From positions 62,001 through 126,000 of the forward strand of contig JAPLFJ010000012.1 in the NCBI GenBank assembly GCA_026390735.1: a stretch of DNA of 64,000 nt, written 5' to 3'. Origin of the DNA: Ignavibacteriota bacterium. Lineage in GTDB: Bacteria; Bacteroidota; Ignavibacteria; Tepidaquicellales; Tepidaquicellaceae. The notes beneath the pieces are model-generated. The model was not told the DNA's origin. It worked only from the letters and a program-made list of their open reading frames with translations, and did no database searches. Shown one piece after another: positions 1 to 64,000 of this stretch. Positions within the stretch are counted from its first letter, which is position 1; each line of letters begins with the position of its first letter. The position numbers were made by a program, and so were the translations under genes.

Positions 1-1
1 C

Positions 2-3000
2 AAATTACTCGCAGAGAAGATTAAGTCTCTGGAATCAATAGTTGAGAAAGATATAATATCTCAAAAAGACTTAAAGGAAAGTCTTTATAACAGCGAAATG
101 GAATCCAAGTTATTCTATAAAACTTACCCGGATCTTGTTTTCATAATGAATAAAGCAGGTGATATTATAGAGTTTAAAGGCGGACCGGAAGGAGATTTAT
201 TTTTAAGTCCGATATATTTCGTAAACAAGAACATCAAACATTTTTTTCCAAAAGAAATCTGCAATAAATATTTTACTGCAATTAAGAACCTCACCAGGAG
301 TAAAAACAGCACAGTTATGAATTATTCGCTGCAGCTTGAAGGCAAGGATTCATATTTCGAGGGAAAAATAAGTTTATTAAACGATGACAGGATTTTATTT
401 ATTGCAAGAAACATTACAGAGAATGTTGAATCCAAGAATTTACTGGAAAGGAAAGATATACTTTTAAGTGCAATTGCTAAAGCAACAAATGTATTGTTAA
501 CCTTAAAGGATTTAAACTTATCCGTCAACAAATCACTGGAAATATTAGGCGAAGCAGTTGATGTGGACAGGGTCTATATATTTGAGAACCATAAAGATGA
601 GAATGGCAGATTACTGATGAGCCAGATTAATGAATGGTGCAAAGACCCTAAAGAAGCACAGATTGACAATACTGATTTGCAGAATTTTGACTACAAACAT
701 GTACCGAGATGGAAATCCCTGATGATAAACGGCAAAGCAGTTAACGGCCTGGTAAAAACTTTTACGAAACCAGAAAGAGAAGCGCTGGAGCCGCAGGGAA
801 TAAAATCACTGCTCGCAATACCGATTTATGTAGGGACAACATTCTGGGGATTTGTAGGGTTTGATGATATTACAAAAGAAAGAATATGGAGCGATACAGA
901 AGTAGAAATACTCAGGTCAATGGCAAACATATTTGCACTTCATATAGAACAGAAACGAACAGAGGGAAATTACTTTAATAAAGCAAAAGAGTTATGGATA
1001 CTGAACCAGATTATTGCATCTGCCAATAAATCAAATGACCTTAGCGAAATATTTAAAAATGTTTTAGATGACACAATAAAGTTGTTGAATTTTGACGGTG
1101 GCGGGATTTATGTTCTGAATGAAGAAATAAATTTAGCAGAGCTGGTTTATTATACGGGATTGTCGAAAGAACATATTGGTGAGATTAAATCAATAGACAT
1201 AAGAAAACCTCCCTACAACAAGATTTTCATAGAAGGTGTACCTATCTTTACCGAAAACTACGGCAGTATAGACCCAAAAACATCTAAACTTCATTCAGTA
1301 TCTGCACTTGCAAGTGTTCCTGTATCCATAGGAAACAAAGTTATTGGTGCAATTAACGTAAAAAGCAGCAAACATAGTAAATTTACCGACCTTCAGAAAG
1401 AAACAATACGTTCAGTTGCAGATGAGTTATCAGGGGCCATTCAAAGAAGAAGAATGCTTGACAGTTTAATTCAGAATGAAACCAACCTGCATTCATTCTT
1501 CGATACTATAGATGACATGCTTTTTGTATTAAATACAGAAGGAAATATAATTAAGATAAATAAAGCAGTACAGGATAAATTAAAGTGTACAGAAGATGAG
1601 CTCATTGGTCAGAATGTGTTAATGGTGCACCAGCCCGAGGGAAGAGTAAGGGCACAGCGGATTGTAGGAGAGATGCTTGCCGGTAAGGAAAGTTCATGCG
1701 ATGTACCACTGATATCAAAATACGGTGATATTATAAAAGTTGAAACAAAAGTTAAACTCGGAAAATGGAATAATGAAGACGTGATTTTTGGTATCAGCCG
1801 TGATATTTCGCAGAGACTAAAGATGGAAGAAGAGTTACAAAAGAGTGAGGGTCTATGGAAGTACGCACTTGAAGGTAACGGTGACGGTCTCTGGGACTGG
1901 AATATAAAGACGAATGAAGTTTTCTTTTCAAAACGCTGGAAACAGATGATTGGTTATGAGGATAATGAAATAGAGAACAATTTTGACACATGGAAATCCA
2001 GAATCCACCCGGATGATTTAGATAATGTATTCAGTGACGTAAATAAACATCTTAATGGTGAGACAGATTCATACATTAATGAGCATAGATTAAAATGCAA
2101 GGATAATTCATACAAATGGATTTTAGACAGAGGTATAATAATAGAGAGAGATAAAAACGAAAAGCCAGTAAGAATGCTTGGTACACATGTGGATATTTCG
2201 TTAAGCAAACAGATGGAAGAATCTTTGCAGGAGAATGAACTAAGGAACAGGGCTATGCTTGACTTAATACCTGATATGCTGTTTGTTATGACAAAGAACG
2301 GGGATTACCTGCATTATCACGCACCTGGAAATGCAAAACTGTACGTTAAACCCGAAGATTTTCTCGGAAAGAATATACGTACGATTCTATCACCTGAATT
2401 AGCGAATAAATTTTTAGAACTGTTTGATGTATCGGCAAGAACGGGACAGATGACATTCTACGAATATTATCTGGATGACAAGGAATTAAACGAGAGAAAT
2501 TATTTTGAAGCAAGAATAATAACATACGGAGACGAAAACAGAGTACTTACAATTATCCGCGATATTACAAGCAGAAAGAATTACGAGAAAAAAATAGAAG
2601 ACAGCGAGAGGAAATACCGTTACCTTGCAGAAAATTCTCAGGACATTATCTGTCTTCATAAACTTGACAGTACATACGAATTTATAAGCCCGTCAGTAAA
2701 GACAGTGCTGGGATTCGATGATTATGAACTGATAGGAAAAACCCCTTTTGAATCTATGGTCGAAGAGGATGCATCAAAATATTCTAAACTTGTAAACGAG
2801 AAGATTTTTGAGAACCAGACTACATTTGTGTTTGAATCGAGAAGAAGAAGAAAAGACGGGAGTTATGTATGGCTGGAAACAGTCCTATCTCCGATAAAAG
2901 ATGAGAACAATAAAATGTTCAGAATATTATCTGCATCAAGAGATATAACTTTAAGGAAGAAAACCGAAGAAAACATAAGGCTGACACTGGAAAAAGAAAA

Positions 3001-3682
3001 GAAACTAAATGAACTTAAATCCAATTTTATAAGCACGACATCACATGAGTTCAGGACACCCCTTTCTGCAATTTTATCTTCAACTGAACTGCTGGAATTT
3101 TACAGTTCTATGTGGACTGAAGACAAGAAGAAAGACCATTTCCAGAAGATTAAGATTTCTATTAACAATATGACACTAATGCTTAATGACATACTTTCAT
3201 TTAATAAAGCAGAATCCAACAATATAAACTTTGCAAGGAATGAAACGAATGTATATGATTTATGCAATGTAATCGTTGAAGATTTTAAAACCCGTATATC
3301 AGCAAAGTATAAAGTTATTTATGAGTTTAAAGCAAACGACAGAATTTTCTCTGTCGATTCAAAATTACTTAAGCAGGCACTGGATAATTTATTAAACAAT
3401 GCAGCAAAATACTCACCTGAAGGAAGTAAGGTTAAACTTCTGGTCAGAGAGGATACAAACACACTTTCATTCCTGATTTATGATGAAGGTATGGGAATTC
3501 AGAATTCAGACAGAGATAAATTGTTCGAAGCATTTTACAGGGGCAAGAATGCACTTTTAATATCAGGAACCGGAATCGGATTACCGTTAGTTAAAAGGAT
3601 TGCCGAATTGCACGAAGGGACTGTAACTTTTGAGGATAACAAACCAAAGGGAACAATCTTTAAATTAGTAATTAAAATATAA
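2..3682 (+). CDS. Multi-PAS/GAF sensor histidine kinase, 5' end outside window
   Basis: Cytoplasmic-looking sensor kinase that should autophosphorylate and pass phosphate to a receiver, probably one of the two genes behind it. The frame is open to the window edge: codons before the ATG at 98 read as a charged helical stretch (AEKIKSLESIVEKD), so the gene starts upstream and is partial. Numbering from the ATG at 98: PAS about 1-107, GAF about 120-290, GAF about 300-460, then four PAS domains to about 975 (the one near 590-715 has the DGLWDWN and IHPDDL signatures). HisKA follows with phospho-acceptor His983 in SHEFRTPL, then a HATPase domain with N box (DNLLNNAAKYS), G1 (DEGMGI) and G2 (GTGIGLP). 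No membrane segment is visible in the part present. The next gene starts 4 bp after the stop. The signal sensed cannot be told. Confidence 0.93.
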   Translation, partial: KLLAEKIKSLESIVEKDIISQKDLKESLYNSEMESKLFYKTYPDLVFIMNKAGDIIEFKGGPEGDLFLSPIYFVNKNIKHFFPKEICNKYFTAIKNLTRSKNSTVMNYSLQLEGKDSYFEGKISLLNDDRILFIARNITENVESKNLLERKDILLSAIAKATNVLLTLKDLNLSVNKSLEILGEAVDVDRVYIFENHKDENGRLLMSQINEWCKDPKEAQIDNTDLQNFDYKHVPRWKSLMINGKAVNGLVKTFTKPEREALEPQGIKSLLAIPIYVGTTFWGFVGFDDITKERIWSDTEVEILRSMANIFALHIEQKRTEGNYFNKAKELWILNQIIASANKSNDLSEIFKNVLDDTIKLLNFDGGGIYVLNEEINLAELVYYTGLSKEHIGEIKSIDIRKPPYNKIFIEGVPIFTENYGSIDPKTSKLHSVSALASVPVSIGNKVIGAINVKSSKHSKFTDLQKETIRSVADELSGAIQRRRMLDSLIQNETNLHSFFDTIDDMLFVLNTEGNIIKINKAVQDKLKCTEDELIGQNVLMVHQPEGRVRAQRIVGEMLAGKESSCDVPLISKYGDIIKVETKVKLGKWNNEDVIFGISRDISQRLKMEEELQKSEGLWKYALEGNGDGLWDWNIKTNEVFFSKRWKQMIGYEDNEIENNFDTWKSRIHPDDLDNVFSDVNKHLNGETDSYINEHRLKCKDNSYKWILDRGIIIERDKNEKPVRMLGTHVDISLSKQMEESLQENELRNRAMLDLIPDMLFVMTKNGDYLHYHAPGNAKLYVKPEDFLGKNIRTILSPELANKFLELFDVSARTGQMTFYEYYLDDKELNERNYFEARIITYGDENRVLTIIRDITSRKNYEKKIEDSERKYRYLAENSQDIICLHKLDSTYEFISPSVKTVLGFDDYELIGKTPFESMVEEDASKYSKLVNEKIFENQTTFVFESRRRRKDGSYVWLETVLSPIKDENNKMFRILSASRDITLRKKTEENIRLTLEKEKKLNELKSNFISTTSHEFRTPLSAILSSTELLEFYSSMWTEDKKKDHFQKIKISINNMTLMLNDILSFNKAESNNINFARNETNVYDLCNVIVEDFKTRISAKYKVIYEFKANDRIFSVDSKLLKQALDNLLNNAAKYSPEGSKVKLLVREDTNTLSFLIYDEGMGIQNSDRDKLFEAFYRGKNALLISGTGIGLPLVKRIAELHEGTVTFEDNKPKGTIFKLVIKI

Positions 3683-3686
3683 TTAT

Positions 3687-4766
3687 ATGAAGAAGAAAAT
3701 ACTTGTCATTGAAGACGATTTAAACGTCCGGGAGAATGTAAAAGAAATACTCATAGAAGAGGGTTTTGAAGTCTATTCAGCGGATAACGGCCGGGATGGG
3801 TACCAGAAAGCTGTCGAAGTATTACCTGATTTAATTCTCTGCGATTTACTTATGCCCGAGATGAATGGTTACGAGGTTATAAATTTCGTAAAGAATAATC
3901 CTGTAACGAGAGATATTCCTTTTATTTTCCTGACGGCAAAAGTAGACTTGACAGACATAAGAAAAGGGATGGAAACAGGAGCAGATGACTATATAACAAA
4001 ACCGTTTTCGGTAAAAGATTTACTGAAGGCAGTACAGATAAGGATTGACAAATATGACAATTCGAAGAAAAAGATACATGATTTAACATTGAATCTTGAG
4101 ATGTCTTTACCACACGAACTCAGGACTCCATTGTTCGGTATAATGGGCTTTTCAAAACTACTTGCAGACAATGTAGATTCATACTCAAAAGATGAGATAA
4201 AGGAATTTGCGGAAAGCATATTTACGTCAGGCAAAAGACTTCACCGACTGGTTGAAAACTTTCTTTATCTTGCCAGGCTTGAATTAATTTCCATGAATAA
4301 CCAGGAAATGAAAAATGTTTCGAAGGAGCAAATCAGTAAAGCTTCAGCAATAATAAGTCAGTCTGCAATCGAGACTGCCAAATCGAACGACAGAATAGAT
4401 GATTTAAAAATCAGTGTTGAGGATTATGAATACAAGATTAATCTTGAAGGATTCATTAAAATATTTGACGAACTTATAGATAATGCTTTTAAATTTTCAA
4501 AAAAAGGAGACGAAGTAAGTATTTCAACAAAGAGTAACGGAAAGTACAATATTATATCTGTTTCAAACAAAGGTGTCGGCATGACAGAAGAAGAAATTGC
4601 CAATATAATGCCTCATATGCAGTTTGAAAGAAAAGTAAGAGAACAGCAGGGTTCAGGTCTTGGACTTGCAATTGCAAAAAAGATAGTTGACATATATAAA
4701 GGTAAGCTGGAAATTTCCGTAAACGGGAATGTAATTACCTTTGAAGTATTTTTATTAAAACCTTAA
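3687..4766 (+). CDS. Receiver-histidine kinase hybrid (REC-HisKA-HATPase)
   Basis: Phosphorelay protein of 359 residues with the receiver in front of the kinase. The receiver (about 1-120) has acidic residues D10/D11, phospho-acceptor D53 (LCDLLMPEM), T83 and K105 (TKPF). A short linker leads to HisKA with H143 in PHELRTPLFG, and a HATPase domain with N box (DELIDNAFKFS) and G2 (GSGLGLAIAKK). G1 reads NKGVGM, so the usual adenine-contacting Asp is Asn. That also occurs in some working kinases, so it does not prove inactivity. No membrane segment or DNA-binding domain is present. Its receiver resembles that of the next gene (both share RKGME.GADD.ITKPF), which suggests duplication. It is probably co-transcribed with both neighbours and may relay phosphate from the large kinase to the LytTR regulator. 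Confidence 0.92.
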   Translation: MKKKILVIEDDLNVRENVKEILIEEGFEVYSADNGRDGYQKAVEVLPDLILCDLLMPEMNGYEVINFVKNNPVTRDIPFIFLTAKVDLTDIRKGMETGADDYITKPFSVKDLLKAVQIRIDKYDNSKKKIHDLTLNLEMSLPHELRTPLFGIMGFSKLLADNVDSYSKDEIKEFAESIFTSGKRLHRLVENFLYLARLELISMNNQEMKNVSKEQISKASAIISQSAIETAKSNDRIDDLKISVEDYEYKINLEGFIKIFDELIDNAFKFSKKGDEVSISTKSNGKYNIISVSNKGVGMTEEEIANIMPHMQFERKVREQQGSGLGLAIAKKIVDIYKGKLEISVNGNVITFEVFLLKP

Positions 4767-4778
4767 ATTATTTAAATT

Positions 4779-5573
4779 ATGAACTCAATCTTAGTTATAG
4801 AAGACGATAATGTTTTAAGAGAAAACATTAGTTTAATACTTGAAAGCGAAGGGTATGAAGTAACAAAAGCCACAGATGGCGAAGCCGGAATAAAAGAAAT
4901 AGAAACAACCAAATTTGATCTGGTTTTATGCGATATTATGATGCCGCAGATGGACGGATACGATGTATTAAAAAGTATAAAATATCTGAAGTCTCCGCCG
5001 GCATTTGTATTCCTGACTGCAAAAACAGAGAGACAGGACTGGAGAAAGGGAATGGAACTGGGTGCAGACGACTTCATAACAAAACCGTTTACAAGGGAAG
5101 AAGTACTCAATGCAATTGAAGTTCAGTTATCAAAAAGAGATACAATACTCAAGAAATTTAACATGGAAAAAGAAATGTTGAATTTACTGAAGAATAAGAT
5201 AGGTGTTGATGATAAAGTCGGAAGTGATTTGAAATACGAAGGGAATATATTTCTATCGGACAACAACAAATCTGACTTTATAAAAATAAGCAACATATTG
5301 TATCTATCAGCAGCCAAAGACTACACTAAAATATTTACAAAAGACAAGAAGACTTTTATTGTAAGAAAACCGATGAAAGTTTGGGAAACAAAACTACCTA
5401 AAGAGCATTTTTTAAGGATTCACCGTTCAACGATAATAAATACAGAGTACATTGATAAGGTGGAAAGATGGTTTAACTATTCACATAAGTTATACATTAA
5501 AGATGTTAAAGAATTTTTTATAATCAGCCAGAGATACAGCAGGAAATTCAAGAAACAGATTACAAAGATGTAA
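4779..5573 (+). CDS. LytTR-family response regulator (REC-LytTR)
   Basis: Transcription factor of 264 residues, output of the three-gene signalling cluster. The receiver (about 1-120) carries D9/D10, phospho-acceptor D52 (LCDIMMPQMDG) and K102 (TKPF). A helical linker leads to a LytTR DNA-binding domain at about 155-264, recognisable from DFIKISNILYLSAAKDYTKIF, the segment around LPKEHFLRIHRSTIIN, and the basic C-terminus. LytTR proteins bind paired direct repeats; I did not find a convincing site in the window. It starts 12 bp after the hybrid kinase and ends just before a hairpin terminator, so the cluster is one transcript. Confidence 0.93.
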   Translation: MNSILVIEDDNVLRENISLILESEGYEVTKATDGEAGIKEIETTKFDLVLCDIMMPQMDGYDVLKSIKYLKSPPAFVFLTAKTERQDWRKGMELGADDFITKPFTREEVLNAIEVQLSKRDTILKKFNMEKEMLNLLKNKIGVDDKVGSDLKYEGNIFLSDNNKSDFIKISNILYLSAAKDYTKIFTKDKKTFIVRKPMKVWETKLPKEHFLRIHRSTIINTEYIDKVERWFNYSHKLYIKDVKEFFIISQRYSRKFKKQITKM

Positions 5574-5591
5574 TATACGGGTCTCTAAGAA

Positions 5592-5617
5592 AAAATGCTG
5601 AAATCTTTCAGCATTTT
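5592..5617 (+). terminator. Intrinsic terminator after the signalling operon
   Basis: Hairpin of AAAATGCTGAA and TTCAGCATTTT around a 4-nt loop, 18 bp after the LytTR stop codon. It is A/T-flanked on both sides and could work in either direction. Confidence 0.7.
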
Positions 5618-5740
5618 AGGGTACTATTCAAAACAATGGGTTTTTGAATAAATTTCAACAATTAAAAGGTAAAGTTAAACAGGAAGTTCACAGGCAGAAC
5701 ACATATTAGAAACAATATCATTATCACTTACAAGTTTGAA

Positions 5741-5953
5741 TTAAAAGAGTTTGTGATGGACTTCATGAATGACTCCGAGAATTATAATCAAATAAAGTGC
5801 CAAAGAAAATAACACTGCAAACATTATTCCTCTTTTATCACGGCTTACAAAATGGCAGCTATTATAGTCCTTGCAATCGCAACACACATTCTTGTCGCTT
5901 TCACTACATTCAAGAACACAAATGCCATCCTTAAGTAAAACAGATTTCTTCAT
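5741..5953 (-). CDS. Small Cys-rich single-span membrane protein
   Basis: Unrecognised protein of 70 residues. The N-terminal 35 residues hold six cysteines (CVLEC, then VCCDCKDYNSC), which could bind a metal or form disulfides. A single hydrophobic segment follows at about 43-65 (GIMFAVLFSLALYLIIILGV), with a short His-containing tail (HEVHHKLF). There is no signal peptide. Codon choice resembles neighbouring genes, which supports it being real. No clear Shine-Dalgarno precedes the ATG. It stands alone, convergent with the signalling operon. The function is unknown; a metal-binding or redox-responsive membrane peptide is one possibility. Confidence 0.55.
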   Translation of the reverse strand: MKKSVLLKDGICVLECSESDKNVCCDCKDYNSCHFVSRDKRGIMFAVLFSLALYLIIILGVIHEVHHKLF

Positions 5954-6188
5954 AATTATAATGCTTAAAATATTTAACGGCTGAAAAATGGTTACCCTTA
6001 AAAAACCAGATGATATGATTAACTATTAATCAACTCTTTCAGCACTGATGAAAAGTTACAATAAATTATCGATAATAATTTTGAGATCATACAATAAATA
6101 TGCAGAAGATGAATGTTTACCATTAGCGATACATATTGTGGGTGAACGGACAGTGTATTAATGGAGGCAGAGGATTTATTATAACATA

Positions 6189-6218
6189 AAACGCGAAACA
6201 ACTTAATGCTCCGCGTTT
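6189..6218 (-). terminator. Hairpin terminator after first T9SS paralog
   Basis: On the minus strand AAACGCGGAGCA pairs with TTGTTTCGCGTTT (two G-U pairs), about 28 bp after the stop codon of the T9SS gene. It matches in position and shape the hairpin at 8092-8123 behind the paralogous module. Confidence 0.6.
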
Positions 6219-6246
6219 CAGGAAACGAATGATAGTACGACAATCT
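6219..6246 (-). repeat. Conserved 3' flank motif, copy 1
   Basis: Plus-strand text GGAAACGAATGATAGTACGA followed by CAATCT lies between the stop codon and the hairpin. It is nearly the same as 8124-8153 (GGAAATGAATGATATTACGA then CAATCT). A weaker copy is at about 10328-10356. Confidence 0.6.
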
Positions 6247-6833
6247 TTATTTGATTAAGGTCATTTTCTTTGTTAATACTTCTGTACCTGTTGTATTGTT
6301 TACTGACAATTTGTAGAAATAAGTTCCACTGCTGAGCTGACTTGCATTAAACTGTGCAGTGTAGTAACCTGCTTTATGGTATTCATTTACAATCTGCTGT
6401 ACTTCTTTACCAGAGATATCATAGATTACGATGTTAACTTTGCTGTCTGCAGGGATTTCATAATCAATCTTAGTAGAAGGATTGAACGGGTTTGGATAGT
6501 TCTGTGATAATGTGAATTTCTTAGGTGCTCCGATTTCGATACCTGAGTTTAAGCTGAAGTATTCGAAGTTACCGTTGAAGTCTACCTGTTTGATTCTGTA
6601 TGAATATTTTCCTGAGTTTAATTTGCTGTCTGAAAAACTATAGTTTGAAACCTGGTTTGTTGTTCCTTTACCGTCTACGAATCCAACTTTTGCATAATCG
6701 TTAATTCCTGCTTCTGTTCTTTCTATTTCAAAACCTTTGTTATTAATTTCGCTTATTGTTGACCAGTTTAAAGTAACACTGTTATTCTTCACAGAAGATG
6801 TGAAAGATGAAAGTGATACAGGAAGTGGTGAAT
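6247..6833 (-). repeat. Long direct repeat, copy 1 (Fn3 plus sorting domain)
   Basis: About 590 bp coding for the Fn3-like and sorting domains. It is nearly identical over long runs to 8345-8919 in the same orientation; for example the stretches from 6529 and from 8617 differ by only scattered single bases. Duplication followed by gene conversion fits. Confidence 0.8.
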
Positions 6834-7845
6834 TTGTGCTCGCGACAACCCATTTCGAATAGTGTGTTGTTGAAATCGTCATTGCTCTTGTAGTTGTTCC
6901 TGTAGAAGCATTTCCTGCGTTTCCGATTGTTGCCCATGAAGCTCCGTTATCTGTACTGTAATAAACCTGACCATTATTGAACTGATTAAAAGTATTTCCA
7001 TAATCCCATGTACTGAACCAGTTATAAGTCATACTTTTACCATTTACCGGCTGATTTTGTGCCGTGATATCCCAGTTACATGCGATTGAATTATTAGAAC
7101 CATTTGTGATTACACCTGCCGCACCTGTTGTTCTTGTCATTGAGACAGTTCCTAAGTTATCACTACCTGCACCAAAATATGCACCTAAGAATGTGAAACT
7201 TGTCGGAATTGATCTTGACTGCATAACCGCTGTGCCATCTATTCTTTTTGTATTTGATTCAGTTGGATTGTTTGCTGAGCTTGTAAATATTACTGAGCTA
7301 GTACTGGTATTTAAAACACCATTTGTTAAAGTTAATGTATTTGAGACAGTAACATCACCTGTTAATGTAACACCATTGCTTCTATTAATGGTAAAATTAT
7401 TTAACGTCATTCCAGGAATACTAATATTTGCACCAGACCCACCAATAATTAAATTAGATGAAGTGCTGCCTGTTATCGAACCGCTATTATTTGTTAAAGT
7501 GCCATTAATCGTAAGAGTTCTGCCGTTAATCATTAAATTAGCACCTGTGTTTAATTGCAATTGTGCAGATATTGACCAATTACTACCACTTGCAATTGTC
7601 ATGGTATGTCCTGCCTGAATAATAAATAAATCAGTATTATTGTTAAAAGTTGAAGGATTACTTCCGGTTCCGTTTGTTCTTGAATTCCAACTGGTATAGA
7701 TAGATGGATTATTATTATTTATTGAATAATAAGTATTATCAGCAAACAAATTTGCTGCAGAGGTTAAGATGACCATTAATATGGCAAGTGATAACACTTT
7801 TGCCACATTTCGGTTTGTTTTTATATTTTGGTTTAAATTTAACAT
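6247..7845 (-). CDS. T9SS-exported surface protein, paralog A
   Basis: Secreted protein of 532 residues. It has a long basic N-region and signal peptide (VLSLAILMVILTSAANLFA), then a Thr/Asn/Gly-rich beta-repeat passenger at about 40-330 with G8/beta-helix-like phrases (FIIQAGHTMTI, GTLTNNSGSITG). An Fn3-like module follows at about 345-440 (LPVSLSSFTSSVKNNSVTLN) and a type A T9SS C-terminal domain of about 85 residues (NYPNPFNPSTKIDYEIP to the end KKMTLIK). The C-terminal domain should direct export through the outer membrane and surface attachment or release. SD AAGGGA lies before the ATG. The last 195 residues are almost identical to those of the gene starting at 10027 while the passengers differ. 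The ligand or role of the passenger is unknown; adhesion or S-layer-like use is conjecture. Confidence 0.88.
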   Translation of the reverse strand: MLNLNQNIKTNRNVAKVLSLAILMVILTSAANLFADNTYYSINNNNPSIYTSWNSRTNGTGSNPSTFNNNTDLFIIQAGHTMTIASGSNWSISAQLQLNTGANLMINGRTLTINGTLTNNSGSITGSTSSNLIIGGSGANISIPGMTLNNFTINRSNGVTLTGDVTVSNTLTLTNGVLNTSTSSVIFTSSANNPTESNTKRIDGTAVMQSRSIPTSFTFLGAYFGAGSDNLGTVSMTRTTGAAGVITNGSNNSIACNWDITAQNQPVNGKSMTYNWFSTWDYGNTFNQFNNGQVYYSTDNGASWATIGNAGNASTGTTTRAMTISTTHYSKWVVASTNSPLPVSLSSFTSSVKNNSVTLNWSTISEINNKGFEIERTEAGINDYAKVGFVDGKGTTNQVSNYSFSDSKLNSGKYSYRIKQVDFNGNFEYFSLNSGIEIGAPKKFTLSQNYPNPFNPSTKIDYEIPADSKVNIVIYDISGKEVQQIVNEYHKAGYYTAQFNASQLSSGTYFYKLSVNNTTGTEVLTKKMTLIK

Positions 7846-7960
7846 TTTAGTTTCCCTTTATTATTTAAAACTTTTTAAAATTTGTCGTTACTATATTACA
7901 TACAATTACCGTGCCAGAATATTTATACACTTAACTTGTTTGTTTGTCGCTTGTCGCATC
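7846..7960 (-). promoter_or_regulatory. Conserved 5' leader of T9SS paralog A
   Basis: Three blocks are shared with the leader of paralog B at almost the same distance from the start codon (minus-strand reading): ACGACAAA at -36, CTGGCAC at -66 and TGCGAC at -108, against -29, -60 and -102 in paralog B. It is probably untranslated RNA plus promoter. The rest of 7961-8091 is AT-rich with nothing I recognise. Confidence 0.5.
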
Positions 7961-8091
7961 GCAACGAAGTCATGATGTTTCCATCGAAGTAACAGTACTG
8001 CTTTTCTTACTAATTATGTAAATATACAGTATTTAGACAGGATAGGAAGTCGGGTTAGTGTGAGTATAAGGACTATATACGGTATAAATTA

Positions 8092-8123
8092 AAAGCGCGG
8101 AACATTGAAGTGTTCCGTGCTTT
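8092..8123 (-). terminator. Intrinsic terminator of the paralog B module
   Basis: Plus-strand AAAGCGCGGAACA and TGTTCCGTGCTTT form a 13-bp stem with one G-U pair and a 6-nt loop, 38 bp after the stop of the 53-residue peptide gene. It is the counterpart of 6189-6218. Confidence 0.75.
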
Positions 8124-8153
8124 AGGAAATGAATGATATTACGACAATCTATA
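8124..8153 (-). repeat. Conserved 3' flank motif, copy 2
   Basis: GGAAATGAATGATATTACGA then CAATCTATAT, lying between the hairpin and the small peptide gene. It matches 6219-6246 at most positions. Confidence 0.6.
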
Positions 8154-8161
8154 TATTAAAT

Positions 8162-8323
8162 TTAATTTGTTGCTCTTAACTGTGATTTCTTCCGGACCTT
8201 AGAATTATCAATACCCTTATCATCAACCTCTTTGAATATTATAAATCCGATAAATGAGACCAGTAACACCAGGAAAATCACTGTGTAAATTTTTATACCT
8301 GTTTTGCTTTCGTCATCGTACAT
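8162..8323 (-). CDS. Small single-span membrane peptide (53 aa)
   Basis: Short gene read directly from the sequence: ATG at 8323, TAA at 8162-8164. A strong Shine-Dalgarno GGGAGG lies 8 nt before the ATG (minus strand GGGAGGATTAAATTATG). The product starts MYDDESKTGIKIY, has one hydrophobic segment at about 14-31 (TVIFLVLLVSFIGFIIF), and ends in a basic tail (KVRKKSQLRATN). It follows the T9SS paralog B by 21 bp and is followed by a terminator, so it is the last gene of that transcript. It resembles no family I know. The acidic N-terminus, one span and basic C-terminus suggest N-out/C-in topology. The other T9SS paralog has no equivalent behind it. Confidence 0.65.
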   Translation of the reverse strand: MYDDESKTGIKIYTVIFLVLLVSFIGFIIFKEVDDKGIDNSKVRKKSQLRATN

Positions 8324-8344
8324 AATTTAATCCTCCCGAGCTAA

Positions 8345-8919
8345 TTATTTTATAAGGGTCATCTTCTTTGTTAAGATGTCGATACCCGATGTAAGTTTAT
8401 AAAAGTATGTTCCGCTGCTTAATCTGCTTGCATTGAACTGTGCAGTATAGTAACCTGCTTTTTGATATTCATTGACAATCTGCTGTACTTCTTTACCAGA
8501 GATATCGTAGATTGTGATGTTTACTTTACTATCCGAAGGTATTTCATAATCAATTTTTGTTGATGGATTGAACGGGTTCGGATAATTCTGTGCTAATGTG
8601 AATTTCTTAGGTGCACCGATTTCGATACCTGAGTTTAAGCTGAAGTATTCGAAGTTACCGTTGAAATCTACCTGTTTGATTCTGTATGAATAATTTCCTG
8701 AGTTTAATTTATTATCTGCAAAACTGTAGTTTGAAACCTGATTTGTTGTTCCTTTACCGTCAACAAAACCGACTTTTGTATAATTACTGCTGTTTGATTC
8801 TTTTCTTTCTATTTCAAAACCTTTGTTGTTAATTTCGCTTACTGTTGACCAGTTCAATGTTACACTGTTATTCTTCACAGAAGATGTGAAAGACGAAAGT
8901 GATACAGGAAGCGGAGAAT
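8345..8919 (-). repeat. Long direct repeat, copy 2 (Fn3 plus sorting domain)
   Basis: Second copy of the 6247-6833 repeat. The boundary where similarity stops (about 8919 and 6833) falls exactly between the passenger and the Fn3-like module. Confidence 0.8.
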
Positions 8920-10027
8920 CTGACAATGGATTATCTGTTGCATTGCCGCCGAGTGTGAACTGGCTGAAGTTAGAAAGACCTGTTCTTTTAACTGTTGTAC
9001 CGACTCCATTTGTATGTGTACCTTCAAGAACCCATGCAGATACTGCATCGGGTCTTTTAATAATTCTGAGTTTAGTAATATCAAGAATACCTGCAAAACC
9101 AGTAGTTTCCATATCAAGACTGTAGTTACCGGCAAAAGTACCGTCAGCAGTATTTTTAGTAATTTCCCAATAGCCCTGATTTGTGAACCTGTCAACTGTG
9201 TATGTATTGTCTGTTAAATAAGACGAATTATTGTTTCCCGGATCTGAAGCAACAAACTTTGCGGTTAAACTACCGCCTGTTGTAACGTTTGTTCTTGAAA
9301 GTGCAACCATTCTTGACTGTGAAGCAGTTCCTACAGGAAACTGAACATTATTCACGGTAGCAGTCCCAAACCATCTTTTGAATGAACCGATTATTTTCCC
9401 TGAAGTATAAGATAATGAGCCAATGGTTGTTGAACCTGCTCCTGTTCCTGTTCCGAGTGTAAGGATATAATTTCCTGTTGTAATATTACCTACTGTCATT
9501 GTTAAGATAGACGACACTGTTACATTTGAAATCATTACTAAATTACTTGTTTGATTTGTTGTCAATCTTTGTAGAGTTGCAGAAGACAGTGTGTCGATTG
9601 CTGAATCAGTACCTGTTAAGATTAAGCTATAACCTGAAATAGAACCGTTTGAGACTAATTGACCTTGAACTGTAAGAACATGAGAAGATTGTATATTTAA
9701 AGTAGCTGTTGATTCAATATTCAATTCTGCACCAGTTCCTGAGATCGACCAACTGGCTGAAGTTGTCATTGAGTGTCCGGACTGAATAATAAATATATGA
9801 CCACTTGTAAAAGTACTAGTACTAGATGGTCTACTACCCGAACCGTCTCTTTGTGTATTCCAGCTATCTTTTGAGTTAGCATCTGTAGCTGCTGATTTAG
9901 AATAATAAGTAGTTGCGAATAAATTTGATATACTTAATAAAGTTATCATTAATAAAGCTAAGGATAATACCCTAACTATATTTAAGTTGCTTGTTTTGTT
10001 TTCTGATTTTTTGTTTAAAGTTAACAT
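8345..10027 (-). CDS. T9SS-exported surface protein, paralog B
   Basis: Secreted protein of 560 residues. The signal peptide (VLSLALLMITLLSISNLFA) resembles that of paralog A. The passenger at about 40-370 is rich in Ser/Thr/Gly with the same opening plan (YYSKSAATDANSKDSWNTQR, then FIIQSGHSMTTSA). The Fn3-like module (LPVSLSSFTSSVKNNSVTLN) and type A sorting domain (NYPNPFNPSTKIDYEIP to KKMTLIK) are nearly the same as in paralog A. The central passenger has clearly diverged, including a segment around VNNVQFPVGTASQSRMVALS that paralog A lacks. GGAA lies close before the ATG. It is co-transcribed with the 53-residue membrane peptide. The role is unknown beyond being an exported, probably surface-held, beta-rich protein. 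Confidence 0.88.
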   Translation of the reverse strand: MLTLNKKSENKTSNLNIVRVLSLALLMITLLSISNLFATTYYSKSAATDANSKDSWNTQRDGSGSRPSSTSTFTSGHIFIIQSGHSMTTSASWSISGTGAELNIESTATLNIQSSHVLTVQGQLVSNGSISGYSLILTGTDSAIDTLSSATLQRLTTNQTSNLVMISNVTVSSILTMTVGNITTGNYILTLGTGTGAGSTTIGSLSYTSGKIIGSFKRWFGTATVNNVQFPVGTASQSRMVALSRTNVTTGGSLTAKFVASDPGNNNSSYLTDNTYTVDRFTNQGYWEITKNTADGTFAGNYSLDMETTGFAGILDITKLRIIKRPDAVSAWVLEGTHTNGVGTTVKRTGLSNFSQFTLGGNATDNPLSDSPLPVSLSSFTSSVKNNSVTLNWSTVSEINNKGFEIERKESNSSNYTKVGFVDGKGTTNQVSNYSFADNKLNSGNYSYRIKQVDFNGNFEYFSLNSGIEIGAPKKFTLAQNYPNPFNPSTKIDYEIPSDSKVNITIYDISGKEVQQIVNEYQKAGYYTAQFNASRLSSGTYFYKLTSGIDILTKKMTLIK

Positions 10028-10140
10028 TTCCTATTTATTTAATTTAATTTTAAATTTTGTCGTATGCCTTGTATTAATCAATAAGTGTGCCAGTATTCTG
10101 ATAGTCTCAACTTTTACATTTATCGTTCGTCGCAAGTCTT
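10028..10140 (-). promoter_or_regulatory. Conserved 5' leader of T9SS paralog B
   Basis: It carries the same three blocks as the leader of paralog A: ACGACAAA (10056-10063), CTGGCAC (10087-10093) and TGCGAC (10129-10134), all read on the minus strand. The sequence between the blocks is not conserved, which points to functional sites rather than a recent copy. Confidence 0.5.
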
Positions 10141-10482
10141 GTAGCAGGTGAACTTACAATGTAAGTATTCATACTATTGTTTTTAGGAATAAGACAAATA
10201 CTGTTTATTAATATGTGTTTATGGGGAAGTTTATTTTTAATATATATAAATACATATACTTAATTAATTTGCAAACCTGTTTTAATTAAGCAATTGAATG
10301 TTAATCTATATATTTTATTAAGAGTGCAGGAACAGAATATTGCGACTATCTATTATAAATTAATTACGCTAACATTGATTTCTAAATTTCCAGGAAAATT
10401 TAATAAAAAGATGTAAGTATGAAATTTAAGGTATGTTTAAAGGATGTGTGTAGTATAATTGCGGATAATCAGAATAAATAAT
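10141..10482. other. AT-rich intergenic stretch
   Basis: About 340 bp with no plausible gene. The only item seen is a degraded copy of the T9SS 3' flank motif at about 10328-10356 (GGAACAGAATATTGCGACTA then TCT), some 130 bp after the permease stop. It may be a trace of a lost module. Confidence 0.4.
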
Positions 10483-11391
10483 TTATACTATAAAAAGAAA
10501 GTACCAGAAGGCAAGAGTTATAAATGATAAAGGTATGCCTATACCAACCATAAGGTTAGCAAGTTTTGGGTTCAGATTATACGACACTGCCATTACAGAG
10601 CCCATAACCATTGGCGGCATTGCAGATTCTATTAAACTAACATCTACAGGAAGTCCTTTACCTTTAGCGATAATTATATATATTAAATAAATCAAAGCAG
10701 GTGCGAGAAGAAGTTTAAAAGTAAGTCCGAAAAACATTTCCTTAAAGTGTATTTCCTTTACGGATATCTTTAATTGCAGGCCAACTGATATTAATGCGAG
10801 TATAACAATAAGGCTTCCAAGACGTTCGAGAATAATTTTAGAGGTTTCTGAGTGTTCGAACCTGAAGAATTTAAGGATTATTGCGATTACGAATGCGATG
10901 AACGGAGGATAGATAATAATATCTTTAATGATTTTAGATACTTTAAACTCTTTTGAGGCGAAAATTGATGAGACTATTACTCCTGCCGTTGCAAGAACAA
11001 CGAAGCTTCCCGCCTGGTCGATTACCACTCCGACTTTAAGACCTTCTTCGCCAAACATTGTCATCAGTATAGGAAAACCGACGAATGAAGAATTGCAAAG
11101 ACCTGCAGTCATGATTAAAGCACCTGTGGTTGATTTACTCCAGTGAAATATTTTAGCAAGTACAAGAAAGAATATTATGGAAAACCCAAAGACAATCCAC
11201 ATAGAAGCAATCGGGAATACAATCTGAGAGTCAATATTAATCTGCGGAATGTACAGCAATGCCAGTGCAGGAAGAGACAGGTTAATAATTATAAAGTTAA
11301 ATGCTTTATAAGAATCCTGAGGAAAAGACTTCACCCTCTGCAAAAGAATGCCTGTAATGAAGCACACAAAGATTAATATGATATTTGCCAT
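10483..11391 (-). CDS. AEC-family permease (auxin efflux carrier type)
   Basis: Inner-membrane transporter of 302 residues from the ATG at 11391. An in-frame TTG six codons earlier has no ribosome site, so the ATG, which opens directly into the first membrane segment (MANIILIFVCFITGILLQ), is preferred. About ten hydrophobic spans are visible in two sets, with family phrases NLSLPALALLYIP near the start, LCNSSFVGFPIL near 105, and ESAMPPMVMGSVMAVSYNL near the end. AEC carriers move organic anions such as malate or auxin-like acids; the substrate cannot be told here. It is a single gene between AT-rich gaps. Confidence 0.85.
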   Translation of the reverse strand: MANIILIFVCFITGILLQRVKSFPQDSYKAFNFIIINLSLPALALLYIPQINIDSQIVFPIASMWIVFGFSIIFFLVLAKIFHWSKSTTGALIMTAGLCNSSFVGFPILMTMFGEEGLKVGVVIDQAGSFVVLATAGVIVSSIFASKEFKVSKIIKDIIIYPPFIAFVIAIILKFFRFEHSETSKIILERLGSLIVILALISVGLQLKISVKEIHFKEMFFGLTFKLLLAPALIYLIYIIIAKGKGLPVDVSLIESAMPPMVMGSVMAVSYNLNPKLANLMVGIGIPLSFITLAFWYFLFIV

Positions 11392-11473
11392 ATTGTAAAT
11401 TAACAACAATGGGTTTCAAAAGAAATGAAGTATTTTGAGAATAACAGGAATATTAAAATCCTTCATAATCAAA

Positions 11474-11497
11474 AAGGCTATACATAAGTATAGCCTT
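11474..11497 (-). terminator. Intrinsic terminator after beta-barrel gene
   Basis: AAGGCTATAC and GTATAGCCTT form a perfect 10-bp stem around ATAA. On the minus strand it is followed by a T run, 25 bp after the stop at 11522. Confidence 0.8.
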
Positions 11498-11521
11498 CAG
11501 AAAAAAGATGTACAAAGCAAT

Positions 11522-12091
11522 TTACAGGAATAATCCTAATCCTAATACGATACTGACAGTATTATAGCCATTTCTTGAAGTTGAATTACTTGTGTTTAAT
11601 GTTCTTTGGCTGTAATTAATTCCGATTTTTGCTAATCCGCTTCCTGTGACATTTAACTTAACACCACCTTCAACTCCCCAGGCAAGACCACTAGGGTCAT
11701 TACTGCTACCCGAGCCGCCAGACTGAAATGTAAAACCAATCTGTCCCTGCACATACGGATACGATATACTGTTTGTTCTGAAATTGTAAGCCGGTGCAAA
11801 GAAAAATGAACAGTCACTATAACTGCTGCCTCCGCCATAACTGTAAGAAGTGAAATCAACCAACAATCCCAATTCAACACTTTCCACAACAAAGAAACCC
11901 GCAGAAGGAGCCAGTCTGAAAACTGAAGTAGATTTGCCTGTTTCCCCGCTGCTAACAGGTGTCATACTCGTAAAACTTATAGTGCCACCAATTTCCCACT
12001 GATCTTTCTTTGCGAATTTATTGTTCTGGGAAAATGATGATGTAGAGATAAGAACTAATGAAACAAAAATAAACAGTAAAACCTTTTTCAT
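11522..12091 (-). CDS. Predicted outer-membrane beta-barrel protein
   Basis: Exported protein of 189 residues from the ATG at 12091, which has GAAAGGA placed correctly ahead of it; an in-frame TTG at 12106 is inside that ribosome site and is rejected. The signal peptide is MKKVLLFIFVSLVLISTSSF, cut before QNN. The mature part has alternating hydrophobic strands with many Gly/Ser/Tyr (WEIGGTISFTSM, FAPAYNFRTN, YPYVQGQIGFTF) and ends in a hydrophobic strand (VSIVLGLGLFL), as in small eight-strand barrels. No enzyme motif is visible. It is divergent from the redoxin pair, sharing the intergenic region 12092-12276. Confidence 0.65.
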   Translation of the reverse strand: MKKVLLFIFVSLVLISTSSFSQNNKFAKKDQWEIGGTISFTSMTPVSSGETGKSTSVFRLAPSAGFFVVESVELGLLVDFTSYSYGGGSSYSDCSFFFAPAYNFRTNSISYPYVQGQIGFTFQSGGSGSSNDPSGLAWGVEGGVKLNVTGSGLAKIGINYSQRTLNTSNSTSRNGYNTVSIVLGLGLFL

Positions 12092-12203
12092 AATGATTCC
12101 TTTCAATTTATTTTATTAGTAAACATAAAGTATAACATTTATAAATAATATTCTCTTCAAAAATATGTACTTTTTTAAATGATTATCTATGAATGGCTAA
12201 AGT

Positions 12204-12239
12204 TGTACTTAATAAACAGAATTGAAATTATTAAGTACA
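12204..12239. promoter_or_regulatory. Perfect 12-bp inverted repeat, candidate operator
   Basis: TGTACTTAATAA (12204-12215) and TTATTAAGTACA (12228-12239) are exact reverse complements with 12 nt between them, ending 37 bp before the redoxin start. An extra half-site TGTACTT sits at 12166-12172. There is no T run after it, so an operator fits better than a terminator. Confidence 0.5.
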
Positions 12240-12276
12240 TAAATAGGTTTTAATATATCAGAAAGGAAATAAACAA

Positions 12277-12849
12277 ATGAAATCAATTAAATTATTTTTA
12301 GCAGTATTATTAGTAACAATGATATCAACGGGAGCTTTTGCAAAAGACCCGGGCGATACAGTAAACGACTTTACCATAAAGAATTTTGACGGTAAAGAAT
12401 ATAAATTAAGTTCTGCACTGGAAAATGGATATGTTGTAGTAATGTTCTGGTCGGCAGAATGTCCTTATGTTCAGCCATTTAACGACAGGATAAACGATTA
12501 CGTAAATGCATACATAGGAAAAGGATTTACTTTCTGGGCAATTAACTCGAACGTTACCGAAAGCACAGAGAAAGTGAAAGAACATTACCTGGAACAGAAA
12601 TATGTATTTCCTGTATTAAAAGATGACAAGAGTGTTGTTGCAGATTTATTTGAAGCGAAGAGAACACCTGAGGTATTCGTTTTAAATAAAGACAGGAAGA
12701 TAATGTATCACGGAAGAATAGATGATAACAGTTATTCCGAGAAGGTTACAACACACGACTTAAAGAATGCGCTGGATGAAATTCTTGCGGGCAAGGAAAT
12801 TACGAACAAAACAACAAAGTCATTCGGCTGTACGATTAAAAGAGATTAA
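12277..12849 (+). CDS. Exported thioredoxin-fold protein (redoxin)
   Basis: Protein of 190 residues with a signal peptide (LFLAVLLVTMISTGAFA). The redoxin domain begins PGDTVNDFTIKNFDGKEYKLS. The active-site region is FWSAECPYVQPF, with one Cys where thioredoxins have CxxC. A second Cys sits in the tail (SFGCTIKRD), a layout seen in exported AhpC/TSA-like redoxins, where it may resolve the first. The conserved cis-Pro region is KRTPEVFVLN. AAAGGA precedes the ATG. It is followed 16 bp later by a TlpA-like gene, so the two probably act together on periplasmic thiols. The exact substrate is unknown. Confidence 0.85.
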   Translation: MKSIKLFLAVLLVTMISTGAFAKDPGDTVNDFTIKNFDGKEYKLSSALENGYVVVMFWSAECPYVQPFNDRINDYVNAYIGKGFTFWAINSNVTESTEKVKEHYLEQKYVFPVLKDDKSVVADLFEAKRTPEVFVLNKDRKIMYHGRIDDNSYSEKVTTHDLKNALDEILAGKEITNKTTKSFGCTIKRD

Positions 12850-12865
12850 ACTAAACATAATCAGA

Positions 12866-13351
12866 ATGAAAAAAGTATTAGTAGTAATAATATTTTTGTT
12901 TGCTTTAAGCAATCTGTATTCACAGGAAATTAAAGCAGTAAAGACTGTAGAGGATTTAAAAGATATACAGACATCTGTAAAGGGAAAAGTTGTATTGTAC
13001 AATTTCTGGGCTACCTGGTGTAAGCCTTGTGTACAGGAATTTCCGGAGCTTGTAAAGTTATACAAGAATTACAAAGATAAGAATTTTATTTTAGTTTTTG
13101 TTTCGATGGATATGCCTGAGGATATGAAAGAGAAGGTAGCGCCATTTCTTGAGAAGCAGGGAGTAGATTTTGTTACTTATTATAACGATTTCAGGAATCC
13201 CGAAGATATTATAAACTTTTATGACAAGAACTGGGAAGGTGCAATACCCTCAACTTATATTTATGATAAAGAAGGTAAATTATCATCAAAGTTTCTCGGA
13301 AACAGGGATTACGAGTTCTTCGAGAAAGAAATCTCCAAGTTACTGAACTAA
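12866..13351 (+). CDS. TlpA/ResA-like exported thioredoxin
   Basis: Thioredoxin-fold protein of 161 residues. The start is the ATG at 12866, which opens a signal peptide (MKKVLVVIIFLFALSNLYS); longer in-frame readings run back into the previous gene and are rejected. The active site is FWATWCKPCVQEFPEL, a full CxxC, and the cis-Pro region is GAIPSTYIYDKEG. It is typical of periplasmic thiol-disulfide reductases that serve cytochrome c maturation or redoxin recycling. Gene order suggests it reduces the single-Cys redoxin encoded just upstream; this is inference. Confidence 0.88.
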   Translation: MKKVLVVIIFLFALSNLYSQEIKAVKTVEDLKDIQTSVKGKVVLYNFWATWCKPCVQEFPELVKLYKNYKDKNFILVFVSMDMPEDMKEKVAPFLEKQGVDFVTYYNDFRNPEDIINFYDKNWEGAIPSTYIYDKEGKLSSKFLGNRDYEFFEKEISKLLN

Positions 13352-13389
13352 GATTAAATATTACATATATTTCTAAAAAGACTATTCAG

Positions 13390-13425
13390 ATGTCCGTTGA
13401 GTGAATAAACCAACGGACATTTTTT
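13390..13425 (+). terminator. Intrinsic terminator after the redoxin pair
   Basis: ATGTCCGTTG and CAACGGACAT pair perfectly around an 11-nt loop and are followed by TTTTT. Confidence 0.85.
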
Positions 13426-13510
13426 ATCCCCAAAACAAGACAACAAGATATTTGCGGTGAAATGTTCCTAATATTGTACTAATATAACTCAAGTATTAAC
13501 TTATATATTT

Positions 13511-13554
13511 CGTATATATATCGGATATATATCGCATGTATATCGCATATAATA
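13511..13554. repeat. Four tandem 11-bp units
   Basis: Units CGTATATATAT, CGGATATATAT, CGCATGTATAT and CGCATATAATA follow each other without gaps. The unit length is about one DNA turn, so the TA-rich faces are in phase. The rest of 13426-13633 is AT-rich without a gene. Confidence 0.6.
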
Positions 13555-13633
13555 CCATTTATAAGGCAAATTAGGCAGAGATATTATATAAAGGATGTAA
13601 GAAGGAAGGATTCCAGATTAATGGTATAAAATG

Positions 13634-13664
13634 CAAAATGCCGGAATCTGATTCCGGCATTTTG
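13634..13664. terminator. Strong terminator after M1 peptidase operon
   Basis: CAAAATGCCGGAAT and ATTCCGGCATTTTG form a perfect 14-bp stem with a 3-nt loop, 18 bp after the stop of the minus-strand peptidase gene. A/T runs on both sides would let it work both ways. Confidence 0.85.
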
Positions 13665-13682
13665 ACAAATACTATAAGAATA

Positions 13683-15692
13683 TTATTTTATTAATGTCAT
13701 CTTTTTCACAGTAGAGAAATCGCCTGCCTGTATTTTGTATAAATAAACACCAGAGGCAAGGTTCATCGCATTGAAAGATGAAGAATATCTACCAGCTTGT
13801 TTGAATTCATTAACGACTACAGAAACTTCTTTACCTGCAAGATCAAAGACTGTAATCTTAACGTTTGAATTCTTTGGAATATCGTATTCAATGTTAGTTA
13901 CAGGATTGAACGGGTTCGGATAGTTTTGTTTCAGTTCAAATTTTTCAGGTGTAGAACTAATATTTTCATCTGCTCCCATAACCAAAGAAGCTGTTTTAAT
14001 TACTATTTCATTATTCGGGTCAAAGACTACCGCAGTAGGCTGACGGTTGAAATAGAAAGAATAAGCCTGGTTATTAACACTGTTCATAACCTTTACTGTA
14101 GTATCGGCACCTGTAGCAAAAGAGAACTTTAACATAATCGGAATCGGGAAGAAACCGGTCTGAGATTGTTTTGCCATAAAGTTAATACGATACTGACCAC
14201 CACCAAGGTTTGCAAAATTGTATGTATTCTGGTATAACGGATGATTTGGCTGATAAATCCAGGCATTATAGAACCAGGATAAATCCTGACCTGCGACTGC
14301 GCCCATCTTTCCGAAAAATTCAGGAACTGTTGTATTTTTTAATTTAAAATTTACTGTATCAGTTGCATATGCTTTCATCCCTGCAAAGAATAAAGAATCA
14401 CCTAAAGTATACCTTAGCAAGTGAAGAACACAGGAGCCTTTACAGTATGTGATAGCAAAGTTGAATAATGTGTTTGCATCGGGAGTAGTAACATCCCATG
14501 AAGGTACTGAGATAGCCCATCCGGGATTACCTGACAGGTATGAACTTGCATCTGTAAGTATCATATTTTTGTATGAAGTATATCCGCCTGTACGTTCTAC
14601 CCAGTAAGATTCATTCCAGGTAGCGAAACCTTCGTTAAGCCATATGTTTGACCAGGTTGCACAGGTAATCATATCACCAAACCATTGGTGAGCATATTCG
14701 TGCAAAGTAGTGTTTTCATTCCAGGAATTGATAGTTGTTAAAGTCTGATTTTCCATACCACCCCAGGTAAAGCCTGCGCTGTTTGGTACGTAACAGAATC
14801 CATTCTTTTCAAAAGGCATTTCACCAAAAGCAGCAGAGAAATAAGTTGTGGCAGTCGGTAAAATAGCTGATATAGCTAAACTGCTTGTTCCTGTTGGAGA
14901 GTATAACCTTAAAGGAATACTATCTAATGGATGTGAAGCAGGATGCCAGTAAACAATATTAATTGTATAACCAAGTTTAGAGGTCATAACAACCAGATAA
15001 GTCGACATTGGGTCACGTGATACCCAGTGATAATATAATGAATCGCCTGTAACCAGAGAGTCATTAAGTCTTCCATTACCACCAAGACGAACAGAAAGAG
15101 GTACCTTTACTGTTAAATCTGTAGTAGCCTTATCAGAAGGTCTGTCCCAGCAAGGGAACCAACCGCGTGCACCTTCAGGTTCGGCATCTGTAAACACGTA
15201 ACCTGTAGCACCGCTATTGTAGAAGGACGCATCTGTAACGTTTAAGTGTCTGTAGTTAATCTTAACATTGACTATTTCACCTACATTATATGTTCTGTCT
15301 AAGTTTATAGTCAGAATATTTGTAACCTGAGAGAATGTTAATGCAGTACCGCTCATCAGCCTTACAGAATCGATAGCCAGAGAAGTGTTTAAAGCATTTA
15401 ATTTAATATTATTTAAAGTTGAATCAACTCTAAATGTTATTACATTTGATGCATTAAAGTTTTTCGGATACGGACTGAAGTAACAGGCATAGAGATCAAC
15501 ATTCAGTTTGTAATTCAAGACATCGAAAGAGTGCCTTGGTGTGTTTGGAGAGTCTTCAGAAAATCCATTCAGATGAGTAATTTTTGAATGTTTCATCGAG
15601 CAGACCTCAGAACCCCTTTTACCCTCGTCTTGAGAGAACCCTAGATTTATAATTGCCAAGAAGGCAACTAAAGTGAGTATTAATTTTTTCAT
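13683..15692 (-). CDS. M1-family metallopeptidase with T9SS sorting domain
   Basis: Secreted zinc aminopeptidase-like enzyme of 669 residues. The signal peptide is MKKLILTLVAFLAIINLGFS. An M1 N-terminal beta domain occupies about 40-240. The exopeptidase motif reads GGMENQT, and zinc is bound by H331 and H335 of HEYAH and E354 of LNEGF, with catalytic Glu E332. A type A T9SS C-terminal domain closes the protein (NYPNPFNPVTNIEYDIP to KKMTLIK). It should cleave N-terminal residues from peptides outside the cell. The next gene upstream encodes a second M1 enzyme with the same build, 89 bp away. The strong terminator at 13634 ends the transcript. Confidence 0.93.
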   Translation of the reverse strand: MKKLILTLVAFLAIINLGFSQDEGKRGSEVCSMKHSKITHLNGFSEDSPNTPRHSFDVLNYKLNVDLYACYFSPYPKNFNASNVITFRVDSTLNNIKLNALNTSLAIDSVRLMSGTALTFSQVTNILTINLDRTYNVGEIVNVKINYRHLNVTDASFYNSGATGYVFTDAEPEGARGWFPCWDRPSDKATTDLTVKVPLSVRLGGNGRLNDSLVTGDSLYYHWVSRDPMSTYLVVMTSKLGYTINIVYWHPASHPLDSIPLRLYSPTGTSSLAISAILPTATTYFSAAFGEMPFEKNGFCYVPNSAGFTWGGMENQTLTTINSWNENTTLHEYAHQWFGDMITCATWSNIWLNEGFATWNESYWVERTGGYTSYKNMILTDASSYLSGNPGWAISVPSWDVTTPDANTLFNFAITYCKGSCVLHLLRYTLGDSLFFAGMKAYATDTVNFKLKNTTVPEFFGKMGAVAGQDLSWFYNAWIYQPNHPLYQNTYNFANLGGGQYRINFMAKQSQTGFFPIPIMLKFSFATGADTTVKVMNSVNNQAYSFYFNRQPTAVVFDPNNEIVIKTASLVMGADENISSTPEKFELKQNYPNPFNPVTNIEYDIPKNSNVKITVFDLAGKEVSVVVNEFKQAGRYSSSFNAMNLASGVYLYKIQAGDFSTVKKMTLIK

Positions 15693-15781
15693 TTTGTAAA
15701 TTAGTTTAGAACAATCTTATAAATATTGCGAAAATCGTTTTAATAATAAAGAGGAATAAGCATGCAGGAAATAAGAGGATT

Positions 15782-17692
15782 TCACTTTAACAAAACCATT
15801 TTTTTTGATTCTGTAAGTCCACCTGCGTCTAGTTTATACAAATAAACACCTGATGCAAAATTGCCTGCTATAAAAGCAACTTCATAAGTACCCGGTCTTT
15901 GTTTATCGCTGACGAGTTTTGCCACTTCCCTGCCGCAAAGGTCATAAACGCGCAAATTAACGTCAGTGTATTCTTTCAGCATATACATAATTTTTGTTTG
16001 CGGGTTGAAAGGATTAGGATAATTCTGTAAAAGCCTGAAGTCTATCGACTCAACAGGGTCATCGCCTTTCTTATCTTTTAATATTTTATTTGCAGGGTCG
16101 AACGTAACCAGAGAAGGATTGCTGTTTACAACAAAACTAAAAGTCTGGGTTTGAGCATTGTTGAAGACTGTAAAAGTAGTATCACCTTTAGAGTCAGAAA
16201 TTTTTACATCAACAGGCATTGTAAAGAATGCGGGATTAGTATTTTGTTTTTGAGTAACAGTAACGATTGCATCGTAACGCCCGTCGGCTCTTTTTGATTT
16301 ACCCCAGTTTATTGTATACACAGGATAATTTTCTCCGTATATCCATTCCTGGAAGAAATAGTTCAGGTTCTTTCCTGAGACTTGTTCGGATACTCTTTGA
16401 AGGTCTTCGGTAATTGCAGTAGAATAGGCTAATGCGGGGTCATTAACATAAGACTTTAAGATATCAAAAAATGTTGAATCCCCTGTTACACCTCTGAGCA
16501 TGTGCAGAACAACCGCTCCTTTTGAATAAGTTCTGTTAGAATTAAATATTTCGTTTACGTTGTTTGTGTTAAGCACATAAAGAGAGCCTAAAGCATTACG
16601 TGCACTTGCCATACGTGACTTTATAGCTTCATTGTATGATTCACGTCCTTCATAATTTTCAAGCCATACAGATTCAGAATAAGTAGCAAAGCCTTCGTTA
16701 AGCCAGATGCTGTTAAAGTTCCTGCAGGTAACTTTATCACCGAACCACTGGTGTGCGAGTTCATGAGCGATGACAGAAGTATAGAATGCTCCCATTGAAG
16801 AAATTGTCTGATGCTCCATTCCGCCTCCCCACCCAAACTGCGCATGACCATATTTCTCCTGAATAAAAGGATACAGAGAATATTTTTCTGAAAATAGTGC
16901 AAGCATCTGAGGAGTTAAGTCCAGATTACTTTTAACAGAATTTAATGTACCCGGATAAAGGTAATGATTAACTGCCATCGAATCTGCTGGTGCATATTTA
17001 AAATAGTTAGTGTATAACGAATAATTTGTAACGGCTATAGAAATCAAATACGACGATATCGGATATCTGCTTTTCCACTTATAAGTTTTAGTATTATTAG
17101 CGTTGCTTATAGTTTCATATAGTAATCCGTTTGAAACGCCTGTGAGATTAGATGCACAGGTAATCCAGACTTCAGACGAATCTGCTTTATCAGACGGTGA
17201 ATTTTTATTCGGGAACCAATCGCTTGAACCGAAAGGTTCACTTAGCGACCAGATAACCGGAACAGAATTCTGAGACGAGAATGTAAAACTGCCAAAGCCC
17301 GAATTACCTGGAAGGCCTTTATAGTAAATTCTTATATCAAAATTATTTCTGTTATTATCAAAGTTAATGTTTAAGAAATTATTTAAATGCGTAAAGCCTG
17401 TAAACCCCTGCCCTGTTACAGAATCAACGGACATTGAATTACTAAGGTTTAAGAAGAATGTATTATTAGGTATTAAGAAATTCCCTTTAACGTTTACATT
17501 TCCGGAAAGATAGTTTTGACCTGTTGTAAGAGTTAAGTTTAAGCCGTAATAACTTATATTTACAGAGGAATCGAATTCAAAAGCGTTTGGTGAAATATAC
17601 GAAATATTACTTCTGCTGCATAATTCATAAGAGAGTGCATTTCCTGTTATAAGGAAAACCAGTACACTTAATATGTAAAACTTTGTTTTCAT
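15782..17692 (-). CDS. Second M1-family metallopeptidase with T9SS sorting domain
   Basis: Secreted enzyme of 636 residues. The signal peptide is FYILSVLVFLITGNALS. The M1 catalytic region has GGGMEHQT in place of GAMEN, zinc ligands H310 and H314 in HELAH, E333 in LNEGFATYSES, and catalytic Glu E311. The C-terminus is a T9SS domain with a less typical ending (NYPNPFNPQTKIMYML to KKMVLLK). It is clearly related to the following gene but much diverged, so the duplication is old. Substrate preference may differ, since the residue after GGME is His rather than Asn. It lies between the glycine-rich membrane protein and the other peptidase on the same strand. Confidence 0.92.
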   Translation of the reverse strand: MKTKFYILSVLVFLITGNALSYELCSRSNISYISPNAFEFDSSVNISYYGLNLTLTTGQNYLSGNVNVKGNFLIPNNTFFLNLSNSMSVDSVTGQGFTGFTHLNNFLNINFDNNRNNFDIRIYYKGLPGNSGFGSFTFSSQNSVPVIWSLSEPFGSSDWFPNKNSPSDKADSSEVWITCASNLTGVSNGLLYETISNANNTKTYKWKSRYPISSYLISIAVTNYSLYTNYFKYAPADSMAVNHYLYPGTLNSVKSNLDLTPQMLALFSEKYSLYPFIQEKYGHAQFGWGGGMEHQTISSMGAFYTSVIAHELAHQWFGDKVTCRNFNSIWLNEGFATYSESVWLENYEGRESYNEAIKSRMASARNALGSLYVLNTNNVNEIFNSNRTYSKGAVVLHMLRGVTGDSTFFDILKSYVNDPALAYSTAITEDLQRVSEQVSGKNLNYFFQEWIYGENYPVYTINWGKSKRADGRYDAIVTVTQKQNTNPAFFTMPVDVKISDSKGDTTFTVFNNAQTQTFSFVVNSNPSLVTFDPANKILKDKKGDDPVESIDFRLLQNYPNPFNPQTKIMYMLKEYTDVNLRVYDLCGREVAKLVSDKQRPGTYEVAFIAGNFASGVYLYKLDAGGLTESKKMVLLK

Positions 17693-17739
17693 AATAACTA
17701 AAATTGAAATTAAAGTATTAAAATTCCTTTATCATTTAT

Positions 17740-18525
17740 CTATAAATTAAACGTCACAATTCTCGCAAATGCGATAGGTTTCCTTTCAAACGTTTTATCC
17801 TGTTCAATATAAAAAACGGGCGAAGATAAATTAATACCATTATTATTCAAATTTAAAAGTGATTTTGGTTGTTCATAAACTCTCCTTGGATATCTTGTTG
17901 TATTAAGACCAAACATTGCGCCTGCAGCCGGCATTAAAAGTCCTGTGATACCTACTATCCATGCCAGAGTACCATTTGACGTCTTTCCATCGGAATTTCT
18001 CGCAAGGGAACTGGCTATAGCAATACCGCCTATCTCCAGTCCTACTCCCGAAAGACTTCCAAGCAAAGTAAGCCCAAAATCCGCACCAACTTTATTTGTA
18101 GTACCTGCAGACCAAACTCCACCTGCAGTCGCGAAAGTCTGAGCTAAAATCAAAACAGATATTAACAAAATTGCACCTCCTGAAGATGAACTTCTTCCAC
18201 CCTCACTTCCTCCAGGAGAAAAACTAATACCAGACAAAGGTACAGCCACAACAGCAGTCAAAAAAGTCGCTGCACTTCCAAGACCAAACCCTACAACAAA
18301 TTCTGTAATAATATTATCTGCAGAAATAGGTTCAAGTACTAAAGGTTGATTCCTGAACGTTGAATCAAACAATACATTCGATTTACCTAAATCCGATAAC
18401 CTGATTTTGTGTGAAATGTTATTGTCTGATCTGGAAATATACTGAGAGAATGCAGGGGAATACTGACCAATGAAAAGATTTACGAGTAAACCCACCAAAA
18501 CTGATACAACCAATTTTCTAATCAT
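17740..18525 (-). CDS. Glycine-rich membrane protein of unknown function
   Basis: Not recognised. It has 261 residues with a signal-like start (VVSVLVGLLVNLFIGQYSPAFS). A polar stretch to about 75 is followed by several hydrophobic, glycine-zipper-like segments: about 78-100 (TEFVVGFGLGSAATFLTAVV), 118-140 (GGAILLISVLILAQTFATAG), 150-172 and 187-205 (WIVGITGLLMPAAGAMFGLN). A Gly/Ser linker lies at about 103-117. It starts 19 bp after the RND pump gene stop and runs in the same direction, so it may be part of the pump operon or simply follow it. There is no similarity to TolC. A membrane or envelope location is inferred; function is unknown. Confidence 0.6.
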   Translation of the reverse strand: MIRKLVVSVLVGLLVNLFIGQYSPAFSQYISRSDNNISHKIRLSDLGKSNVLFDSTFRNQPLVLEPISADNIITEFVVGFGLGSAATFLTAVVAVPLSGISFSPGGSEGGRSSSSGGAILLISVLILAQTFATAGGVWSAGTTNKVGADFGLTLLGSLSGVGLEIGGIAIASSLARNSDGKTSNGTLAWIVGITGLLMPAAGAMFGLNTTRYPRRVYEQPKSLLNLNNNGINLSSPVFYIEQDKTFERKPIAFARIVTFNL

Positions 18526-18544
18526 AGAATAAGTTAATTATTTA

Positions 18545-21500
18545 TTATAACTTTGCCAGTTCCTCTTCCTCTTCGATGTTTACTTTTCTATGGAATTTTT
18601 CTTCAAATACAATATAAAGTGTAGGGATAAACAATAACGTTAAAAAGGTTGAAACCGTTAATCCGCCAATAACTGCAATAGCCAACGGTGCCTGAGATGA
18701 CTCTCCTCCGATACCGATTGCCATAGGGATAAGGCCAAGCACTGTTGCAAGTGTTGTCATAACGATTGGTCTGAGTCTTGTCTTACCGCCTTTAAGTACA
18801 GCCTCGTGTAGCCCCATACCTTTCTTTCTTAATCTGTTCATATAATCGATGAGCAGAATACCGTTTGACACTACAATACCAACCATAACAATTACACCTT
18901 CAAACGAAGTAACAGATAAAGTTGTGTTTGTAAGAAACAACATCCATACAACTCCAACCATACCAAGCGGTACGGAAAACATAATAATAAACGGATCAAT
19001 CAACGACTGAAACTGTGATGCCATAACCATATACACAAGAACGATTGCAAGACCGAATGCCAGGTACAAAGCATTGAATGTTTTCTGCTGCTGTTCAACG
19101 TTACCGCTTAACTGAACTTCAAACGCCGGAGGAATCGGCACATCTTTAAGTTTTGCCCTGATTTCTTCTGCTACATCTCCTAAAGCCCTGTCACTTACGT
19201 TTGCCGTTACTTCCACTAATCTCTGCTGGTATTTCCTGGCAATCTGTACAGGTGACTTTGACATTTTTATATCAATAAAATTGCCTATGGGAATTGGTTT
19301 TCCCTGAGAATTAATAACAGTAAGTTTTTTAATGTCTTCTATGTTGTTGCGATAGTCTTCTGATAAGCGTACTAATATATTATACTGATTACCTGATTTA
19401 GGGTCACTAAATAGAGAAGCGACCGTACCACTCATACTTGTAGTTATAGTATTTGCAATCTGTGAAACATTTATTCCGAGATTACCTGCTTTAACTCTGT
19501 CAACAATAATCCTTGCTTCAGGAAGATTATTTTCACGGCTGACACGGACATCAGTAGTCCCCTGAGTAGATTTTACTATTTCAAAAATCTGCTTTGATAA
19601 CTTTTCGGCATCATCAAAATCATAACCGAGTATCATAACGTCAATAGGAGCCGAAGAACCAAAGTTCAAAAGAAACTTAAGGAATCCGCCTGTACTCAGA
19701 TAATATTTGGCACCTGCGAGTGCCTGAATTTTCGGTCTGACATCTTTAATAATATCAAAAACACTTCTATCTCTGTCTTTACCAGGTATAAGAGACACCT
19801 GAACATTTGCGGCATGACTGCCTGCATTACCGCCGAAAGCACTGCCGCCTTTAGAGCCGGGAACACCGATATCAGATATTATTGTATTTGCTTCAGGGAC
19901 ATTTTCTTTAATAACAGATTCGATTTTCTTTACAAGGTCTTCAGTCATTTCAATTCTTGAACCAACGGGGAGCAGAACATTTACGTTGAATTGATTTTCA
20001 TCTGCATCAGGAAAGAATTCTGTTCCAATGAATTTGAACAAACCAAACGAGAAAACAGAGAAGGCGAATATACTAATAAGAACAGTCTTTCGCTTTTTAA
20101 TACAGAAGGCAAGAATGCTTTCATAAAAATTATCCATTTGATCGAAGAAAACCTTTGTTTTTATCTGCACCCTATCAGAAAATTTCTTTGAATTTGGGTC
20201 AACTTCCCTTTCACCTTTAAGTGCCTTATAACATAAGAGAGGTGTCACTGTTCTGGAAACAAAGAAGGAAGCAAAAAGTGCGACCGATATAGTTATTACT
20301 AATGGAATAAACAAAAGTTTGGCTATACCTGACAGGAATACTACAGGCAAGAAGACTATTACGGTTGTTAATGTGGAAACAAATATAGGAGAAGCCACTT
20401 CAGTTGCTGCATCGAGAGTTGCCTGCAATTTCCCAATACCCTGGCTCTTCATAAGAGTGTAGTGTCTTGATATATTCTCAAGTTCAACTATAGAGTCATC
20501 AACAAGCCTGCCGACACCTAAAGCAAGTCCACCAAGCGTCATTATATTTAAAGAAGTATTACTGAAACGGAAGAAAATGAAAGTTGCCAGTATAGAAAGA
20601 GGAATAGCAACAAAGATAATGATTGTGCTACGCATATTTCTAAGGAAAAGAATAATAACAACTACTGCCAGTAATGCACCGAGCATACCTTCCCTAAGCA
20701 ATCCATCTATAGACTCTTTAATATAATTACTCTGATCAAATGCAGTGGATGTTGTTACATTTGGAGGAACATCGCGAAGAGTTTTTAAAGCTTTTGTGAT
20801 TCCGTTAACAACATCTACAGTATTTGCTCCAGGGGTTTTCTGAACTCTTAATATAACACCTTCATTCCCGTTTGTTCTTATTTTCTGAGTTTGTTCCTGA
20901 TAGGCATCTTGAATCGTAGCAACATCGCCGATTCTTACGGGCACACCATTCACAGTTTTTATTACGATGTCTGCCATTGGCTGAACGAGATTGAACTGAC
21001 TTTCTGTTTTCAACGAAAAGTCAAACACACCTGTTTTAATATCACCTGACGGCAATATTAAATTAGATGAACTAATAGCGCTTACGACCTGCTGAACTGA
21101 AAGGTTTGAAGCTTCAATCCTGTTTCTATCGAGAGTGATATGAATTTCCCTGATTCTGCCGCCGACTACCTGTGCAAATGCAACACCGGGTAAATGTTCC
21201 AGTTGCGGTTCAATACTATTATAAGCAATATCATACAATTGTCTCTGGTCCATATCACTGCTTAATGCTACTGTAATCACAGGAATATTTGTTATATCAA
21301 ATTTAAGGACTAACGGCTGAGAAACTCCTGTTGGCAGAAGATTAAAGACACGATTGATCTTCTGGATTACATCGATTAAGCCTTCACCTGTATTAGCATC
21401 CCAGTTAAAATAAATTCTTACCTGTGAAACGCCTTCTTTTGTTCCCGACTGAATATAATCAACATCGCTGGTGGAACTCACAGACCTCTCAATGGGTATA

Positions 21501-21691
21501 GTAACACTTTGTTCCATATCAAGAGGACCTGCGCCATTATAATATGTAATAGCGGATACACTTGGAATCTGAATATTCGGAAGCATATCGATTGGCAACT
21601 GATTGAAAGAAACGAGTCCCAGAACGAATATGGCAATAGATGCCATCAGAGTACTTATAGGATATTTAAGCGCAAGCCTTGTTAGCCACAT
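18545..21691 (-). CDS. RND efflux transporter, HAE1/AcrB-like
   Basis: Inner-membrane proton-driven pump subunit of 1048 residues, the usual length. The start (MWLTRLALKYPISTLMASIA) gives the first span. Two large periplasmic loops separate twelve predicted spans. TM4 has the proton-relay pair in LGVGRLVDDSIVELENI. In TM10 the AcrB Lys is replaced (GIVVSNGILLIDYMNR), which is common in this branch. It probably exports hydrophobic or toxic compounds; the substrate is unknown. It starts 4 bp after the adaptor gene. No outer-membrane TolC-like gene accompanies it, so the channel must be encoded elsewhere. Confidence 0.93.
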   Translation of the reverse strand: MWLTRLALKYPISTLMASIAIFVLGLVSFNQLPIDMLPNIQIPSVSAITYYNGAGPLDMEQSVTIPIERSVSSTSDVDYIQSGTKEGVSQVRIYFNWDANTGEGLIDVIQKINRVFNLLPTGVSQPLVLKFDITNIPVITVALSSDMDQRQLYDIAYNSIEPQLEHLPGVAFAQVVGGRIREIHITLDRNRIEASNLSVQQVVSAISSSNLILPSGDIKTGVFDFSLKTESQFNLVQPMADIVIKTVNGVPVRIGDVATIQDAYQEQTQKIRTNGNEGVILRVQKTPGANTVDVVNGITKALKTLRDVPPNVTTSTAFDQSNYIKESIDGLLREGMLGALLAVVVIILFLRNMRSTIIIFVAIPLSILATFIFFRFSNTSLNIMTLGGLALGVGRLVDDSIVELENISRHYTLMKSQGIGKLQATLDAATEVASPIFVSTLTTVIVFLPVVFLSGIAKLLFIPLVITISVALFASFFVSRTVTPLLCYKALKGEREVDPNSKKFSDRVQIKTKVFFDQMDNFYESILAFCIKKRKTVLISIFAFSVFSFGLFKFIGTEFFPDADENQFNVNVLLPVGSRIEMTEDLVKKIESVIKENVPEANTIISDIGVPGSKGGSAFGGNAGSHAANVQVSLIPGKDRDRSVFDIIKDVRPKIQALAGAKYYLSTGGFLKFLLNFGSSAPIDVMILGYDFDDAEKLSKQIFEIVKSTQGTTDVRVSRENNLPEARIIVDRVKAGNLGINVSQIANTITTSMSGTVASLFSDPKSGNQYNILVRLSEDYRNNIEDIKKLTVINSQGKPIPIGNFIDIKMSKSPVQIARKYQQRLVEVTANVSDRALGDVAEEIRAKLKDVPIPPAFEVQLSGNVEQQQKTFNALYLAFGLAIVLVYMVMASQFQSLIDPFIIMFSVPLGMVGVVWMLFLTNTTLSVTSFEGVIVMVGIVVSNGILLIDYMNRLRKKGMGLHEAVLKGGKTRLRPIVMTTLATVLGLIPMAIGIGGESSQAPLAIAVIGGLTVSTFLTLLFIPTLYIVFEEKFHRKVNIEEEEELAKL

Positions 21692-21695
21692 ATAA

Positions 21696-22811
21696 TTATT
21701 TTACAATTTTAACTTTAGATTTATCACTAATCAATTCCTGACCAACTATAACAACTTTATCATTTTCACCAAGACCCTTAACTATTTCTGTTTCATTGTT
21801 TGCAATGATACCAGTTTCCACATACATTTTATTCGCAACCATTTCATCATTTACAACAAAGATATAATTCTTTTCGCCTTCCTGAAGAACACACTGAGAA
21901 GGCAATTTAATAATATCTGTATTTTTATCAAGCATCAATTCAACTTTAGCAAACATTCCCGGTTTCAGCAATTCATCTTTATTCTCAATATCAATCTGAG
22001 CAGGCATAGTTCTGGTGCTCAGGTCAATTGACTGGCTGATTTTATTAAACCTTCCTGTAAACGTTCTGTCGGGATAAGCATCTATTTTTATGTTCGCATT
22101 GGAAACTTTATCCAGAAGAGGTAAATCGCGTTCAAGGACGTTAACCATTATCTTTAATTTCCTGATATCAGACAATACAAATATTGTATTCTGTGAAGCA
22201 CCTGTGGAACTAACGTATGTGCCTCTGTCGAGAAGTTTCTTAGTTATATAACCTGAGAAGGGGGCTCTTATATCACAATAACTTAACTGGATTCTTGAGT
22301 TCTGTAAATTCGCATAGGCAGTTTCCATCTGTGCGATTGAAACATCTAATTTGGTTTTTGCATTATCATAATCTGACTGCGAGGCTAATCCTTTTTCGAA
22401 CAAGATCTTTGTTCTTTCAAGGTTAATCTTATCATTTTCAGCAGTAGCTTCAGCAACGCGGTATACCCCTTCTATTTGTTTAACATTTTGAGTATACAGG
22501 CTTTTGTCTATCACTGCAAGCAGTTTGCCTGACCCGACATAATCCCCTATATCTACAAAAATCTTTTCAATATTCCCATTTACTCTGGAGAAAATACTTG
22601 TCTGCTCAATTGCAAGTATATCACCTGAAAAATTTATTATACTTGAAATATCACCACGAACAGGTTTTGTTATTTCAACGGATAAAGCAGAGGCACTCTT
22701 TTTTTCAGAAGCTAAAATATTAGAACGGATTCTCAGATATACAAAAACACAGAGAACTATTAATACAATTACTGAAACAGAAACTATAAATACTTTTTTC
22801 TTACTTTTCAT
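21696..22811 (-). CDS. RND efflux periplasmic adaptor (membrane fusion protein)
   Basis: Adaptor of 371 residues from the ATG at 22811; an in-frame TTG ten codons earlier is less likely because the ATG opens straight into a basic N-region and membrane anchor (KKKVFIVSVSVIVLIVLCVF). It then has a barrel-sandwich hybrid (IFSRVNGNIEKIFVDIGDYV), a helical hairpin at about 100-170 (LFEKGLASQSDYDNAKTKLD), a second lipoyl half (YCDIRAPFSGYITKKLLDRG), and a beta-barrel and membrane-proximal domain (LKPGMFAKVELML). It links the pump to an outer-membrane channel. It is the first gene of the operon and is divergent from the acyl-CoA ligase. Confidence 0.92.
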   Translation of the reverse strand: MKSKKKVFIVSVSVIVLIVLCVFVYLRIRSNILASEKKSASALSVEITKPVRGDISSIINFSGDILAIEQTSIFSRVNGNIEKIFVDIGDYVGSGKLLAVIDKSLYTQNVKQIEGVYRVAEATAENDKINLERTKILFEKGLASQSDYDNAKTKLDVSIAQMETAYANLQNSRIQLSYCDIRAPFSGYITKKLLDRGTYVSSTGASQNTIFVLSDIRKLKIMVNVLERDLPLLDKVSNANIKIDAYPDRTFTGRFNKISQSIDLSTRTMPAQIDIENKDELLKPGMFAKVELMLDKNTDIIKLPSQCVLQEGEKNYIFVVNDEMVANKMYVETGIIANNETEIVKGLGENDKVVIVGQELISDKSKVKIVK

Positions 22812-22937
22812 TTTAATAATGATTTGAATTAAATTCAGCAATTTTAACTATTATAACAATTCAAAAACAACAGGAATTGTCATTATTCGTGAATTTTACT
22901 GATTAAATCCTTTCTTTAAATTGGTGTTAAATTTTTG

Positions 22938-22945
22938 TACCTTTG
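22938..22945 (+). promoter_or_regulatory. Bacteroidota-type -7 promoter box (TAccTTTG)
   Basis: TACCTTTG fits the TAnnTTTG consensus and ends 30 bp before the acyl-CoA ligase ATG. A TTG at 22921 is closer than the usual -33 spacing, so only the -7 box is convincing. Confidence 0.45.
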
Positions 22946-22975
22946 CCTGTTATATAATATAATGAAAAGACAGAA

Positions 22976-24763
22976 ATGAATATTCACAAAAAGACTCTTG
23001 TGCAGTTACTTATTGACGGCATTAAGAAATTTGATATAATGAGCGACATTCTTTTTACGAAAAAGAATGATGTGTACGAAGGAATCAGCAGGTTTGAGAT
23101 TGTTAACTATGCAATGTGTATTATGAATTATCTTCAGGGACTGGGGCTAAGGAAAAATAGTAACCTTGCGATTATATCGGAGAACAGAGTTGAATGGGTT
23201 ATTACAGATTTAGCCTGTATATTTTCTGAGAACAGAACAGTTCCGATTTATCCTTCACTTTCTTCAGAGTCAATAAAGTATATCCTTAATGATTGCCAGG
23301 CGGAGATAGTTTTTGTTTCAACAGGATTACAACTTGACAAGATTCTTTCTATTAAAAAAGACTGTCCGGACTTAAAATACATTATTTCGTTCAACAGTGT
23401 GGAAAGAGCAAACGAAAAGGAACACATAATTTCTTTCCAGAATATATTCTGCGAGAAAAAAAGTTTAACAAAGAATGAGTTACTTGAAAAGTTAGCTGTT
23501 ATATCGGACAACGTAAAGGAAGATGATTTACTGACAATTATCTATACTTCGGGCACAACAGGAATTCCGAAAGGGGTAATGCTGACTCATAAGAACATAT
23601 ATTCAAATTTAGAGACATTCCCTGATGTATTACACGTCAGCGAGAAAGAAGTATTCCTTTCTTACCTTCCCTACTCACATATATTTGAAAGGACGGCGGG
23701 ATACTATCTGCCATTCTTTGCAGGCTCGAAAGTATATTATGCGCAAAGCATTGACACGATTGCATTGCAGATGACTGAAGTGAAACCGACCATTGTAATT
23801 ACCGTCCCCCGTTTACTCGACAAGATATACAACAAACTGATGAAGACTGCCGTCGATATGGATGAAGGTTACAGGAAAAAAATCTTTAACTGGGGTATAA
23901 GCGTTGCAAGGTCACACTGGGACAAGAAGAATACGGTAAAATGGAAACTTGCCGACAAACTTGTCTTTACTAAAATCAGAGAGAAGACCGGCGGGAAATT
24001 AAACCTGTTTTGTTCAGGCGGAGGTGCATTAAACAGGACTATCGGAGAATTTTTTGAAGGGATCGGAATTGTGACACTTGAAGGATATGGTTTAACGGAA
24101 ACCTCACCTGTTGTTTCAGTAAACAGGATAAGCAAGAATAAGTATGGGACCGTTGGTCCACCAATGCGGGGAGTACAGGTAAAAATAGCTGAAGACGGAG
24201 AAATACTCGTTAAAGGTGATATTGTGATGAAGGGTTACTTTAATCAGCCGGGTGAAACTGCTGAGGCGATTATAGACGGCTGGTTTCACACAGGTGATAT
24301 TGGCGAGTTTGATTCAGACGGATTTTTAAAAATCACTGACAGAAAAAAGTCTCTCTTTAAATCATCGGGTGGTAAATACGTTGCACCCACACATATTGAA
24401 GAAATCGTCAGCAACCTGCCTTACGTCGACCAGATTTTAGTTGTCGGCAATGAAAGAATGTACGTTACAGCGCTGATTGTGCCAGACGTAAATGAACTGA
24501 AGACTCTTGCAAAGAAGATAAATGTTAGTATTGAGTTTGAGTCCGACTTGTTTACGAACCCGATAATTTTAAAGACGATTGAAAAAGATGTTAATGACGT
24601 ACAGAAGAATCTTGCTTCATATGAAAAGATAAGGAAATTCAGTTTGCTTCAGACACCTTTTACTATTGAAAGCGGAGAGCTTACGCCTACTTTAAAAGTG
24701 AAGAGGAAGTATGTTGAGGAAAAGTACAAGCATCTGATTGATAATATGTACCATAAAATATAA
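22976..24763 (+). CDS. Long-chain fatty acid-CoA ligase (AMP-forming)
   Basis: Enzyme of 595 residues that activates fatty acids to acyl-CoA through an acyl-adenylate. Motifs in order: P-loop LLTIIYTSGTTGIPKGVMLT (about 183-202), LSYLPYSHIFER, A5-type EGYGLTETSPVVSVN, GWFHTGDIGEFDSDGFLKIT and DRKKSLFKSSGGKYVAP with the hinge residues. The length and the LFKSSGGKYVAP phrase fit the FadD15/ACSL-type family. There is no signal or membrane segment, so it is cytoplasmic or peripheral. It is a single gene with its own promoter and is convergent with nuoB. Confidence 0.93.
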   Translation: MNIHKKTLVQLLIDGIKKFDIMSDILFTKKNDVYEGISRFEIVNYAMCIMNYLQGLGLRKNSNLAIISENRVEWVITDLACIFSENRTVPIYPSLSSESIKYILNDCQAEIVFVSTGLQLDKILSIKKDCPDLKYIISFNSVERANEKEHIISFQNIFCEKKSLTKNELLEKLAVISDNVKEDDLLTIIYTSGTTGIPKGVMLTHKNIYSNLETFPDVLHVSEKEVFLSYLPYSHIFERTAGYYLPFFAGSKVYYAQSIDTIALQMTEVKPTIVITVPRLLDKIYNKLMKTAVDMDEGYRKKIFNWGISVARSHWDKKNTVKWKLADKLVFTKIREKTGGKLNLFCSGGGALNRTIGEFFEGIGIVTLEGYGLTETSPVVSVNRISKNKYGTVGPPMRGVQVKIAEDGEILVKGDIVMKGYFNQPGETAEAIIDGWFHTGDIGEFDSDGFLKITDRKKSLFKSSGGKYVAPTHIEEIVSNLPYVDQILVVGNERMYVTALIVPDVNELKTLAKKINVSIEFESDLFTNPIILKTIEKDVNDVQKNLASYEKIRKFSLLQTPFTIESGELTPTLKVKRKYVEEKYKHLIDNMYHKI

Positions 24764-24806
24764 GAAATAGTGCGGATTACTTCTTAAAAAAGCTTTGATT
24801 AAATAT

Positions 24807-25292
24807 TTATACTTTCTCTTTCTTTGGTTTGCTTGCAAGAACTTTTTCCTGCAAAGTCATTAATGCATGTAAAAGATTATCAGGACGCGGCGGACAGCCT
24901 GCCACGTAAACATCCACAGGAAGGAACTGGTCGATGCCCTGTACTACAGAATAGCTGCGATACATACCACCCGAAGAAGTACAGGCACCCATAGCGATTA
25001 CCCATTTAGGTTCAGCCATCTGGTCATAAATTTTACGGACTACCTTTGCCATCTTATAAGTTGTTGTACCCGCAACAATCATCACATCACTTTGACGCGG
25101 TGAAAAACGAAACACCTCTGAGCCAAAACGGGAAATGTCGAAACGCGATGCCGCAACAGCCATCATTTCAATTGCACAGCAGGAAATACCCATCGGCATA
25201 GGCCAGAGAGAATTCTTGCGTGACCATTGAATAAGGTCATCAAGTTTAGCAGTGACGAAACCGTCTTTGCTGAGTTTTTCTTCTAATCCCAA
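24807..25292 (-). CDS. nuoB: NADH-quinone oxidoreductase subunit B
   Basis: Complex I connecting-module subunit of 161 residues that holds iron-sulfur cluster N2. The cluster ligands are visible: [10 protein letters not shown] (tandem Cys), [10 protein letters not shown] and [11 protein letters not shown]. The only sensible start is a TTG at 25292, which overlaps the last 10 bp of nuoA, so translation is coupled. The usual nuoC or nuoCD does not follow: the next gene is the convergent acyl-CoA ligase. The rest of complex I must be elsewhere on the chromosome. Confidence 0.93.
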
Positions 25293-25651
25293 TTCAGTAC
25301 TCCTTTTTTATATTCATAAATCAGCCCAACCACTAAAATCAGTATAAAAAGCAGGGCAATAATCAATGAATACAACATTTGCTGTGGTGGAAAGTTCAAA
25401 AACGAGATTGCCCACGGATACAGAAAAACTACTTCAAGGTCGAAGACAATGAAACTGACAGCAACCATATAGTACTTCACGGAAAATCTGTCACGTGCAG
25501 ACCCAATCGGTTCCATACCGCTTTCGTAAGTGGATTGCTTTTCTTTATTAGGTCTTTGCGGTCCGAACAATGTTGAGAATTTTACCATCACCACTGCGAG
25601 TAAAACCGCAAACCCCATTATTAATATTACGGGTAAATAATTTATCAGCAT
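25283..25651 (-). CDS. nuoA: NADH-quinone oxidoreductase subunit A
   Basis: Small membrane subunit of complex I, 122 residues from the ATG at 25651; an earlier in-frame TTG at 25690 would add 13 untypical residues. Three membrane spans are visible, at about 5-27, 62-84 and 92-113. The family signature [20 protein letters not shown] is in the first loop and [12 protein letters not shown] in the second span. It overlaps nuoB. It stands at the head of a two-gene operon. Confidence 0.95.
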
Positions 25652-25741
25652 TAGTAAAGATAAGTAAGTTCGGCAAAAGACTAAAGTCAATTTTTACATA
25701 TTATTTTATGTTTTAAGTTCCCTTATTTTAAATAAGGTTAA

Positions 25742-25749
25742 TAAATTTG
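25742..25749 (+). promoter_or_regulatory. Bacteroidota-type -7 promoter box (TAaaTTTG)
   Basis: TAAATTTG lies 60 bp before the ATG of the T9SS protein at 25810. No clear -33 box is seen. Confidence 0.35.
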
Positions 25750-25809
25750 CCGTTTTATTAATTAATTATTATTAATACATTTAGTGAAACAAAAAGGAAA
25801 GGAAAGTAT

Positions 25810-26739
25810 ATGAAAAAAGTTATATTTACATTTTTGGTTCTATTGTTTTTTGTCCCTGCCATTTTTGCGCAAAGAGTTATTGTAAATCAGAATTTTGAAA
25901 CTACAGGTTTTGGAATTGATAGTATGCCTCCAGGCTGGTTAATGGAGAATGTTGATCCTGTTGGTGGCCCTGGTAAACAGTGGGCTGTCAGAGATTCAGG
26001 AACTGGTTATGTAGGAACAAGTCAGTATGTAATTGCAAAGGCCCATAACAGCAAAAGAGCTCTTACAATCCCTTGGAGTGCTGGAAATCCGGTTGCAGAT
26101 GACTGGGTATTTACAGACACTTTCAAAGTTCAAACTGGCGATAGTTTAATTTTCTGGATGCTTTTTGGAAGTCCTGCAGGAATGACACCATACATTGACA
26201 CAATGCAGGTATGGACTATGTATGACCAATCTTCTGTTCTGACCTTACAGAAACTTGGAACTTTAAAAAGTAATGATAGTGCCGGAGTGCCGTTAGCCAC
26301 AAACGTATGGAAGATTTTCAAATTTAGTCTTTCTGCTTTTGCGGGACAAACAATTTGTATTGCCTTCAGATATTTTATGGACACAAGCGTCGATGGTTTA
26401 TGGTGTAATATTGATGATGTGTTTATAGGAAACCATTCGAGTGTCGGCATCAGTCAGATTGGCAATAATATTCCGAAGAAATTTGCACTAAGCCAGAACT
26501 ATCCTAATCCGTTTAACCCTACAACAAAAATTAAATTTGATGTTCCGAAAAACGGCAATGTTACTGTTGAAGTATTTAACAATCTTGGACAGGTTGTAAG
26601 CACATTACATAACGGATACACAAATGCAGGATACTACGAAACAAATTTTGACGGAAGCAAACTTACGAGCGGAATCTATTTTTACAGAATGACTTCCAAT
26701 GATTTTACCGAAACAAAGAAGATGATATTAGTTAAATAA
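25810..26739 (+). CDS. T9SS-exported protein with MAM-like/choice-of-anchor J domain
   Basis: Secreted protein of 309 residues. The signal peptide is VIFTFLVLLFFVPAIFA. A jelly-roll domain of the choice-of-anchor J/MAM type covers about 22-215 (NQNFETTGFGIDSMPPGWLM at its start; DDWVFTDTF; NIDDVFIG at its end), a fold often used for carbohydrate or protein binding. A short linker leads to a type A T9SS sorting domain (NYPNPFNPTTKIKFDVP to KKMILVK). SD AAGGAAAGGAAAG is strong. It is a single gene with its own terminator. The ligand is unknown. Confidence 0.88.
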   Translation: MKKVIFTFLVLLFFVPAIFAQRVIVNQNFETTGFGIDSMPPGWLMENVDPVGGPGKQWAVRDSGTGYVGTSQYVIAKAHNSKRALTIPWSAGNPVADDWVFTDTFKVQTGDSLIFWMLFGSPAGMTPYIDTMQVWTMYDQSSVLTLQKLGTLKSNDSAGVPLATNVWKIFKFSLSAFAGQTICIAFRYFMDTSVDGLWCNIDDVFIGNHSSVGISQIGNNIPKKFALSQNYPNPFNPTTKIKFDVPKNGNVTVEVFNNLGQVVSTLHNGYTNAGYYETNFDGSKLTSGIYFYRMTSNDFTETKKMILVK

Positions 26740-26752
26740 ATTTTTCTTTAAT

Positions 26753-26786
26753 AAAAAAGCCCGCAATGAGAATTGCGGGCTTTTTT
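26753..26786 (+). terminator. Strong intrinsic terminator
   Basis: AAAAAAGCCCGCAAT and ATTGCGGGCTTTTTT form a perfect 15-bp stem with a 4-nt loop, 13 bp after the T9SS gene. It is symmetrical, so it can also end the opposing H1-like gene. Confidence 0.92.
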
Positions 26787-26809
26787 CATTTATAAAACAA
26801 GTAAATCTG

Positions 26810-27181
26810 TTATGCAGGTGAATTGTATGTTTCGGTAAACATATCTTTATAATCCTTTTTCAGTAATGTATTCTTTATATCTTTTGACAAGGTAACACAC
26901 TTATTCAACGTCATATAAACATTATCGACGAAGAGTCTGATTGCGTCAAAGTCCATGTTTTGTGGCTTTTGAGCGATTGCGTCAAAAAGCTCTAATTGAA
27001 GTTTGTCGAGTAATGCAACTTCAAGAGCAAACATTTTCTGAGTCGGTTTTAAAACAGTTTTAACCACGGTCTTTTTGACGGTCTTTTTGACACCCTTCTT
27101 TACAACCTTTTTGGGGATAACTTTCTTAGCGACTTTTTTTGGGGCTGCTTTCTTTACTGATTTCTTAATTGTTTTAGCCAT
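26810..27181 (-). CDS. Histone H1-like lysine-rich protein
   Basis: Protein of 123 residues from the ATG at 27181 (a TTG two codons earlier is ignored). Residues 1-48 are almost only Lys, Val, Ala, Pro and Thr in KKVxKK/PKK repeats, as in bacterial H1-like nucleoid proteins. Residues 50-123 form a predicted helical domain (MFALEVALLDKLQLELFDAI; FVDNVYMTLNKCVTLSKDI) that I do not recognise. The basic tail should bind DNA or RNA without sequence preference. It lies right behind the hydrogenase operon, with a hairpin ending 17 nt before its start codon and no visible ribosome site, so how it is expressed is unclear. Confidence 0.75.
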   Translation of the reverse strand: MAKTIKKSVKKAAPKKVAKKVIPKKVVKKGVKKTVKKTVVKTVLKPTQKMFALEVALLDKLQLELFDAIAQKPQNMDFDAIRLFVDNVYMTLNKCVTLSKDIKNTLLKKDYKDMFTETYNSPA

Positions 27182-27198
27182 AATCAAATATTTTAAAA

Positions 27199-27220
27199 GA
27201 GGCGGTACTTATACCGCCTC
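27199..27220 (-). terminator. Hairpin between hydrogenase gene and H1-like gene
   Basis: GAGGCGGTA and TACCGCCTC pair perfectly with a 4-nt loop. On the minus strand it is followed by TTTTAAAA. It sits 11 bp after the hydrogenase stop and 17 nt before the H1-like ATG, so it is either the hydrogenase terminator or a leader hairpin of the next gene. Confidence 0.7.
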
Positions 27221-27231
27221 ATAATTTATTT

Positions 27232-29151
27232 TTACGAAATGAATTTACCTCTTGGAGTATAGTGTGTGTGTAAAAGTTTATGGGATATATGTCCGCAAGG
27301 TCCGTCTGTTAAGAACTTTTCATAAATCATAGTTACGTATGGGTTCTCGTGCGACTTTCTGAGCTCAAGTGATTCGTCTTCAGCATATATTGCTTTTGCA
27401 CGTGCTTTACGGATTTCAAGAGAAGTAGGAATTGGCTGACCACCGCCTCCGATACAACCTCCAGGGCATGCCATAAACTCTATGAAGTGACACTGGCTGA
27501 AAATTCCACCTGCTTTAATGTCATCCATAATCTTCTTTGCATTCGCTGTTCCGTGTGCAACTGCAACTTTCAGAGTTGCGCCTTTGAGCCAGTCCCAGTT
27601 AGGAACGAGGTGTTTAATTAATTCAGGAACAGGACCAACTTTATCACCGAGCGGAAGTTCTACATATTTAACACCTTCGAATCCACGAACAGGAGTAACG
27701 TTTGCATTTGCGAATATATCCTCTGCTTTATTGCCCGTAACGAATTCAACTACTGAACGGATTGCAGCTTCCATAACACCGCCTGTTGCACCAAATATTA
27801 AGCCTGCACCTGATGCGTCGCCGAATGGACTGTCGAAGTGGGACTTTGGCATTTCAGGTAAGTAGATACCTGCTTCTTTAATCATCTTTGCCATTTCACG
27901 GGTTGTTAAACCATAGTCAACATCCTTGTAGCCGGATGAATCCATTTCAGGTCTGTTGCATTCAAATTTTTTAGCAGAGCAAGGCATCAATGCGACCGAG
28001 ACAATATCCTTAGGGTCAACGTTAACCTGCTGAGCATAGAAAGTTTTCAGGATTGCACCAAACATCTGCTGGGGTGATTTTGCCGAAGACATATTATCAA
28101 GATATTCCGGATAATAATGCTCGATGTACTTAACCCAGCCGGGTGAACAACTCGTAAACTGAGGAAGAGCAACGCTCTTATCACCACCGACGAGTGCTTT
28201 GTATAGTCTTATGATTAATTCGGTACCTTCTTCTAAGATCGTTAAGTCAGCAGTAAAGTTTGTGTCGAATACTGCGTCAAAGCCGATTCTTTTTAATGCT
28301 GTGTTGAGTTCCTGAGTAAGTGATGTCCCTGCTCCTATACCAAAACACTCTGCTATTGCGGCTCTTGGGGATGGAGCAGTCTGAATAACAACGTGTTTTT
28401 TAGGATCATCTATTGCTGCCCAGATTTCATCCGACGGGTCGTTTGCCTTCAAAGCCGCTGTAGGACAACGGTTTATGCATTGACCGCAATTAATACAGAT
28501 TACATCTGCGAGAGGTTTTTCCATAAACGTACCGATATGGGTTTTATCACCTCTGTCAATTGACTCAAGCACACCGACTTCCTGCAAGTCAATACAGGTT
28601 CTTACGCATCTTTTGCAAAGAACACATTTACTCATATCACGTACCACAGAATAAGAAGATTTATCTATTTCATATTTAGGTTTATCACAATGTCCGAAAG
28701 TATATTCATCAACACCATATTCCTGAGCGAGTGACTGAAGTTCACAGTTACCGTTTCTAAGGCACGAATAACATTCGCCGTAATGTTCGGAAAGCATTAA
28801 ATCAATAATATGTCTTCTTGCTTTTCTGACCTGTGAAGTAGATGTTTTAACTTTGATAGATGCAGTAATCGGAAATGCACAGGATGCCTGTAATGTCTTC
28901 ATACCTTCAACTTCAACAGCACAAACACGGCAGACACCTGCAATGCAGAGGTCTTCGTGGTGGCAAAGAGTAGGAATATGAATCTGATTTTGTCTGCATG
29001 CCTCTAATATAGTAGTTCCTAAAGGAACCGAAACTTTTTTCTCATTAAGTTCAACAGTAATCATACCGCCAATTGAAGTCGGATCGGTAGGTTTTTCAAC
29101 CTTTAAAGACTGCTGACTGACTGGAGCTCTTGATTTTTTATTCTTATCCAT
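27232..29151 (-). CDS. hydA: [FeFe]-hydrogenase catalytic subunit, NADH-linked type (HydA/HndD-like)
   Basis: Group A [FeFe]-hydrogenase of 639 residues. In order: N-terminal [2Fe-2S] ferredoxin (about 28-105), His/Cys [4Fe-4S] motif (HYGECYSCLRNGNCEL), two [4Fe-4S] motifs (CVLCKRCVRTC and CINCGQCINRCP), the H-cluster domain, and a fused small-subunit tail (SHKLLHTHY). H-cluster ligands are C335 (L1, TSCSPGW), C391 (L2, MPCSAKKFE) and C562/C566 (L3, EFMACPGGCIGGGGQP). L1 has Ser where TSCCPxW enzymes have the second Cys. It pairs with the NuoF-like gene 2 bp upstream, so it should exchange electrons with NAD(H), forming or using H2. No NuoE/HydC gene or maturation genes are in the window. Confidence 0.93.
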   Translation of the reverse strand: MDKNKKSRAPVSQQSLKVEKPTDPTSIGGMITVELNEKKVSVPLGTTILEACRQNQIHIPTLCHHEDLCIAGVCRVCAVEVEGMKTLQASCAFPITASIKVKTSTSQVRKARRHIIDLMLSEHYGECYSCLRNGNCELQSLAQEYGVDEYTFGHCDKPKYEIDKSSYSVVRDMSKCVLCKRCVRTCIDLQEVGVLESIDRGDKTHIGTFMEKPLADVICINCGQCINRCPTAALKANDPSDEIWAAIDDPKKHVVIQTAPSPRAAIAECFGIGAGTSLTQELNTALKRIGFDAVFDTNFTADLTILEEGTELIIRLYKALVGGDKSVALPQFTSCSPGWVKYIEHYYPEYLDNMSSAKSPQQMFGAILKTFYAQQVNVDPKDIVSVALMPCSAKKFECNRPEMDSSGYKDVDYGLTTREMAKMIKEAGIYLPEMPKSHFDSPFGDASGAGLIFGATGGVMEAAIRSVVEFVTGNKAEDIFANANVTPVRGFEGVKYVELPLGDKVGPVPELIKHLVPNWDWLKGATLKVAVAHGTANAKKIMDDIKAGGIFSQCHFIEFMACPGGCIGGGGQPIPTSLEIRKARAKAIYAEDESLELRKSHENPYVTMIYEKFLTDGPCGHISHKLLHTHYTPRGKFIS

Positions 29152-29153
29152 TT

Positions 29154-30353
29154 TTATGCTTCAATTTTGTTTAATATTTCGTCTTTAAAATTATCGAGAA
29201 TCGAAATGAAAGAGTTTGGACTTGACTGTCCAAGACCGCATTTCGAAGCAACCTGCATAGTGGCACCGAGTTCTTTTAATTTATTTATATACTCAAAAGT
29301 GAATGTACCTTTTTCAATCATTTCAACACCTTCGAGCAATTTGACGTTACCGATTCTGCAAGGTGTACACTGACCACAGGATTCTTCAACAAAGAACTCC
29401 ATGAAATTCTTAAGGATTTTAAGCATATCCCTGTTCTTGCTGAATATCATAATGGAACCACCTGTTCCAATATCCTCATAAGCCAATGTTCTTTCGAACT
29501 GTGATGCCGGAAGACAAATTCCTGATGCACCACCAACCTGAACTGCTTTTGTTTCTTTTGCAACTACTAATTTAAGAAGGTCAGATACCTTTGTACCCCA
29601 GGGAAGTTCATAAACTCCCGGTTTATTACAATCACCTGATATTGAAAACAGTTTTGAACCGCTTGACTTATCAGTTCCGACTTTAGCATACCAGTCTCCG
29701 CCTTTTACTACGATATGGGCTGCTGCTGCAAGTGTTTCAACATTATTAACAGAAGTAGGTCTTCCGTTATAACCTGTGTTCACAGGATATGGAGGACGGT
29801 TACGGGCTTCACCCCTGTTACCTTCTAAAGATTCTATTAAAGCTGTTTCTTCACCGCAAACATAAGCACCTGCACCCATACGAATCTTTATGTCGTAATT
29901 AAAATCGGAAACTCCAAGAATACTATTACCGAGTAAATTGTCTTTCCTCATCAGGTGGAGATAATCTTCAAGATATTTCTTCATATACTCATATTCACCG
30001 CGAAGGTAAACAATGCCTTCCTTTGCGCCTATAGTATAACCACCAACTACCATTCCGTCAAAAACCAGTTCAGGGTATTCTGTTAATAAGACCCTGTCTT
30101 TAAACGTACCTGGTTCCCCTTCATCTGCATTGCAGACTAAAAACTTCTGATCTGCTTTTGCAGCAGCTGTTAACATCCATTTTGTAGAAGTAGGAAAACC
30201 TGCGCCACCTCTGCCTTTTAATTTTGAAGATTTTATTTCAAACAGAACGTTTTCCCTGCCTGTTTCGAGTGCTTTCTTTATGGCATCTCCTCGGTTGTAT
30301 TTAGAAAATAATACCGGTCCTGTTCTTTGCTGTTTGCTAAAAATTGGTTCCAT
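29154..30353 (-). CDS. NuoF/HydB-like NADH-binding flavoprotein subunit
   Basis: Soluble subunit of 399 residues that binds NADH, FMN and one [4Fe-4S] cluster. The NADH/FMN region shows KLKGRGGAGFPTSTKW and NADEGEPGTFKDRVLL; a SLBB domain follows at about 235-300; the cluster motif is ESCGQCTPCR with a later Cys in ASKCGLGQ. It is shorter than the HydB of bifurcating hydrogenases: the N-terminal thioredoxin-like and C-terminal ferredoxin domains are absent. It is the first gene of the two-gene hydrogenase operon. It could also be read as NuoF, but position next to HydA and separation from nuoAB favour a hydrogenase partner. Confidence 0.9.
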   Translation of the reverse strand: MEPIFSKQQRTGPVLFSKYNRGDAIKKALETGRENVLFEIKSSKLKGRGGAGFPTSTKWMLTAAAKADQKFLVCNADEGEPGTFKDRVLLTEYPELVFDGMVVGGYTIGAKEGIVYLRGEYEYMKKYLEDYLHLMRKDNLLGNSILGVSDFNYDIKIRMGAGAYVCGEETALIESLEGNRGEARNRPPYPVNTGYNGRPTSVNNVETLAAAAHIVVKGGDWYAKVGTDKSSGSKLFSISGDCNKPGVYELPWGTKVSDLLKLVVAKETKAVQVGGASGICLPASQFERTLAYEDIGTGGSIMIFSKNRDMLKILKNFMEFFVEESCGQCTPCRIGNVKLLEGVEMIEKGTFTFEYINKLKELGATMQVASKCGLGQSSPNSFISILDNFKDEILNKIEA

Positions 30354-30608
30354 GGAAGATATTTTTTAAATTAGAAGTATGTTTTATAATTAAGGTTTTT
30401 TCAGTGATAGTTTCGAGAGGAATAATTGGATAAGACTGGTTTAATAAGTATATAACTAAACCTTTATTACAGTGTTTGTTCAATATACGAAATGGGTTTG
30501 GTAACAAAATTTATTCCTCAGCTTTGAACAAAATTAGACAATATATCCCGTTTACTCAAGACTAAAAACATTACCTAATTTAACAAAAAACATAACGCTT
30601 TTAAATTT
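30354..30608. other. AT-rich divergent intergenic region
   Basis: It must hold the hydrogenase operon promoter (minus strand) and sequence upstream of the ccmB promoter. I see no gene, repeat or clear operator in it. Confidence 0.4.
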
Positions 30609-30616
30609 TATCTTTG
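30609..30616 (+). promoter_or_regulatory. Bacteroidota-type -7 promoter box (TAtcTTTG)
   Basis: TATCTTTG ends 36 bp before the TTG start of ccmB. No clear -33 box. Confidence 0.45.
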
Positions 30617-30652
30617 AATTATAAAGTATAAATTGTATTCATATTAAATTAA

Positions 30653-31321
30653 TTGGAATTACTAAAACATTCATATTCGGTATTTAAGAAAGACATAAAG
30701 TCTGAGATAAAAAACAGGTATGTGATAAACTCACTTCTGATGTTTGTGGTTATCACAATATCAATAATACGGTTTTCACTTGGAGATGAAAAAGCAGAGG
30801 ATACAATATTGTCAGGACTTTTCTGGATAGTTATTTTCTTTACAGCCATCAGCGGATTATCACGGGTTTTTATCAAAGAAGAAGAGACAGGCACATCATT
30901 AGCCCTGAAATTATCGGCAGGTGCAACAGAAGTGTTTTTAGGCAAACTGTTTTTCAACTTTGTGCTTACATTTTCGCTGAATATGGTGATATTCTTTTTG
31001 TTCTCAATTATTACAGGAATAAGGATAAATAACTTCTTTGCATTTGCATTAACTGTTATACTTGGTAATTTTGGAATAGTATCCGCTTCAACAATTATTG
31101 CCGCCATAATAGCAAAAGCTAATTCTAAAGGTACACTTTACCCTGTATTAGCTTTTCCTGTATTACTGCCATTACTGATAACGATGATAGATGCTACAAA
31201 ACTTGCCTCGGAAGGTGTTCCTACCGTAGAATTAATGGGTAACTTTCAGATATTGGTTTCTTATACCGTCGTTATAACTGTGGTTTCTTTATTTCTATTC
31301 AGGTTTATCTGGGAGGATTGA
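30653..31321 (+). CDS. ccmB: Heme exporter CcmB (ABC permease)
   Basis: Inner-membrane protein of 222 residues with six hydrophobic spans, of the CcmB family used in cytochrome c maturation. The start (ELLKHSYSVFKKDIKSEIKN) and the phrase around FIKEEETGTSLALKLSAGAT fit the family. The only start that gives the expected N-terminus is a TTG. No ccmA, ccmC or other ccm gene is adjacent; the next gene, a methyltransferase, begins directly after the stop codon. The export partner ATPase must be encoded elsewhere. Confidence 0.85.
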   Translation: MELLKHSYSVFKKDIKSEIKNRYVINSLLMFVVITISIIRFSLGDEKAEDTILSGLFWIVIFFTAISGLSRVFIKEEETGTSLALKLSAGATEVFLGKLFFNFVLTFSLNMVIFFLFSIITGIRINNFFAFALTVILGNFGIVSASTIIAAIIAKANSKGTLYPVLAFPVLLPLLITMIDATKLASEGVPTVELMGNFQILVSYTVVITVVSLFLFRFIWED

Positions 31322-32068
31322 TTGAAGAACAATCAATTCTACGACGATTTATCATCGGATTATGATTCAATGCTGAATTTTGAGAAACTTGTAACCAACA
31401 GAACTAAAGCATTAAGTAAGTTTATTAAAAGTGAATACAAATGCGCAATTGATATAGGATGCGGAACGGGCGCCGACTCTATTGCTTTAACGAATAACGG
31501 ATTGAGCGTTACGGGTTATGATACTTCGCTAAAGATGATACAAAAAGCAAAGCTAAATGCGAAAGAAAGAAGTTTAAAAATAAGATTTTCAGACTCCCTT
31601 GTTCAGAGCATAAGCAGTATTAATCATTCAAAGTATGATTTAGTGGTTTCGCTTGGTAATGCTGTTGCAAACATTCACCCGGTTATTCTTAAAAAAATAT
31701 TCAGGAAAGTATATAAATTGCTAAGACCCGGGGGTTCATTTATTATACAAATCCTGAATTATAATTCAATAAGGAAAACGAATAAAAGGATTGTGAATAT
31801 TACCAGAGGGAAGGAAAGTTTGTTTATAAGGTTTTATGATTTCGAGAAGAATAAACTTAACTTCAATGTTCTTAAGGTTAATGATAATGATTTTCATGAT
31901 TACAATTTAATCACAACTGAACTCTACGAACACAAAGGAAACGAGCTGAAGACATTACTAAGCAGAGCAGGATTTTCCGGAATCAAGCTATATTCTGATT
32001 TGAATAAATCTAAATTTAATTCAAGGTTATCCAAAGACCTTATTCTTACTGCCGTGAAATTAAATTAA
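31322..32068 (+). CDS. Class I SAM-dependent methyltransferase
   Basis: Cytoplasmic enzyme of 248 residues. Motif I is AIDIGCGTGADSIAL (about 41-55), followed by the acidic post-I residue in VTGYDTS and motif IV/VI phrases DLVVSLGNAVANI and LLRPGGSFIIQ. The start is a TTG with GGGAGG 5 nt before it, immediately after the ccmB stop, so it is co-translated with ccmB. The substrate is not identifiable; small molecules or quinone-like acceptors are possible. Its last 4 bp overlap the end of the opposing PIG-L gene. Confidence 0.85.
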   Translation: MKNNQFYDDLSSDYDSMLNFEKLVTNRTKALSKFIKSEYKCAIDIGCGTGADSIALTNNGLSVTGYDTSLKMIQKAKLNAKERSLKIRFSDSLVQSISSINHSKYDLVVSLGNAVANIHPVILKKIFRKVYKLLRPGGSFIIQILNYNSIRKTNKRIVNITRGKESLFIRFYDFEKNKLNFNVLKVNDNDFHDYNLITTELYEHKGNELKTLLSRAGFSGIKLYSDLNKSKFNSRLSKDLILTAVKLN

Positions 32069-32754
32069 TAACTTATCTGGACTACATCAACAACGCGAAA
32101 CACTTCTGCATATTTATACTTTTCAGAATCTCTGCCTATATGTTCCTTAAAAAAATTTGCAAAGTTATCAAAGTTAGGGAATTGTGAGTTAAAAGAACTA
32201 AGAACATCAAGTTTGAACTCAAGTTTATCAGTAATGTCAACTTCGTAATTTGGTTTATGCGTCCCAAAAAAAAAGAGTTTCTCAATCCTGTGCAAACCCT
32301 TTTTGTCGGGATAAATGAAATCATTCTTTGCGGCAAACACAGCATCGAAGACAGCTACAGAAATATTCCTGTGGTCTCTGTGATTTAAATTTATATTATC
32401 AAATCCCATATTAGCGGGGTCGAATGAAAATACAATTTCGGGTTTTAATTCTTTAAACAGCAGAGTAAGTTTTTCACGAAGAATATCATCATAATCGAGA
32501 AAGCCATCTTTATAGCCAAGGAAATGAACTTCTTTCACACCTACTTTACGGGCAGCAATTAGTTGCTCTTTCTTCCTTATGTCGATTCGTTCTTTACTGG
32601 AAAGAGATTTAACCTTAAAGCCGTTTTCTCCGTTAGTAGCAACAATATAATGTATTTCGTATCCATCCTCTTTGTAATTTGAAAGAGTTACCGGACAGCC
32701 AAATTCAATATCATCGGGATGTGCTCCGACAGCAACGATTACTTTTCTTTTCAT
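32065..32754 (-). CDS. PIG-L/LmbE-family deacetylase
   Basis: Zinc-dependent amide hydrolase of 229 residues that removes acetyl groups from GlcNAc-type sugars. The zinc and catalytic signature AHPDDIEFG is at about 9-17 and the third ligand region is NHRDHRNIS at about 123-131. The family includes BshB of bacillithiol synthesis and enzymes of natural product and lipid synthesis; I cannot assign it to one. It is a single gene opposed to the ccmB-methyltransferase pair. A near-match TATCTTTA box precedes it on the minus strand. Confidence 0.85.
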   Translation of the reverse strand: MKRKVIVAVGAHPDDIEFGCPVTLSNYKEDGYEIHYIVATNGENGFKVKSLSSKERIDIRKKEQLIAARKVGVKEVHFLGYKDGFLDYDDILREKLTLLFKELKPEIVFSFDPANMGFDNINLNHRDHRNISVAVFDAVFAAKNDFIYPDKKGLHRIEKLFFFGTHKPNYEVDITDKLEFKLDVLSSFNSQFPNFDNFANFFKEHIGRDSEKYKYAEVFRVVDVVQISY

Positions 32755-32813
32755 ACGGCCAGCATATTAATTTAGGTAAAGATAATTAATTTACTAATAA
32801 AATAATCCTTAAA

Positions 32814-32987
32814 ATGGATATAAATCTTGGAGAGGGAATTACAGGTTTAGAAGCAACTCAAAAAGGTAAAACACTCAAAACATGCAATGATATTCCAATA
32901 ATTGCCGATACTGCTTTTGTGAAGGAGAAAGTCAAAGTGAATTATTTAAGGTACGGATGCACGCATTATTTAACTAAACAATTTTAG
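32814..32987 (+). CDS. Possible small protein (57 aa), unrecognised
   Basis: A short open frame from ATG at 32814 to TAG at 32985. The product begins MDINLGEGITGLEATQKGKT and ends YGCTHYLTKQF, with two Cys and no membrane segment. Codon use looks like that of neighbouring genes and a terminator-like hairpin follows 23 bp later. No clear ribosome site precedes it. It could be a real small gene, or the remnant of a longer one. Its surroundings (32755-32813 and 33041-33150) are AT-rich without features. Confidence 0.3.
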   Translation: MDINLGEGITGLEATQKGKTLKTCNDIPIIADTAFVKEKVKVNYLRYGCTHYLTKQF

Positions 32988-33009
32988 AAACAGGATTTAT
33001 TACTAAAAT

Positions 33010-33040
33010 TAAAATCAGTTTTCAAAAGGTACTGATTTTA
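33010..33040. terminator. Hairpin, possible terminator
   Basis: TAAAATCAGT and ACTGATTTTA pair over 10 bp with an 11-nt loop. A/T-rich stem ends; moderate support. Confidence 0.45.
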
Positions 33041-33150
33041 TCGAATTTCAGAAGAGGAATTTTCTTCTTTTCATATTGCTTTTTTTCAAAGTTTTTCAGC
33101 TTTAATTTGAGTATTTTATAAGCATAATCTAAGAATAAACTATTATAAAT

Positions 33151-33693
33151 ATGAGAATAAAAAGAGACAATACTGTTGCGATTGTAATAGACTTCCAGGA
33201 AAGACTTTATCCCCTGATTCATGACAATGAGAAATTGACAAAGAACGTTGTGCGTCTTATTAACGGATTGAATGTTTTAGAGATAAAAATGATTACAACA
33301 GAACAATATTCAAAAGGATTGGGTCATACTATACCGGAAATAAAGGAAGCATTAGGTAATTATGGACATATTGAAAAAGACACTTTCAGCAGTTGCGGTT
33401 CAAAAGAAGTATGCGACACTTTAAGTAAATCAGAAAAGAAGAACGTTATTGTAATCGGCATAGAATCACATGTTTGTGTATTACAGACCACCGTGGATTT
33501 AATTGCAATGGGATATCAGCCTGTATTAATAGAGGATTGTGTTTCGTCAAGGAGTTTAAATGATAAAGTTATAGCAATAGAGAGAATGCGGCAAGAAGGT
33601 GCTATTATATCCACTTACGAATCGATATTATTTGAATTGTGCGAAGTATCCGGGAATGACATGTTCAAAGCAATTTCAAAAATCGTTAAATAA
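33151..33693 (+). CDS. Isochorismatase-family cysteine hydrolase
   Basis: Cytoplasmic hydrolase of 180 residues. The catalytic triad of the family can be seen: Asp in VIDFQERL (about residue 12), a conserved Lys in the central region, and Cys in GIESHVCVLQT (about 109), with the cis-peptide pattern before it. It resembles the YcaC/nicotinamidase-related branch whose substrates are mostly unknown. It is the first gene of a plus-strand run that continues with the acyltransferase, kdsB and pyrG; the next gene starts 5 bp after its stop. Confidence 0.87.
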   Translation: MRIKRDNTVAIVIDFQERLYPLIHDNEKLTKNVVRLINGLNVLEIKMITTEQYSKGLGHTIPEIKEALGNYGHIEKDTFSSCGSKEVCDTLSKSEKKNVIVIGIESHVCVLQTTVDLIAMGYQPVLIEDCVSSRSLNDKVIAIERMRQEGAIISTYESILFELCEVSGNDMFKAISKIVK

Positions 33694-33698
33694 CCATT

Positions 33699-34388
33699 TT
33701 GAATTATTTAAGATTAGCATTAATAATAATATCGACAGTTATATTTTCCACGCTTTCTATCTTATTCACTCCTTTGAATTTCTGGAAAGGGATTGGTACT
33801 TACTGGGCATATAAAGGTTTAGGCAGAACACTACTTTTGATATGCGGAATTAAATTAACAATAGAATTAAAAGGTGATATTGAAAAAGATAAAGAATATA
33901 TTTTCGTTTCAAATCACTTAAGTTATCTGGACATTCCGGTTTTAATGGTATCGTTACCCAAGAACATCAGGTTTATTTATAAGAAATCGCTGACGAATAT
34001 TCCGGTTTTCGGATGGGCATTATATTTCGGCGGATATGTTCCGATTGACAGAAAGAATGCAAGAAGCGCAATAGGGTCATTAAAGAAAGCAGTAACCCGG
34101 TTTAAAAAATCAATTTCTATATTGATTTTTCCGGAAGGGACACGAAGCATAACAGGAGAAACAGCTGAATTCAAAAAAGGGATATTTATGCTTGCGGAAT
34201 TAGCAGAAGTTGAAATAATCCCGGTATCAATAATTGGCACTAATTTAATACTCAGAAAAGATAGTTTTAGTATTAAACCTGGGAAAGTAAAAGTAATAAT
34301 TGAAGAACCGATTAAATTCGAGAAAGACAATCGGCTTTTGAATAAAATAAGGGATGTTATAGTAACGAACATAAATGTGAACAGATAA
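33699..34388 (+). CDS. plsC: PlsC-like 1-acylglycerol-3-phosphate acyltransferase
   Basis: Membrane-bound acyltransferase of 229 residues in phosphatidic acid synthesis. The N-terminal membrane segment is ALIIISTVIFSTLSILF. The catalytic motif is NHLSYLDIPVLM (NHxxxxD), followed by the second block (GGYVPIDRKNARSA) and FPEGTRS. The start is a TTG just behind the isochorismatase gene; no ATG gives the expected N-terminus. It sits directly before kdsB, which fits a lipid/LPS cluster. A lysophospholipid acyltransferase of another chain preference is possible. Confidence 0.88.
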   Translation: MNYLRLALIIISTVIFSTLSILFTPLNFWKGIGTYWAYKGLGRTLLLICGIKLTIELKGDIEKDKEYIFVSNHLSYLDIPVLMVSLPKNIRFIYKKSLTNIPVFGWALYFGGYVPIDRKNARSAIGSLKKAVTRFKKSISILIFPEGTRSITGETAEFKKGIFMLAELAEVEIIPVSIIGTNLILRKDSFSIKPGKVKVIIEEPIKFEKDNRLLNKIRDVIVTNINVNR

Positions 34389-34392
34389 AACA

Positions 34393-36734
<2,342 letters not shown>

Positions 36735-36757
36735 TTATGAGGAGATAATCATTCACA

Positions 36758-39184
36758 TTGGAAATAACAGGATTAACATCGAAAGAAGTACGGGAAAGAA
36801 CGGATAAAGGTTTAAGCAATCAATATGCTGCTCACAAGACAAAGACCTACAGAGAGATTACTGTTGAAAACATATTCTCGCTATTTAATCTCATTACTTT
36901 CAGCATAATAATATTTGTCATCACATTTTATATACGTAACAATGACGAAAGACTATTACTCGATTCAATTGGTATATTATTTATTGCTATTACAAACACC
37001 GGGATAGCCCTTTTTCAGGAAATTAAATCTAAAAAAGCATTAGACAAAGTTAACCTGTTACTCAAAAGAGAAGTAATAGTTATCCGCGAGGGCAAGAAAC
37101 AAAGTATTGACCAGACTAAAGTTGTGGTTGACGACATAATAGAAATTGTAAGGGGAGACCAGATTATTGTTGATGGAATTGTTATCGGGACAAAAAGACT
37201 CGAAATTGATGAATCGCTGTTAACAGGTGAGTCCATACCAATTGAGAAAAGTACGGGTGACACGGTATTATCAGGAAGTTTTTGCGTCTCAGGAAACGGA
37301 TATTATAAAGCCGTGAAAGTTGGAATTGAAAGTCACGCGAACAAAGTAACAAATTTGGCAAAGAAATTTAAATTCTCCTTAACACCTTTACAAAAGAGAA
37401 TTAATTTTATTCTTAAAGTACTATTCGGTATTGCCCTTCTGCTGGTATTGATTGAAATACTTGTTTACAATCTTGAGACTACACATACCTATACATTTGT
37501 CGAGCATATAAGAAAGATAGCCACAATACTTATTTCATTAGTACCTCAGGGTCTTGTATTAACTGCATCGGTTACTTTCGCGATTGGTGTATACAGGATA
37601 AGCAAAATTGGTGCAATTGTTCAAAAGTTAAATGCCATAGAATCATTTTCTAACGTTGAATACGTCTGTATGGACAAGACAGGAACTCTGACTGAGAACA
37701 AACTGAAAGTCCATTCAATAAATTCAGTAATACCAAATGAAAAGGCCGAGATGATGCTGGGAACTTTTGCGTTTAATTCATCGGAACAAAATGCGACAAT
37801 AAAAGCCATAGAACATCTACCGAAGTATTCAGATGCAAAATACATAAATGAGATACCATTCAGTTCAGAAATCAAAATGAGCATACTGGAACTTGAGATA
37901 GCTTCCCAAAAGAGAGTTTTTGTTTTCGGCGGATATGACATTTTACTGAATAAAGTAATTGAACCAGAGAAAGAGAAACTTGAGAGTATATTCCACAATC
38001 AGAATCTGAGCATATACAGAAATTTACTGTTCGGAGAAATAGAAAATATAAAGTTATCTGAGATTTCCCAGGAAGAATTAATCGGGCTTATTGCAATAAA
38101 ACCATTTTGTATCGTTTCCATTTCGGATACTATAAGACAAGATGTATTAGATGCAATTAATCTGTTTAAAGATAACGGGATAAAGTTTAAGATTCTGACT
38201 GGAGATTCGCCTGAGGCAGTTAGTGCTATTTTAAAAGAAATCGGCTGGGACGTAACGATTGATGAGATGACAACAGGTACACAGCTTGATGAACTCAATG
38301 AGAAAGAGTTTTCGGATGTTATTTTTAATAAAACACTATTTGCCCGTTTAAAACCAGAACATAAACTAAAGATTATTAAGACTTTCAAGAGTCACAAGAA
38401 GCATGTAGCAATGATTGGTGACGGTGTTAACGATTTACCTGCCATAAAACAGGCAGACATAGGGATTGCTATGGAAGAAGGAAGTGCAATTACAAAAGAA
38501 GTTGCCGATATAGTTTTATTAAAGAATAAATTTTCTTTATTACCGGAAATATTTGACGAAGGAAATAAGATAGTAAATTCAGTCAACGCAATATCCAAAT
38601 TATTTTTAACAAAGAATTTTCTTGTTATATATTTAACACTGGCATCATTATTATCTTTATTAGACTTCCCTCTCACACCAAGAAGAGTATCATTATTAAA
38701 TATTTTCAGCATTGGTTTACCTGCTTTTATTATTACTTTAAAGAACAACAATACGCATAAATGCAGAAACTTTGTTAAAGACGTATTCTCTTTTGTTCTT
38801 ACATCTTCTACATTGATGCTGGTAGGGACTTATTTTTCACAGATATTCATTTCAAAATTTGTTAGTATTCCAAAGCCTGAACTAGATATGGCATTAATGA
38901 CAGTATTAATAATATTATCAGTAATTAACTTCTTTATAGTATCATCTGAATCAGGAGAAAGAAAGAATATTTATTACATATATGGTACATTTTTGATTGT
39001 ATTGTTTGTTTTTTTAGCGGGAATAAAAATTGATACTTATATATTAAATTTACTCAGAACCTTTTATGAGATAATTCATTTGAACTTTAAAACATGGATT
39101 GTAATATTTATATTAACAGCATTAATATCAGCAATTTTAATCATTACTCACAGAATAAGAGAAAGGATGGTAACTAACAAATAA
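36758..39184 (+). CDS. P-type cation-transporting ATPase
   Basis: Inner-membrane pump of 808 residues, resembling the CtpE-like branch of HAD-IC P-type ATPases. The actuator motif is LLTGESIP, phosphorylation motif CMDKTGTLT with D306, and hinge motif MIGDGVNDLPAIKQADIGIA. About ten spans: two before the actuator, two around 215-285, and six near the C-terminus. In TM4 the usual PEGL reads P263-Q-G-L, so the acidic ion ligand is Gln. There is no N-terminal metal-binding domain. The start is a TTG; the AGGAGA upstream is somewhat far. The ion is not identifiable; Ca2+ or Mg2+ are possibilities from the family. The next gene begins 1 bp after the stop. Confidence 0.88.
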   Translation: MEITGLTSKEVRERTDKGLSNQYAAHKTKTYREITVENIFSLFNLITFSIIIFVITFYIRNNDERLLLDSIGILFIAITNTGIALFQEIKSKKALDKVNLLLKREVIVIREGKKQSIDQTKVVVDDIIEIVRGDQIIVDGIVIGTKRLEIDESLLTGESIPIEKSTGDTVLSGSFCVSGNGYYKAVKVGIESHANKVTNLAKKFKFSLTPLQKRINFILKVLFGIALLLVLIEILVYNLETTHTYTFVEHIRKIATILISLVPQGLVLTASVTFAIGVYRISKIGAIVQKLNAIESFSNVEYVCMDKTGTLTENKLKVHSINSVIPNEKAEMMLGTFAFNSSEQNATIKAIEHLPKYSDAKYINEIPFSSEIKMSILELEIASQKRVFVFGGYDILLNKVIEPEKEKLESIFHNQNLSIYRNLLFGEIENIKLSEISQEELIGLIAIKPFCIVSISDTIRQDVLDAINLFKDNGIKFKILTGDSPEAVSAILKEIGWDVTIDEMTTGTQLDELNEKEFSDVIFNKTLFARLKPEHKLKIIKTFKSHKKHVAMIGDGVNDLPAIKQADIGIAMEEGSAITKEVADIVLLKNKFSLLPEIFDEGNKIVNSVNAISKLFLTKNFLVIYLTLASLLSLLDFPLTPRRVSLLNIFSIGLPAFIITLKNNNTHKCRNFVKDVFSFVLTSSTLMLVGTYFSQIFISKFVSIPKPELDMALMTVLIILSVINFFIVSSESGERKNIYYIYGTFLIVLFVFLAGIKIDTYILNLLRTFYEIIHLNFKTWIVIFILTALISAILIITHRIRERMVTNK

Positions 39185-39185
39185 A

Positions 39186-40901
39186 ATGAAAGAATTCAGA
39201 TGTATATATGACCCCTTACAGGAATTAATGGAGTATTACGGTAAGGATAAAGGAGAAAAGAGAACAGTAAAAACTGATATCAACATATCAATTGAAGATA
39301 TGTTAAAGAACAGAATTGTTGACGGAGATAAGATTGGCGTGGAGAAAGAACTGGTAAAGGCATTAAAGAAGTATTCTGCGTTACAGATTATAAATGACAT
39401 TTTACTCGAAGGAATGAAAGTTGTAGGTGAATTATTCGGGTCAGGACAGATGCAACTTCCTTTTGTTCTGCAATCTGCAGAATGTATGAAGGCATGCGTG
39501 AGTTATTTGGAACCGTATATTGACAAAGTTGAAGGCGAGTCTTCAAAGGGAATAATGGTGCTTGCAACAGTTAAAGGTGACGTTCATGATATCGGAAAGA
39601 ATCTGGTGGATATAATCCTTACAAATAACGGTTTTAATGTTATAAATTTAGGCATCAAATGTTCATTAGAAACTATGCTTGAGTCCTACACCACCAACAA
39701 CGCAGATGCAATTGGAATGAGCGGATTACTGGTAAAGTCAACTGCAATAATGAAAGAGAATTTAGAAATAATGAATGACAGAAATCTGACAGCACCAGTT
39801 ATTCTTGGAGGCGCAGCTTTAAATAAACGTTTCGTCGAAGGGGAATTAAGAGAAATGTATAATGGTGATGTATATTACGCAAATGATGCATTTGACGGAT
39901 TGAAGTTTATGGATACTATTATGGAATATAAGAGAAAAGGAGAAAGACCAAAGCTCGAAGTATACGTAGATCCACGAAAGAATGAGAATAAAATTGAATC
40001 AACGACAGAAGAAATTATTATAAAATCCGATATCAGTAGGGACAACAAAATTCCTAAACCACCATTCTGGGGCAGCCGGATTGTAGAGGATATACCTTTA
40101 GAAAAAGCATTTGAATACATAAATGAGGTTGCATTATTCAGAGGAAGCTGGAATGTTTATAAAGACAGGAATAAAGCTGATTCAGAATATGATAAACTAA
40201 TTAATGAAGAAATTATTCCTAAGTTTAATGAATTAAAATTACAGGCAAAACGGGAGCAACTCTTATCGCCTAAAGTTATCTATGGTTATTATCCATGCAA
40301 ATCAGAGGACAATAGCCTGATAGTTTATAAACCGAAGAACATTGCACAGGATAACCTATATGCAGAATGGGAAGTTGATATCAATACTTCTGAAATGGAA
40401 AAATGGGTGACTTTTAAATTTCCAAGACAAAGGACAGAAAAGCATCTTTGCATAAGTGATTTCTTTAAATCTGAAGATTCAGATGTATTTGATGTTGTAC
40501 CATTTATGATTGTAACAGTAGGAGAAAAAGCAACCGAATATGCACAAAAGTTATACGACAACAATCAGTATCAGGATTATTTATATTTCCATGGTTTATC
40601 GGTTGAAACGGCAGAAGGTTTAGCCGAATACTGGCATAAAATAGTTAGAAGAGAATTAGGCATAGACAAAAAAGATTCTACGGATACTAAGAAATTATTT
40701 CAGCAGGGATATCAGGGTTCACGATATTCGTTTGGATATCCTGCCTGTCCGAACCTTGAAGACAACAAATATATGTTTGAATTATTAAAGCCTGAAAGAA
40801 TTGGGATAACATTAACCGAAGAGTGGCAAATGGTACCTGAACAAACTACAAATGCAATTATTGTACATCACCCAAAAGCAAGATATTTCTTTATCAAATA
40901 A
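39186..40901 (+). CDS. metH: Methionine synthase C-terminal half (cobalamin-binding and activation domains)
   Basis: Protein of 571 residues matching only the second half of cobalamin-dependent methionine synthase. A helical cap domain covers about 20-115. The B12 domain carries the lower-ligand motif D132-V-H134-D-I-G137 and GMSGLLVKS. The SAM-binding activation domain has YYPCKSEDNSLIVY, KFPRQRTEKHLCISDFF and GSRYSFGYPACP. The homocysteine- and folate-binding domains are missing, and no trace of them lies upstream, because the ATPase gene ends 1 bp before the ATG. So this is either one part of a split enzyme whose catalytic half is elsewhere, or a repurposed cobalamin protein. Sequence up to the stop looks intact. 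Confidence 0.88.
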   Translation: MKEFRCIYDPLQELMEYYGKDKGEKRTVKTDINISIEDMLKNRIVDGDKIGVEKELVKALKKYSALQIINDILLEGMKVVGELFGSGQMQLPFVLQSAECMKACVSYLEPYIDKVEGESSKGIMVLATVKGDVHDIGKNLVDIILTNNGFNVINLGIKCSLETMLESYTTNNADAIGMSGLLVKSTAIMKENLEIMNDRNLTAPVILGGAALNKRFVEGELREMYNGDVYYANDAFDGLKFMDTIMEYKRKGERPKLEVYVDPRKNENKIESTTEEIIIKSDISRDNKIPKPPFWGSRIVEDIPLEKAFEYINEVALFRGSWNVYKDRNKADSEYDKLINEEIIPKFNELKLQAKREQLLSPKVIYGYYPCKSEDNSLIVYKPKNIAQDNLYAEWEVDINTSEMEKWVTFKFPRQRTEKHLCISDFFKSEDSDVFDVVPFMIVTVGEKATEYAQKLYDNNQYQDYLYFHGLSVETAEGLAEYWHKIVRRELGIDKKDSTDTKKLFQQGYQGSRYSFGYPACPNLEDNKYMFELLKPERIGITLTEEWQMVPEQTTNAIIVHHPKARYFFIK

Positions 40902-40929
40902 AAAAGGAGGTTCTAATGAACCTCCTTTT
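40902..40929. terminator. Intrinsic terminator after metH
   Basis: AAAAGGAGGTTC and GAACCTCCTTTT form a perfect 12-bp stem with a 4-nt loop directly after the stop codon. It also ends the opposing gene at 40953. Confidence 0.9.
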
Positions 40930-40952
40930 AAAAAAACTGTATATTTAAATAA

Positions 40953-41678
40953 TTATTTTGCTCTGTAAGGTTTTACACCTGTATAGAAGTTAAATCCTAA
41001 ATTTATTGATAATGTTCCAATACGTCTCCAATAATTAGGACCTGGTTGACCACTACCGTCATTTAATGTACCCACTCCATTTGTTGTTCCGATTATATTT
41101 GCAAGATTGTATACTACACCAACATATATACCTGTCGACTGTGCTTTGTCCAAAGTCCACTCATATCCTGATGAAATCTGGAAACCAACCCTGAATGCAG
41201 GATCAAATACAAAACCAGGAATTGTATTGTTCTGAGTAATATAATTTCCCGTAAATGCAAATCCTACAAATTGTTTATTTTTACATCTTGGGTTAAACCC
41301 ATATTCATATCCTGCAGAACCTGTATAAATAGTATAATTTGTATAAGGTTCAGTTGGACTGAAATTAAAAATTGGGATTTCTCCGCTTCCATCGTGCACC
41401 ATTTTCTTGTAACTTGCACCGAGAGCAATTCTGTGATTTTTTCTGATTCCCAGACCAAATTTAGCGTTTAATGTAAAACCCCTGCCCCATACCATACCAT
41501 AAGTACCAGCAATAGTTGAGGGTAGTGCAATATCCGATCCATGTGCGTCATTTGTGGCAAGAATACCGTCTAAACTAATTCCTAAGACAGTACTTGGCGG
41601 GGTGTACCCCTGTGAAAACGAATTGTTTACCCAAAACAGGCCTATCAGGCAAACTAACAACAATGATAATTTTTTCAT
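40953..41678 (-). CDS. Predicted outer-membrane beta-barrel protein
   Basis: Exported protein of 241 residues. The signal peptide is LLLVCLIGLFWVNNSFS, cut before QGY. The mature sequence has alternating aromatic/hydrophobic strands (TLNAKFGLGIRKNHRIALGA, YTNYTIYTGSAGYEYGF, VGFAFTGNYI) and ends in a strand with aromatic residues (GTLSINLGFNFYTGVKPY), typical of a beta-barrel. AGAGGAT precedes the ATG. It runs in the same direction as the polysaccharide operon, 116 bp after it. I do not recognise the family; a porin or surface protein is likely but unproven. Confidence 0.65.
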   Translation of the reverse strand: MKKLSLLLVCLIGLFWVNNSFSQGYTPPSTVLGISLDGILATNDAHGSDIALPSTIAGTYGMVWGRGFTLNAKFGLGIRKNHRIALGASYKKMVHDGSGEIPIFNFSPTEPYTNYTIYTGSAGYEYGFNPRCKNKQFVGFAFTGNYITQNNTIPGFVFDPAFRVGFQISSGYEWTLDKAQSTGIYVGVVYNLANIIGTTNGVGTLNDGSGQPGPNYWRRIGTLSINLGFNFYTGVKPYRAK

Positions 41679-41794
41679 AAATAATCCTCTTATTTTATTA
41701 AATTTATTCTATTTAGATTTAAAAATCAAGTACTTTGTCTGTCACACATAAAAAATTTAACGCCTTTTGCAAAGTAACAAATAATTTTAAATAA

Positions 41795-42970
41795 TTAGTT
41801 AAAAAAACTTTTAATAGTATTAACAACGAAGCCAATTTGTTCGTGTGTCAGCTCAGGATAAATAGGTAAAGCAATAGTTTCGTTTGAGGCTAATTCTGAC
41901 ACAATGAATTCATCATTTGAATACTTGTATTCTTTTAATACGTCTCCGAAACATTCCTGTTTGTGAAATGGTACCGGATAATAAATTTCATTCCCAATTT
42001 CATTTTTAGTAAGAAATTCTCTTAACCGGTCTCTTTCTTCAACTCTAATTATAAACTGATTAAATATATGATAATTCATCAGATTATTCTCTTTATATAC
42101 TGCATTCGGCAGCAGCACTTTATCTTTTTCGGTGTATTCTATAACTCCGGATTTTGAACTTAATCCATTTTTAATAAATAAATCGGTATATAACTTCGCA
42201 TTTTCTCTTCTCTTTGCAGACCAACTGTCAAGGAGAGGTAGTTTAACGTTTAAAACTGCTGCCTGGATTGCATCCAGTCTGAAATTTCCTCCAATAAACT
42301 TGTGATAATATTTTGGTTTTGAACCATGAACTCTCAATACTTTAAGACGTTCAAAAAGAGCCTCATCATTTGTAGTAACAATTCCGCCATCACCAAAACA
42401 ACCTAAGTTTTTGCTGGGGAAAAAGGAAAAGCAGCCAATATCACCAATAGTTCCTACATAATTTCCATCTTTATACTGAACACCTATTGCCTGAGCTCCG
42501 TCTTCAATTACTTTAAGATTATATTTTTTTGCAATCTTTAGTATCTCTTCCATATCAGCAGACTGACCATATAAATGAACCGGAATGATTGCTTTGGTTT
42601 TTGAAGTAATTCTATTTTCAATTTTAGAAACATCAATATTGTAAGTTTGAATATCTGAATCAATAAATACAGGTTTAGCATTAAGCCTTGAGACCACGCC
42701 TGCAGTGGCAAAGAATGAGTAATCCGGCATTATAACCTCATCACCGGGTTTAATACCTATAGCCATTAATGCCACAAGAAGTGCATCCGTACCTGATGAC
42801 ACACCAACAGCATATTTACAATTTAAATATTCACAAATACTTTTTTCCAATTTTTCAACTTCCGGTCCCAGGATAAAATACTGAGATTCCGCAGTTCTAA
42901 TTAATGCCTCATCGAGTTCGGTTTTAATTGTTCTGTACTGGGCTTTGAGGTCTAAGAGTGGGACTTTCAT
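41795..42970 (-). CDS. wbpE: DegT/DnrJ/EryC1-family sugar aminotransferase (WbpE-like)
   Basis: PLP enzyme of 391 residues. Motifs: VGVSSGTDALLVALMA near 55-70, DYSFFATA, IEDGAQAIG (PLP-contacting Asp), and the Schiff-base Lys in GCFSFFPSKNLGCFGDGG. By context it should transaminate the 3-keto sugar made by the WbpB-like enzyme to a 3-amino sugar, giving the substrate of the WbpD-like acetyltransferase. It is the last gene of the polysaccharide operon, 7 bp after wbpD. Confidence 0.92.
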   Translation of the reverse strand: MKVPLLDLKAQYRTIKTELDEALIRTAESQYFILGPEVEKLEKSICEYLNCKYAVGVSSGTDALLVALMAIGIKPGDEVIMPDYSFFATAGVVSRLNAKPVFIDSDIQTYNIDVSKIENRITSKTKAIIPVHLYGQSADMEEILKIAKKYNLKVIEDGAQAIGVQYKDGNYVGTIGDIGCFSFFPSKNLGCFGDGGIVTTNDEALFERLKVLRVHGSKPKYYHKFIGGNFRLDAIQAAVLNVKLPLLDSWSAKRRENAKLYTDLFIKNGLSSKSGVIEYTEKDKVLLPNAVYKENNLMNYHIFNQFIIRVEERDRLREFLTKNEIGNEIYYPVPFHKQECFGDVLKEYKYSNDEFIVSELASNETIALPIYPELTHEQIGFVVNTIKSFFN

Positions 42971-42977
42971 TTCAATT

Positions 42978-43565
42978 TCAGTTTAATTCTTTTACAATAT
43001 TATTTTCAAGTTTATATTTCTTACCTGATTTTTCACATTCGGCAATACCATCATTATTAAACACTAATTTCTTACCTGCTTCACTGTACCAGCCCTTGAT
43101 TTTGCCCGGGTTACCAACTACTAAAGCAAAATCAGGAATATCCTTTGTAACTACAGTTCCTGCACCTACAAATGCAAATCTGCCAATAGTAACACCACAA
43201 ACGATTGTAGAATTTGCCCCTAAAGATGCACCTTCTTTAACCAGAGTCCGCAAATAGAATTCCGAACCTACCTGAGGATATTTGCTTCTTGGGCTAATAA
43301 TATTAGTAAATACCATAGATGGTCCGCAAAACACATAATCTTCAAGTTCAACACCTTCATACACAGAAACATTATTTTGTATTTTTACAAAATCCCCTAT
43401 CGTTACGTTGTTACCAATATTAACATTTTGTCCAAGAACACATTTCTTACCGATTTTGCTACCGGACTGAACGTGTGAAAAATGCCATATTTTAGTACCA
43501 TCACCTATTTCAACATTGTTATCAACAACGGCAAATTTATCTATGTAAAACTTATTTTCAGACAT
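42978..43565 (-). CDS. wbpD: UDP-3-amino-sugar N-acetyltransferase (WbpD-like)
   Basis: Left-handed beta-helix acetyltransferase of 195 residues. Hexapeptide repeats run from about 10 to 165 (NNVEIGDGTKIWHFSHVQSG; VLGQNVNIGNNVTIGDFVKI). The phrase YEGVELEDYVFCGPSMVFTN and the ending GNPGKIKGWYSEAGKKL fit WbpD/WlbB, which acetylates the 3-amino group of UDP-GlcNAc(3N)A. It lies 1 bp after wbpB and before wbpE, the same local set as in Pseudomonas O-antigen loci. Confidence 0.93.
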   Translation of the reverse strand: MSENKFYIDKFAVVDNNVEIGDGTKIWHFSHVQSGSKIGKKCVLGQNVNIGNNVTIGDFVKIQNNVSVYEGVELEDYVFCGPSMVFTNIISPRSKYPQVGSEFYLRTLVKEGASLGANSTIVCGVTIGRFAFVGAGTVVTKDIPDFALVVGNPGKIKGWYSEAGKKLVFNNDGIAECEKSGKKYKLENNIVKELN

Positions 43566-43566
43566 G

Positions 43567-44541
43567 TTATAAATTTAAATTTGTTTGAGCCATTTCAAGT
43601 ATTTCCAGAACTTCTTTTGCGTGATAACCGTCTGTTTTTGGGACAGTATCATTTATAATTGCGCTATAGAAATGGTTTTGTTCTTCTTCCAAAGCCTGCT
43701 TATTATCAAACATTACTACTTCATATTCAGATTCGAATTTTTCAATTGAATCCCCTAATACATTAAACCCTTTTTTATAGAACTTGAGTTTATCTTCTTT
43801 CAGACTATCTTCGAATACAATCATCCCTTTATCACCAATAACTACAAGCCTTTGTTCTTTGAAAGGATGAAGCCAGCTTACAAAAATATGAGCACTGATA
43901 TTATTCTTGTATTTCAAGAAAGTTAAAGTTGTATCTTCAATATTATCCTGCAGAAAAGCCGCACCTTCCGCATAAACGCTGACAGGCTTATCACCTATTA
44001 AATATTGAATAATTGATACATCATGCGGAGCAAAACTCCATAAAATATTTTCTTCTTTTCTGATTGTACCAAGGTTTAACCTGTTGCTGTAAATATATTG
44101 TATGTTTCCTATAAAACCGTCTTCTATCATATTTTTCAACTTCACAATTGCAGGATGAAACAACAAGACATGACCAACCATTATTTTCTTATTGTATTTT
44201 TCTGCAATCTCAATCAGGTTTGTAGCTTCTGAAGATAACAATGTTAATGGTTTTTCTGTTAAGATATGTTTATTGTTTATTAAACACATTTTAGAAATCT
44301 CATAATGTGTTTCGGCAGGTGTAGCAATTATAACTGCATTTATTTCTTTATTATTAAATACATTCTCTAAATTACTGCAGAATTTAATATTTGGGGAAAT
44401 ACTCTTAACCTTATCCTCTACACTTTTGCTTAAATCACAAACAACTATTAAATTGTCGCCTAATAATTTGTGAGCAGTTTTAACATGATTCAGCCCCCAT
44501 TTGCCACCACCAATAATGGCAAGTTTTATTCCATCAAACAT
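43567..44541 (-). CDS. wbpB: Gfo/Idh/MocA-family UDP-sugar 3-dehydrogenase (WbpB-like)
   Basis: NAD-dependent oxidoreductase of 324 residues. The Rossmann start is KLAIIGGGKWGLNHVKTAHK; the conserved EKP of the family is in KHILTEKPLTLL; active-site region WSFAPHDVSIIQYLIG (His about 158). In this setting it would oxidise C3 of UDP-GlcNAcA to give the keto sugar for the aminotransferase. It overlaps the gmd stop by 1 bp (TAATG). Confidence 0.9.
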   Translation of the reverse strand: MFDGIKLAIIGGGKWGLNHVKTAHKLLGDNLIVVCDLSKSVEDKVKSISPNIKFCSNLENVFNNKEINAVIIATPAETHYEISKMCLINNKHILTEKPLTLLSSEATNLIEIAEKYNKKIMVGHVLLFHPAIVKLKNMIEDGFIGNIQYIYSNRLNLGTIRKEENILWSFAPHDVSIIQYLIGDKPVSVYAEGAAFLQDNIEDTTLTFLKYKNNISAHIFVSWLHPFKEQRLVVIGDKGMIVFEDSLKEDKLKFYKKGFNVLGDSIEKFESEYEVVMFDNKQALEEEQNHFYSAIINDTVPKTDGYHAKEVLEILEMAQTNLNL

Positions 44542-45668
44542 TAATATCCTCTTCTAATCACTTTCTCAAAATCTGATAAAGTCATAATGTTTACCAGTTC
44601 TTCGAATTTAGTTTTTGGTTTCCATCCAAGATTATTATATGCTTTTGAAGCATCTCCGATTAATAAGTCAACTTCAGTAGGTCTGTAGTAATTTTTATCC
44701 ACTTCAACCACTACATCGTTCTTTTTGATATACTTCAAAACCATTTCTTTATAAATAGCTTTTACTTTACCAAGTCCCTCAAGCAATAAATCATCATTTA
44801 TATTCCTGACTACACCTTTTTCTTTTTCCTTTTCGCCCTGCCATTCGAGTTCCACTCCCAAGCCTTTAAACGTCAAATCTACAAACTCTCTGACTGTGTG
44901 TGTTTCTCCTGTTGCAAGTACGTAATCTTCCGGTTTATCCTGCTGCAACATCATCCACATCCCTTCACAAAATTCAGGAGCATAACCCCAATCTCTTTTA
45001 GCATTTAGATTTCCGAGTGACAATTTCTTTTGATGTCCGCATATTATTTTCGAAACAGCTCTTGTTATTTTTCTTGTGACGAAGGTTTCACCTCTTCTAG
45101 GAGATTCATGATTGAAAAGAATACCGTTGCAGGCAAAAATGTTATATGCTTCTCTGTAATTAACTACTATCCAGTATCCATAAATCTTTGCAACCCCATA
45201 AGGACTTCTCGGATAGAACGGAGTCTTTTCATTTTGCGGTATTTCCTGAACTTTCCCGAACAGTTCACTTGTTGATGCCTGATAGAATTTTGTCTTTAAT
45301 CCTGTTTCACGTATAGCATCAAGAAAGCGTAAGGTCCCGATTGCATCAACTTCGGCAGTATATTCGGGTACTTCAAAGGACACTTTAACATGGCTCTGTG
45401 CCGCCAGATTATATATTTCGTCAGGATGAGTTTTTTCAAGTAATCGGTTGAGGTTACTTGTATCAGTAACATCCCCATAATGAAGAAACAATTTCTTATT
45501 TAGAATTTCGGGGTTAGTGTAAAGATGGTCTATTCTCCCTGTATTAAAAGAGCTGCTCCTTCTTATTATACCATGTACAACATACCCTTTGTTTATTAAA
45601 AACTCTGTAAGATAACTGCCATCCTGGCCTGTTATACCTGTTATAAGAGCTATTTTTGCTTTAGCCAT
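44541..45668 (-). CDS. gmd: GDP-mannose 4,6-dehydratase
   Basis: Short-chain dehydrogenase/reductase-fold enzyme of 375 residues that makes GDP-4-keto-6-deoxymannose, precursor of GDP-fucose, rhamnose or perosamine. The nucleotide motif is [18 protein letters not shown], followed by [19 protein letters not shown], catalytic Ser/Thr/Tyr region [18 protein letters not shown] with YxxxK in [10 protein letters not shown], and the late signature [16 protein letters not shown]. Intact and of usual length. It sits inside the wbpABDE set although it works on a different nucleotide sugar; no second enzyme of its pathway is in the window. Confidence 0.96.
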
Positions 45669-45674
45669 ATTTTA

Positions 45675-46982
45675 TTATGCTTTATATATTTTCTTATTAC
45701 GGAATGCCCCGAACCCATTTCTTGTATCAACTATAAGCTTTGCATTTTTAAGTATCATAGCATAATCATAATAAGAATGTTCAGTAGAGAGAAGAACCAA
45801 GTCATATTTTCTGATATTGACAGGATTAATCTTCACTGATTTCTTATTGAAATTATACTTCCTGACTTTTGGTATTGAAGTAACATAATCATCATTGTAA
45901 TCAACTTTCGCACCATGATCCTGTAATAACTCTATAAGTTTTAATGACGGTGATTCCCTTAAATCATCAATATCCTTTTTATAGGCAAGACCTAAAATGA
46001 TTATTTTCGAGCCTTTAATAGATTTCTTATGATCGTTTAAAGCGTGAATTACCTTTTCAACAACGTAAAATGGCATAGATGTATTTATTTCACCTGCAAG
46101 TTCAATGAATTTACTTGAAGTATCAAACTCTCTTGCTTTCCAGGTTAAATAGAACGGATCAATTGGAATACAATGCCCACCTAATCCAGGCCCCGGATAG
46201 AATGCCGTGAAGCCAAAAGGCTTGGTTGAAGCAGCTTTGATAACTTCCCAGATATCAATTCCCATTTTATCAAAAACAACTTTCAGTTCATTTACTAAAG
46301 CAATGTTTATCGAACGGTAAATATTCTCCAGAAGTTTTGCTGCTTCTGCCGCTTTTGTAGAAGACACTGGAATTACTTTATCTATAACTTTACCATAAAC
46401 AAGTATACCTAATTCCTTACATTGTTTAGTAACGCCGCCAAGAACTTTAGGAATAGTTGATGTAGAATACACAGGATTGTTCGGGTCTTCCCTTTCCGGC
46501 GAGAAACACAAATAAAAATCTTTCCCAACTTTAAAACCGGTTTGGGCAAGAACATTCAGCATATCCCCGTCAGTTGTACCCGGATATGTTGTGCTTTCTA
46601 ATGAAATTAACTGACCTTTCCTTAAATACTTTGCAACCTCTTTAGTAGAGTTCATAACATAACTTAAGTCAGGTTCCCTGTTAACATTCAAAGGAGTCGG
46701 AACGCAAATAATAACAACATCAGGAACGGTTAACTTTGAAAAATCCGAAGTTGCCGTTAAAGTTTTCCTTTCGACCTGTTCTTTTATTTTTCTGGAGGGA
46801 ATGTGTTTAATATAAGATTTTTTATCTTTGTTTATGGCCTTTACTTTTGAAGGATCTAAATCAAAACCAATAACTTTGATGCCTTTTGCAGCAAACTCAA
46901 GAGCTAATGGTAATCCAACATACCCCATACCAATAATACCAACAATAAATTTATCAGTATTAATTTTTTCTTTTAATCCCAT
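45675..46982 (-). CDS. wbpA: UDP-N-acetylglucosamine 6-dehydrogenase (WbpA-like)
   Basis: Nucleotide-sugar dehydrogenase of 435 residues that oxidises UDP-GlcNAc to UDP-GlcNAcA. The NAD domain starts VGIIGMGYVGLPLALEFAAK. The central region has STTYPGTTD and SPEREDP, the catalytic Cys is in GPGLGGHCIPIDPFYLTWKA, and the C-terminal UDP-binding domain starts around LGLAYKKDIDDLRESPS. It is the first committed enzyme of the diacetamido-uronic acid route here. It starts 3 bp after the NusG-like gene. Confidence 0.94.
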   Translation of the reverse strand: MGLKEKINTDKFIVGIIGMGYVGLPLALEFAAKGIKVIGFDLDPSKVKAINKDKKSYIKHIPSRKIKEQVERKTLTATSDFSKLTVPDVVIICVPTPLNVNREPDLSYVMNSTKEVAKYLRKGQLISLESTTYPGTTDGDMLNVLAQTGFKVGKDFYLCFSPEREDPNNPVYSTSTIPKVLGGVTKQCKELGILVYGKVIDKVIPVSSTKAAEAAKLLENIYRSINIALVNELKVVFDKMGIDIWEVIKAASTKPFGFTAFYPGPGLGGHCIPIDPFYLTWKAREFDTSSKFIELAGEINTSMPFYVVEKVIHALNDHKKSIKGSKIIILGLAYKKDIDDLRESPSLKLIELLQDHGAKVDYNDDYVTSIPKVRKYNFNKKSVKINPVNIRKYDLVLLSTEHSYYDYAMILKNAKLIVDTRNGFGAFRNKKIYKA

Positions 46983-46985
46983 ACT

Positions 46986-47501
46986 TTAAGTATTTGAAAT
47001 TTTCTGAACCAGTTTAACTTCTGAATTACTAAGTTGAACACTAAAGGTAGTATTCAGCTCAACTATACTTACCATTAATTTGTAATTACCTCTTAATTGA
47101 ATTATGTAACCTTTAAGACCTTTGAATATTCCATGAGTAATTTCAACGAAATCACCTTCAATTAAATTTGTATCTTCAATTTTAACTCTTTCAGGTTCCT
47201 GCAAAGAAAGTTTTATATAATTAATTTCTTCTTCAGAAATCACAGCATGTCTTTTTTGATACATTATGTATTTTAAAGCTCCATAGGTGTTTGAAATTGC
47301 TCTGTATCTTTCCTCCGAATCCCCGTACACAAACAGATAACCGGGAAACATGGGCACCTGAATTTTCTTTTTCCTGTCTGACCAGTATCGAATCGTATCA
47401 ATCAAAGGTAAATAAACTTCAATTTCCTTAATTAACAATTGCTGATAGACTTTTAACTCATTTTTCGGCTTAGCCTGTAAAACATACCAACTCTTATCCA
47501 T
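46986..47501 (-). CDS. NusG paralog (UpxY/RfaH-type antiterminator)
   Basis: Transcription elongation factor of 171 residues. The NGN domain begins SWYVLQAKPKNELKVYQQL and has PMFPGYLFVYG. The KOW domain has EGDFVEITHGIFKGLKGYI (about 115-135). Specialised NusG paralogs of this kind bind RNA polymerase and let it read through long polysaccharide operons; in Bacteroides the gene is near the start of the capsule locus, as here. I found no ops-like GGCGGTAGC element in the upstream leader at 50070-50312. Confidence 0.9.
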   Translation of the reverse strand: MDKSWYVLQAKPKNELKVYQQLLIKEIEVYLPLIDTIRYWSDRKKKIQVPMFPGYLFVYGDSEERYRAISNTYGALKYIMYQKRHAVISEEEINYIKLSLQEPERVKIEDTNLIEGDFVEITHGIFKGLKGYIIQLRGNYKLMVSIVELNTTFSVQLSNSEVKLVQKISNT

Positions 47502-47519
47502 AAACCATGTTTATCAAAA

Positions 47520-47801
47520 TTAATCGAAATAACTTCTCAGAAACCGCAGAACGATGTATGCAGATACAACCATGGTCATAATATAAAAGAATATTAATTT
47601 AAAGAAGTTTCTGCTAAGTTTGAAAGTAAGGAGTCTGCCTCTCCATCCGCAGGACTGACAGAAATAAGCACTGATTTTCAGTTTCTTAATAATCTTCTCA
47701 AATATATTTCTTGAACGGCTCCTTCTCAAGGAGGCAATTGTATTACAATTCGGGCATCTTGCCAGCTGAACGTTTTTCTTAATAAATAGCTTTAAATTCA
47801 A
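47520..47801 (-). CDS. Small zinc-ribbon membrane protein in polysaccharide operon
   Basis: Unrecognised protein of 93 residues. A CPNC motif near residue 16 and CQSCGW near 49-54 form a likely zinc ribbon, with a very basic stretch between them (LRRSRSRNIFEKIIKKLK). One membrane span is at about 68-88 (NFFKLIFFYIMTMVVSAYIV). The start is a TTG, 6 bp after the Wzc-like gene, and the NusG-like gene follows 18 bp later. Codon use matches the operon. A role in regulating or assembling the export machine is possible from context only. Confidence 0.7.
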   Translation of the reverse strand: MNLKLFIKKNVQLARCPNCNTIASLRRSRSRNIFEKIIKKLKISAYFCQSCGWRGRLLTFKLSRNFFKLIFFYIMTMVVSAYIVLRFLRSYFD

Positions 47802-47807
47802 AACTCT

Positions 47808-50069
47808 TTACTTTGTTTTAATTTGTGATTTCACCTTTTTCTTACTTGTTCCGTTAGGCTTTGAATAATAATAATAATAGTTATAATAATAACCGTATGC
47901 TGATTTTACACTGAAGTTATTCAATACGGCACCCAGGAATTTATGTTCCTCATTTTCAACAATTCTGTCGTGTGCTCTTACGAATGCGTCATATGGTGTT
48001 TTATTAGCCTGAACAACCAGAATAGTACCATCAGAAATTCTGGATAATATTTCTGCGTCAGTTACAGATATATAAGGCGGAGAATCCAATACTATGATAT
48101 CATATTGTGTTTCCAGGTATTTTAAGAAATCAAGCATTTGTTTGGAACCTAATAATTCTGAAGGATTAGGAGGAATAGTTCCACTGGTAATAAAATCCAG
48201 TTTTTCCAGTTTAGTCTTTCTTACAATCTCTTCAAACTTGACATTTGAGAACAAATAATCGCTCAACCCCGGATATCGTTCTGCCTGAAAGATAGAATGT
48301 ACTCTCGGTTTTCTTAAGTCACAATCGAGTAACAGTACTTTTTTATCTGCAAATGCAAAACTTCCTGCAAGGTTTAAAGCAACGGTTGTTTTACCTTCTG
48401 AAGGCAACGAACTTGTAATAAGAATAGTTTTTAAATCAGATTCCAGTTTGGAATAATTAACCCTTGTTCTAAGAGCTTTAAAAGATTCTGATGCTGTTGC
48501 ATTAGGTTTATTTGCTACTATAAACTCCAATTGAGATGAGCCCAGTTCTTTTAATTCTTCGATTGACGGTATCCATGACAGAACCGAAATACCCCTGGCT
48601 TCAATTTCTTCAGGAGTTTTAATTGACCTGTCAAGATAATTCCTTAAGAACGCAAATCCAACACCAAGCGCAAGTCCAAGAATAGCACCAATCGCTACAA
48701 TTAACTGTCTGTTTGGTTTTGCAGGCCTCATAGGTACTAAAGCCTCATCAATAACGTTGACATTTCCAAGTTTTGCTCTTTCGTTAACGATAGCTTCCTG
48801 ATACTTTTCTTCAAGCGTCAGATATAATTTTTCATTTGATTTTCTATCACGTTCAAGTCTTGCCAGTTCGATACTTTGAGCGGGTAACTTATTAAACTCG
48901 GTTTCGTTTTTAGCAATAACCTTATTAATTGAATTCAGCTTTGCCTTATTAGTAATAATTTCTATATCTATTTCAAAAAGTTTCTGACCTAACTGACTTT
49001 TTTCCTGAGGTGTATTAGAAAGGATACCTGTTTTGACAATACTCATTTTATCATCACGGTTTTTCTTGAGAGGGTCAATTTTTTTCTGGTATTCCTTATT
49101 AACTTTTTCTTTTAATTTAGCATCCGTTAGAACAGCAGTTTCAACGTCCCTCTGGACCTCTAATTCAGCAATTTTCTTCTGCAGTTCTGTGAAGTATGAT
49201 TCATTCATCTGACCATCTATGTATTCAAGAACGCTTCTGTCAATCTTTGTTAATTCGTTTCTGATTTCGCTACTTGCTTTTTGTTTTGAATACAATTCAA
49301 CTTCAGTTGCATTTTTCTGGGCCTGATAAGTTGATATTTCATCAACGACTTTCTTTGCCTGATCATCAAGGAATAAGATACCGCCTTGTTGCTGATAATC
49401 CTGAATGGCACCTTCAGAAGTTGCTAAATCTTTAAACCTTTTATCTTTTTCCAGCCCAAGGAATTCACGAATTGTAGTTAATTCTCTCCTGCTATAATCT
49501 AAACTAATTCTCTGGTATGTATTCGCATAAACATTAGCGATGAGAGTAGCCTCGTAATTTGAAGGACTCTGGACTTCAATTTCTACTATATCAAGACCTC
49601 TTTTCTGATTAATAGAAACAATACCTGCCAGTAAGCCTGTAAGACCTTTTAAATTGACAACATTATCTTTGATTTCAGGCTGCCTGTTTACAATATAATA
49701 GAATTTATTTCTGTCATTAATAACTTTAAAAGAGTCTAATAGCGAAGATGCAATTTTTTCTCTGATAGAATTACTTTTCAGGATTTCAATTTCATTTGAG
49801 ATAAATCTGTCACTTGAGAAACTTTCTGCTTCAGGCATCAGAGAAGTTGTAAGTATACTACCCTGAGGTTTAGTAATTTTAAGAGTGGTGACCGTTTTAT
49901 ATATATCGATTGCATTTGTAACATATACTAATGTTACCATTATACTTGCTATAAAAATCAGAACAATAGGAAGAATATTATTGCGTATAATCCCAATATG
50001 TTCTTTTAGGTTATTTGTAGGCAGTATATTTCCTGTCCTTTTTACTGCCTGTTGATCGTTATTAGTCAT
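47808..50069 (-). CDS. Wzc-like polysaccharide co-polymerase / tyrosine autokinase
   Basis: Inner-membrane protein of 753 residues that controls chain length and export of capsule or exopolysaccharide. It has a Wzz-type N-terminus with TM1 at about 33-52 (ILPIVLIFIASIMVTLVYVT), a long periplasmic coiled coil (about 190-440), TM2 at about 460-480, then a BY-kinase domain: Walker A SSLPSEGKTTVALN with K560, Walker A' LLLDCDLRKPR, and Walker B region YDIIVLDSPP. The C-terminus is a Tyr cluster (SAYGYYYNYYYYYSKP) for autophosphorylation, followed by a basic tail. It is the first gene of the operon. The partner exporter (Wza-like), flippase and polymerase are not in the window. Confidence 0.94.
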   Translation of the reverse strand: MTNNDQQAVKRTGNILPTNNLKEHIGIIRNNILPIVLIFIASIMVTLVYVTNAIDIYKTVTTLKITKPQGSILTTSLMPEAESFSSDRFISNEIEILKSNSIREKIASSLLDSFKVINDRNKFYYIVNRQPEIKDNVVNLKGLTGLLAGIVSINQKRGLDIVEIEVQSPSNYEATLIANVYANTYQRISLDYSRRELTTIREFLGLEKDKRFKDLATSEGAIQDYQQQGGILFLDDQAKKVVDEISTYQAQKNATEVELYSKQKASSEIRNELTKIDRSVLEYIDGQMNESYFTELQKKIAELEVQRDVETAVLTDAKLKEKVNKEYQKKIDPLKKNRDDKMSIVKTGILSNTPQEKSQLGQKLFEIDIEIITNKAKLNSINKVIAKNETEFNKLPAQSIELARLERDRKSNEKLYLTLEEKYQEAIVNERAKLGNVNVIDEALVPMRPAKPNRQLIVAIGAILGLALGVGFAFLRNYLDRSIKTPEEIEARGISVLSWIPSIEELKELGSSQLEFIVANKPNATASESFKALRTRVNYSKLESDLKTILITSSLPSEGKTTVALNLAGSFAFADKKVLLLDCDLRKPRVHSIFQAERYPGLSDYLFSNVKFEEIVRKTKLEKLDFITSGTIPPNPSELLGSKQMLDFLKYLETQYDIIVLDSPPYISVTDAEILSRISDGTILVVQANKTPYDAFVRAHDRIVENEEHKFLGAVLNNFSVKSAYGYYYNYYYYYSKPNGTSKKKVKSQIKTK

Positions 50070-50107
50070 TTTTTATCTTATGCCTTTTTCGTTATTAAAT
50101 CAAGATA

Positions 50108-50126
50108 AGCAAATTCAAAATTTGCT
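50108..50126. promoter_or_regulatory. Inverted repeat in polysaccharide operon leader
   Basis: AGCAAATT and AATTTGCT flank CAA, 39-57 bp before the Wzc-like start. It could be an operator or an RNA hairpin in the leader; support is limited. Confidence 0.3.
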
Positions 50127-50312
50127 ACACTTCATCGTGCATTTAAATAAGTCAATCCAACCTAAGTGCATATTTATTAATAAAATGTACTTACAGCCCC
50201 TAAAACTCTTTCAAATATGCAAATATTACGTAAAAAACCTTAATTTTCACATAACTTTACATCTAATAATATATTATTTTTTATAGCTAAACTAAAGACA
50301 TTAATTTGGTAT

Positions 50313-51689
50313 TTAATGCCCGCCTTTTCTATTAGGTGTTGCATTCCATAACCGCGACATTATTAAGGCACCTAACAGCGCAAATGGTATTGGCCAGAGT
50401 TTCCAGGCCTGCCATCCCATTGGAAAAATAAACGCACTAAGGAAAAACGGGTTTAAAGCACTGGTTAAGTATTGAAATCCATCTATTAATCCAGTAGCAG
50501 TTGCGGCTGCTTTTCTGCCTCCAAAATCCATTGAAGCTGCCCCACCAACCATTCCGTGGGCACCATTAACAAAAAAGGACAATAGCATAATCATTATTGC
50601 TGCCATATATGGTCCTAACGACAGAGAATCGGATACATAGAATAATACCAATACTGCCGCCATTCCAAGAAAACCATAAACTATAACCGGTGCTCTTCTT
50701 CCATTGTAAACTCTGTCCGACATAATTCCAAACACAAAACCACCGGCAATACCCAGAATTGCTATTCCCCAGGCAGCCAGCTGATATGGCAGATCAACAT
50801 TAGAAACGTTGAAAACCTCTTTGAAATACAGCGGATACCATGCATCAACAACACTTCTTCTTACAAAACCAATCATCATAGAACCAAATCCAATCATCCA
50901 CATAACAGGACTTGCAAAAACCTTGGACAAAACTTCACTCATCTTAACTTTTTCATTAGTCATAACATCACCGTCACCAGTATCTAAATCGGCATAACCT
51001 GCTTCCTTTGGAGTATCTTTAACGAAAAAGATTGTACAGATAAAAACAATTGTTGTTAAAATAGCAGGTCCCCAGAATGCCCACTTCCAGCCCAGCCATT
51101 GAGCCAGCAAAGGTGTTCCCGAGAATGAAAGAATCAATCCGAACCTTATTAATACACCAAAGATAGCCGCAAATGTACCTCTTTCACGAACATGAAACCA
51201 CTGAGCATTAATTTTTACGATTGACAACGCACCGAAAGCCTGGAAGTATCCGTTAACAGCCCAGATTATTGCAAGCCCCCAAAGGACTGTTTGCTTTGTA
51301 AAGCCATATAACAATACACTATCTTTCAGAAGTTCTTTATTATTCCATACAGATTGTTCAAATACCAGATATCCTGTAGCACCGAATAACAGATTCATTA
51401 AAATTACACCTACAGAACCAATAAGGAATGATTTCTTACCCCCTATCTTGTCAGCAAGCGGACCGTTAACAACTACTGCAAGGCCATAAACGAGCGGCAA
51501 CAATGTTTCGAATATACCCAAGTCACTTTTAGTCCATCCGAAAACTGTCTGTAAAGTTGCGGCATTAGCAGCAAAGTTATATCTGGTCATATAAAACAAA
51601 GAATACAAGAATCCGATAGTAATCCAGTTCTGAAACCTTCGGGTTCGGTATTCCTTTTCTCTGAATTCAGATGGTATGATATTTTCCAT
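50313..51689 (-). CDS. MFS transporter, organophosphate:phosphate antiporter (GlpT/UhpT) type
   Basis: Inner-membrane transporter of 458 residues with twelve predicted spans. The N-terminal phrases SLFYMTRYNFAANAATLQ and WTKSDLGIFETLLPLVYGLA, and the later GPLADKIGGKKSFLIGS loop, match the OPA family. Such proteins exchange phosphate for glycerol-3-phosphate, hexose phosphates or similar. The final residues are basic and short. It lies 9 bp after the cupin gene at the end of the SPOR-folD-prmA run. The substrate cannot be fixed from sequence. Confidence 0.87.
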   Translation of the reverse strand: MENIIPSEFREKEYRTRRFQNWITIGFLYSLFYMTRYNFAANAATLQTVFGWTKSDLGIFETLLPLVYGLAVVVNGPLADKIGGKKSFLIGSVGVILMNLLFGATGYLVFEQSVWNNKELLKDSVLLYGFTKQTVLWGLAIIWAVNGYFQAFGALSIVKINAQWFHVRERGTFAAIFGVLIRFGLILSFSGTPLLAQWLGWKWAFWGPAILTTIVFICTIFFVKDTPKEAGYADLDTGDGDVMTNEKVKMSEVLSKVFASPVMWMIGFGSMMIGFVRRSVVDAWYPLYFKEVFNVSNVDLPYQLAAWGIAILGIAGGFVFGIMSDRVYNGRRAPVIVYGFLGMAAVLVLFYVSDSLSLGPYMAAIMIMLLSFFVNGAHGMVGGAASMDFGGRKAAATATGLIDGFQYLTSALNPFFLSAFIFPMGWQAWKLWPIPFALLGALIMSRLWNATPNRKGGH

Positions 51690-51698
51690 AATAAATAA

Positions 51699-52037
51699 TT
51701 ATTTAAAGTGAATTGCTAACCAGTAGCAAAATGGTTTTTTTGATGTATAAATAACTCTGTGTTTAGTCTTCGCAGGAATCAGTAAATAATCACCTGCTTT
51801 TAAATTAATTACATCTCCAACTTCAAATTCAAATTCAAGTTTAGCACTGCCTTTAAGCAGCATTACCCATTCATCATTAACTTCAGACATCCATTTATTA
51901 TCAGGAGATTTAAATCCATTAGAAACAATTTTCTCTGCCGTAAAACTTCTGCCTTTGATTAATTCAGTAAATTTTTCTTTATTACTTTTGAGGTTAATAG
52001 AATTAAAGAAATTATCTGTTTTAATCTTTAAGGGCAT
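51699..52037 (-). CDS. Cupin-domain protein
   Basis: Small single-domain cupin of 112 residues from the ATG at 52037, inside the end of prmA (17-bp overlap); a GTG two codons earlier is also possible. The core has WVMLLKGSAKLEF, then GDVINLKAGDYLLIPAKTKH with a conserved Gly/Pro/His pattern of the second cupin motif, and HRVIYTSKKPFCYWLAIHF. The first motif lacks the usual HxH pair, so metal binding is uncertain. Function unknown; cupins of this size act as sugar-phosphate isomerases or ligand sensors. Confidence 0.82.
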   Translation of the reverse strand: MPLKIKTDNFFNSINLKSNKEKFTELIKGRSFTAEKIVSNGFKSPDNKWMSEVNDEWVMLLKGSAKLEFEFEVGDVINLKAGDYLLIPAKTKHRVIYTSKKPFCYWLAIHFK

Positions 52038-52866
52038 AGACACCTATCCATTCTGATTTACGTATAACTTCGATAACTTTAAACCCTTTCTTCTTCAAAT
52101 GAGTTTTCAGAGTTCTTTCTTCCTCTCTCAAAACACCAGACAGGAAAAGTTTTCCTTCAGGTTTAAGTTTTAAATACATCAGTTCCAGGTTCTCTTTAAT
52201 CACAGAACTGATAATATTCGCGCATATAACATCAAAGTTCTTTTCTTTAATACCCGAGATTGAATTCTGATAAAGTTTAATTTTATTGTACACTTTATTC
52301 AGTTTAAAGTTTTCGACTGCATTATCGATAGAGTCTTCATCAATATCATCAGCAACTGCTTTTTGAATCCCCATCTTAATACCAGCAATAGCAAGAATAC
52401 CTGTTCCACACCCAAAGTCAAAAAGATATTTATCTTTCCTCGTTAAATATTTCAGCATAAGTTCAAGAACAAGCTGAGTAGTTTCATTATGGCCGGTACC
52501 AAACGCCATCTTAGGGTCTATCTGAATCTTTATACAGCCCTTATACTTTTTAACCTCTTCTTTTTTCCATGTAGGATAAACAACGAGTTTATTGCTGATA
52601 ATTATAGGTTCTATACTCTTTTGCCATTCTTCATTCCAGTTTCTGTTTTCTATTTCCTCGACAAAAATATCCAGAGAATTTCCTGAGAAATTAGTTGAGA
52701 TTGACTTAATGATTCCAGATACTTCTTCCGGCTTAACGTATAAGTCGATTGAACTGTCTTTCTCTTCAAAAGAAGTAATTCCAATCAGGAATAAATGAGC
52801 GACAAGATTATCGAAATGTTTCGGGTTAGTAATTAAAGAAATTTTAGTAATGATTTTTGATTTCAT
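52021..52866 (-). CDS. prmA: Ribosomal protein L11 methyltransferase
   Basis: SAM-dependent enzyme of 281 residues that trimethylates ribosomal protein L11. The N-terminal substrate-recognition domain covers about 1-95 (NRNWNEEWQKSIEPI); the linker has the typical QIDPKMAFGTGHNETTQL, then motif I LFDFGCGTGILAIAG and the NPPY-like region VICANIISSVI. Full length. Its start overlaps the folD stop (ATGA). Confidence 0.94.
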   Translation of the reverse strand: MKSKIITKISLITNPKHFDNLVAHLFLIGITSFEEKDSSIDLYVKPEEVSGIIKSISTNFSGNSLDIFVEEIENRNWNEEWQKSIEPIIISNKLVVYPTWKKEEVKKYKGCIKIQIDPKMAFGTGHNETTQLVLELMLKYLTRKDKYLFDFGCGTGILAIAGIKMGIQKAVADDIDEDSIDNAVENFKLNKVYNKIKLYQNSISGIKEKNFDVICANIISSVIKENLELMYLKLKPEGKLFLSGVLREEERTLKTHLKKKGFKVIEVIRKSEWIGVYALKD

Positions 52867-53747
52867 TCGTATATAATTTGAGATGCAGAATCTAAAGTAT
52901 TTCTCATAAGCATTGCAATTGTCATAGGGCCGACTCCGCCGGGTACAGGAGTAATCTTTGAAACTTTACCAAAACAACTGTTATAATCGACATCACCTGT
53001 AAGTCTGTATCCTTTCGGAACAGTATTATCATCAACCCTGTTAATACCAACATCGATTATAACAGAATCCTCTTTAATCATATCACCTTTAACGAACTCA
53101 GGTTTACCGATTGCAGCTATAAGAATATCAGCCTGAAGTGTAAACGCTTTAATATCCTTAGTGGCGCTATGACAGATTGTAACGGTAGAGTTTAAGTCTT
53201 TTCTGAGAAACAGACTTGCCATAGGTTTTCCTACAATATTACTTCTCCCTATTACTACAACATTTTTCCCATTGGTATCAACTTTCGACCTCTTAATCAT
53301 TTCAACTATACCATACGGAGTACACGGGATAAAGCACTTTTGCCCAATAGAAAGTCTGCCAACATTCTGAGGATGAAATCCGTCAACATCTTTTTTATAA
53401 TCGATTGCTTCAATTATCTTTTGTTCATTAATGTGTTTTGGAAGTGGCAATTGAACCAGTACACCATGAATACTTTTGTCGTTATTAAATTCATGAATAA
53501 TTCTGAGTAAATCTGTTTCGGTTGTAGTTTCGGGTAATGATTTTGTAACAGAGTGGAATCCAATTTCTTCGCAGGCCTTACCTTTGCTTTTAACATAAAC
53601 TTTGGAGGCCACATTTTCACCCACAATAATAAACGCTAAACCAGGAATAATATTACGCTCGAAAAGTAACTTTTTAGTTTCTTCTCTTACTTCATCTTTA
53701 ATTTTTGAGGATATATCTTTTCCATCAATAATCTTACCTGAGTCCAT
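52863..53747 (-). CDS. folD: Bifunctional methylenetetrahydrofolate dehydrogenase/cyclohydrolase
   Basis: One-carbon metabolism enzyme of 294 residues interconverting methylene-, methenyl- and formyl-tetrahydrofolate. Seen: start DGKDISSKIKDEV, YVKSKGKACEEIGF with the catalytic Lys, GVLVQLPLPKHI, DVDGFHPQNVGRL, Rossmann motif VVIGRSNIVGKPMASL, and the closing signature TPVPGGVGPMTIAML. Intact and of normal size. It overlaps prmA by 4 bp and follows the second SPOR lipoprotein by 13 bp. Confidence 0.97.
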   Translation of the reverse strand: MDSGKIIDGKDISSKIKDEVREETKKLLFERNIIPGLAFIIVGENVASKVYVKSKGKACEEIGFHSVTKSLPETTTETDLLRIIHEFNNDKSIHGVLVQLPLPKHINEQKIIEAIDYKKDVDGFHPQNVGRLSIGQKCFIPCTPYGIVEMIKRSKVDTNGKNVVVIGRSNIVGKPMASLFLRKDLNSTVTICHSATKDIKAFTLQADILIAAIGKPEFVKGDMIKEDSVIIDVGINRVDDNTVPKGYRLTGDVDYNSCFGKVSKITPVPGGVGPMTIAMLMRNTLDSASQIIYE

Positions 53748-53760
53748 ATATACGCAAAAT

Positions 53761-54168
53761 TTATTTGTTTATCGGTCCGTAACTGTCACGGGTAAAAGAA
53801 TCATTAAATCCTTTTTTCCTGACAGACTGCAATACTTCTTCGGCCTCAGTTACTGTTTTATATTCACCGATTAATATTCTGTACAAACCGTCACTTGTTT
53901 GCTTCATCGAAACATCCATTCTAAGCTCAGATTTTGCATCTCTTAAGAAAGCATCGGCATAGGATTTATTCGCAAAAGCACCTATCTGAACACTATAAGG
54001 TCCCCTTTCAAATTTAGGCACTTTATTGTACAAAGTATCTGTTTGTCTAACAATGGTTTTACCATAGATATCTTCCTCAGCACATTCATTATCTGCGCAA
54101 CAGGAAGTCATAACTATTGAAATGCTAAAAGCAGTTAAAAACAATATAGTGTAATATACATTTTTCAT
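53761..54168 (-). CDS. SPOR-domain lipoprotein 2
   Basis: Exported protein of 135 residues with a lipoprotein signal (LFLTAFSISIVMTSCCADNE; the lipobox Cys is in MTSC). A short acidic linker leads to a SPOR domain at about 55-130 (YSVQIGAFANKSYADAFLRD; GLYRILIGEYKTVTEAEEVL). SPOR domains bind peptidoglycan stripped of stem peptides, usually at division sites. It is a paralog of the gene 18 bp upstream (shared F.ANKSYADAF/FKEQSYADAF pattern). Anchored in the inner leaflet of the outer membrane by inference. Confidence 0.85.
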   Translation of the reverse strand: MKNVYYTILFLTAFSISIVMTSCCADNECAEEDIYGKTIVRQTDTLYNKVPKFERGPYSVQIGAFANKSYADAFLRDAKSELRMDVSMKQTSDGLYRILIGEYKTVTEAEEVLQSVRKKGFNDSFTRDSYGPINK

Positions 54169-54186
54169 TTTATACTCCGTTTAAAA

Positions 54187-54582
54187 TTAATTTATTGACT
54201 TTACAAATGCACTTGTAAACCCTTTGGATTTAACAAAAGCAAGATAATCCTGTGCAGATGCAGCATCGAAAAACTTACCAGCAGTGACAAGGTAAAAGCT
54301 TCCGGACTTCCTAACGTCAGGAACCGAGTTCAGTTTTTCTTTAGCAGAAACAACGAATGCATCAGCATAACTTTGTTCTTTAAAAGCAGCCAACTGGACT
54401 ACAAATGTTAAATTAACCTTTTGAATGTTTCGTTGTTCTTTAATCAATGTATCGACATTCAAAACAACTGTGTCTCTTAATACATAGATATCTTCATCTT
54501 CATCACCAGATGAACAAGATGACATTAAAGAGACAAGAACAAATGCCATTAATATAAACGGATATATGTATACTTTTTTCAT
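54187..54582 (-). CDS. SPOR-domain lipoprotein 1
   Basis: Exported protein of 131 residues from the ATG at 54582; an ATG ten codons earlier would add a basic extension in front of the signal peptide and is less likely. The lipoprotein signal is IYPFILMAFVLVSLMSSCSS with the Cys in MSSC, then an acidic run (GDEDEDIY). The SPOR domain is at about 55-130 (LTFVVQLAAFKEQSYADAFV; GSFYLVTAGKFFDAASAQDY). It heads the run SPOR1-SPOR2-folD-prmA-cupin-transporter. Confidence 0.85.
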   Translation of the reverse strand: MKKVYIYPFILMAFVLVSLMSSCSSGDEDEDIYVLRDTVVLNVDTLIKEQRNIQKVNLTFVVQLAAFKEQSYADAFVVSAKEKLNSVPDVRKSGSFYLVTAGKFFDAASAQDYLAFVKSKGFTSAFVKSIN

Positions 54583-54612
54583 AATGAGATTTTTTACGTT
54601 TTTATTAAACAT

Positions 54613-55020
54613 AATAAAACATTAAAAATTACGTTGACCAACATACAGTTCAACTTTTCTTAAGTTAACTATTTTCTGATAAATAACAAATGTAATATAA
54701 AGTAAACATTTAAGTCTTTTGGTTATAAATTTCTGAATCATAATACATTTCACATATATCATTTATTGAAATACTTAACAATTAAATTTATATATATTAT
54801 CATAATTATTTGAAATCACAAGAGATTATTTTCAGGCATGAATATTTCAGAAAATTCAATCTAATTGTTAAGGGAATATCATAAAGCAAGAGTGAATACT
54901 TTCAACAAGGTGATTTCTTTTAACAAATTTTTCATGGTAACAATGCTATAATCCCTCAGAACATTATCTATTTAAAGCAAGTTACGCTTATGGCGGAATA
55001 GACAGGGCTTGTATCACAGT
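54613..55020. other. Non-coding AT-rich DNA upstream of the MITE-like element
   Basis: No gene seen. It must carry the promoter of the SPOR-folD operon. The last bases (55005-55016, GGGCTTGTATCA) are the left copy of a 12-bp direct repeat whose other copy is at 55318-55329. Confidence 0.45.
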
Positions 55021-55312
55021 TGTCCAAAATAAATTGGGAACACAAATAAAGGCTCATTTATAGCTCAATTTGGCAGATTTCATATCAATTATACCACTTT
55101 CTAAAACAACCCCTAATTCAAGTATATTAGGGTGCATTCTGCTGTCCAAAACATTTTCTATCTTTGATATTCTAAGAGAAACTATTAAAGCTATGTTTGT
55201 AGAGTGTTTTCAATGATTTATATGACTTTAATTGCATTACACTATCTCAAGCAGGATGTTTGAGTTACTCTCTGCTGTCCAAAACATTTCCTTAAAAGAG
55301 TTATTTTGGACA
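55021..55312. mobile_element. MITE-like non-coding element with 12-bp terminal inverted repeats
   Basis: The ends TGTCCAAAATAA (55021-55032) and TTATTTTGGACA (55301-55312) are exact reverse complements, enclosing 268 bp with no meaningful open frame. Two internal copies of CTGTCCAAAACATTT start at 55142 and 55275. Direct repeats GGGCTTGTATCA flank the element at 55005-55016 and 55318-55329, separated from its ends by 4 and 5 bp. This fits a decayed miniature transposable element. The alternative is a degenerate tandem repeat whose last part (55275-55313) also serves as a hairpin terminator for the gene ending at 55334. Confidence 0.5.
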
Positions 55313-55333
55313 GATGTGGGCTTGTATCAATTA

Positions 55334-56800
55334 TTAATTACTCATCAAATATTCTTTTATTCCCTGAATACCGCCTTCTCTTCCGAATCCGCTCTCTTTA
55401 TAACCTCCAAATGGTGAAGCAGGACTGAATTTATTGAATGTATTAGTCCAGATTACACCTGCTTTTATTTTCTTCATTATTTTTAAAGCCTTTGAGCCTT
55501 TATCGGTCCATATTCCAGCAGATAATCCATAAAATGTATTATTTGCTTTCTCTACTGCTTCATTAGGAGTTCTGAATGTAAGAACCGTCAATACAGGACC
55601 AAAAATTTCTTCATTAGCAATTCTGTGTGACTGAGCTACATTTGTAAAAAGTGAGGGTGCACACCAATATCCCTTATTTGGCAGCTGGCATTTGCTTTGA
55701 TATAAGGTTGCTCCTTCATCAACTCCTGATTTTATAAGCTCATTAATTTTATTTAACTGAGCCTTTGAGTTAATAGAACCTACATCAGTATTTTTATTCA
55801 GGGGATTGCCTACGATTAAATTATTTATTCTGGATTCCAACTTTTTAATTAGTTTATCTTTAATGCTTTCCTGTACAAGAAGCCTTGAGCCGGCACAGCA
55901 GACCTGTCCCTGATTAAAATAAATTCCTTTTATAATACCTTCCACAGCATCATCGAGAGAAGCATCTTCGAACACAATGTTCGCCGCTTTGCCTCCGAGT
56001 TCCAGTGTCAGTTTTTTATCAGTATCAGCAACGGCTCTCATTATAATTTTACCAACATCAGTAGAACCTGTGAATGCGATCTTTTTCACTTTCGGATGAT
56101 TTACGATGCAGGAGCCTGTGTATCCGTCTCCTGAAATAATATTGACAACACCTTCCGGGATTCCTGCCTCCTGAATAATTTCAGCAAGTTTATACAATGT
56201 GAGCGGAGTAGTTTCGGCTGATTTTATCACAACTGTATTACCGCATGCAAGTGCAGGTGCTATTTTCCACGCCGCCATAAGTAAAGGAAAATTCCATGGG
56301 ACAATCTGTCCAACCACACCGATTGATTTTGGTTCTTTATCGTGACACGCATACTCTAATTTATCCGCCCAACCTGCATAATAGAAAAAGTGTGCAATAG
56401 AAGTCGGAATATCGAAAGCTTTGGATTCTTTAATAGGCTTTCCTACATCCATACTTTCTATTACTGAGAATTCACGTGCCTTTTCCTGTAATATACGTGC
56501 AATTCTGTAAATGTACTTCCCTCTTGCCTTAGGGGATAAATCCTTCCATACCTTATTGTATGCTTTCTCTGCGGAGTTAACAGCTGCATCAACGTCCTTT
56601 TCATTAGCATAAGCTACTTTTGAAAGAATCTCCTCGTTAGAAGGATTTATAGTATTAAAATATTTTTTCGCTTTAACCCATTTCCCGCCTATAAACAAAT
56701 CATACTTATCAGACAGCTTAATATGTTTTGTATCTTCAAAAGAATCTGAATATTTCAATGTAGGTTTATTTGTATTCTTATTTTTTAACTGGGTTCTCAT
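55334..56800 (-). CDS. NAD(P)-dependent aldehyde dehydrogenase
   Basis: Cytoplasmic enzyme of 488 residues oxidising an aldehyde to its acid. NAD domain: [20 protein letters not shown], then [16 protein letters not shown] and [12 protein letters not shown]. Catalytic Glu in [12 protein letters not shown] and catalytic Cys in [25 protein letters not shown] and [16 protein letters not shown] near the end. Intact. The closest genes are deoC (40 bp upstream, same strand) and a divergent ALDH-like pseudoenzyme. It may oxidise acetaldehyde from the DeoC reaction; that is inference from context. Confidence 0.94.
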
Positions 56801-56840
56801 TATTATTTTTACAAGTTTTTAAAATTATAAACAACTTTAA

Positions 56841-57791
56841 TTAATCCAAAGAAAAATAGTCCCCCGACTGATAGTAACCTGTACGTTGTTTTTTATACTG
56901 CATTAACAGGTCATTTAATACTGATGAAGCACCTAACCTGAATAAATCAGGAGTCATCCATTCATCTCCCAAGGTTTCGTTCAACAGGATTAAATAAGAC
57001 AGAGCATCCTTTGTAGTTTTCATCCCACCAGCTGGTTTCATTCCGATTTTTATTCCTGTTTCGCTAAAATAATCTTTTATTGTGTCAAGCATAACCAAAG
57101 TAACGGGCAAAGTTGCAGCTGGCTGGACTTTTCCGGTAGATGTTTTAATAAAATCAGCACCTGCGAGTATTGCCATCATACTTGCTTTTCGAACATTGTC
57201 AAAAGTTTCAAGTTCACCTGTTTCCAATATTACTTTTAGATGCACATCTTTCTTTATTCCGTATTTCTGGCTTATTTTTTCCGATAACGTCTTACAAAGT
57301 TCTTTTACTTTCGATATTTCATTAAACACATATTCATAATTCCCAGATAAATATTCCCCCCGAGAAATTACCATATCAATTTCATCAGCACCGTCTAAAA
57401 TGCATTTTTCCACATCATTCAGTTTTAATTTCAAAGAATACTGTCCTGAGGGGAATGTTGTTGATACCGATGCAATTTTTACACCAGAATTATCAACACC
57501 CTTTTTAGCAAAATTAATAAGGTGAGGATATACACAAACCGCAGCACAATGAGGAATATTATTATCCCCAGGCAGAGGATTTTTTGCTTTCTGGCACATA
57601 GCAAAGACTTTTCCTTCTGAATCTTTTCCTTCCAAGGTTGTCAAATCAATCATTGAGATAGCAATTTTTATCGCATTGATTTTATTTTCTCCTTTGATTG
57701 TCCTGTTAGTTAGTATTGATGCTCTTTCTTTAGTGTAAGTCTCATCAATCTTCGTATCAAAATGCTTTAATGTTGTTAAGAATTTAGTCAT
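56841..57791 (-). CDS. deoC: Deoxyribose-phosphate aldolase
   Basis: Class I aldolase of 316 residues that splits 2-deoxyribose-5-phosphate into glyceraldehyde-3-phosphate and acetaldehyde. The Schiff-base Lys is in GADFIKTSTGK; the second conserved Lys is in GIKIGMKPAGGMKT; other signatures are CVYPHLINFA, VSTTFPSGQ and ADEIDMVISRGEYL. It is at the long end for DeoC because of extensions at both ends, as in a subgroup of the family. It forms an operon with the ALDH gene. Confidence 0.95.
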   Translation of the reverse strand: MTKFLTTLKHFDTKIDETYTKERASILTNRTIKGENKINAIKIAISMIDLTTLEGKDSEGKVFAMCQKAKNPLPGDNNIPHCAAVCVYPHLINFAKKGVDNSGVKIASVSTTFPSGQYSLKLKLNDVEKCILDGADEIDMVISRGEYLSGNYEYVFNEISKVKELCKTLSEKISQKYGIKKDVHLKVILETGELETFDNVRKASMMAILAGADFIKTSTGKVQPAATLPVTLVMLDTIKDYFSETGIKIGMKPAGGMKTTKDALSYLILLNETLGDEWMTPDLFRLGASSVLNDLLMQYKKQRTGYYQSGDYFSLD

Positions 57792-57926
57792 ATATTAAAT
57801 AATATAAATAAATATAATAAATTAATGTACCAATTAAAATTTAAATGGATTTGTTAAACGAATTATTGGGTTTAAATATTCTGTCATATTAGTTATAATT
57901 AAATAATTAATAACAAATTTTATTCA
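57792..57926. promoter_or_regulatory. Divergent promoter region, deoC operon and ALDH-like gene
   Basis: 135 bp of AT-rich DNA between the two start codons. It must hold both promoters; I could not assign boxes with confidence. Confidence 0.4.
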
Positions 57927-58802
57927 ATGAGCACAAGAATTGAAATACCGAAGATGTATAAGCTATTTATCGGCGGTAAATTTGCAAGAACAGAATCTGA
58001 AAGATATATTGAAGTCATAAATCCTAAAACGAAGGATAAAATCTGTAATATATCAAGGGCGTCGAGAAAAGATGTAAGAAATTCGGTAGTTTCTGCACGT
58101 TCAGGGTTTAGCAGCTGGTCTTCAAAATCAGGTTATGAAAGAGGGCAGATATTATACAGGTTTGCAGAAATGCTTGAGGGAAGAAAAGAACAGTTTATTG
58201 AAGAAATTTATATATCAACTTTACGAACAAAGTCTGAATGCAGAAATGAAGTGTCAAAGGCAATAGACAGGATTATTTATTATGCAGGTTTTGCAGATAA
58301 ATGGATGCAGTTAATAAGCAGTGTGAATCCCGTACAGGAAGGATACTTTAATTTTTCTGTTCCTGAGCCGGTAGGTGTTGTAGGTGTTATTCTTCCTGAC
58401 AACCTTAGCTTTCTTCCACTTGTATCCAGAATTCTTGTTATACTCACCACAGGGAATTCTTGTGTAATAATCGCGAACGAAAAATCTCCGTTACCATCTT
58501 TAACATTATCTGAAGTTATTGCAACGAGTGATTTTCCTTCCGGTGTAATAAATCTTCTAACAGGTCAAAAGAGTGAACTGATATCTCATCTTGCAGGTCA
58601 TTTTGACATAAACGCAATAGATTATTGCGAAGAGACAGGTAATAACAGAAAGCTGATTAAAGAATTGTGTGCGAATAATGTAAAGAGATTTTACGAAACA
58701 GGTAACAGCAAAAGCTGGAACTGGTTTTCTGATAAACAAAATGAGAATTTTAAGGAAATCGAAAAATTCACAGAACTAAAAACTGTGTGGCAATCGGCAT
58801 AA
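57927..58802 (+). CDS. Aldehyde dehydrogenase-like pseudoenzyme
   Basis: Protein of 291 residues covering only the N-terminal and NAD-binding region of an ALDH (YKLFIGGKFARTESERYIEV; EPVGVVGVILPDNLSFLPLV), then jumping to a short tail ending FTELKTVWQSA, the normal ALDH-family oligomerisation end. The catalytic domain is missing: there is no catalytic Cys, no ELGGK Glu and no EIFGPV motif. PWN of active enzymes is PDN here. Reading frame and tail are intact, so it looks like a maintained non-catalytic partner, similar in kind to the second, degenerate domain of ALDH16 proteins. It is divergent from deoC and the full ALDH. Confidence 0.85.
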   Translation: MSTRIEIPKMYKLFIGGKFARTESERYIEVINPKTKDKICNISRASRKDVRNSVVSARSGFSSWSSKSGYERGQILYRFAEMLEGRKEQFIEEIYISTLRTKSECRNEVSKAIDRIIYYAGFADKWMQLISSVNPVQEGYFNFSVPEPVGVVGVILPDNLSFLPLVSRILVILTTGNSCVIIANEKSPLPSLTLSEVIATSDFPSGVINLLTGQKSELISHLAGHFDINAIDYCEETGNNRKLIKELCANNVKRFYETGNSKSWNWFSDKQNENFKEIEKFTELKTVWQSA

Positions 58803-58820
58803 ACATTTAAAAGAAGTTTA

Positions 58821-61409
58821 TTATAAACCTTGTAGTATTTCTTCGAGTTCGTCTTCTGTGATAAGAATTTCTCTTCCTTTAGCACCCTGATTTGGGCCTA
58901 CAATTCCTGCTTCTTCCATCTGGTCGACGATTCTTGCCGCACGTGCATATCCGAGTTTAAGTCTTCTCTGCAATGTGGATGTTGAACAATTCTGAAGTTT
59001 AAGAATTAACCTTGCAGCATCAGGGAACATGTCATCCCAGTCATCATCTGAATACATTCCATTAGCTCTCTTCTTCATAACAGAAGGCAGGAGATAAGGT
59101 TTGGAATATCCTTTTTGATTAGCGATAAACTCAACAAGCTTTTCACATTCCTCTGTTGATATATAAGCATTTTGAATTCTGATAGGCTTAGGAGTAGATG
59201 AAGATAAATAAAGCATATCACCGTTACGAAGTAACTGATCAGCACCACCCATATCGAGAATCGTTCTGGAGTCAATTTTTGAAGCTACCTGATAAGCAAT
59301 ACGCACAGGGAAGTTTGCCTTGATTACACCTGTAATAACATCGACAGACGGTCTTTGTGTAGCAACAATCAGATGGATACCAACGGCACGAGCCATCTGT
59401 GCAATTCTTGCAATCGGTTCTTCAATTTCTCTTTTAGCGGTAATCATTAAATCAGCAAGTTCATCGATGATTACAACTATATAAGGCATCTTCTTATGCC
59501 TTATAACTTCATTGTTCTTAAGTTTACCTTCAGCATATTTAACATTGTATGCTTCAATATTCCTGACACCTCCATTAGCAAGTTTATCGTAACGCTGCTC
59601 CATTTCCATTTCAACACTTTTGAGTATAGAAACAGCATTTGAAGGACTTGTAACGATACTTTCATTAATATCGTTTGAGGTAGCAACAAAGTGATTTCTG
59701 AGTTTAGAATACAAACTGAGTTCTATTTTCTTAGGATCAATCATAACAAATTTCAAATCTGACGGATGCATTTTATACAGAAGTGAAGCGATAATAGTAT
59801 TAATGCCGACACTCTTACCTGAACCCGTTGCACCAGCCATTAAAACGTGCGGCATCTTGGAAAGGTCATCGACATAAATTTCACCGTCAATCATTTTACC
59901 GAATGCAACTGTAAGTTTTTTGGAACTCTCATTAAATTTAGCAGAAGATACAACTTCCTTTACTCTTACCATCTGAGATTTACTGTTTGGTATTTCAACA
60001 CCAACAGTACCTCTGCCGGGAATTGGGATAATCATACGAATACCTTTAGCCTTCATTGCAAGAGCAATGTCATCCTGCAAAGATTCTATCTTGGAAAGTT
60101 TAACTTCAGGAGCAGGTATTAACTCGTACAGAGTGACTACAGGACCAGGTGTTGCAGCAATATCCTTAATCTCTATACCAAACTTAAGAAGTTTCTCCTG
60201 CAACAAACGTCCGTTATGTTTTAATTCTTCATCGGATATTGTTTCTAGATCCTCTTTACTCGGATCTTCAAGAATATCAAGAGGCGGGAATTTATATCCT
60301 TCGAGTTTTTCTTCAATGAAGTCATCTTCCTGCATTCTTTCCAGGCCCTCAAGTTCATTCGAATTTTCCGGATTGATATCTGTTTCAGATGCCTCTTCTT
60401 TTTTTGGAGTTTTTATTATCAGGTCATCAATCTTCTTTTTCTTCTTTTTATCGGCAGCAGATTCTTTTGAATCCTTTTTAGTGTCTTCCTTTTTAATCTC
60501 TTCTTCTCCATCGCCCTGAATATCCATCACATCGTCTTTCGGAAGAACGCTAACGGGAGTCTGCGGTCTGTTGATTTCAGTATCTTTTATTAATTCACCA
60601 TCTTCCGATTGCTTACTCTTCAGTCTTCTGATTTTATCTCTTTCCTTAAGAAGTGCATCCTGAATATTATTTTCTTCTTTGGTTTCAGCTTTTGTTAATT
60701 TCTCTTCTTTTGTTGCAACCAGGTCTTCTTTTTCCTTATGGAATTTCTCTTTAATCTTTTCAGACAGAATCTTAATTCTTGCCAATGACCTGAGTATATT
60801 TCCATCGAGAAGAAGCATTACAATCAAAGCGAGTAGAATAATGAAAATCACTGAAGCACCAACACCGCCAAGTCCATAATAGAAAATTGACGCAATAAAA
60901 TTACCTGTAGCACCGCTGTATGCACCTGTCATATAGTCTGTACCTACGAAAAATCTTATTAATCCTGCCGAGGCAGAAAGAACGGTCATAAACAAAAGCA
61001 AATAAACAGAAATGGTAGCAGGTTTGGACATTTCTTTTCTTCTGAAGAGAGTATACCCTATAACAATAAGGATTACAGGAATAACAGCAGTAAAATATCC
61101 GAACAGGTTTTCGATAGAAAGATTAGCGACAAAAGCACCTGCAATACCCAGGAGATTATTAATCTGGTTGTGCGGGGTATATGTTTCTTTCCTGAAAATA
61201 TCTATGAATGACAACTTTAATAAAGTCTGAGCATCTGCTTTTGAATAACTGAGGATTGCAATGAATGAAAGTACGCCGAGGAATAAAATCAGCACTCCGA
61301 TTAACCTGATTTTAAAATTCTCAGATATCTGAAATTCTTCCTGTTTATTTTTCTTGCTTTTCCTTTCAGGTTTAGCCGCTGAAAGTTTTGCTTTCATCTT
61401 TTTATTCAT
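58821..61409 (-). CDS. ftsK: DNA translocase FtsK
   Basis: Division-septum DNA pump of 862 residues. Four membrane spans lie in the first 205 residues (LIGVLILFLGVLSFIAILSY first). A charged Lys/Glu linker follows at about 215-375. The motor has Walker A GATGSGKSVGIN with K532 and Walker B VVIIDELADLM, with VATQRPSVDVITGVIKANFP. The C-terminal gamma winged-helix domain is at about 795-862 (STLQRRLKLGYARAARIVDQ; EEAGIVGPNQGAKGREILI). Full length. The start overlaps the comB stop (ATGA). Confidence 0.96.
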   Translation of the reverse strand: MNKKMKAKLSAAKPERKSKKNKQEEFQISENFKIRLIGVLILFLGVLSFIAILSYSKADAQTLLKLSFIDIFRKETYTPHNQINNLLGIAGAFVANLSIENLFGYFTAVIPVILIVIGYTLFRRKEMSKPATISVYLLLFMTVLSASAGLIRFFVGTDYMTGAYSGATGNFIASIFYYGLGGVGASVIFIILLALIVMLLLDGNILRSLARIKILSEKIKEKFHKEKEDLVATKEEKLTKAETKEENNIQDALLKERDKIRRLKSKQSEDGELIKDTEINRPQTPVSVLPKDDVMDIQGDGEEEIKKEDTKKDSKESAADKKKKKKIDDLIIKTPKKEEASETDINPENSNELEGLERMQEDDFIEEKLEGYKFPPLDILEDPSKEDLETISDEELKHNGRLLQEKLLKFGIEIKDIAATPGPVVTLYELIPAPEVKLSKIESLQDDIALAMKAKGIRMIIPIPGRGTVGVEIPNSKSQMVRVKEVVSSAKFNESSKKLTVAFGKMIDGEIYVDDLSKMPHVLMAGATGSGKSVGINTIIASLLYKMHPSDLKFVMIDPKKIELSLYSKLRNHFVATSNDINESIVTSPSNAVSILKSVEMEMEQRYDKLANGGVRNIEAYNVKYAEGKLKNNEVIRHKKMPYIVVIIDELADLMITAKREIEEPIARIAQMARAVGIHLIVATQRPSVDVITGVIKANFPVRIAYQVASKIDSRTILDMGGADQLLRNGDMLYLSSSTPKPIRIQNAYISTEECEKLVEFIANQKGYSKPYLLPSVMKKRANGMYSDDDWDDMFPDAARLILKLQNCSTSTLQRRLKLGYARAARIVDQMEEAGIVGPNQGAKGREILITEDELEEILQGL

Positions 61410-62236
61410 TCTTTTGAGCTGCCTGATTTATTACTAATGTTGATTCTTTTCATTTTAGATTTCTCGGTTGCTTCAGAATCAAACGTTTCTTTAAGTTTAA
61501 TAATGTTATTTTTAAATGTCGGTAAATTTTTAAACGAGTCAATATTAGAACAATACTCAAGGTCTTTTTCAAAGCCAAGTGATACAAGATATTTGCCGTG
61601 TTCGCTTTTCTTGAACATGTTGAAAACCCTGTGCTGATCGGGTTTAGCGTTTTTATAAATAAGTTGTTTTGCAAGTTGGTAAGATATATAACCTGAATCG
61701 AGCAGAGTATAATTTGACTTGGAGTTCAGTTCAAAAAGTTTTGCTATTAACAATCCGGCATAAACAGAATCTTCAACACAGAAATCATTTAACTTACCTG
61801 AACAAACAATTGTAAAATCATCATTCAGTGCCGATAAGTGTCCGACAACAGCGCTAAAATTAAGAAAGCTTGCGAGCACACAGGACTTTGCATATTTAGA
61901 TTTAGCTATTGCGATGGTACCGTTTGTAGTTGAAAAGACCAGAGATTTAGATTTAACTTTTTCTGCAGAATATTCAAAAGGAGAGTTACCAAGTTTAAAC
62001 CCTTCGATTACTTTTCCGTTTCTTTCACCGCAAAGTATAGAATTACCAAGTCCCTTTGAAATACGGGCGGCAACAGAAACGCTTTCAGCAGGAATAACTT
62101 CTTTAGCACCATTGACCAAAGCAGTCAGTATTGTTGAAGAAGCCCTGAGAATATCCACTACAACTACGTTTTTATCTTTTAAGGTCAGTTCATCAGGAAC
62201 TAACGACTGAGATAAATAAACACTAATGTTAACCAA
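61406..62236 (-). CDS. comB: 2-phosphosulfolactate phosphatase family protein (ComB-like)
   Basis: Mg2+-dependent phosphatase family of 276 residues. Seen: VVVVDILRASSTILTALVNG (metal-binding Asp), CGERNGKVIEGFKLGNSPFE, and FSTTNGTIAIAKSKYAK. In archaea ComB acts in coenzyme M synthesis; in bacteria without coenzyme M the substrate is uncertain and some homologs serve sulfolactate metabolism. The C-terminal 30 residues are basic and Ser/Lys-rich. No ATG is present near the start; a TTG at 62236 is the best start. It overlaps ftsK by 4 bp. Confidence 0.87.
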   Translation of the reverse strand: MVNISVYLSQSLVPDELTLKDKNVVVVDILRASSTILTALVNGAKEVIPAESVSVAARISKGLGNSILCGERNGKVIEGFKLGNSPFEYSAEKVKSKSLVFSTTNGTIAIAKSKYAKSCVLASFLNFSAVVGHLSALNDDFTIVCSGKLNDFCVEDSVYAGLLIAKLFELNSKSNYTLLDSGYISYQLAKQLIYKNAKPDQHRVFNMFKKSEHGKYLVSLGFEKDLEYCSNIDSFKNLPTFKNNIIKLKETFDSEATEKSKMKRINISNKSGSSKE

Positions 62237-62262
62237 ACGAAAATATTTAATTTTATAAATCA

Positions 62263-62282
62263 GGGGATTTTATCAAATCCCC
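62263..62282 (-). terminator. Weak hairpin after gcvT
   Basis: GGGGATTT and AAATCCCC pair around a 4-nt loop, 34 bp after the gcvT stop on the minus strand and 26 bp before the comB start. The following run is only partly T-rich. Confidence 0.45.
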
Positions 62283-62315
62283 CGTTAACAATCACAATTA
62301 TATTTTAAAAATCCA

Positions 62316-63398
62316 TTAACTCACAAACGGAGTCTTCGTTACAACAACTTTAATTCTTCGGCCGCGGACATCAACTTCGATTTCGGCACCGTTTTTACTG
62401 TACTCAGTAGTTACGTAAGCCATACCAATATTCTTTCCGAGCATCGGAGAAGGAGCACCGCTTGCTACGTGACCGATTTTCTGTTCACCAGCGTAAACAT
62501 CCTGACCGTGTCTTGCAACCATTTTATCTTCAATAACGAAACCAATGAGTTTCCTCTTAAGTCCATCCTGTTTTGATTTCAGGATAGCCTCTTTACCGTT
62601 GAAATCTCCGCAGTCAAGCTTAGTAATCCAGGCAAGCCCTGCTTCGAGCGGGTTTGTAGTTTCATCCATATCATTTCCATAAAGTCTGAAAGCATATTCA
62701 AGTCTGAGAGTATCTCTTGCACCGAGACCGATAGGTTTAATGTCGAATTCCTTACCTGCTTCAAAAATTGCATTCCAGAGTTCTTCTGATTTCTTAACAT
62801 CTGAAGAAGAATATATTTCGAAACATATTTTCTCACCAGTATAGCCTGTTCTTGAAATGATAACGTCCTGACCTGCAACTTTGCCGAGTTCAAAATGATA
62901 ATATTCAATCTTAGAAAGGTCAGTATCAGTAAGTTTCTGCAGGGTTTTCATTGAGTTTTGTCCCTGAACAGCGAGAAGCGAAGTTTCTTCCGAAATATCT
63001 TTAATAACAACATCACCGAAGATATTTTCTTTCATCCATTTAATATCTTTTTCGATGTTTGAAGCATTGATTACCAACATAAAATAATCACCGCAATGAT
63101 AGACGAGTAAATCATCAACTATTCCGCCATTTGGCAGACACATAGATGAATACTGAACTCTGCCTTTAAAAAGCTGGGATACATCGTTAGTAGTGAGTTT
63201 CTGGACAAAAGCAAAAGCATCTTTACCGTGAATCTGTACTTCTCCCATATGGGATACATCAAAAACACCGACAGAATTCCTGACAGCTTTATGTTCGGCG
63301 ATAATACCTTCGTATTGAACAGGCATTTCATAACCTGCAAATTCAACTAATTTAGCACCATACTTTTTATGTAAATCATTAAATGCCGTCTTTTTCAT
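62316..63398 (-). CDS. gcvT: Glycine cleavage system T protein (aminomethyltransferase)
   Basis: Folate-dependent enzyme of 360 residues that takes the aminomethyl group from lipoyl-H protein, releases ammonia and forms methylenetetrahydrofolate. Seen: VEFAGYEMPVQYEGIIAEH, VGVFDVSHMGEVQIHG (Asp of the active site), LAVQGQNSM, RTGYTGEKICFEIY and PIGLGARDTLRLEYAFRLYG. Intact and of normal length. No gcvH or gcvP is in the window. It supplies the one-carbon pool also served by folD at 52.9 kb. Confidence 0.96.
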   Translation of the reverse strand: MKKTAFNDLHKKYGAKLVEFAGYEMPVQYEGIIAEHKAVRNSVGVFDVSHMGEVQIHGKDAFAFVQKLTTNDVSQLFKGRVQYSSMCLPNGGIVDDLLVYHCGDYFMLVINASNIEKDIKWMKENIFGDVVIKDISEETSLLAVQGQNSMKTLQKLTDTDLSKIEYYHFELGKVAGQDVIISRTGYTGEKICFEIYSSSDVKKSEELWNAIFEAGKEFDIKPIGLGARDTLRLEYAFRLYGNDMDETTNPLEAGLAWITKLDCGDFNGKEAILKSKQDGLKRKLIGFVIEDKMVARHGQDVYAGEQKIGHVASGAPSPMLGKNIGMAYVTTEYSKNGAEIEVDVRGRRIKVVVTKTPFVS

Positions 63399-63442
63399 TA
63401 CTATTAAATTTATAAATTATTAAAATTCCTCCGTTAAGAATA

Positions 63443-64000
63443 TTACTTGTTTAATTTCTTCCAGTCATCCAAGAACTTCTCAAGACCCATATCGGTTAAT
63501 GGATGTTTTGCCAGTTGTTCAATAACTTTAAAAGGCATTGTACAAACATCTGCACCCATAAGACAGGACTCAACAAAGTGTATTGGATGCCTGACCGAAG
63601 CTACGAGAACCTGGGTTCTGTAATCATAATTAGAATATATCTGGACGATTTGGGAGATCAACTCCATACCATTCATTGATATATCATCGAGTCTACCTAC
63701 AAAAGGACTGACTAAATAGGCACCGGCTTTAGCTGCGAGCACCGCCTGCGACGCGGAAAAACAAAGTGTAACATTAGTCTTTATTCCTTCTTCGGTAAAA
63801 GTTTTTGTAGCTTTAAGACCTGCTTTGATTAAAGGGACTTTAACTACTATATTTTTATGAATTTTTGAGAGTTCCCTACCCTCTTTTATCATACCCTCAT
63901 AGTCTGTAGAGACGACTTCTGCACTGATATCGCCATCGACGATAGAGCATATTTTTTCGAGCATTGATTTAAAATCTTTGTGTCCTTCTTTAGCAACCAG
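63443..64000 (-). CDS. Transaldolase-like protein (TalC/MipB type), 5' end outside window
   Basis: At least 186 residues; the frame stays open to the window edge (reading [13 protein letters not shown] before the first internal ATG), so about 30 N-terminal residues lie beyond it. Schiff-base Lys region [16 protein letters not shown], then [20 protein letters not shown] and [10 protein letters not shown], are those of small transaldolases and fructose-6-phosphate aldolases. The C-terminus ([18 protein letters not shown]) is typical for this family. Whether it acts as transaldolase or F6P aldolase cannot be told. It is followed by gcvT after 44 bp. Confidence 0.92.

Follow-up and report, generated by a model that had tools for sequence, protein, structure and literature searches.

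The element examined here is, with high confidence, a MITE: a non-autonomous derivative of an insertion sequence of the IS4 family (IS4Sa-like) that was probably moved in trans. It is a real element of an ordinary kind, because other copies of it and at least two copies of its likely parent are present in its own genome. The window, that is, the whole stretch of 64,000 nucleotides that was analysed, is part of contig C35 of a genome of 4.0 Mb in 69 contigs. The element lies between genes: on one side is a SPOR-domain gene (54187-54612), on the other an aldehyde dehydrogenase gene (55334-56800) on the minus strand, whose 3' end faces the element.

Boundaries and anatomy of the element

The first-pass annotation had bounded the element by perfect 12-bp terminal inverted repeats. 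The 12-mer TGTCCAAAATAA is present at 55021-55032 with its exact reverse complement at 55301-55312, and there are no other exact matches in the window. Extended outward, the inverted repeat grows to 18 bp with 16 of 18 positions matched (left end CACAGTTGTCCAAAATAA; reverse complement of the right end CACATCTGTCCAAAATAA). Thus terminal inverted repeats exist as proposed, but the true ends are longer and imperfect, and the corrected boundaries enclose 304 bp (Table 1). Direct repeats of 12 bp, GGGCTTGTATCA, had been described 4-5 bp outside the ends. They are indeed found at 55005 and 55318, but the true repeat within them is a 9-bp target-site duplication, GGCTTGTAT, which abuts the 304-bp element exactly on both sides. 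In the left copy of GGGCTTGTATCA the CA forms the first two bases of the element, and in the right copy the leading G is its last base; the remaining extra letters are chance matches. The two internal copies of CTGTCCAAAACATTT are present at 55142 and 55275. Inside the element lie a 22-bp direct repeat, which contains the end core, and a REP-like palindrome.

Table 1. Coordinates of the element and its parts in the window
Feature	Position	Strand	Evidence
Target-site duplication, left copy GGCTTGTAT	55006..55014	+	exact 9-bp repeat abutting the element
Element read as a MITE, 304 bp	55015..55318	+	18-bp terminal inverted repeats, 9-bp duplication, and a full-length copy of 80% identity on contig C29
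Terminal inverted repeat CACAGTTGTCCAAAATAA, corresponding to the transposase 3' end of the likely parent insertion sequence	55015..55032	+	end type as on C21/C64, followed inward by the stop of a transposase-like reading frame
Segment homologous to the likely parent's 3' non-coding end, reaching roughly to the AACAACCCC box next to the stop of the transposase gene	55015..55130	+	sister copy on C29 against the C64 insertion-sequence end, 72% over 104 bp, E 2.75e-10; alignment of ends
Internal direct repeat, copy 1, with end core CTGTCCAAAA	55138..55159	+	
REP-like palindrome CTCAAGCAGGATGTTTGAGTTAC	55246..55268	+	9 genome matches to the pattern with 2 mismatches at most
Internal direct repeat, copy 2	55271..55292	+	
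Terminal inverted repeat CACATCTGTCCAAAATAA (minus-strand reading), corresponding to the transposase 5' end of the likely parent	55301..55318	-	end type as on C57/C62, followed inward by the start of a transposase-like reading frame
Target-site duplication, right copy GGCTTGTAT	55319..55327	+	

The whole window was searched for pairs of 18-bp ends that match at 14 or more positions, lie 100-1600 bp apart and are bordered by an exact 9-bp repeat. Only the 304-bp element has this structure. As a control, 60 order-1 Markov windows of the same composition were searched, and none contained such a structure. The list of open reading frames (80 aa or longer) has no entry inside the element, and the earlier statement that no transposase lies in the window is not contradicted near the element. 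The element is therefore short, has terminal inverted repeats, is bordered by a target-site duplication and carries no transposase, as is characteristic of MITEs.

The intergenic position and a modest folding signal (z -1.69) would also suit a conserved, non-mobile regulatory or RNA element. However, Rfam gave no family matches over 54600-55400, the folding is unexceptional (5 of 100 shuffles were as good), and the sequence recurs at unrelated loci with different 9-bp duplications. We consider a regulatory or RNA element extremely improbable.

The best match to the neighbouring aldehyde dehydrogenase in the four other genomes of the genus was a distant one (40%), so that an empty site in the genus could not be shown. 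Near a full aldehyde dehydrogenase and a DeoC-family gene, an open reading frame of 291 aa (57927-58802) covers no more than the first half of the profile for aldehyde dehydrogenases (4-233 of 461) and is perhaps a shortened paralogue.

Further copies in the same genome

Copies at unrelated loci were searched for with the window segment 55003-55330 (328 bp) as query. This resulted in 16 matches, the element itself counted. A second full element is located at C29:157205-157511; it is 307 bp long, 80% identical over 310 aligned columns, and has its own 9-bp duplication, TTCTAAAAT. Among the partial copies, C15 has a right end preceded by four tandem module units, C68 has another right end, and C33 a short remnant. 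Left-end matches occur on C21, C64, C49 and C60, and solitary palindromes were also detected.

A second MITE family has the ends of the window element and another interior. Whole copies lie on C13 (305 bp, duplication TGAATGCCA), C16 (274 bp, without a perfect duplication) and C49 (309 bp, starting at the contig end), and partial copies on C36 and C60.

The exact end sequence CACAKCTGTCCAAAAT was found 11 times in the genome, and the reversed-pattern control gave none. When the end pattern was relaxed to 2 mismatches, 38 matches stood against 63 in the reversed control. Since this is no excess, only matches with at most 1 mismatch served as leads. Two near-matches of the end core were set aside, one at C12:1302, which lies inside a 684-aa open reading frame, and one at C63:32292, where the longer end matched only at 3 mismatches.

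Resident copies of the likely parent

A transposase gene bordered by the ends of the element was looked for in the same genome, and at least two insertion-sequence copies were found flanking contig breaks. Contigs C21 and C64 end 141 bp inside an insertion sequence, entered through its CACAGCT end, and contigs C57 and C62 begin 140 bp inside one, through its CACATCT end. The flanking 9-bp duplications pair these contigs: AGCGGATAC is shared by C21 and C57, and ACTCTCAAT by C64 and C62. In our reading, one insertion sequence is present here twice, and the assembler was unable to place its body. Over the visible 140-141 bp at each end the two copies are identical to each other. One end shows a reading frame beginning MVKITLLGQIFNKLN, and the other shows a frame ending IEEFQYQLF at a stop codon. 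As the body is absent from the assembly, the transposase is known only by its first 15 codons and last nine.

The 3'-type end of the MITE is homologous to the end of this resident insertion sequence: the C29 copy matches the C64 end (Table 1), and the window copy aligns with the same end. Together with the visible start and stop of an IS4-type transposase gene, this makes the insertion sequence at C21/C57 and C64/C62 the likely parent of the MITE. Thus the first-pass reading of the element as a MITE is supported both by further copies at unrelated loci (one full-length, several partial, and a second family with equal ends) and by an insertion sequence with matching ends.

A transposase search of the genome returned only an IS4-type gene on C28 and an IS701-like gene on C15. 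The latter was rejected as a parent; it scores best on IS701 models and stays below their cut-offs. The C28 gene is the only assembled IS4_1-type transposase. It encodes an intact protein of 390 aa and belongs to a sister IS4-family element with ends CACTACTGTCCCGTT, which are unlike those of the MITE. Contig C60 begins inside an element with a CACTACTGTCCCGTT-type end.

These observations bear on present activity rather than on the identity of the element. It may be a dead relic, a MITE by origin that can no longer be mobilised, with the active transposase of the lineage having the end specificity of the C28 type. The two full copies of the family differ by 20%, the left end of the window element deviates from the common CACAGCTGTCC at one base, and the one IS4_1-type transposase that is complete in the assembly belongs to an element with different ends. 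On the other hand, the terminal repeats and the 9-bp duplication are intact, and the genome holds two insertion-sequence copies with matching ends that are mutually identical over their visible parts. We regard loss of mobility as possible, but somewhat doubtful.

Complete relatives and assignment to the IS4 family

We scanned a collection of genomes from 84,980 species with the longer end sequence CACAKCTGTCCAAAATAA and obtained at least 114 stretches, often at contig ends. Among the matches listed, four are complete elements of 1355-1420 bp (L066, L067, L068 and L072). A perfect 9-bp duplication borders L066 and L072; L067 shows none, and L068 begins at a contig end. The transposase gene is followed by the CACAGCT end and preceded by the other one (CACATCC or CACACTT). 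An all-against-all BLAST detected no match between the MITE interior and these four insertion sequences beyond the ends.

The transposases of three of the four (L066, L068 and L072) were measured and scanned with profiles. They are 390-393 aa long, have matches to DDE_Tnp_1 and DUF4372, and exceed the cut-offs of NF033592 (IS4), PF01609 and PF14294. For NCBIfam NF033592 the scores were 248.8 (L068), 257.8 (L072) and 243 bits (L066), with a cut-off of 115. A PDB sequence search with the L068 transposase found nothing.

The IS4 family is marked by a transposase encoded in a single ORF, with the motifs D(60-110)D(100-150)E and Y(2)R(3)E(6)K; for the IS4Sa subgroup, a survey of the family gives ends beginning CA with T at position 9, lengths of 1150-1750 bp and duplications of 8-10 bp (De Palmenaer et al. 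2008, PMC2266710). In accordance with this, the three transposases carry D(65)D(104)E and the full YREK motif, and the complete relatives have CACAKCTGT ends of the CA......T form, lengths of 1355-1420 bp and a 9-bp duplication, about one helix turn. Unlike the IS4Sa elements, the window element lacks a transposase, and the longer end CACAKCTGTCCAAAATAA is absent from the table of that paper (PMC2266710). The likely parent is therefore placed in the IS4 family as IS4Sa-like; the subgroup was assigned by table features and not from a tree that includes ISfinder members.

ISPosp4 of Polaromonas, annotated as an IS4-like element (NC_007950.1), is a more distant relative. It is 1328 bp long with ends CAGTAGTGTCCGG and a 9-bp duplication AGATTCGAT, and its transposase is 33.8% identical to that of L068. 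Its ends agree with those of the MITE only in the first CA and the TGTCC core. Together with elements from Persicobacter and Parabacteroides it forms three such plasmid relatives, all with 9-bp duplications and CA....TGTCC ends.

The leaders between end and gene start were compared for L066, L068/L168, L072, L083 and L169/L170, the last being the C57/C62 copies of the own genome. One motif search caught these five distinct leaders, and all five fold into a stem whose 3' arm reaches the start codon. The folding z was -4.3 to -6.6 against mononucleotide shuffles, the stem sequences differ, and in the own-genome leader the outer stem has only 4 bp. The search was incomplete and missed others, e.g. 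L179. Leader hairpins protect the transposases of IS10 and IS50 from read-through, and the stems seen here possibly protect from read-through transcription in the same way.

Target-site duplications and distribution

Ends were paired by script, each with the nearest opposite end, over 13 loci of the own genome and the 114 loci among the matches listed for CACAKCTGTCCAAAATAA. From these loci 32 end pairs were kept, three without a flank and 29 with both flanks. A perfect 9-bp duplication was seen in 12 of the 29. As a control, left and right flanks of different pairs were combined, and none of the 812 mismatched pairings reached 8 of 9 positions. The other 17 pairs, the C16 copy among them, have no perfect duplication; chance pairing or decay of the copies probably accounts for some of the 29.

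Exact CACAKCTGTCCAAAAT is present in 6 of 29 genomes of the family, with no match of the reversed control in any of the 29. The 328-bp query matched 4 of 59 genomes of relatives, the own genome included, and the matches in the other three were short (23-48 bp). The same query found no match in the plasmid collection, and the end pattern was found zero times in viral contigs. Among the matches listed, CACAKCTGTCCAAAATAA ends come from records titled Ignavibacteria, Bacteroidetes, Nitrospirae, Deltaproteobacteria and other groups.

Probable origin of the MITE, and its interior modules

Mobilisation in trans is likely, judged from the anatomy. The MITE keeps the ends of its likely parent and, next to one of them, some 110 bp of 3' non-coding sequence; where the transposase gene would be, it holds unrelated filler, including the REP-like palindrome. 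A resident IS4-type transposase may then have bound the 18-bp ends and excised the 304-bp element. Insertion would have taken place into a 9-bp staggered cut, 6 bp beyond the stop codon of the aldehyde dehydrogenase gene, and gap repair would have duplicated GGCTTGTAT.

The palindrome was searched for separately and gave nine matches in the genome (at most 2 mismatches), against none in the reversed control. The pattern CTCAAGCANGATGYTTGAGTTAC occurs at C29:29349, C63:34769 and C42:61048 without recognised MITE ends, and also at C35:48771. At C15:65773-66193 a degenerate MITE right end terminates a run of four tandem units whose palindromes are spaced by about 116 bp; this array is the inner module of the MITE amplified in tandem. 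A second module, AACCCTGAANGGGTTNAATATGAATAACC, gave 13 matches at up to 3 mismatches and none in the reversed control. It lies on C49, C56, C60, C1, C16, C58, C13, C39, C43 and C54, in some cases inside the second MITE family.

The element might therefore be looked at mainly as a carrier of REP-like or tandem-repeat modules, in which the palindrome spreads and the IS4-type ends are incidental. The recurrence of the palindrome, at several sites apart from MITE ends, would fit this, as would the different module of the second family, likewise found elsewhere, and the C15 array adjoining a degenerate MITE end. However, the exact 9-bp duplications sit at the IS4-type ends and not at the palindrome, and the last mobile unit was therefore the whole 304 bp. 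We judge incidental ends to be quite improbable and keep to an IS4-derived MITE.

MITEs with interior repeats are known from Porphyromonas gingivalis, where BrickBuilt and MITE464/PgRS have insertion-sequence ends, tandem repeats inside and no transposase remnant (PMC4596501). The window MITE resembles them in all three respects: insertion-sequence ends, repeats inside and the absence of a transposase remnant. They differ in having IS5-family ends, 23- or 41-nt repeats and irregular duplications, whereas the window MITE combines ends of IS4 type with 9-bp duplications and a palindrome-bearing unit of about 116-133 bp. None of the papers among the matches listed in literature searches dealt with MITEs of this end type, which does not prove absence.

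In summary, the reading as a MITE, first made from the sequence alone, is confirmed, and a likely parent is named at contig breaks of the same genome. Since CACAKCTGTCCAAAATAA ends occur in records of many groups, these MITEs and their parents could be annotated widely. The element is of a known kind; less ordinary are MITE interiors with palindromic modules that are also found alone, once as a four-unit tandem array. Two MITE families with equal ends each carry a different module of this sort. We put forward, as a speculation with rather low odds, that the IS4-type MITEs of this lineage are vehicles for palindromic REP-like modules. If so, the dispersed repeats of such genomes would have spread partly by borrowed IS4 ends, and interior modules that are passengers would provide one route for the spread of REP-like repeats.
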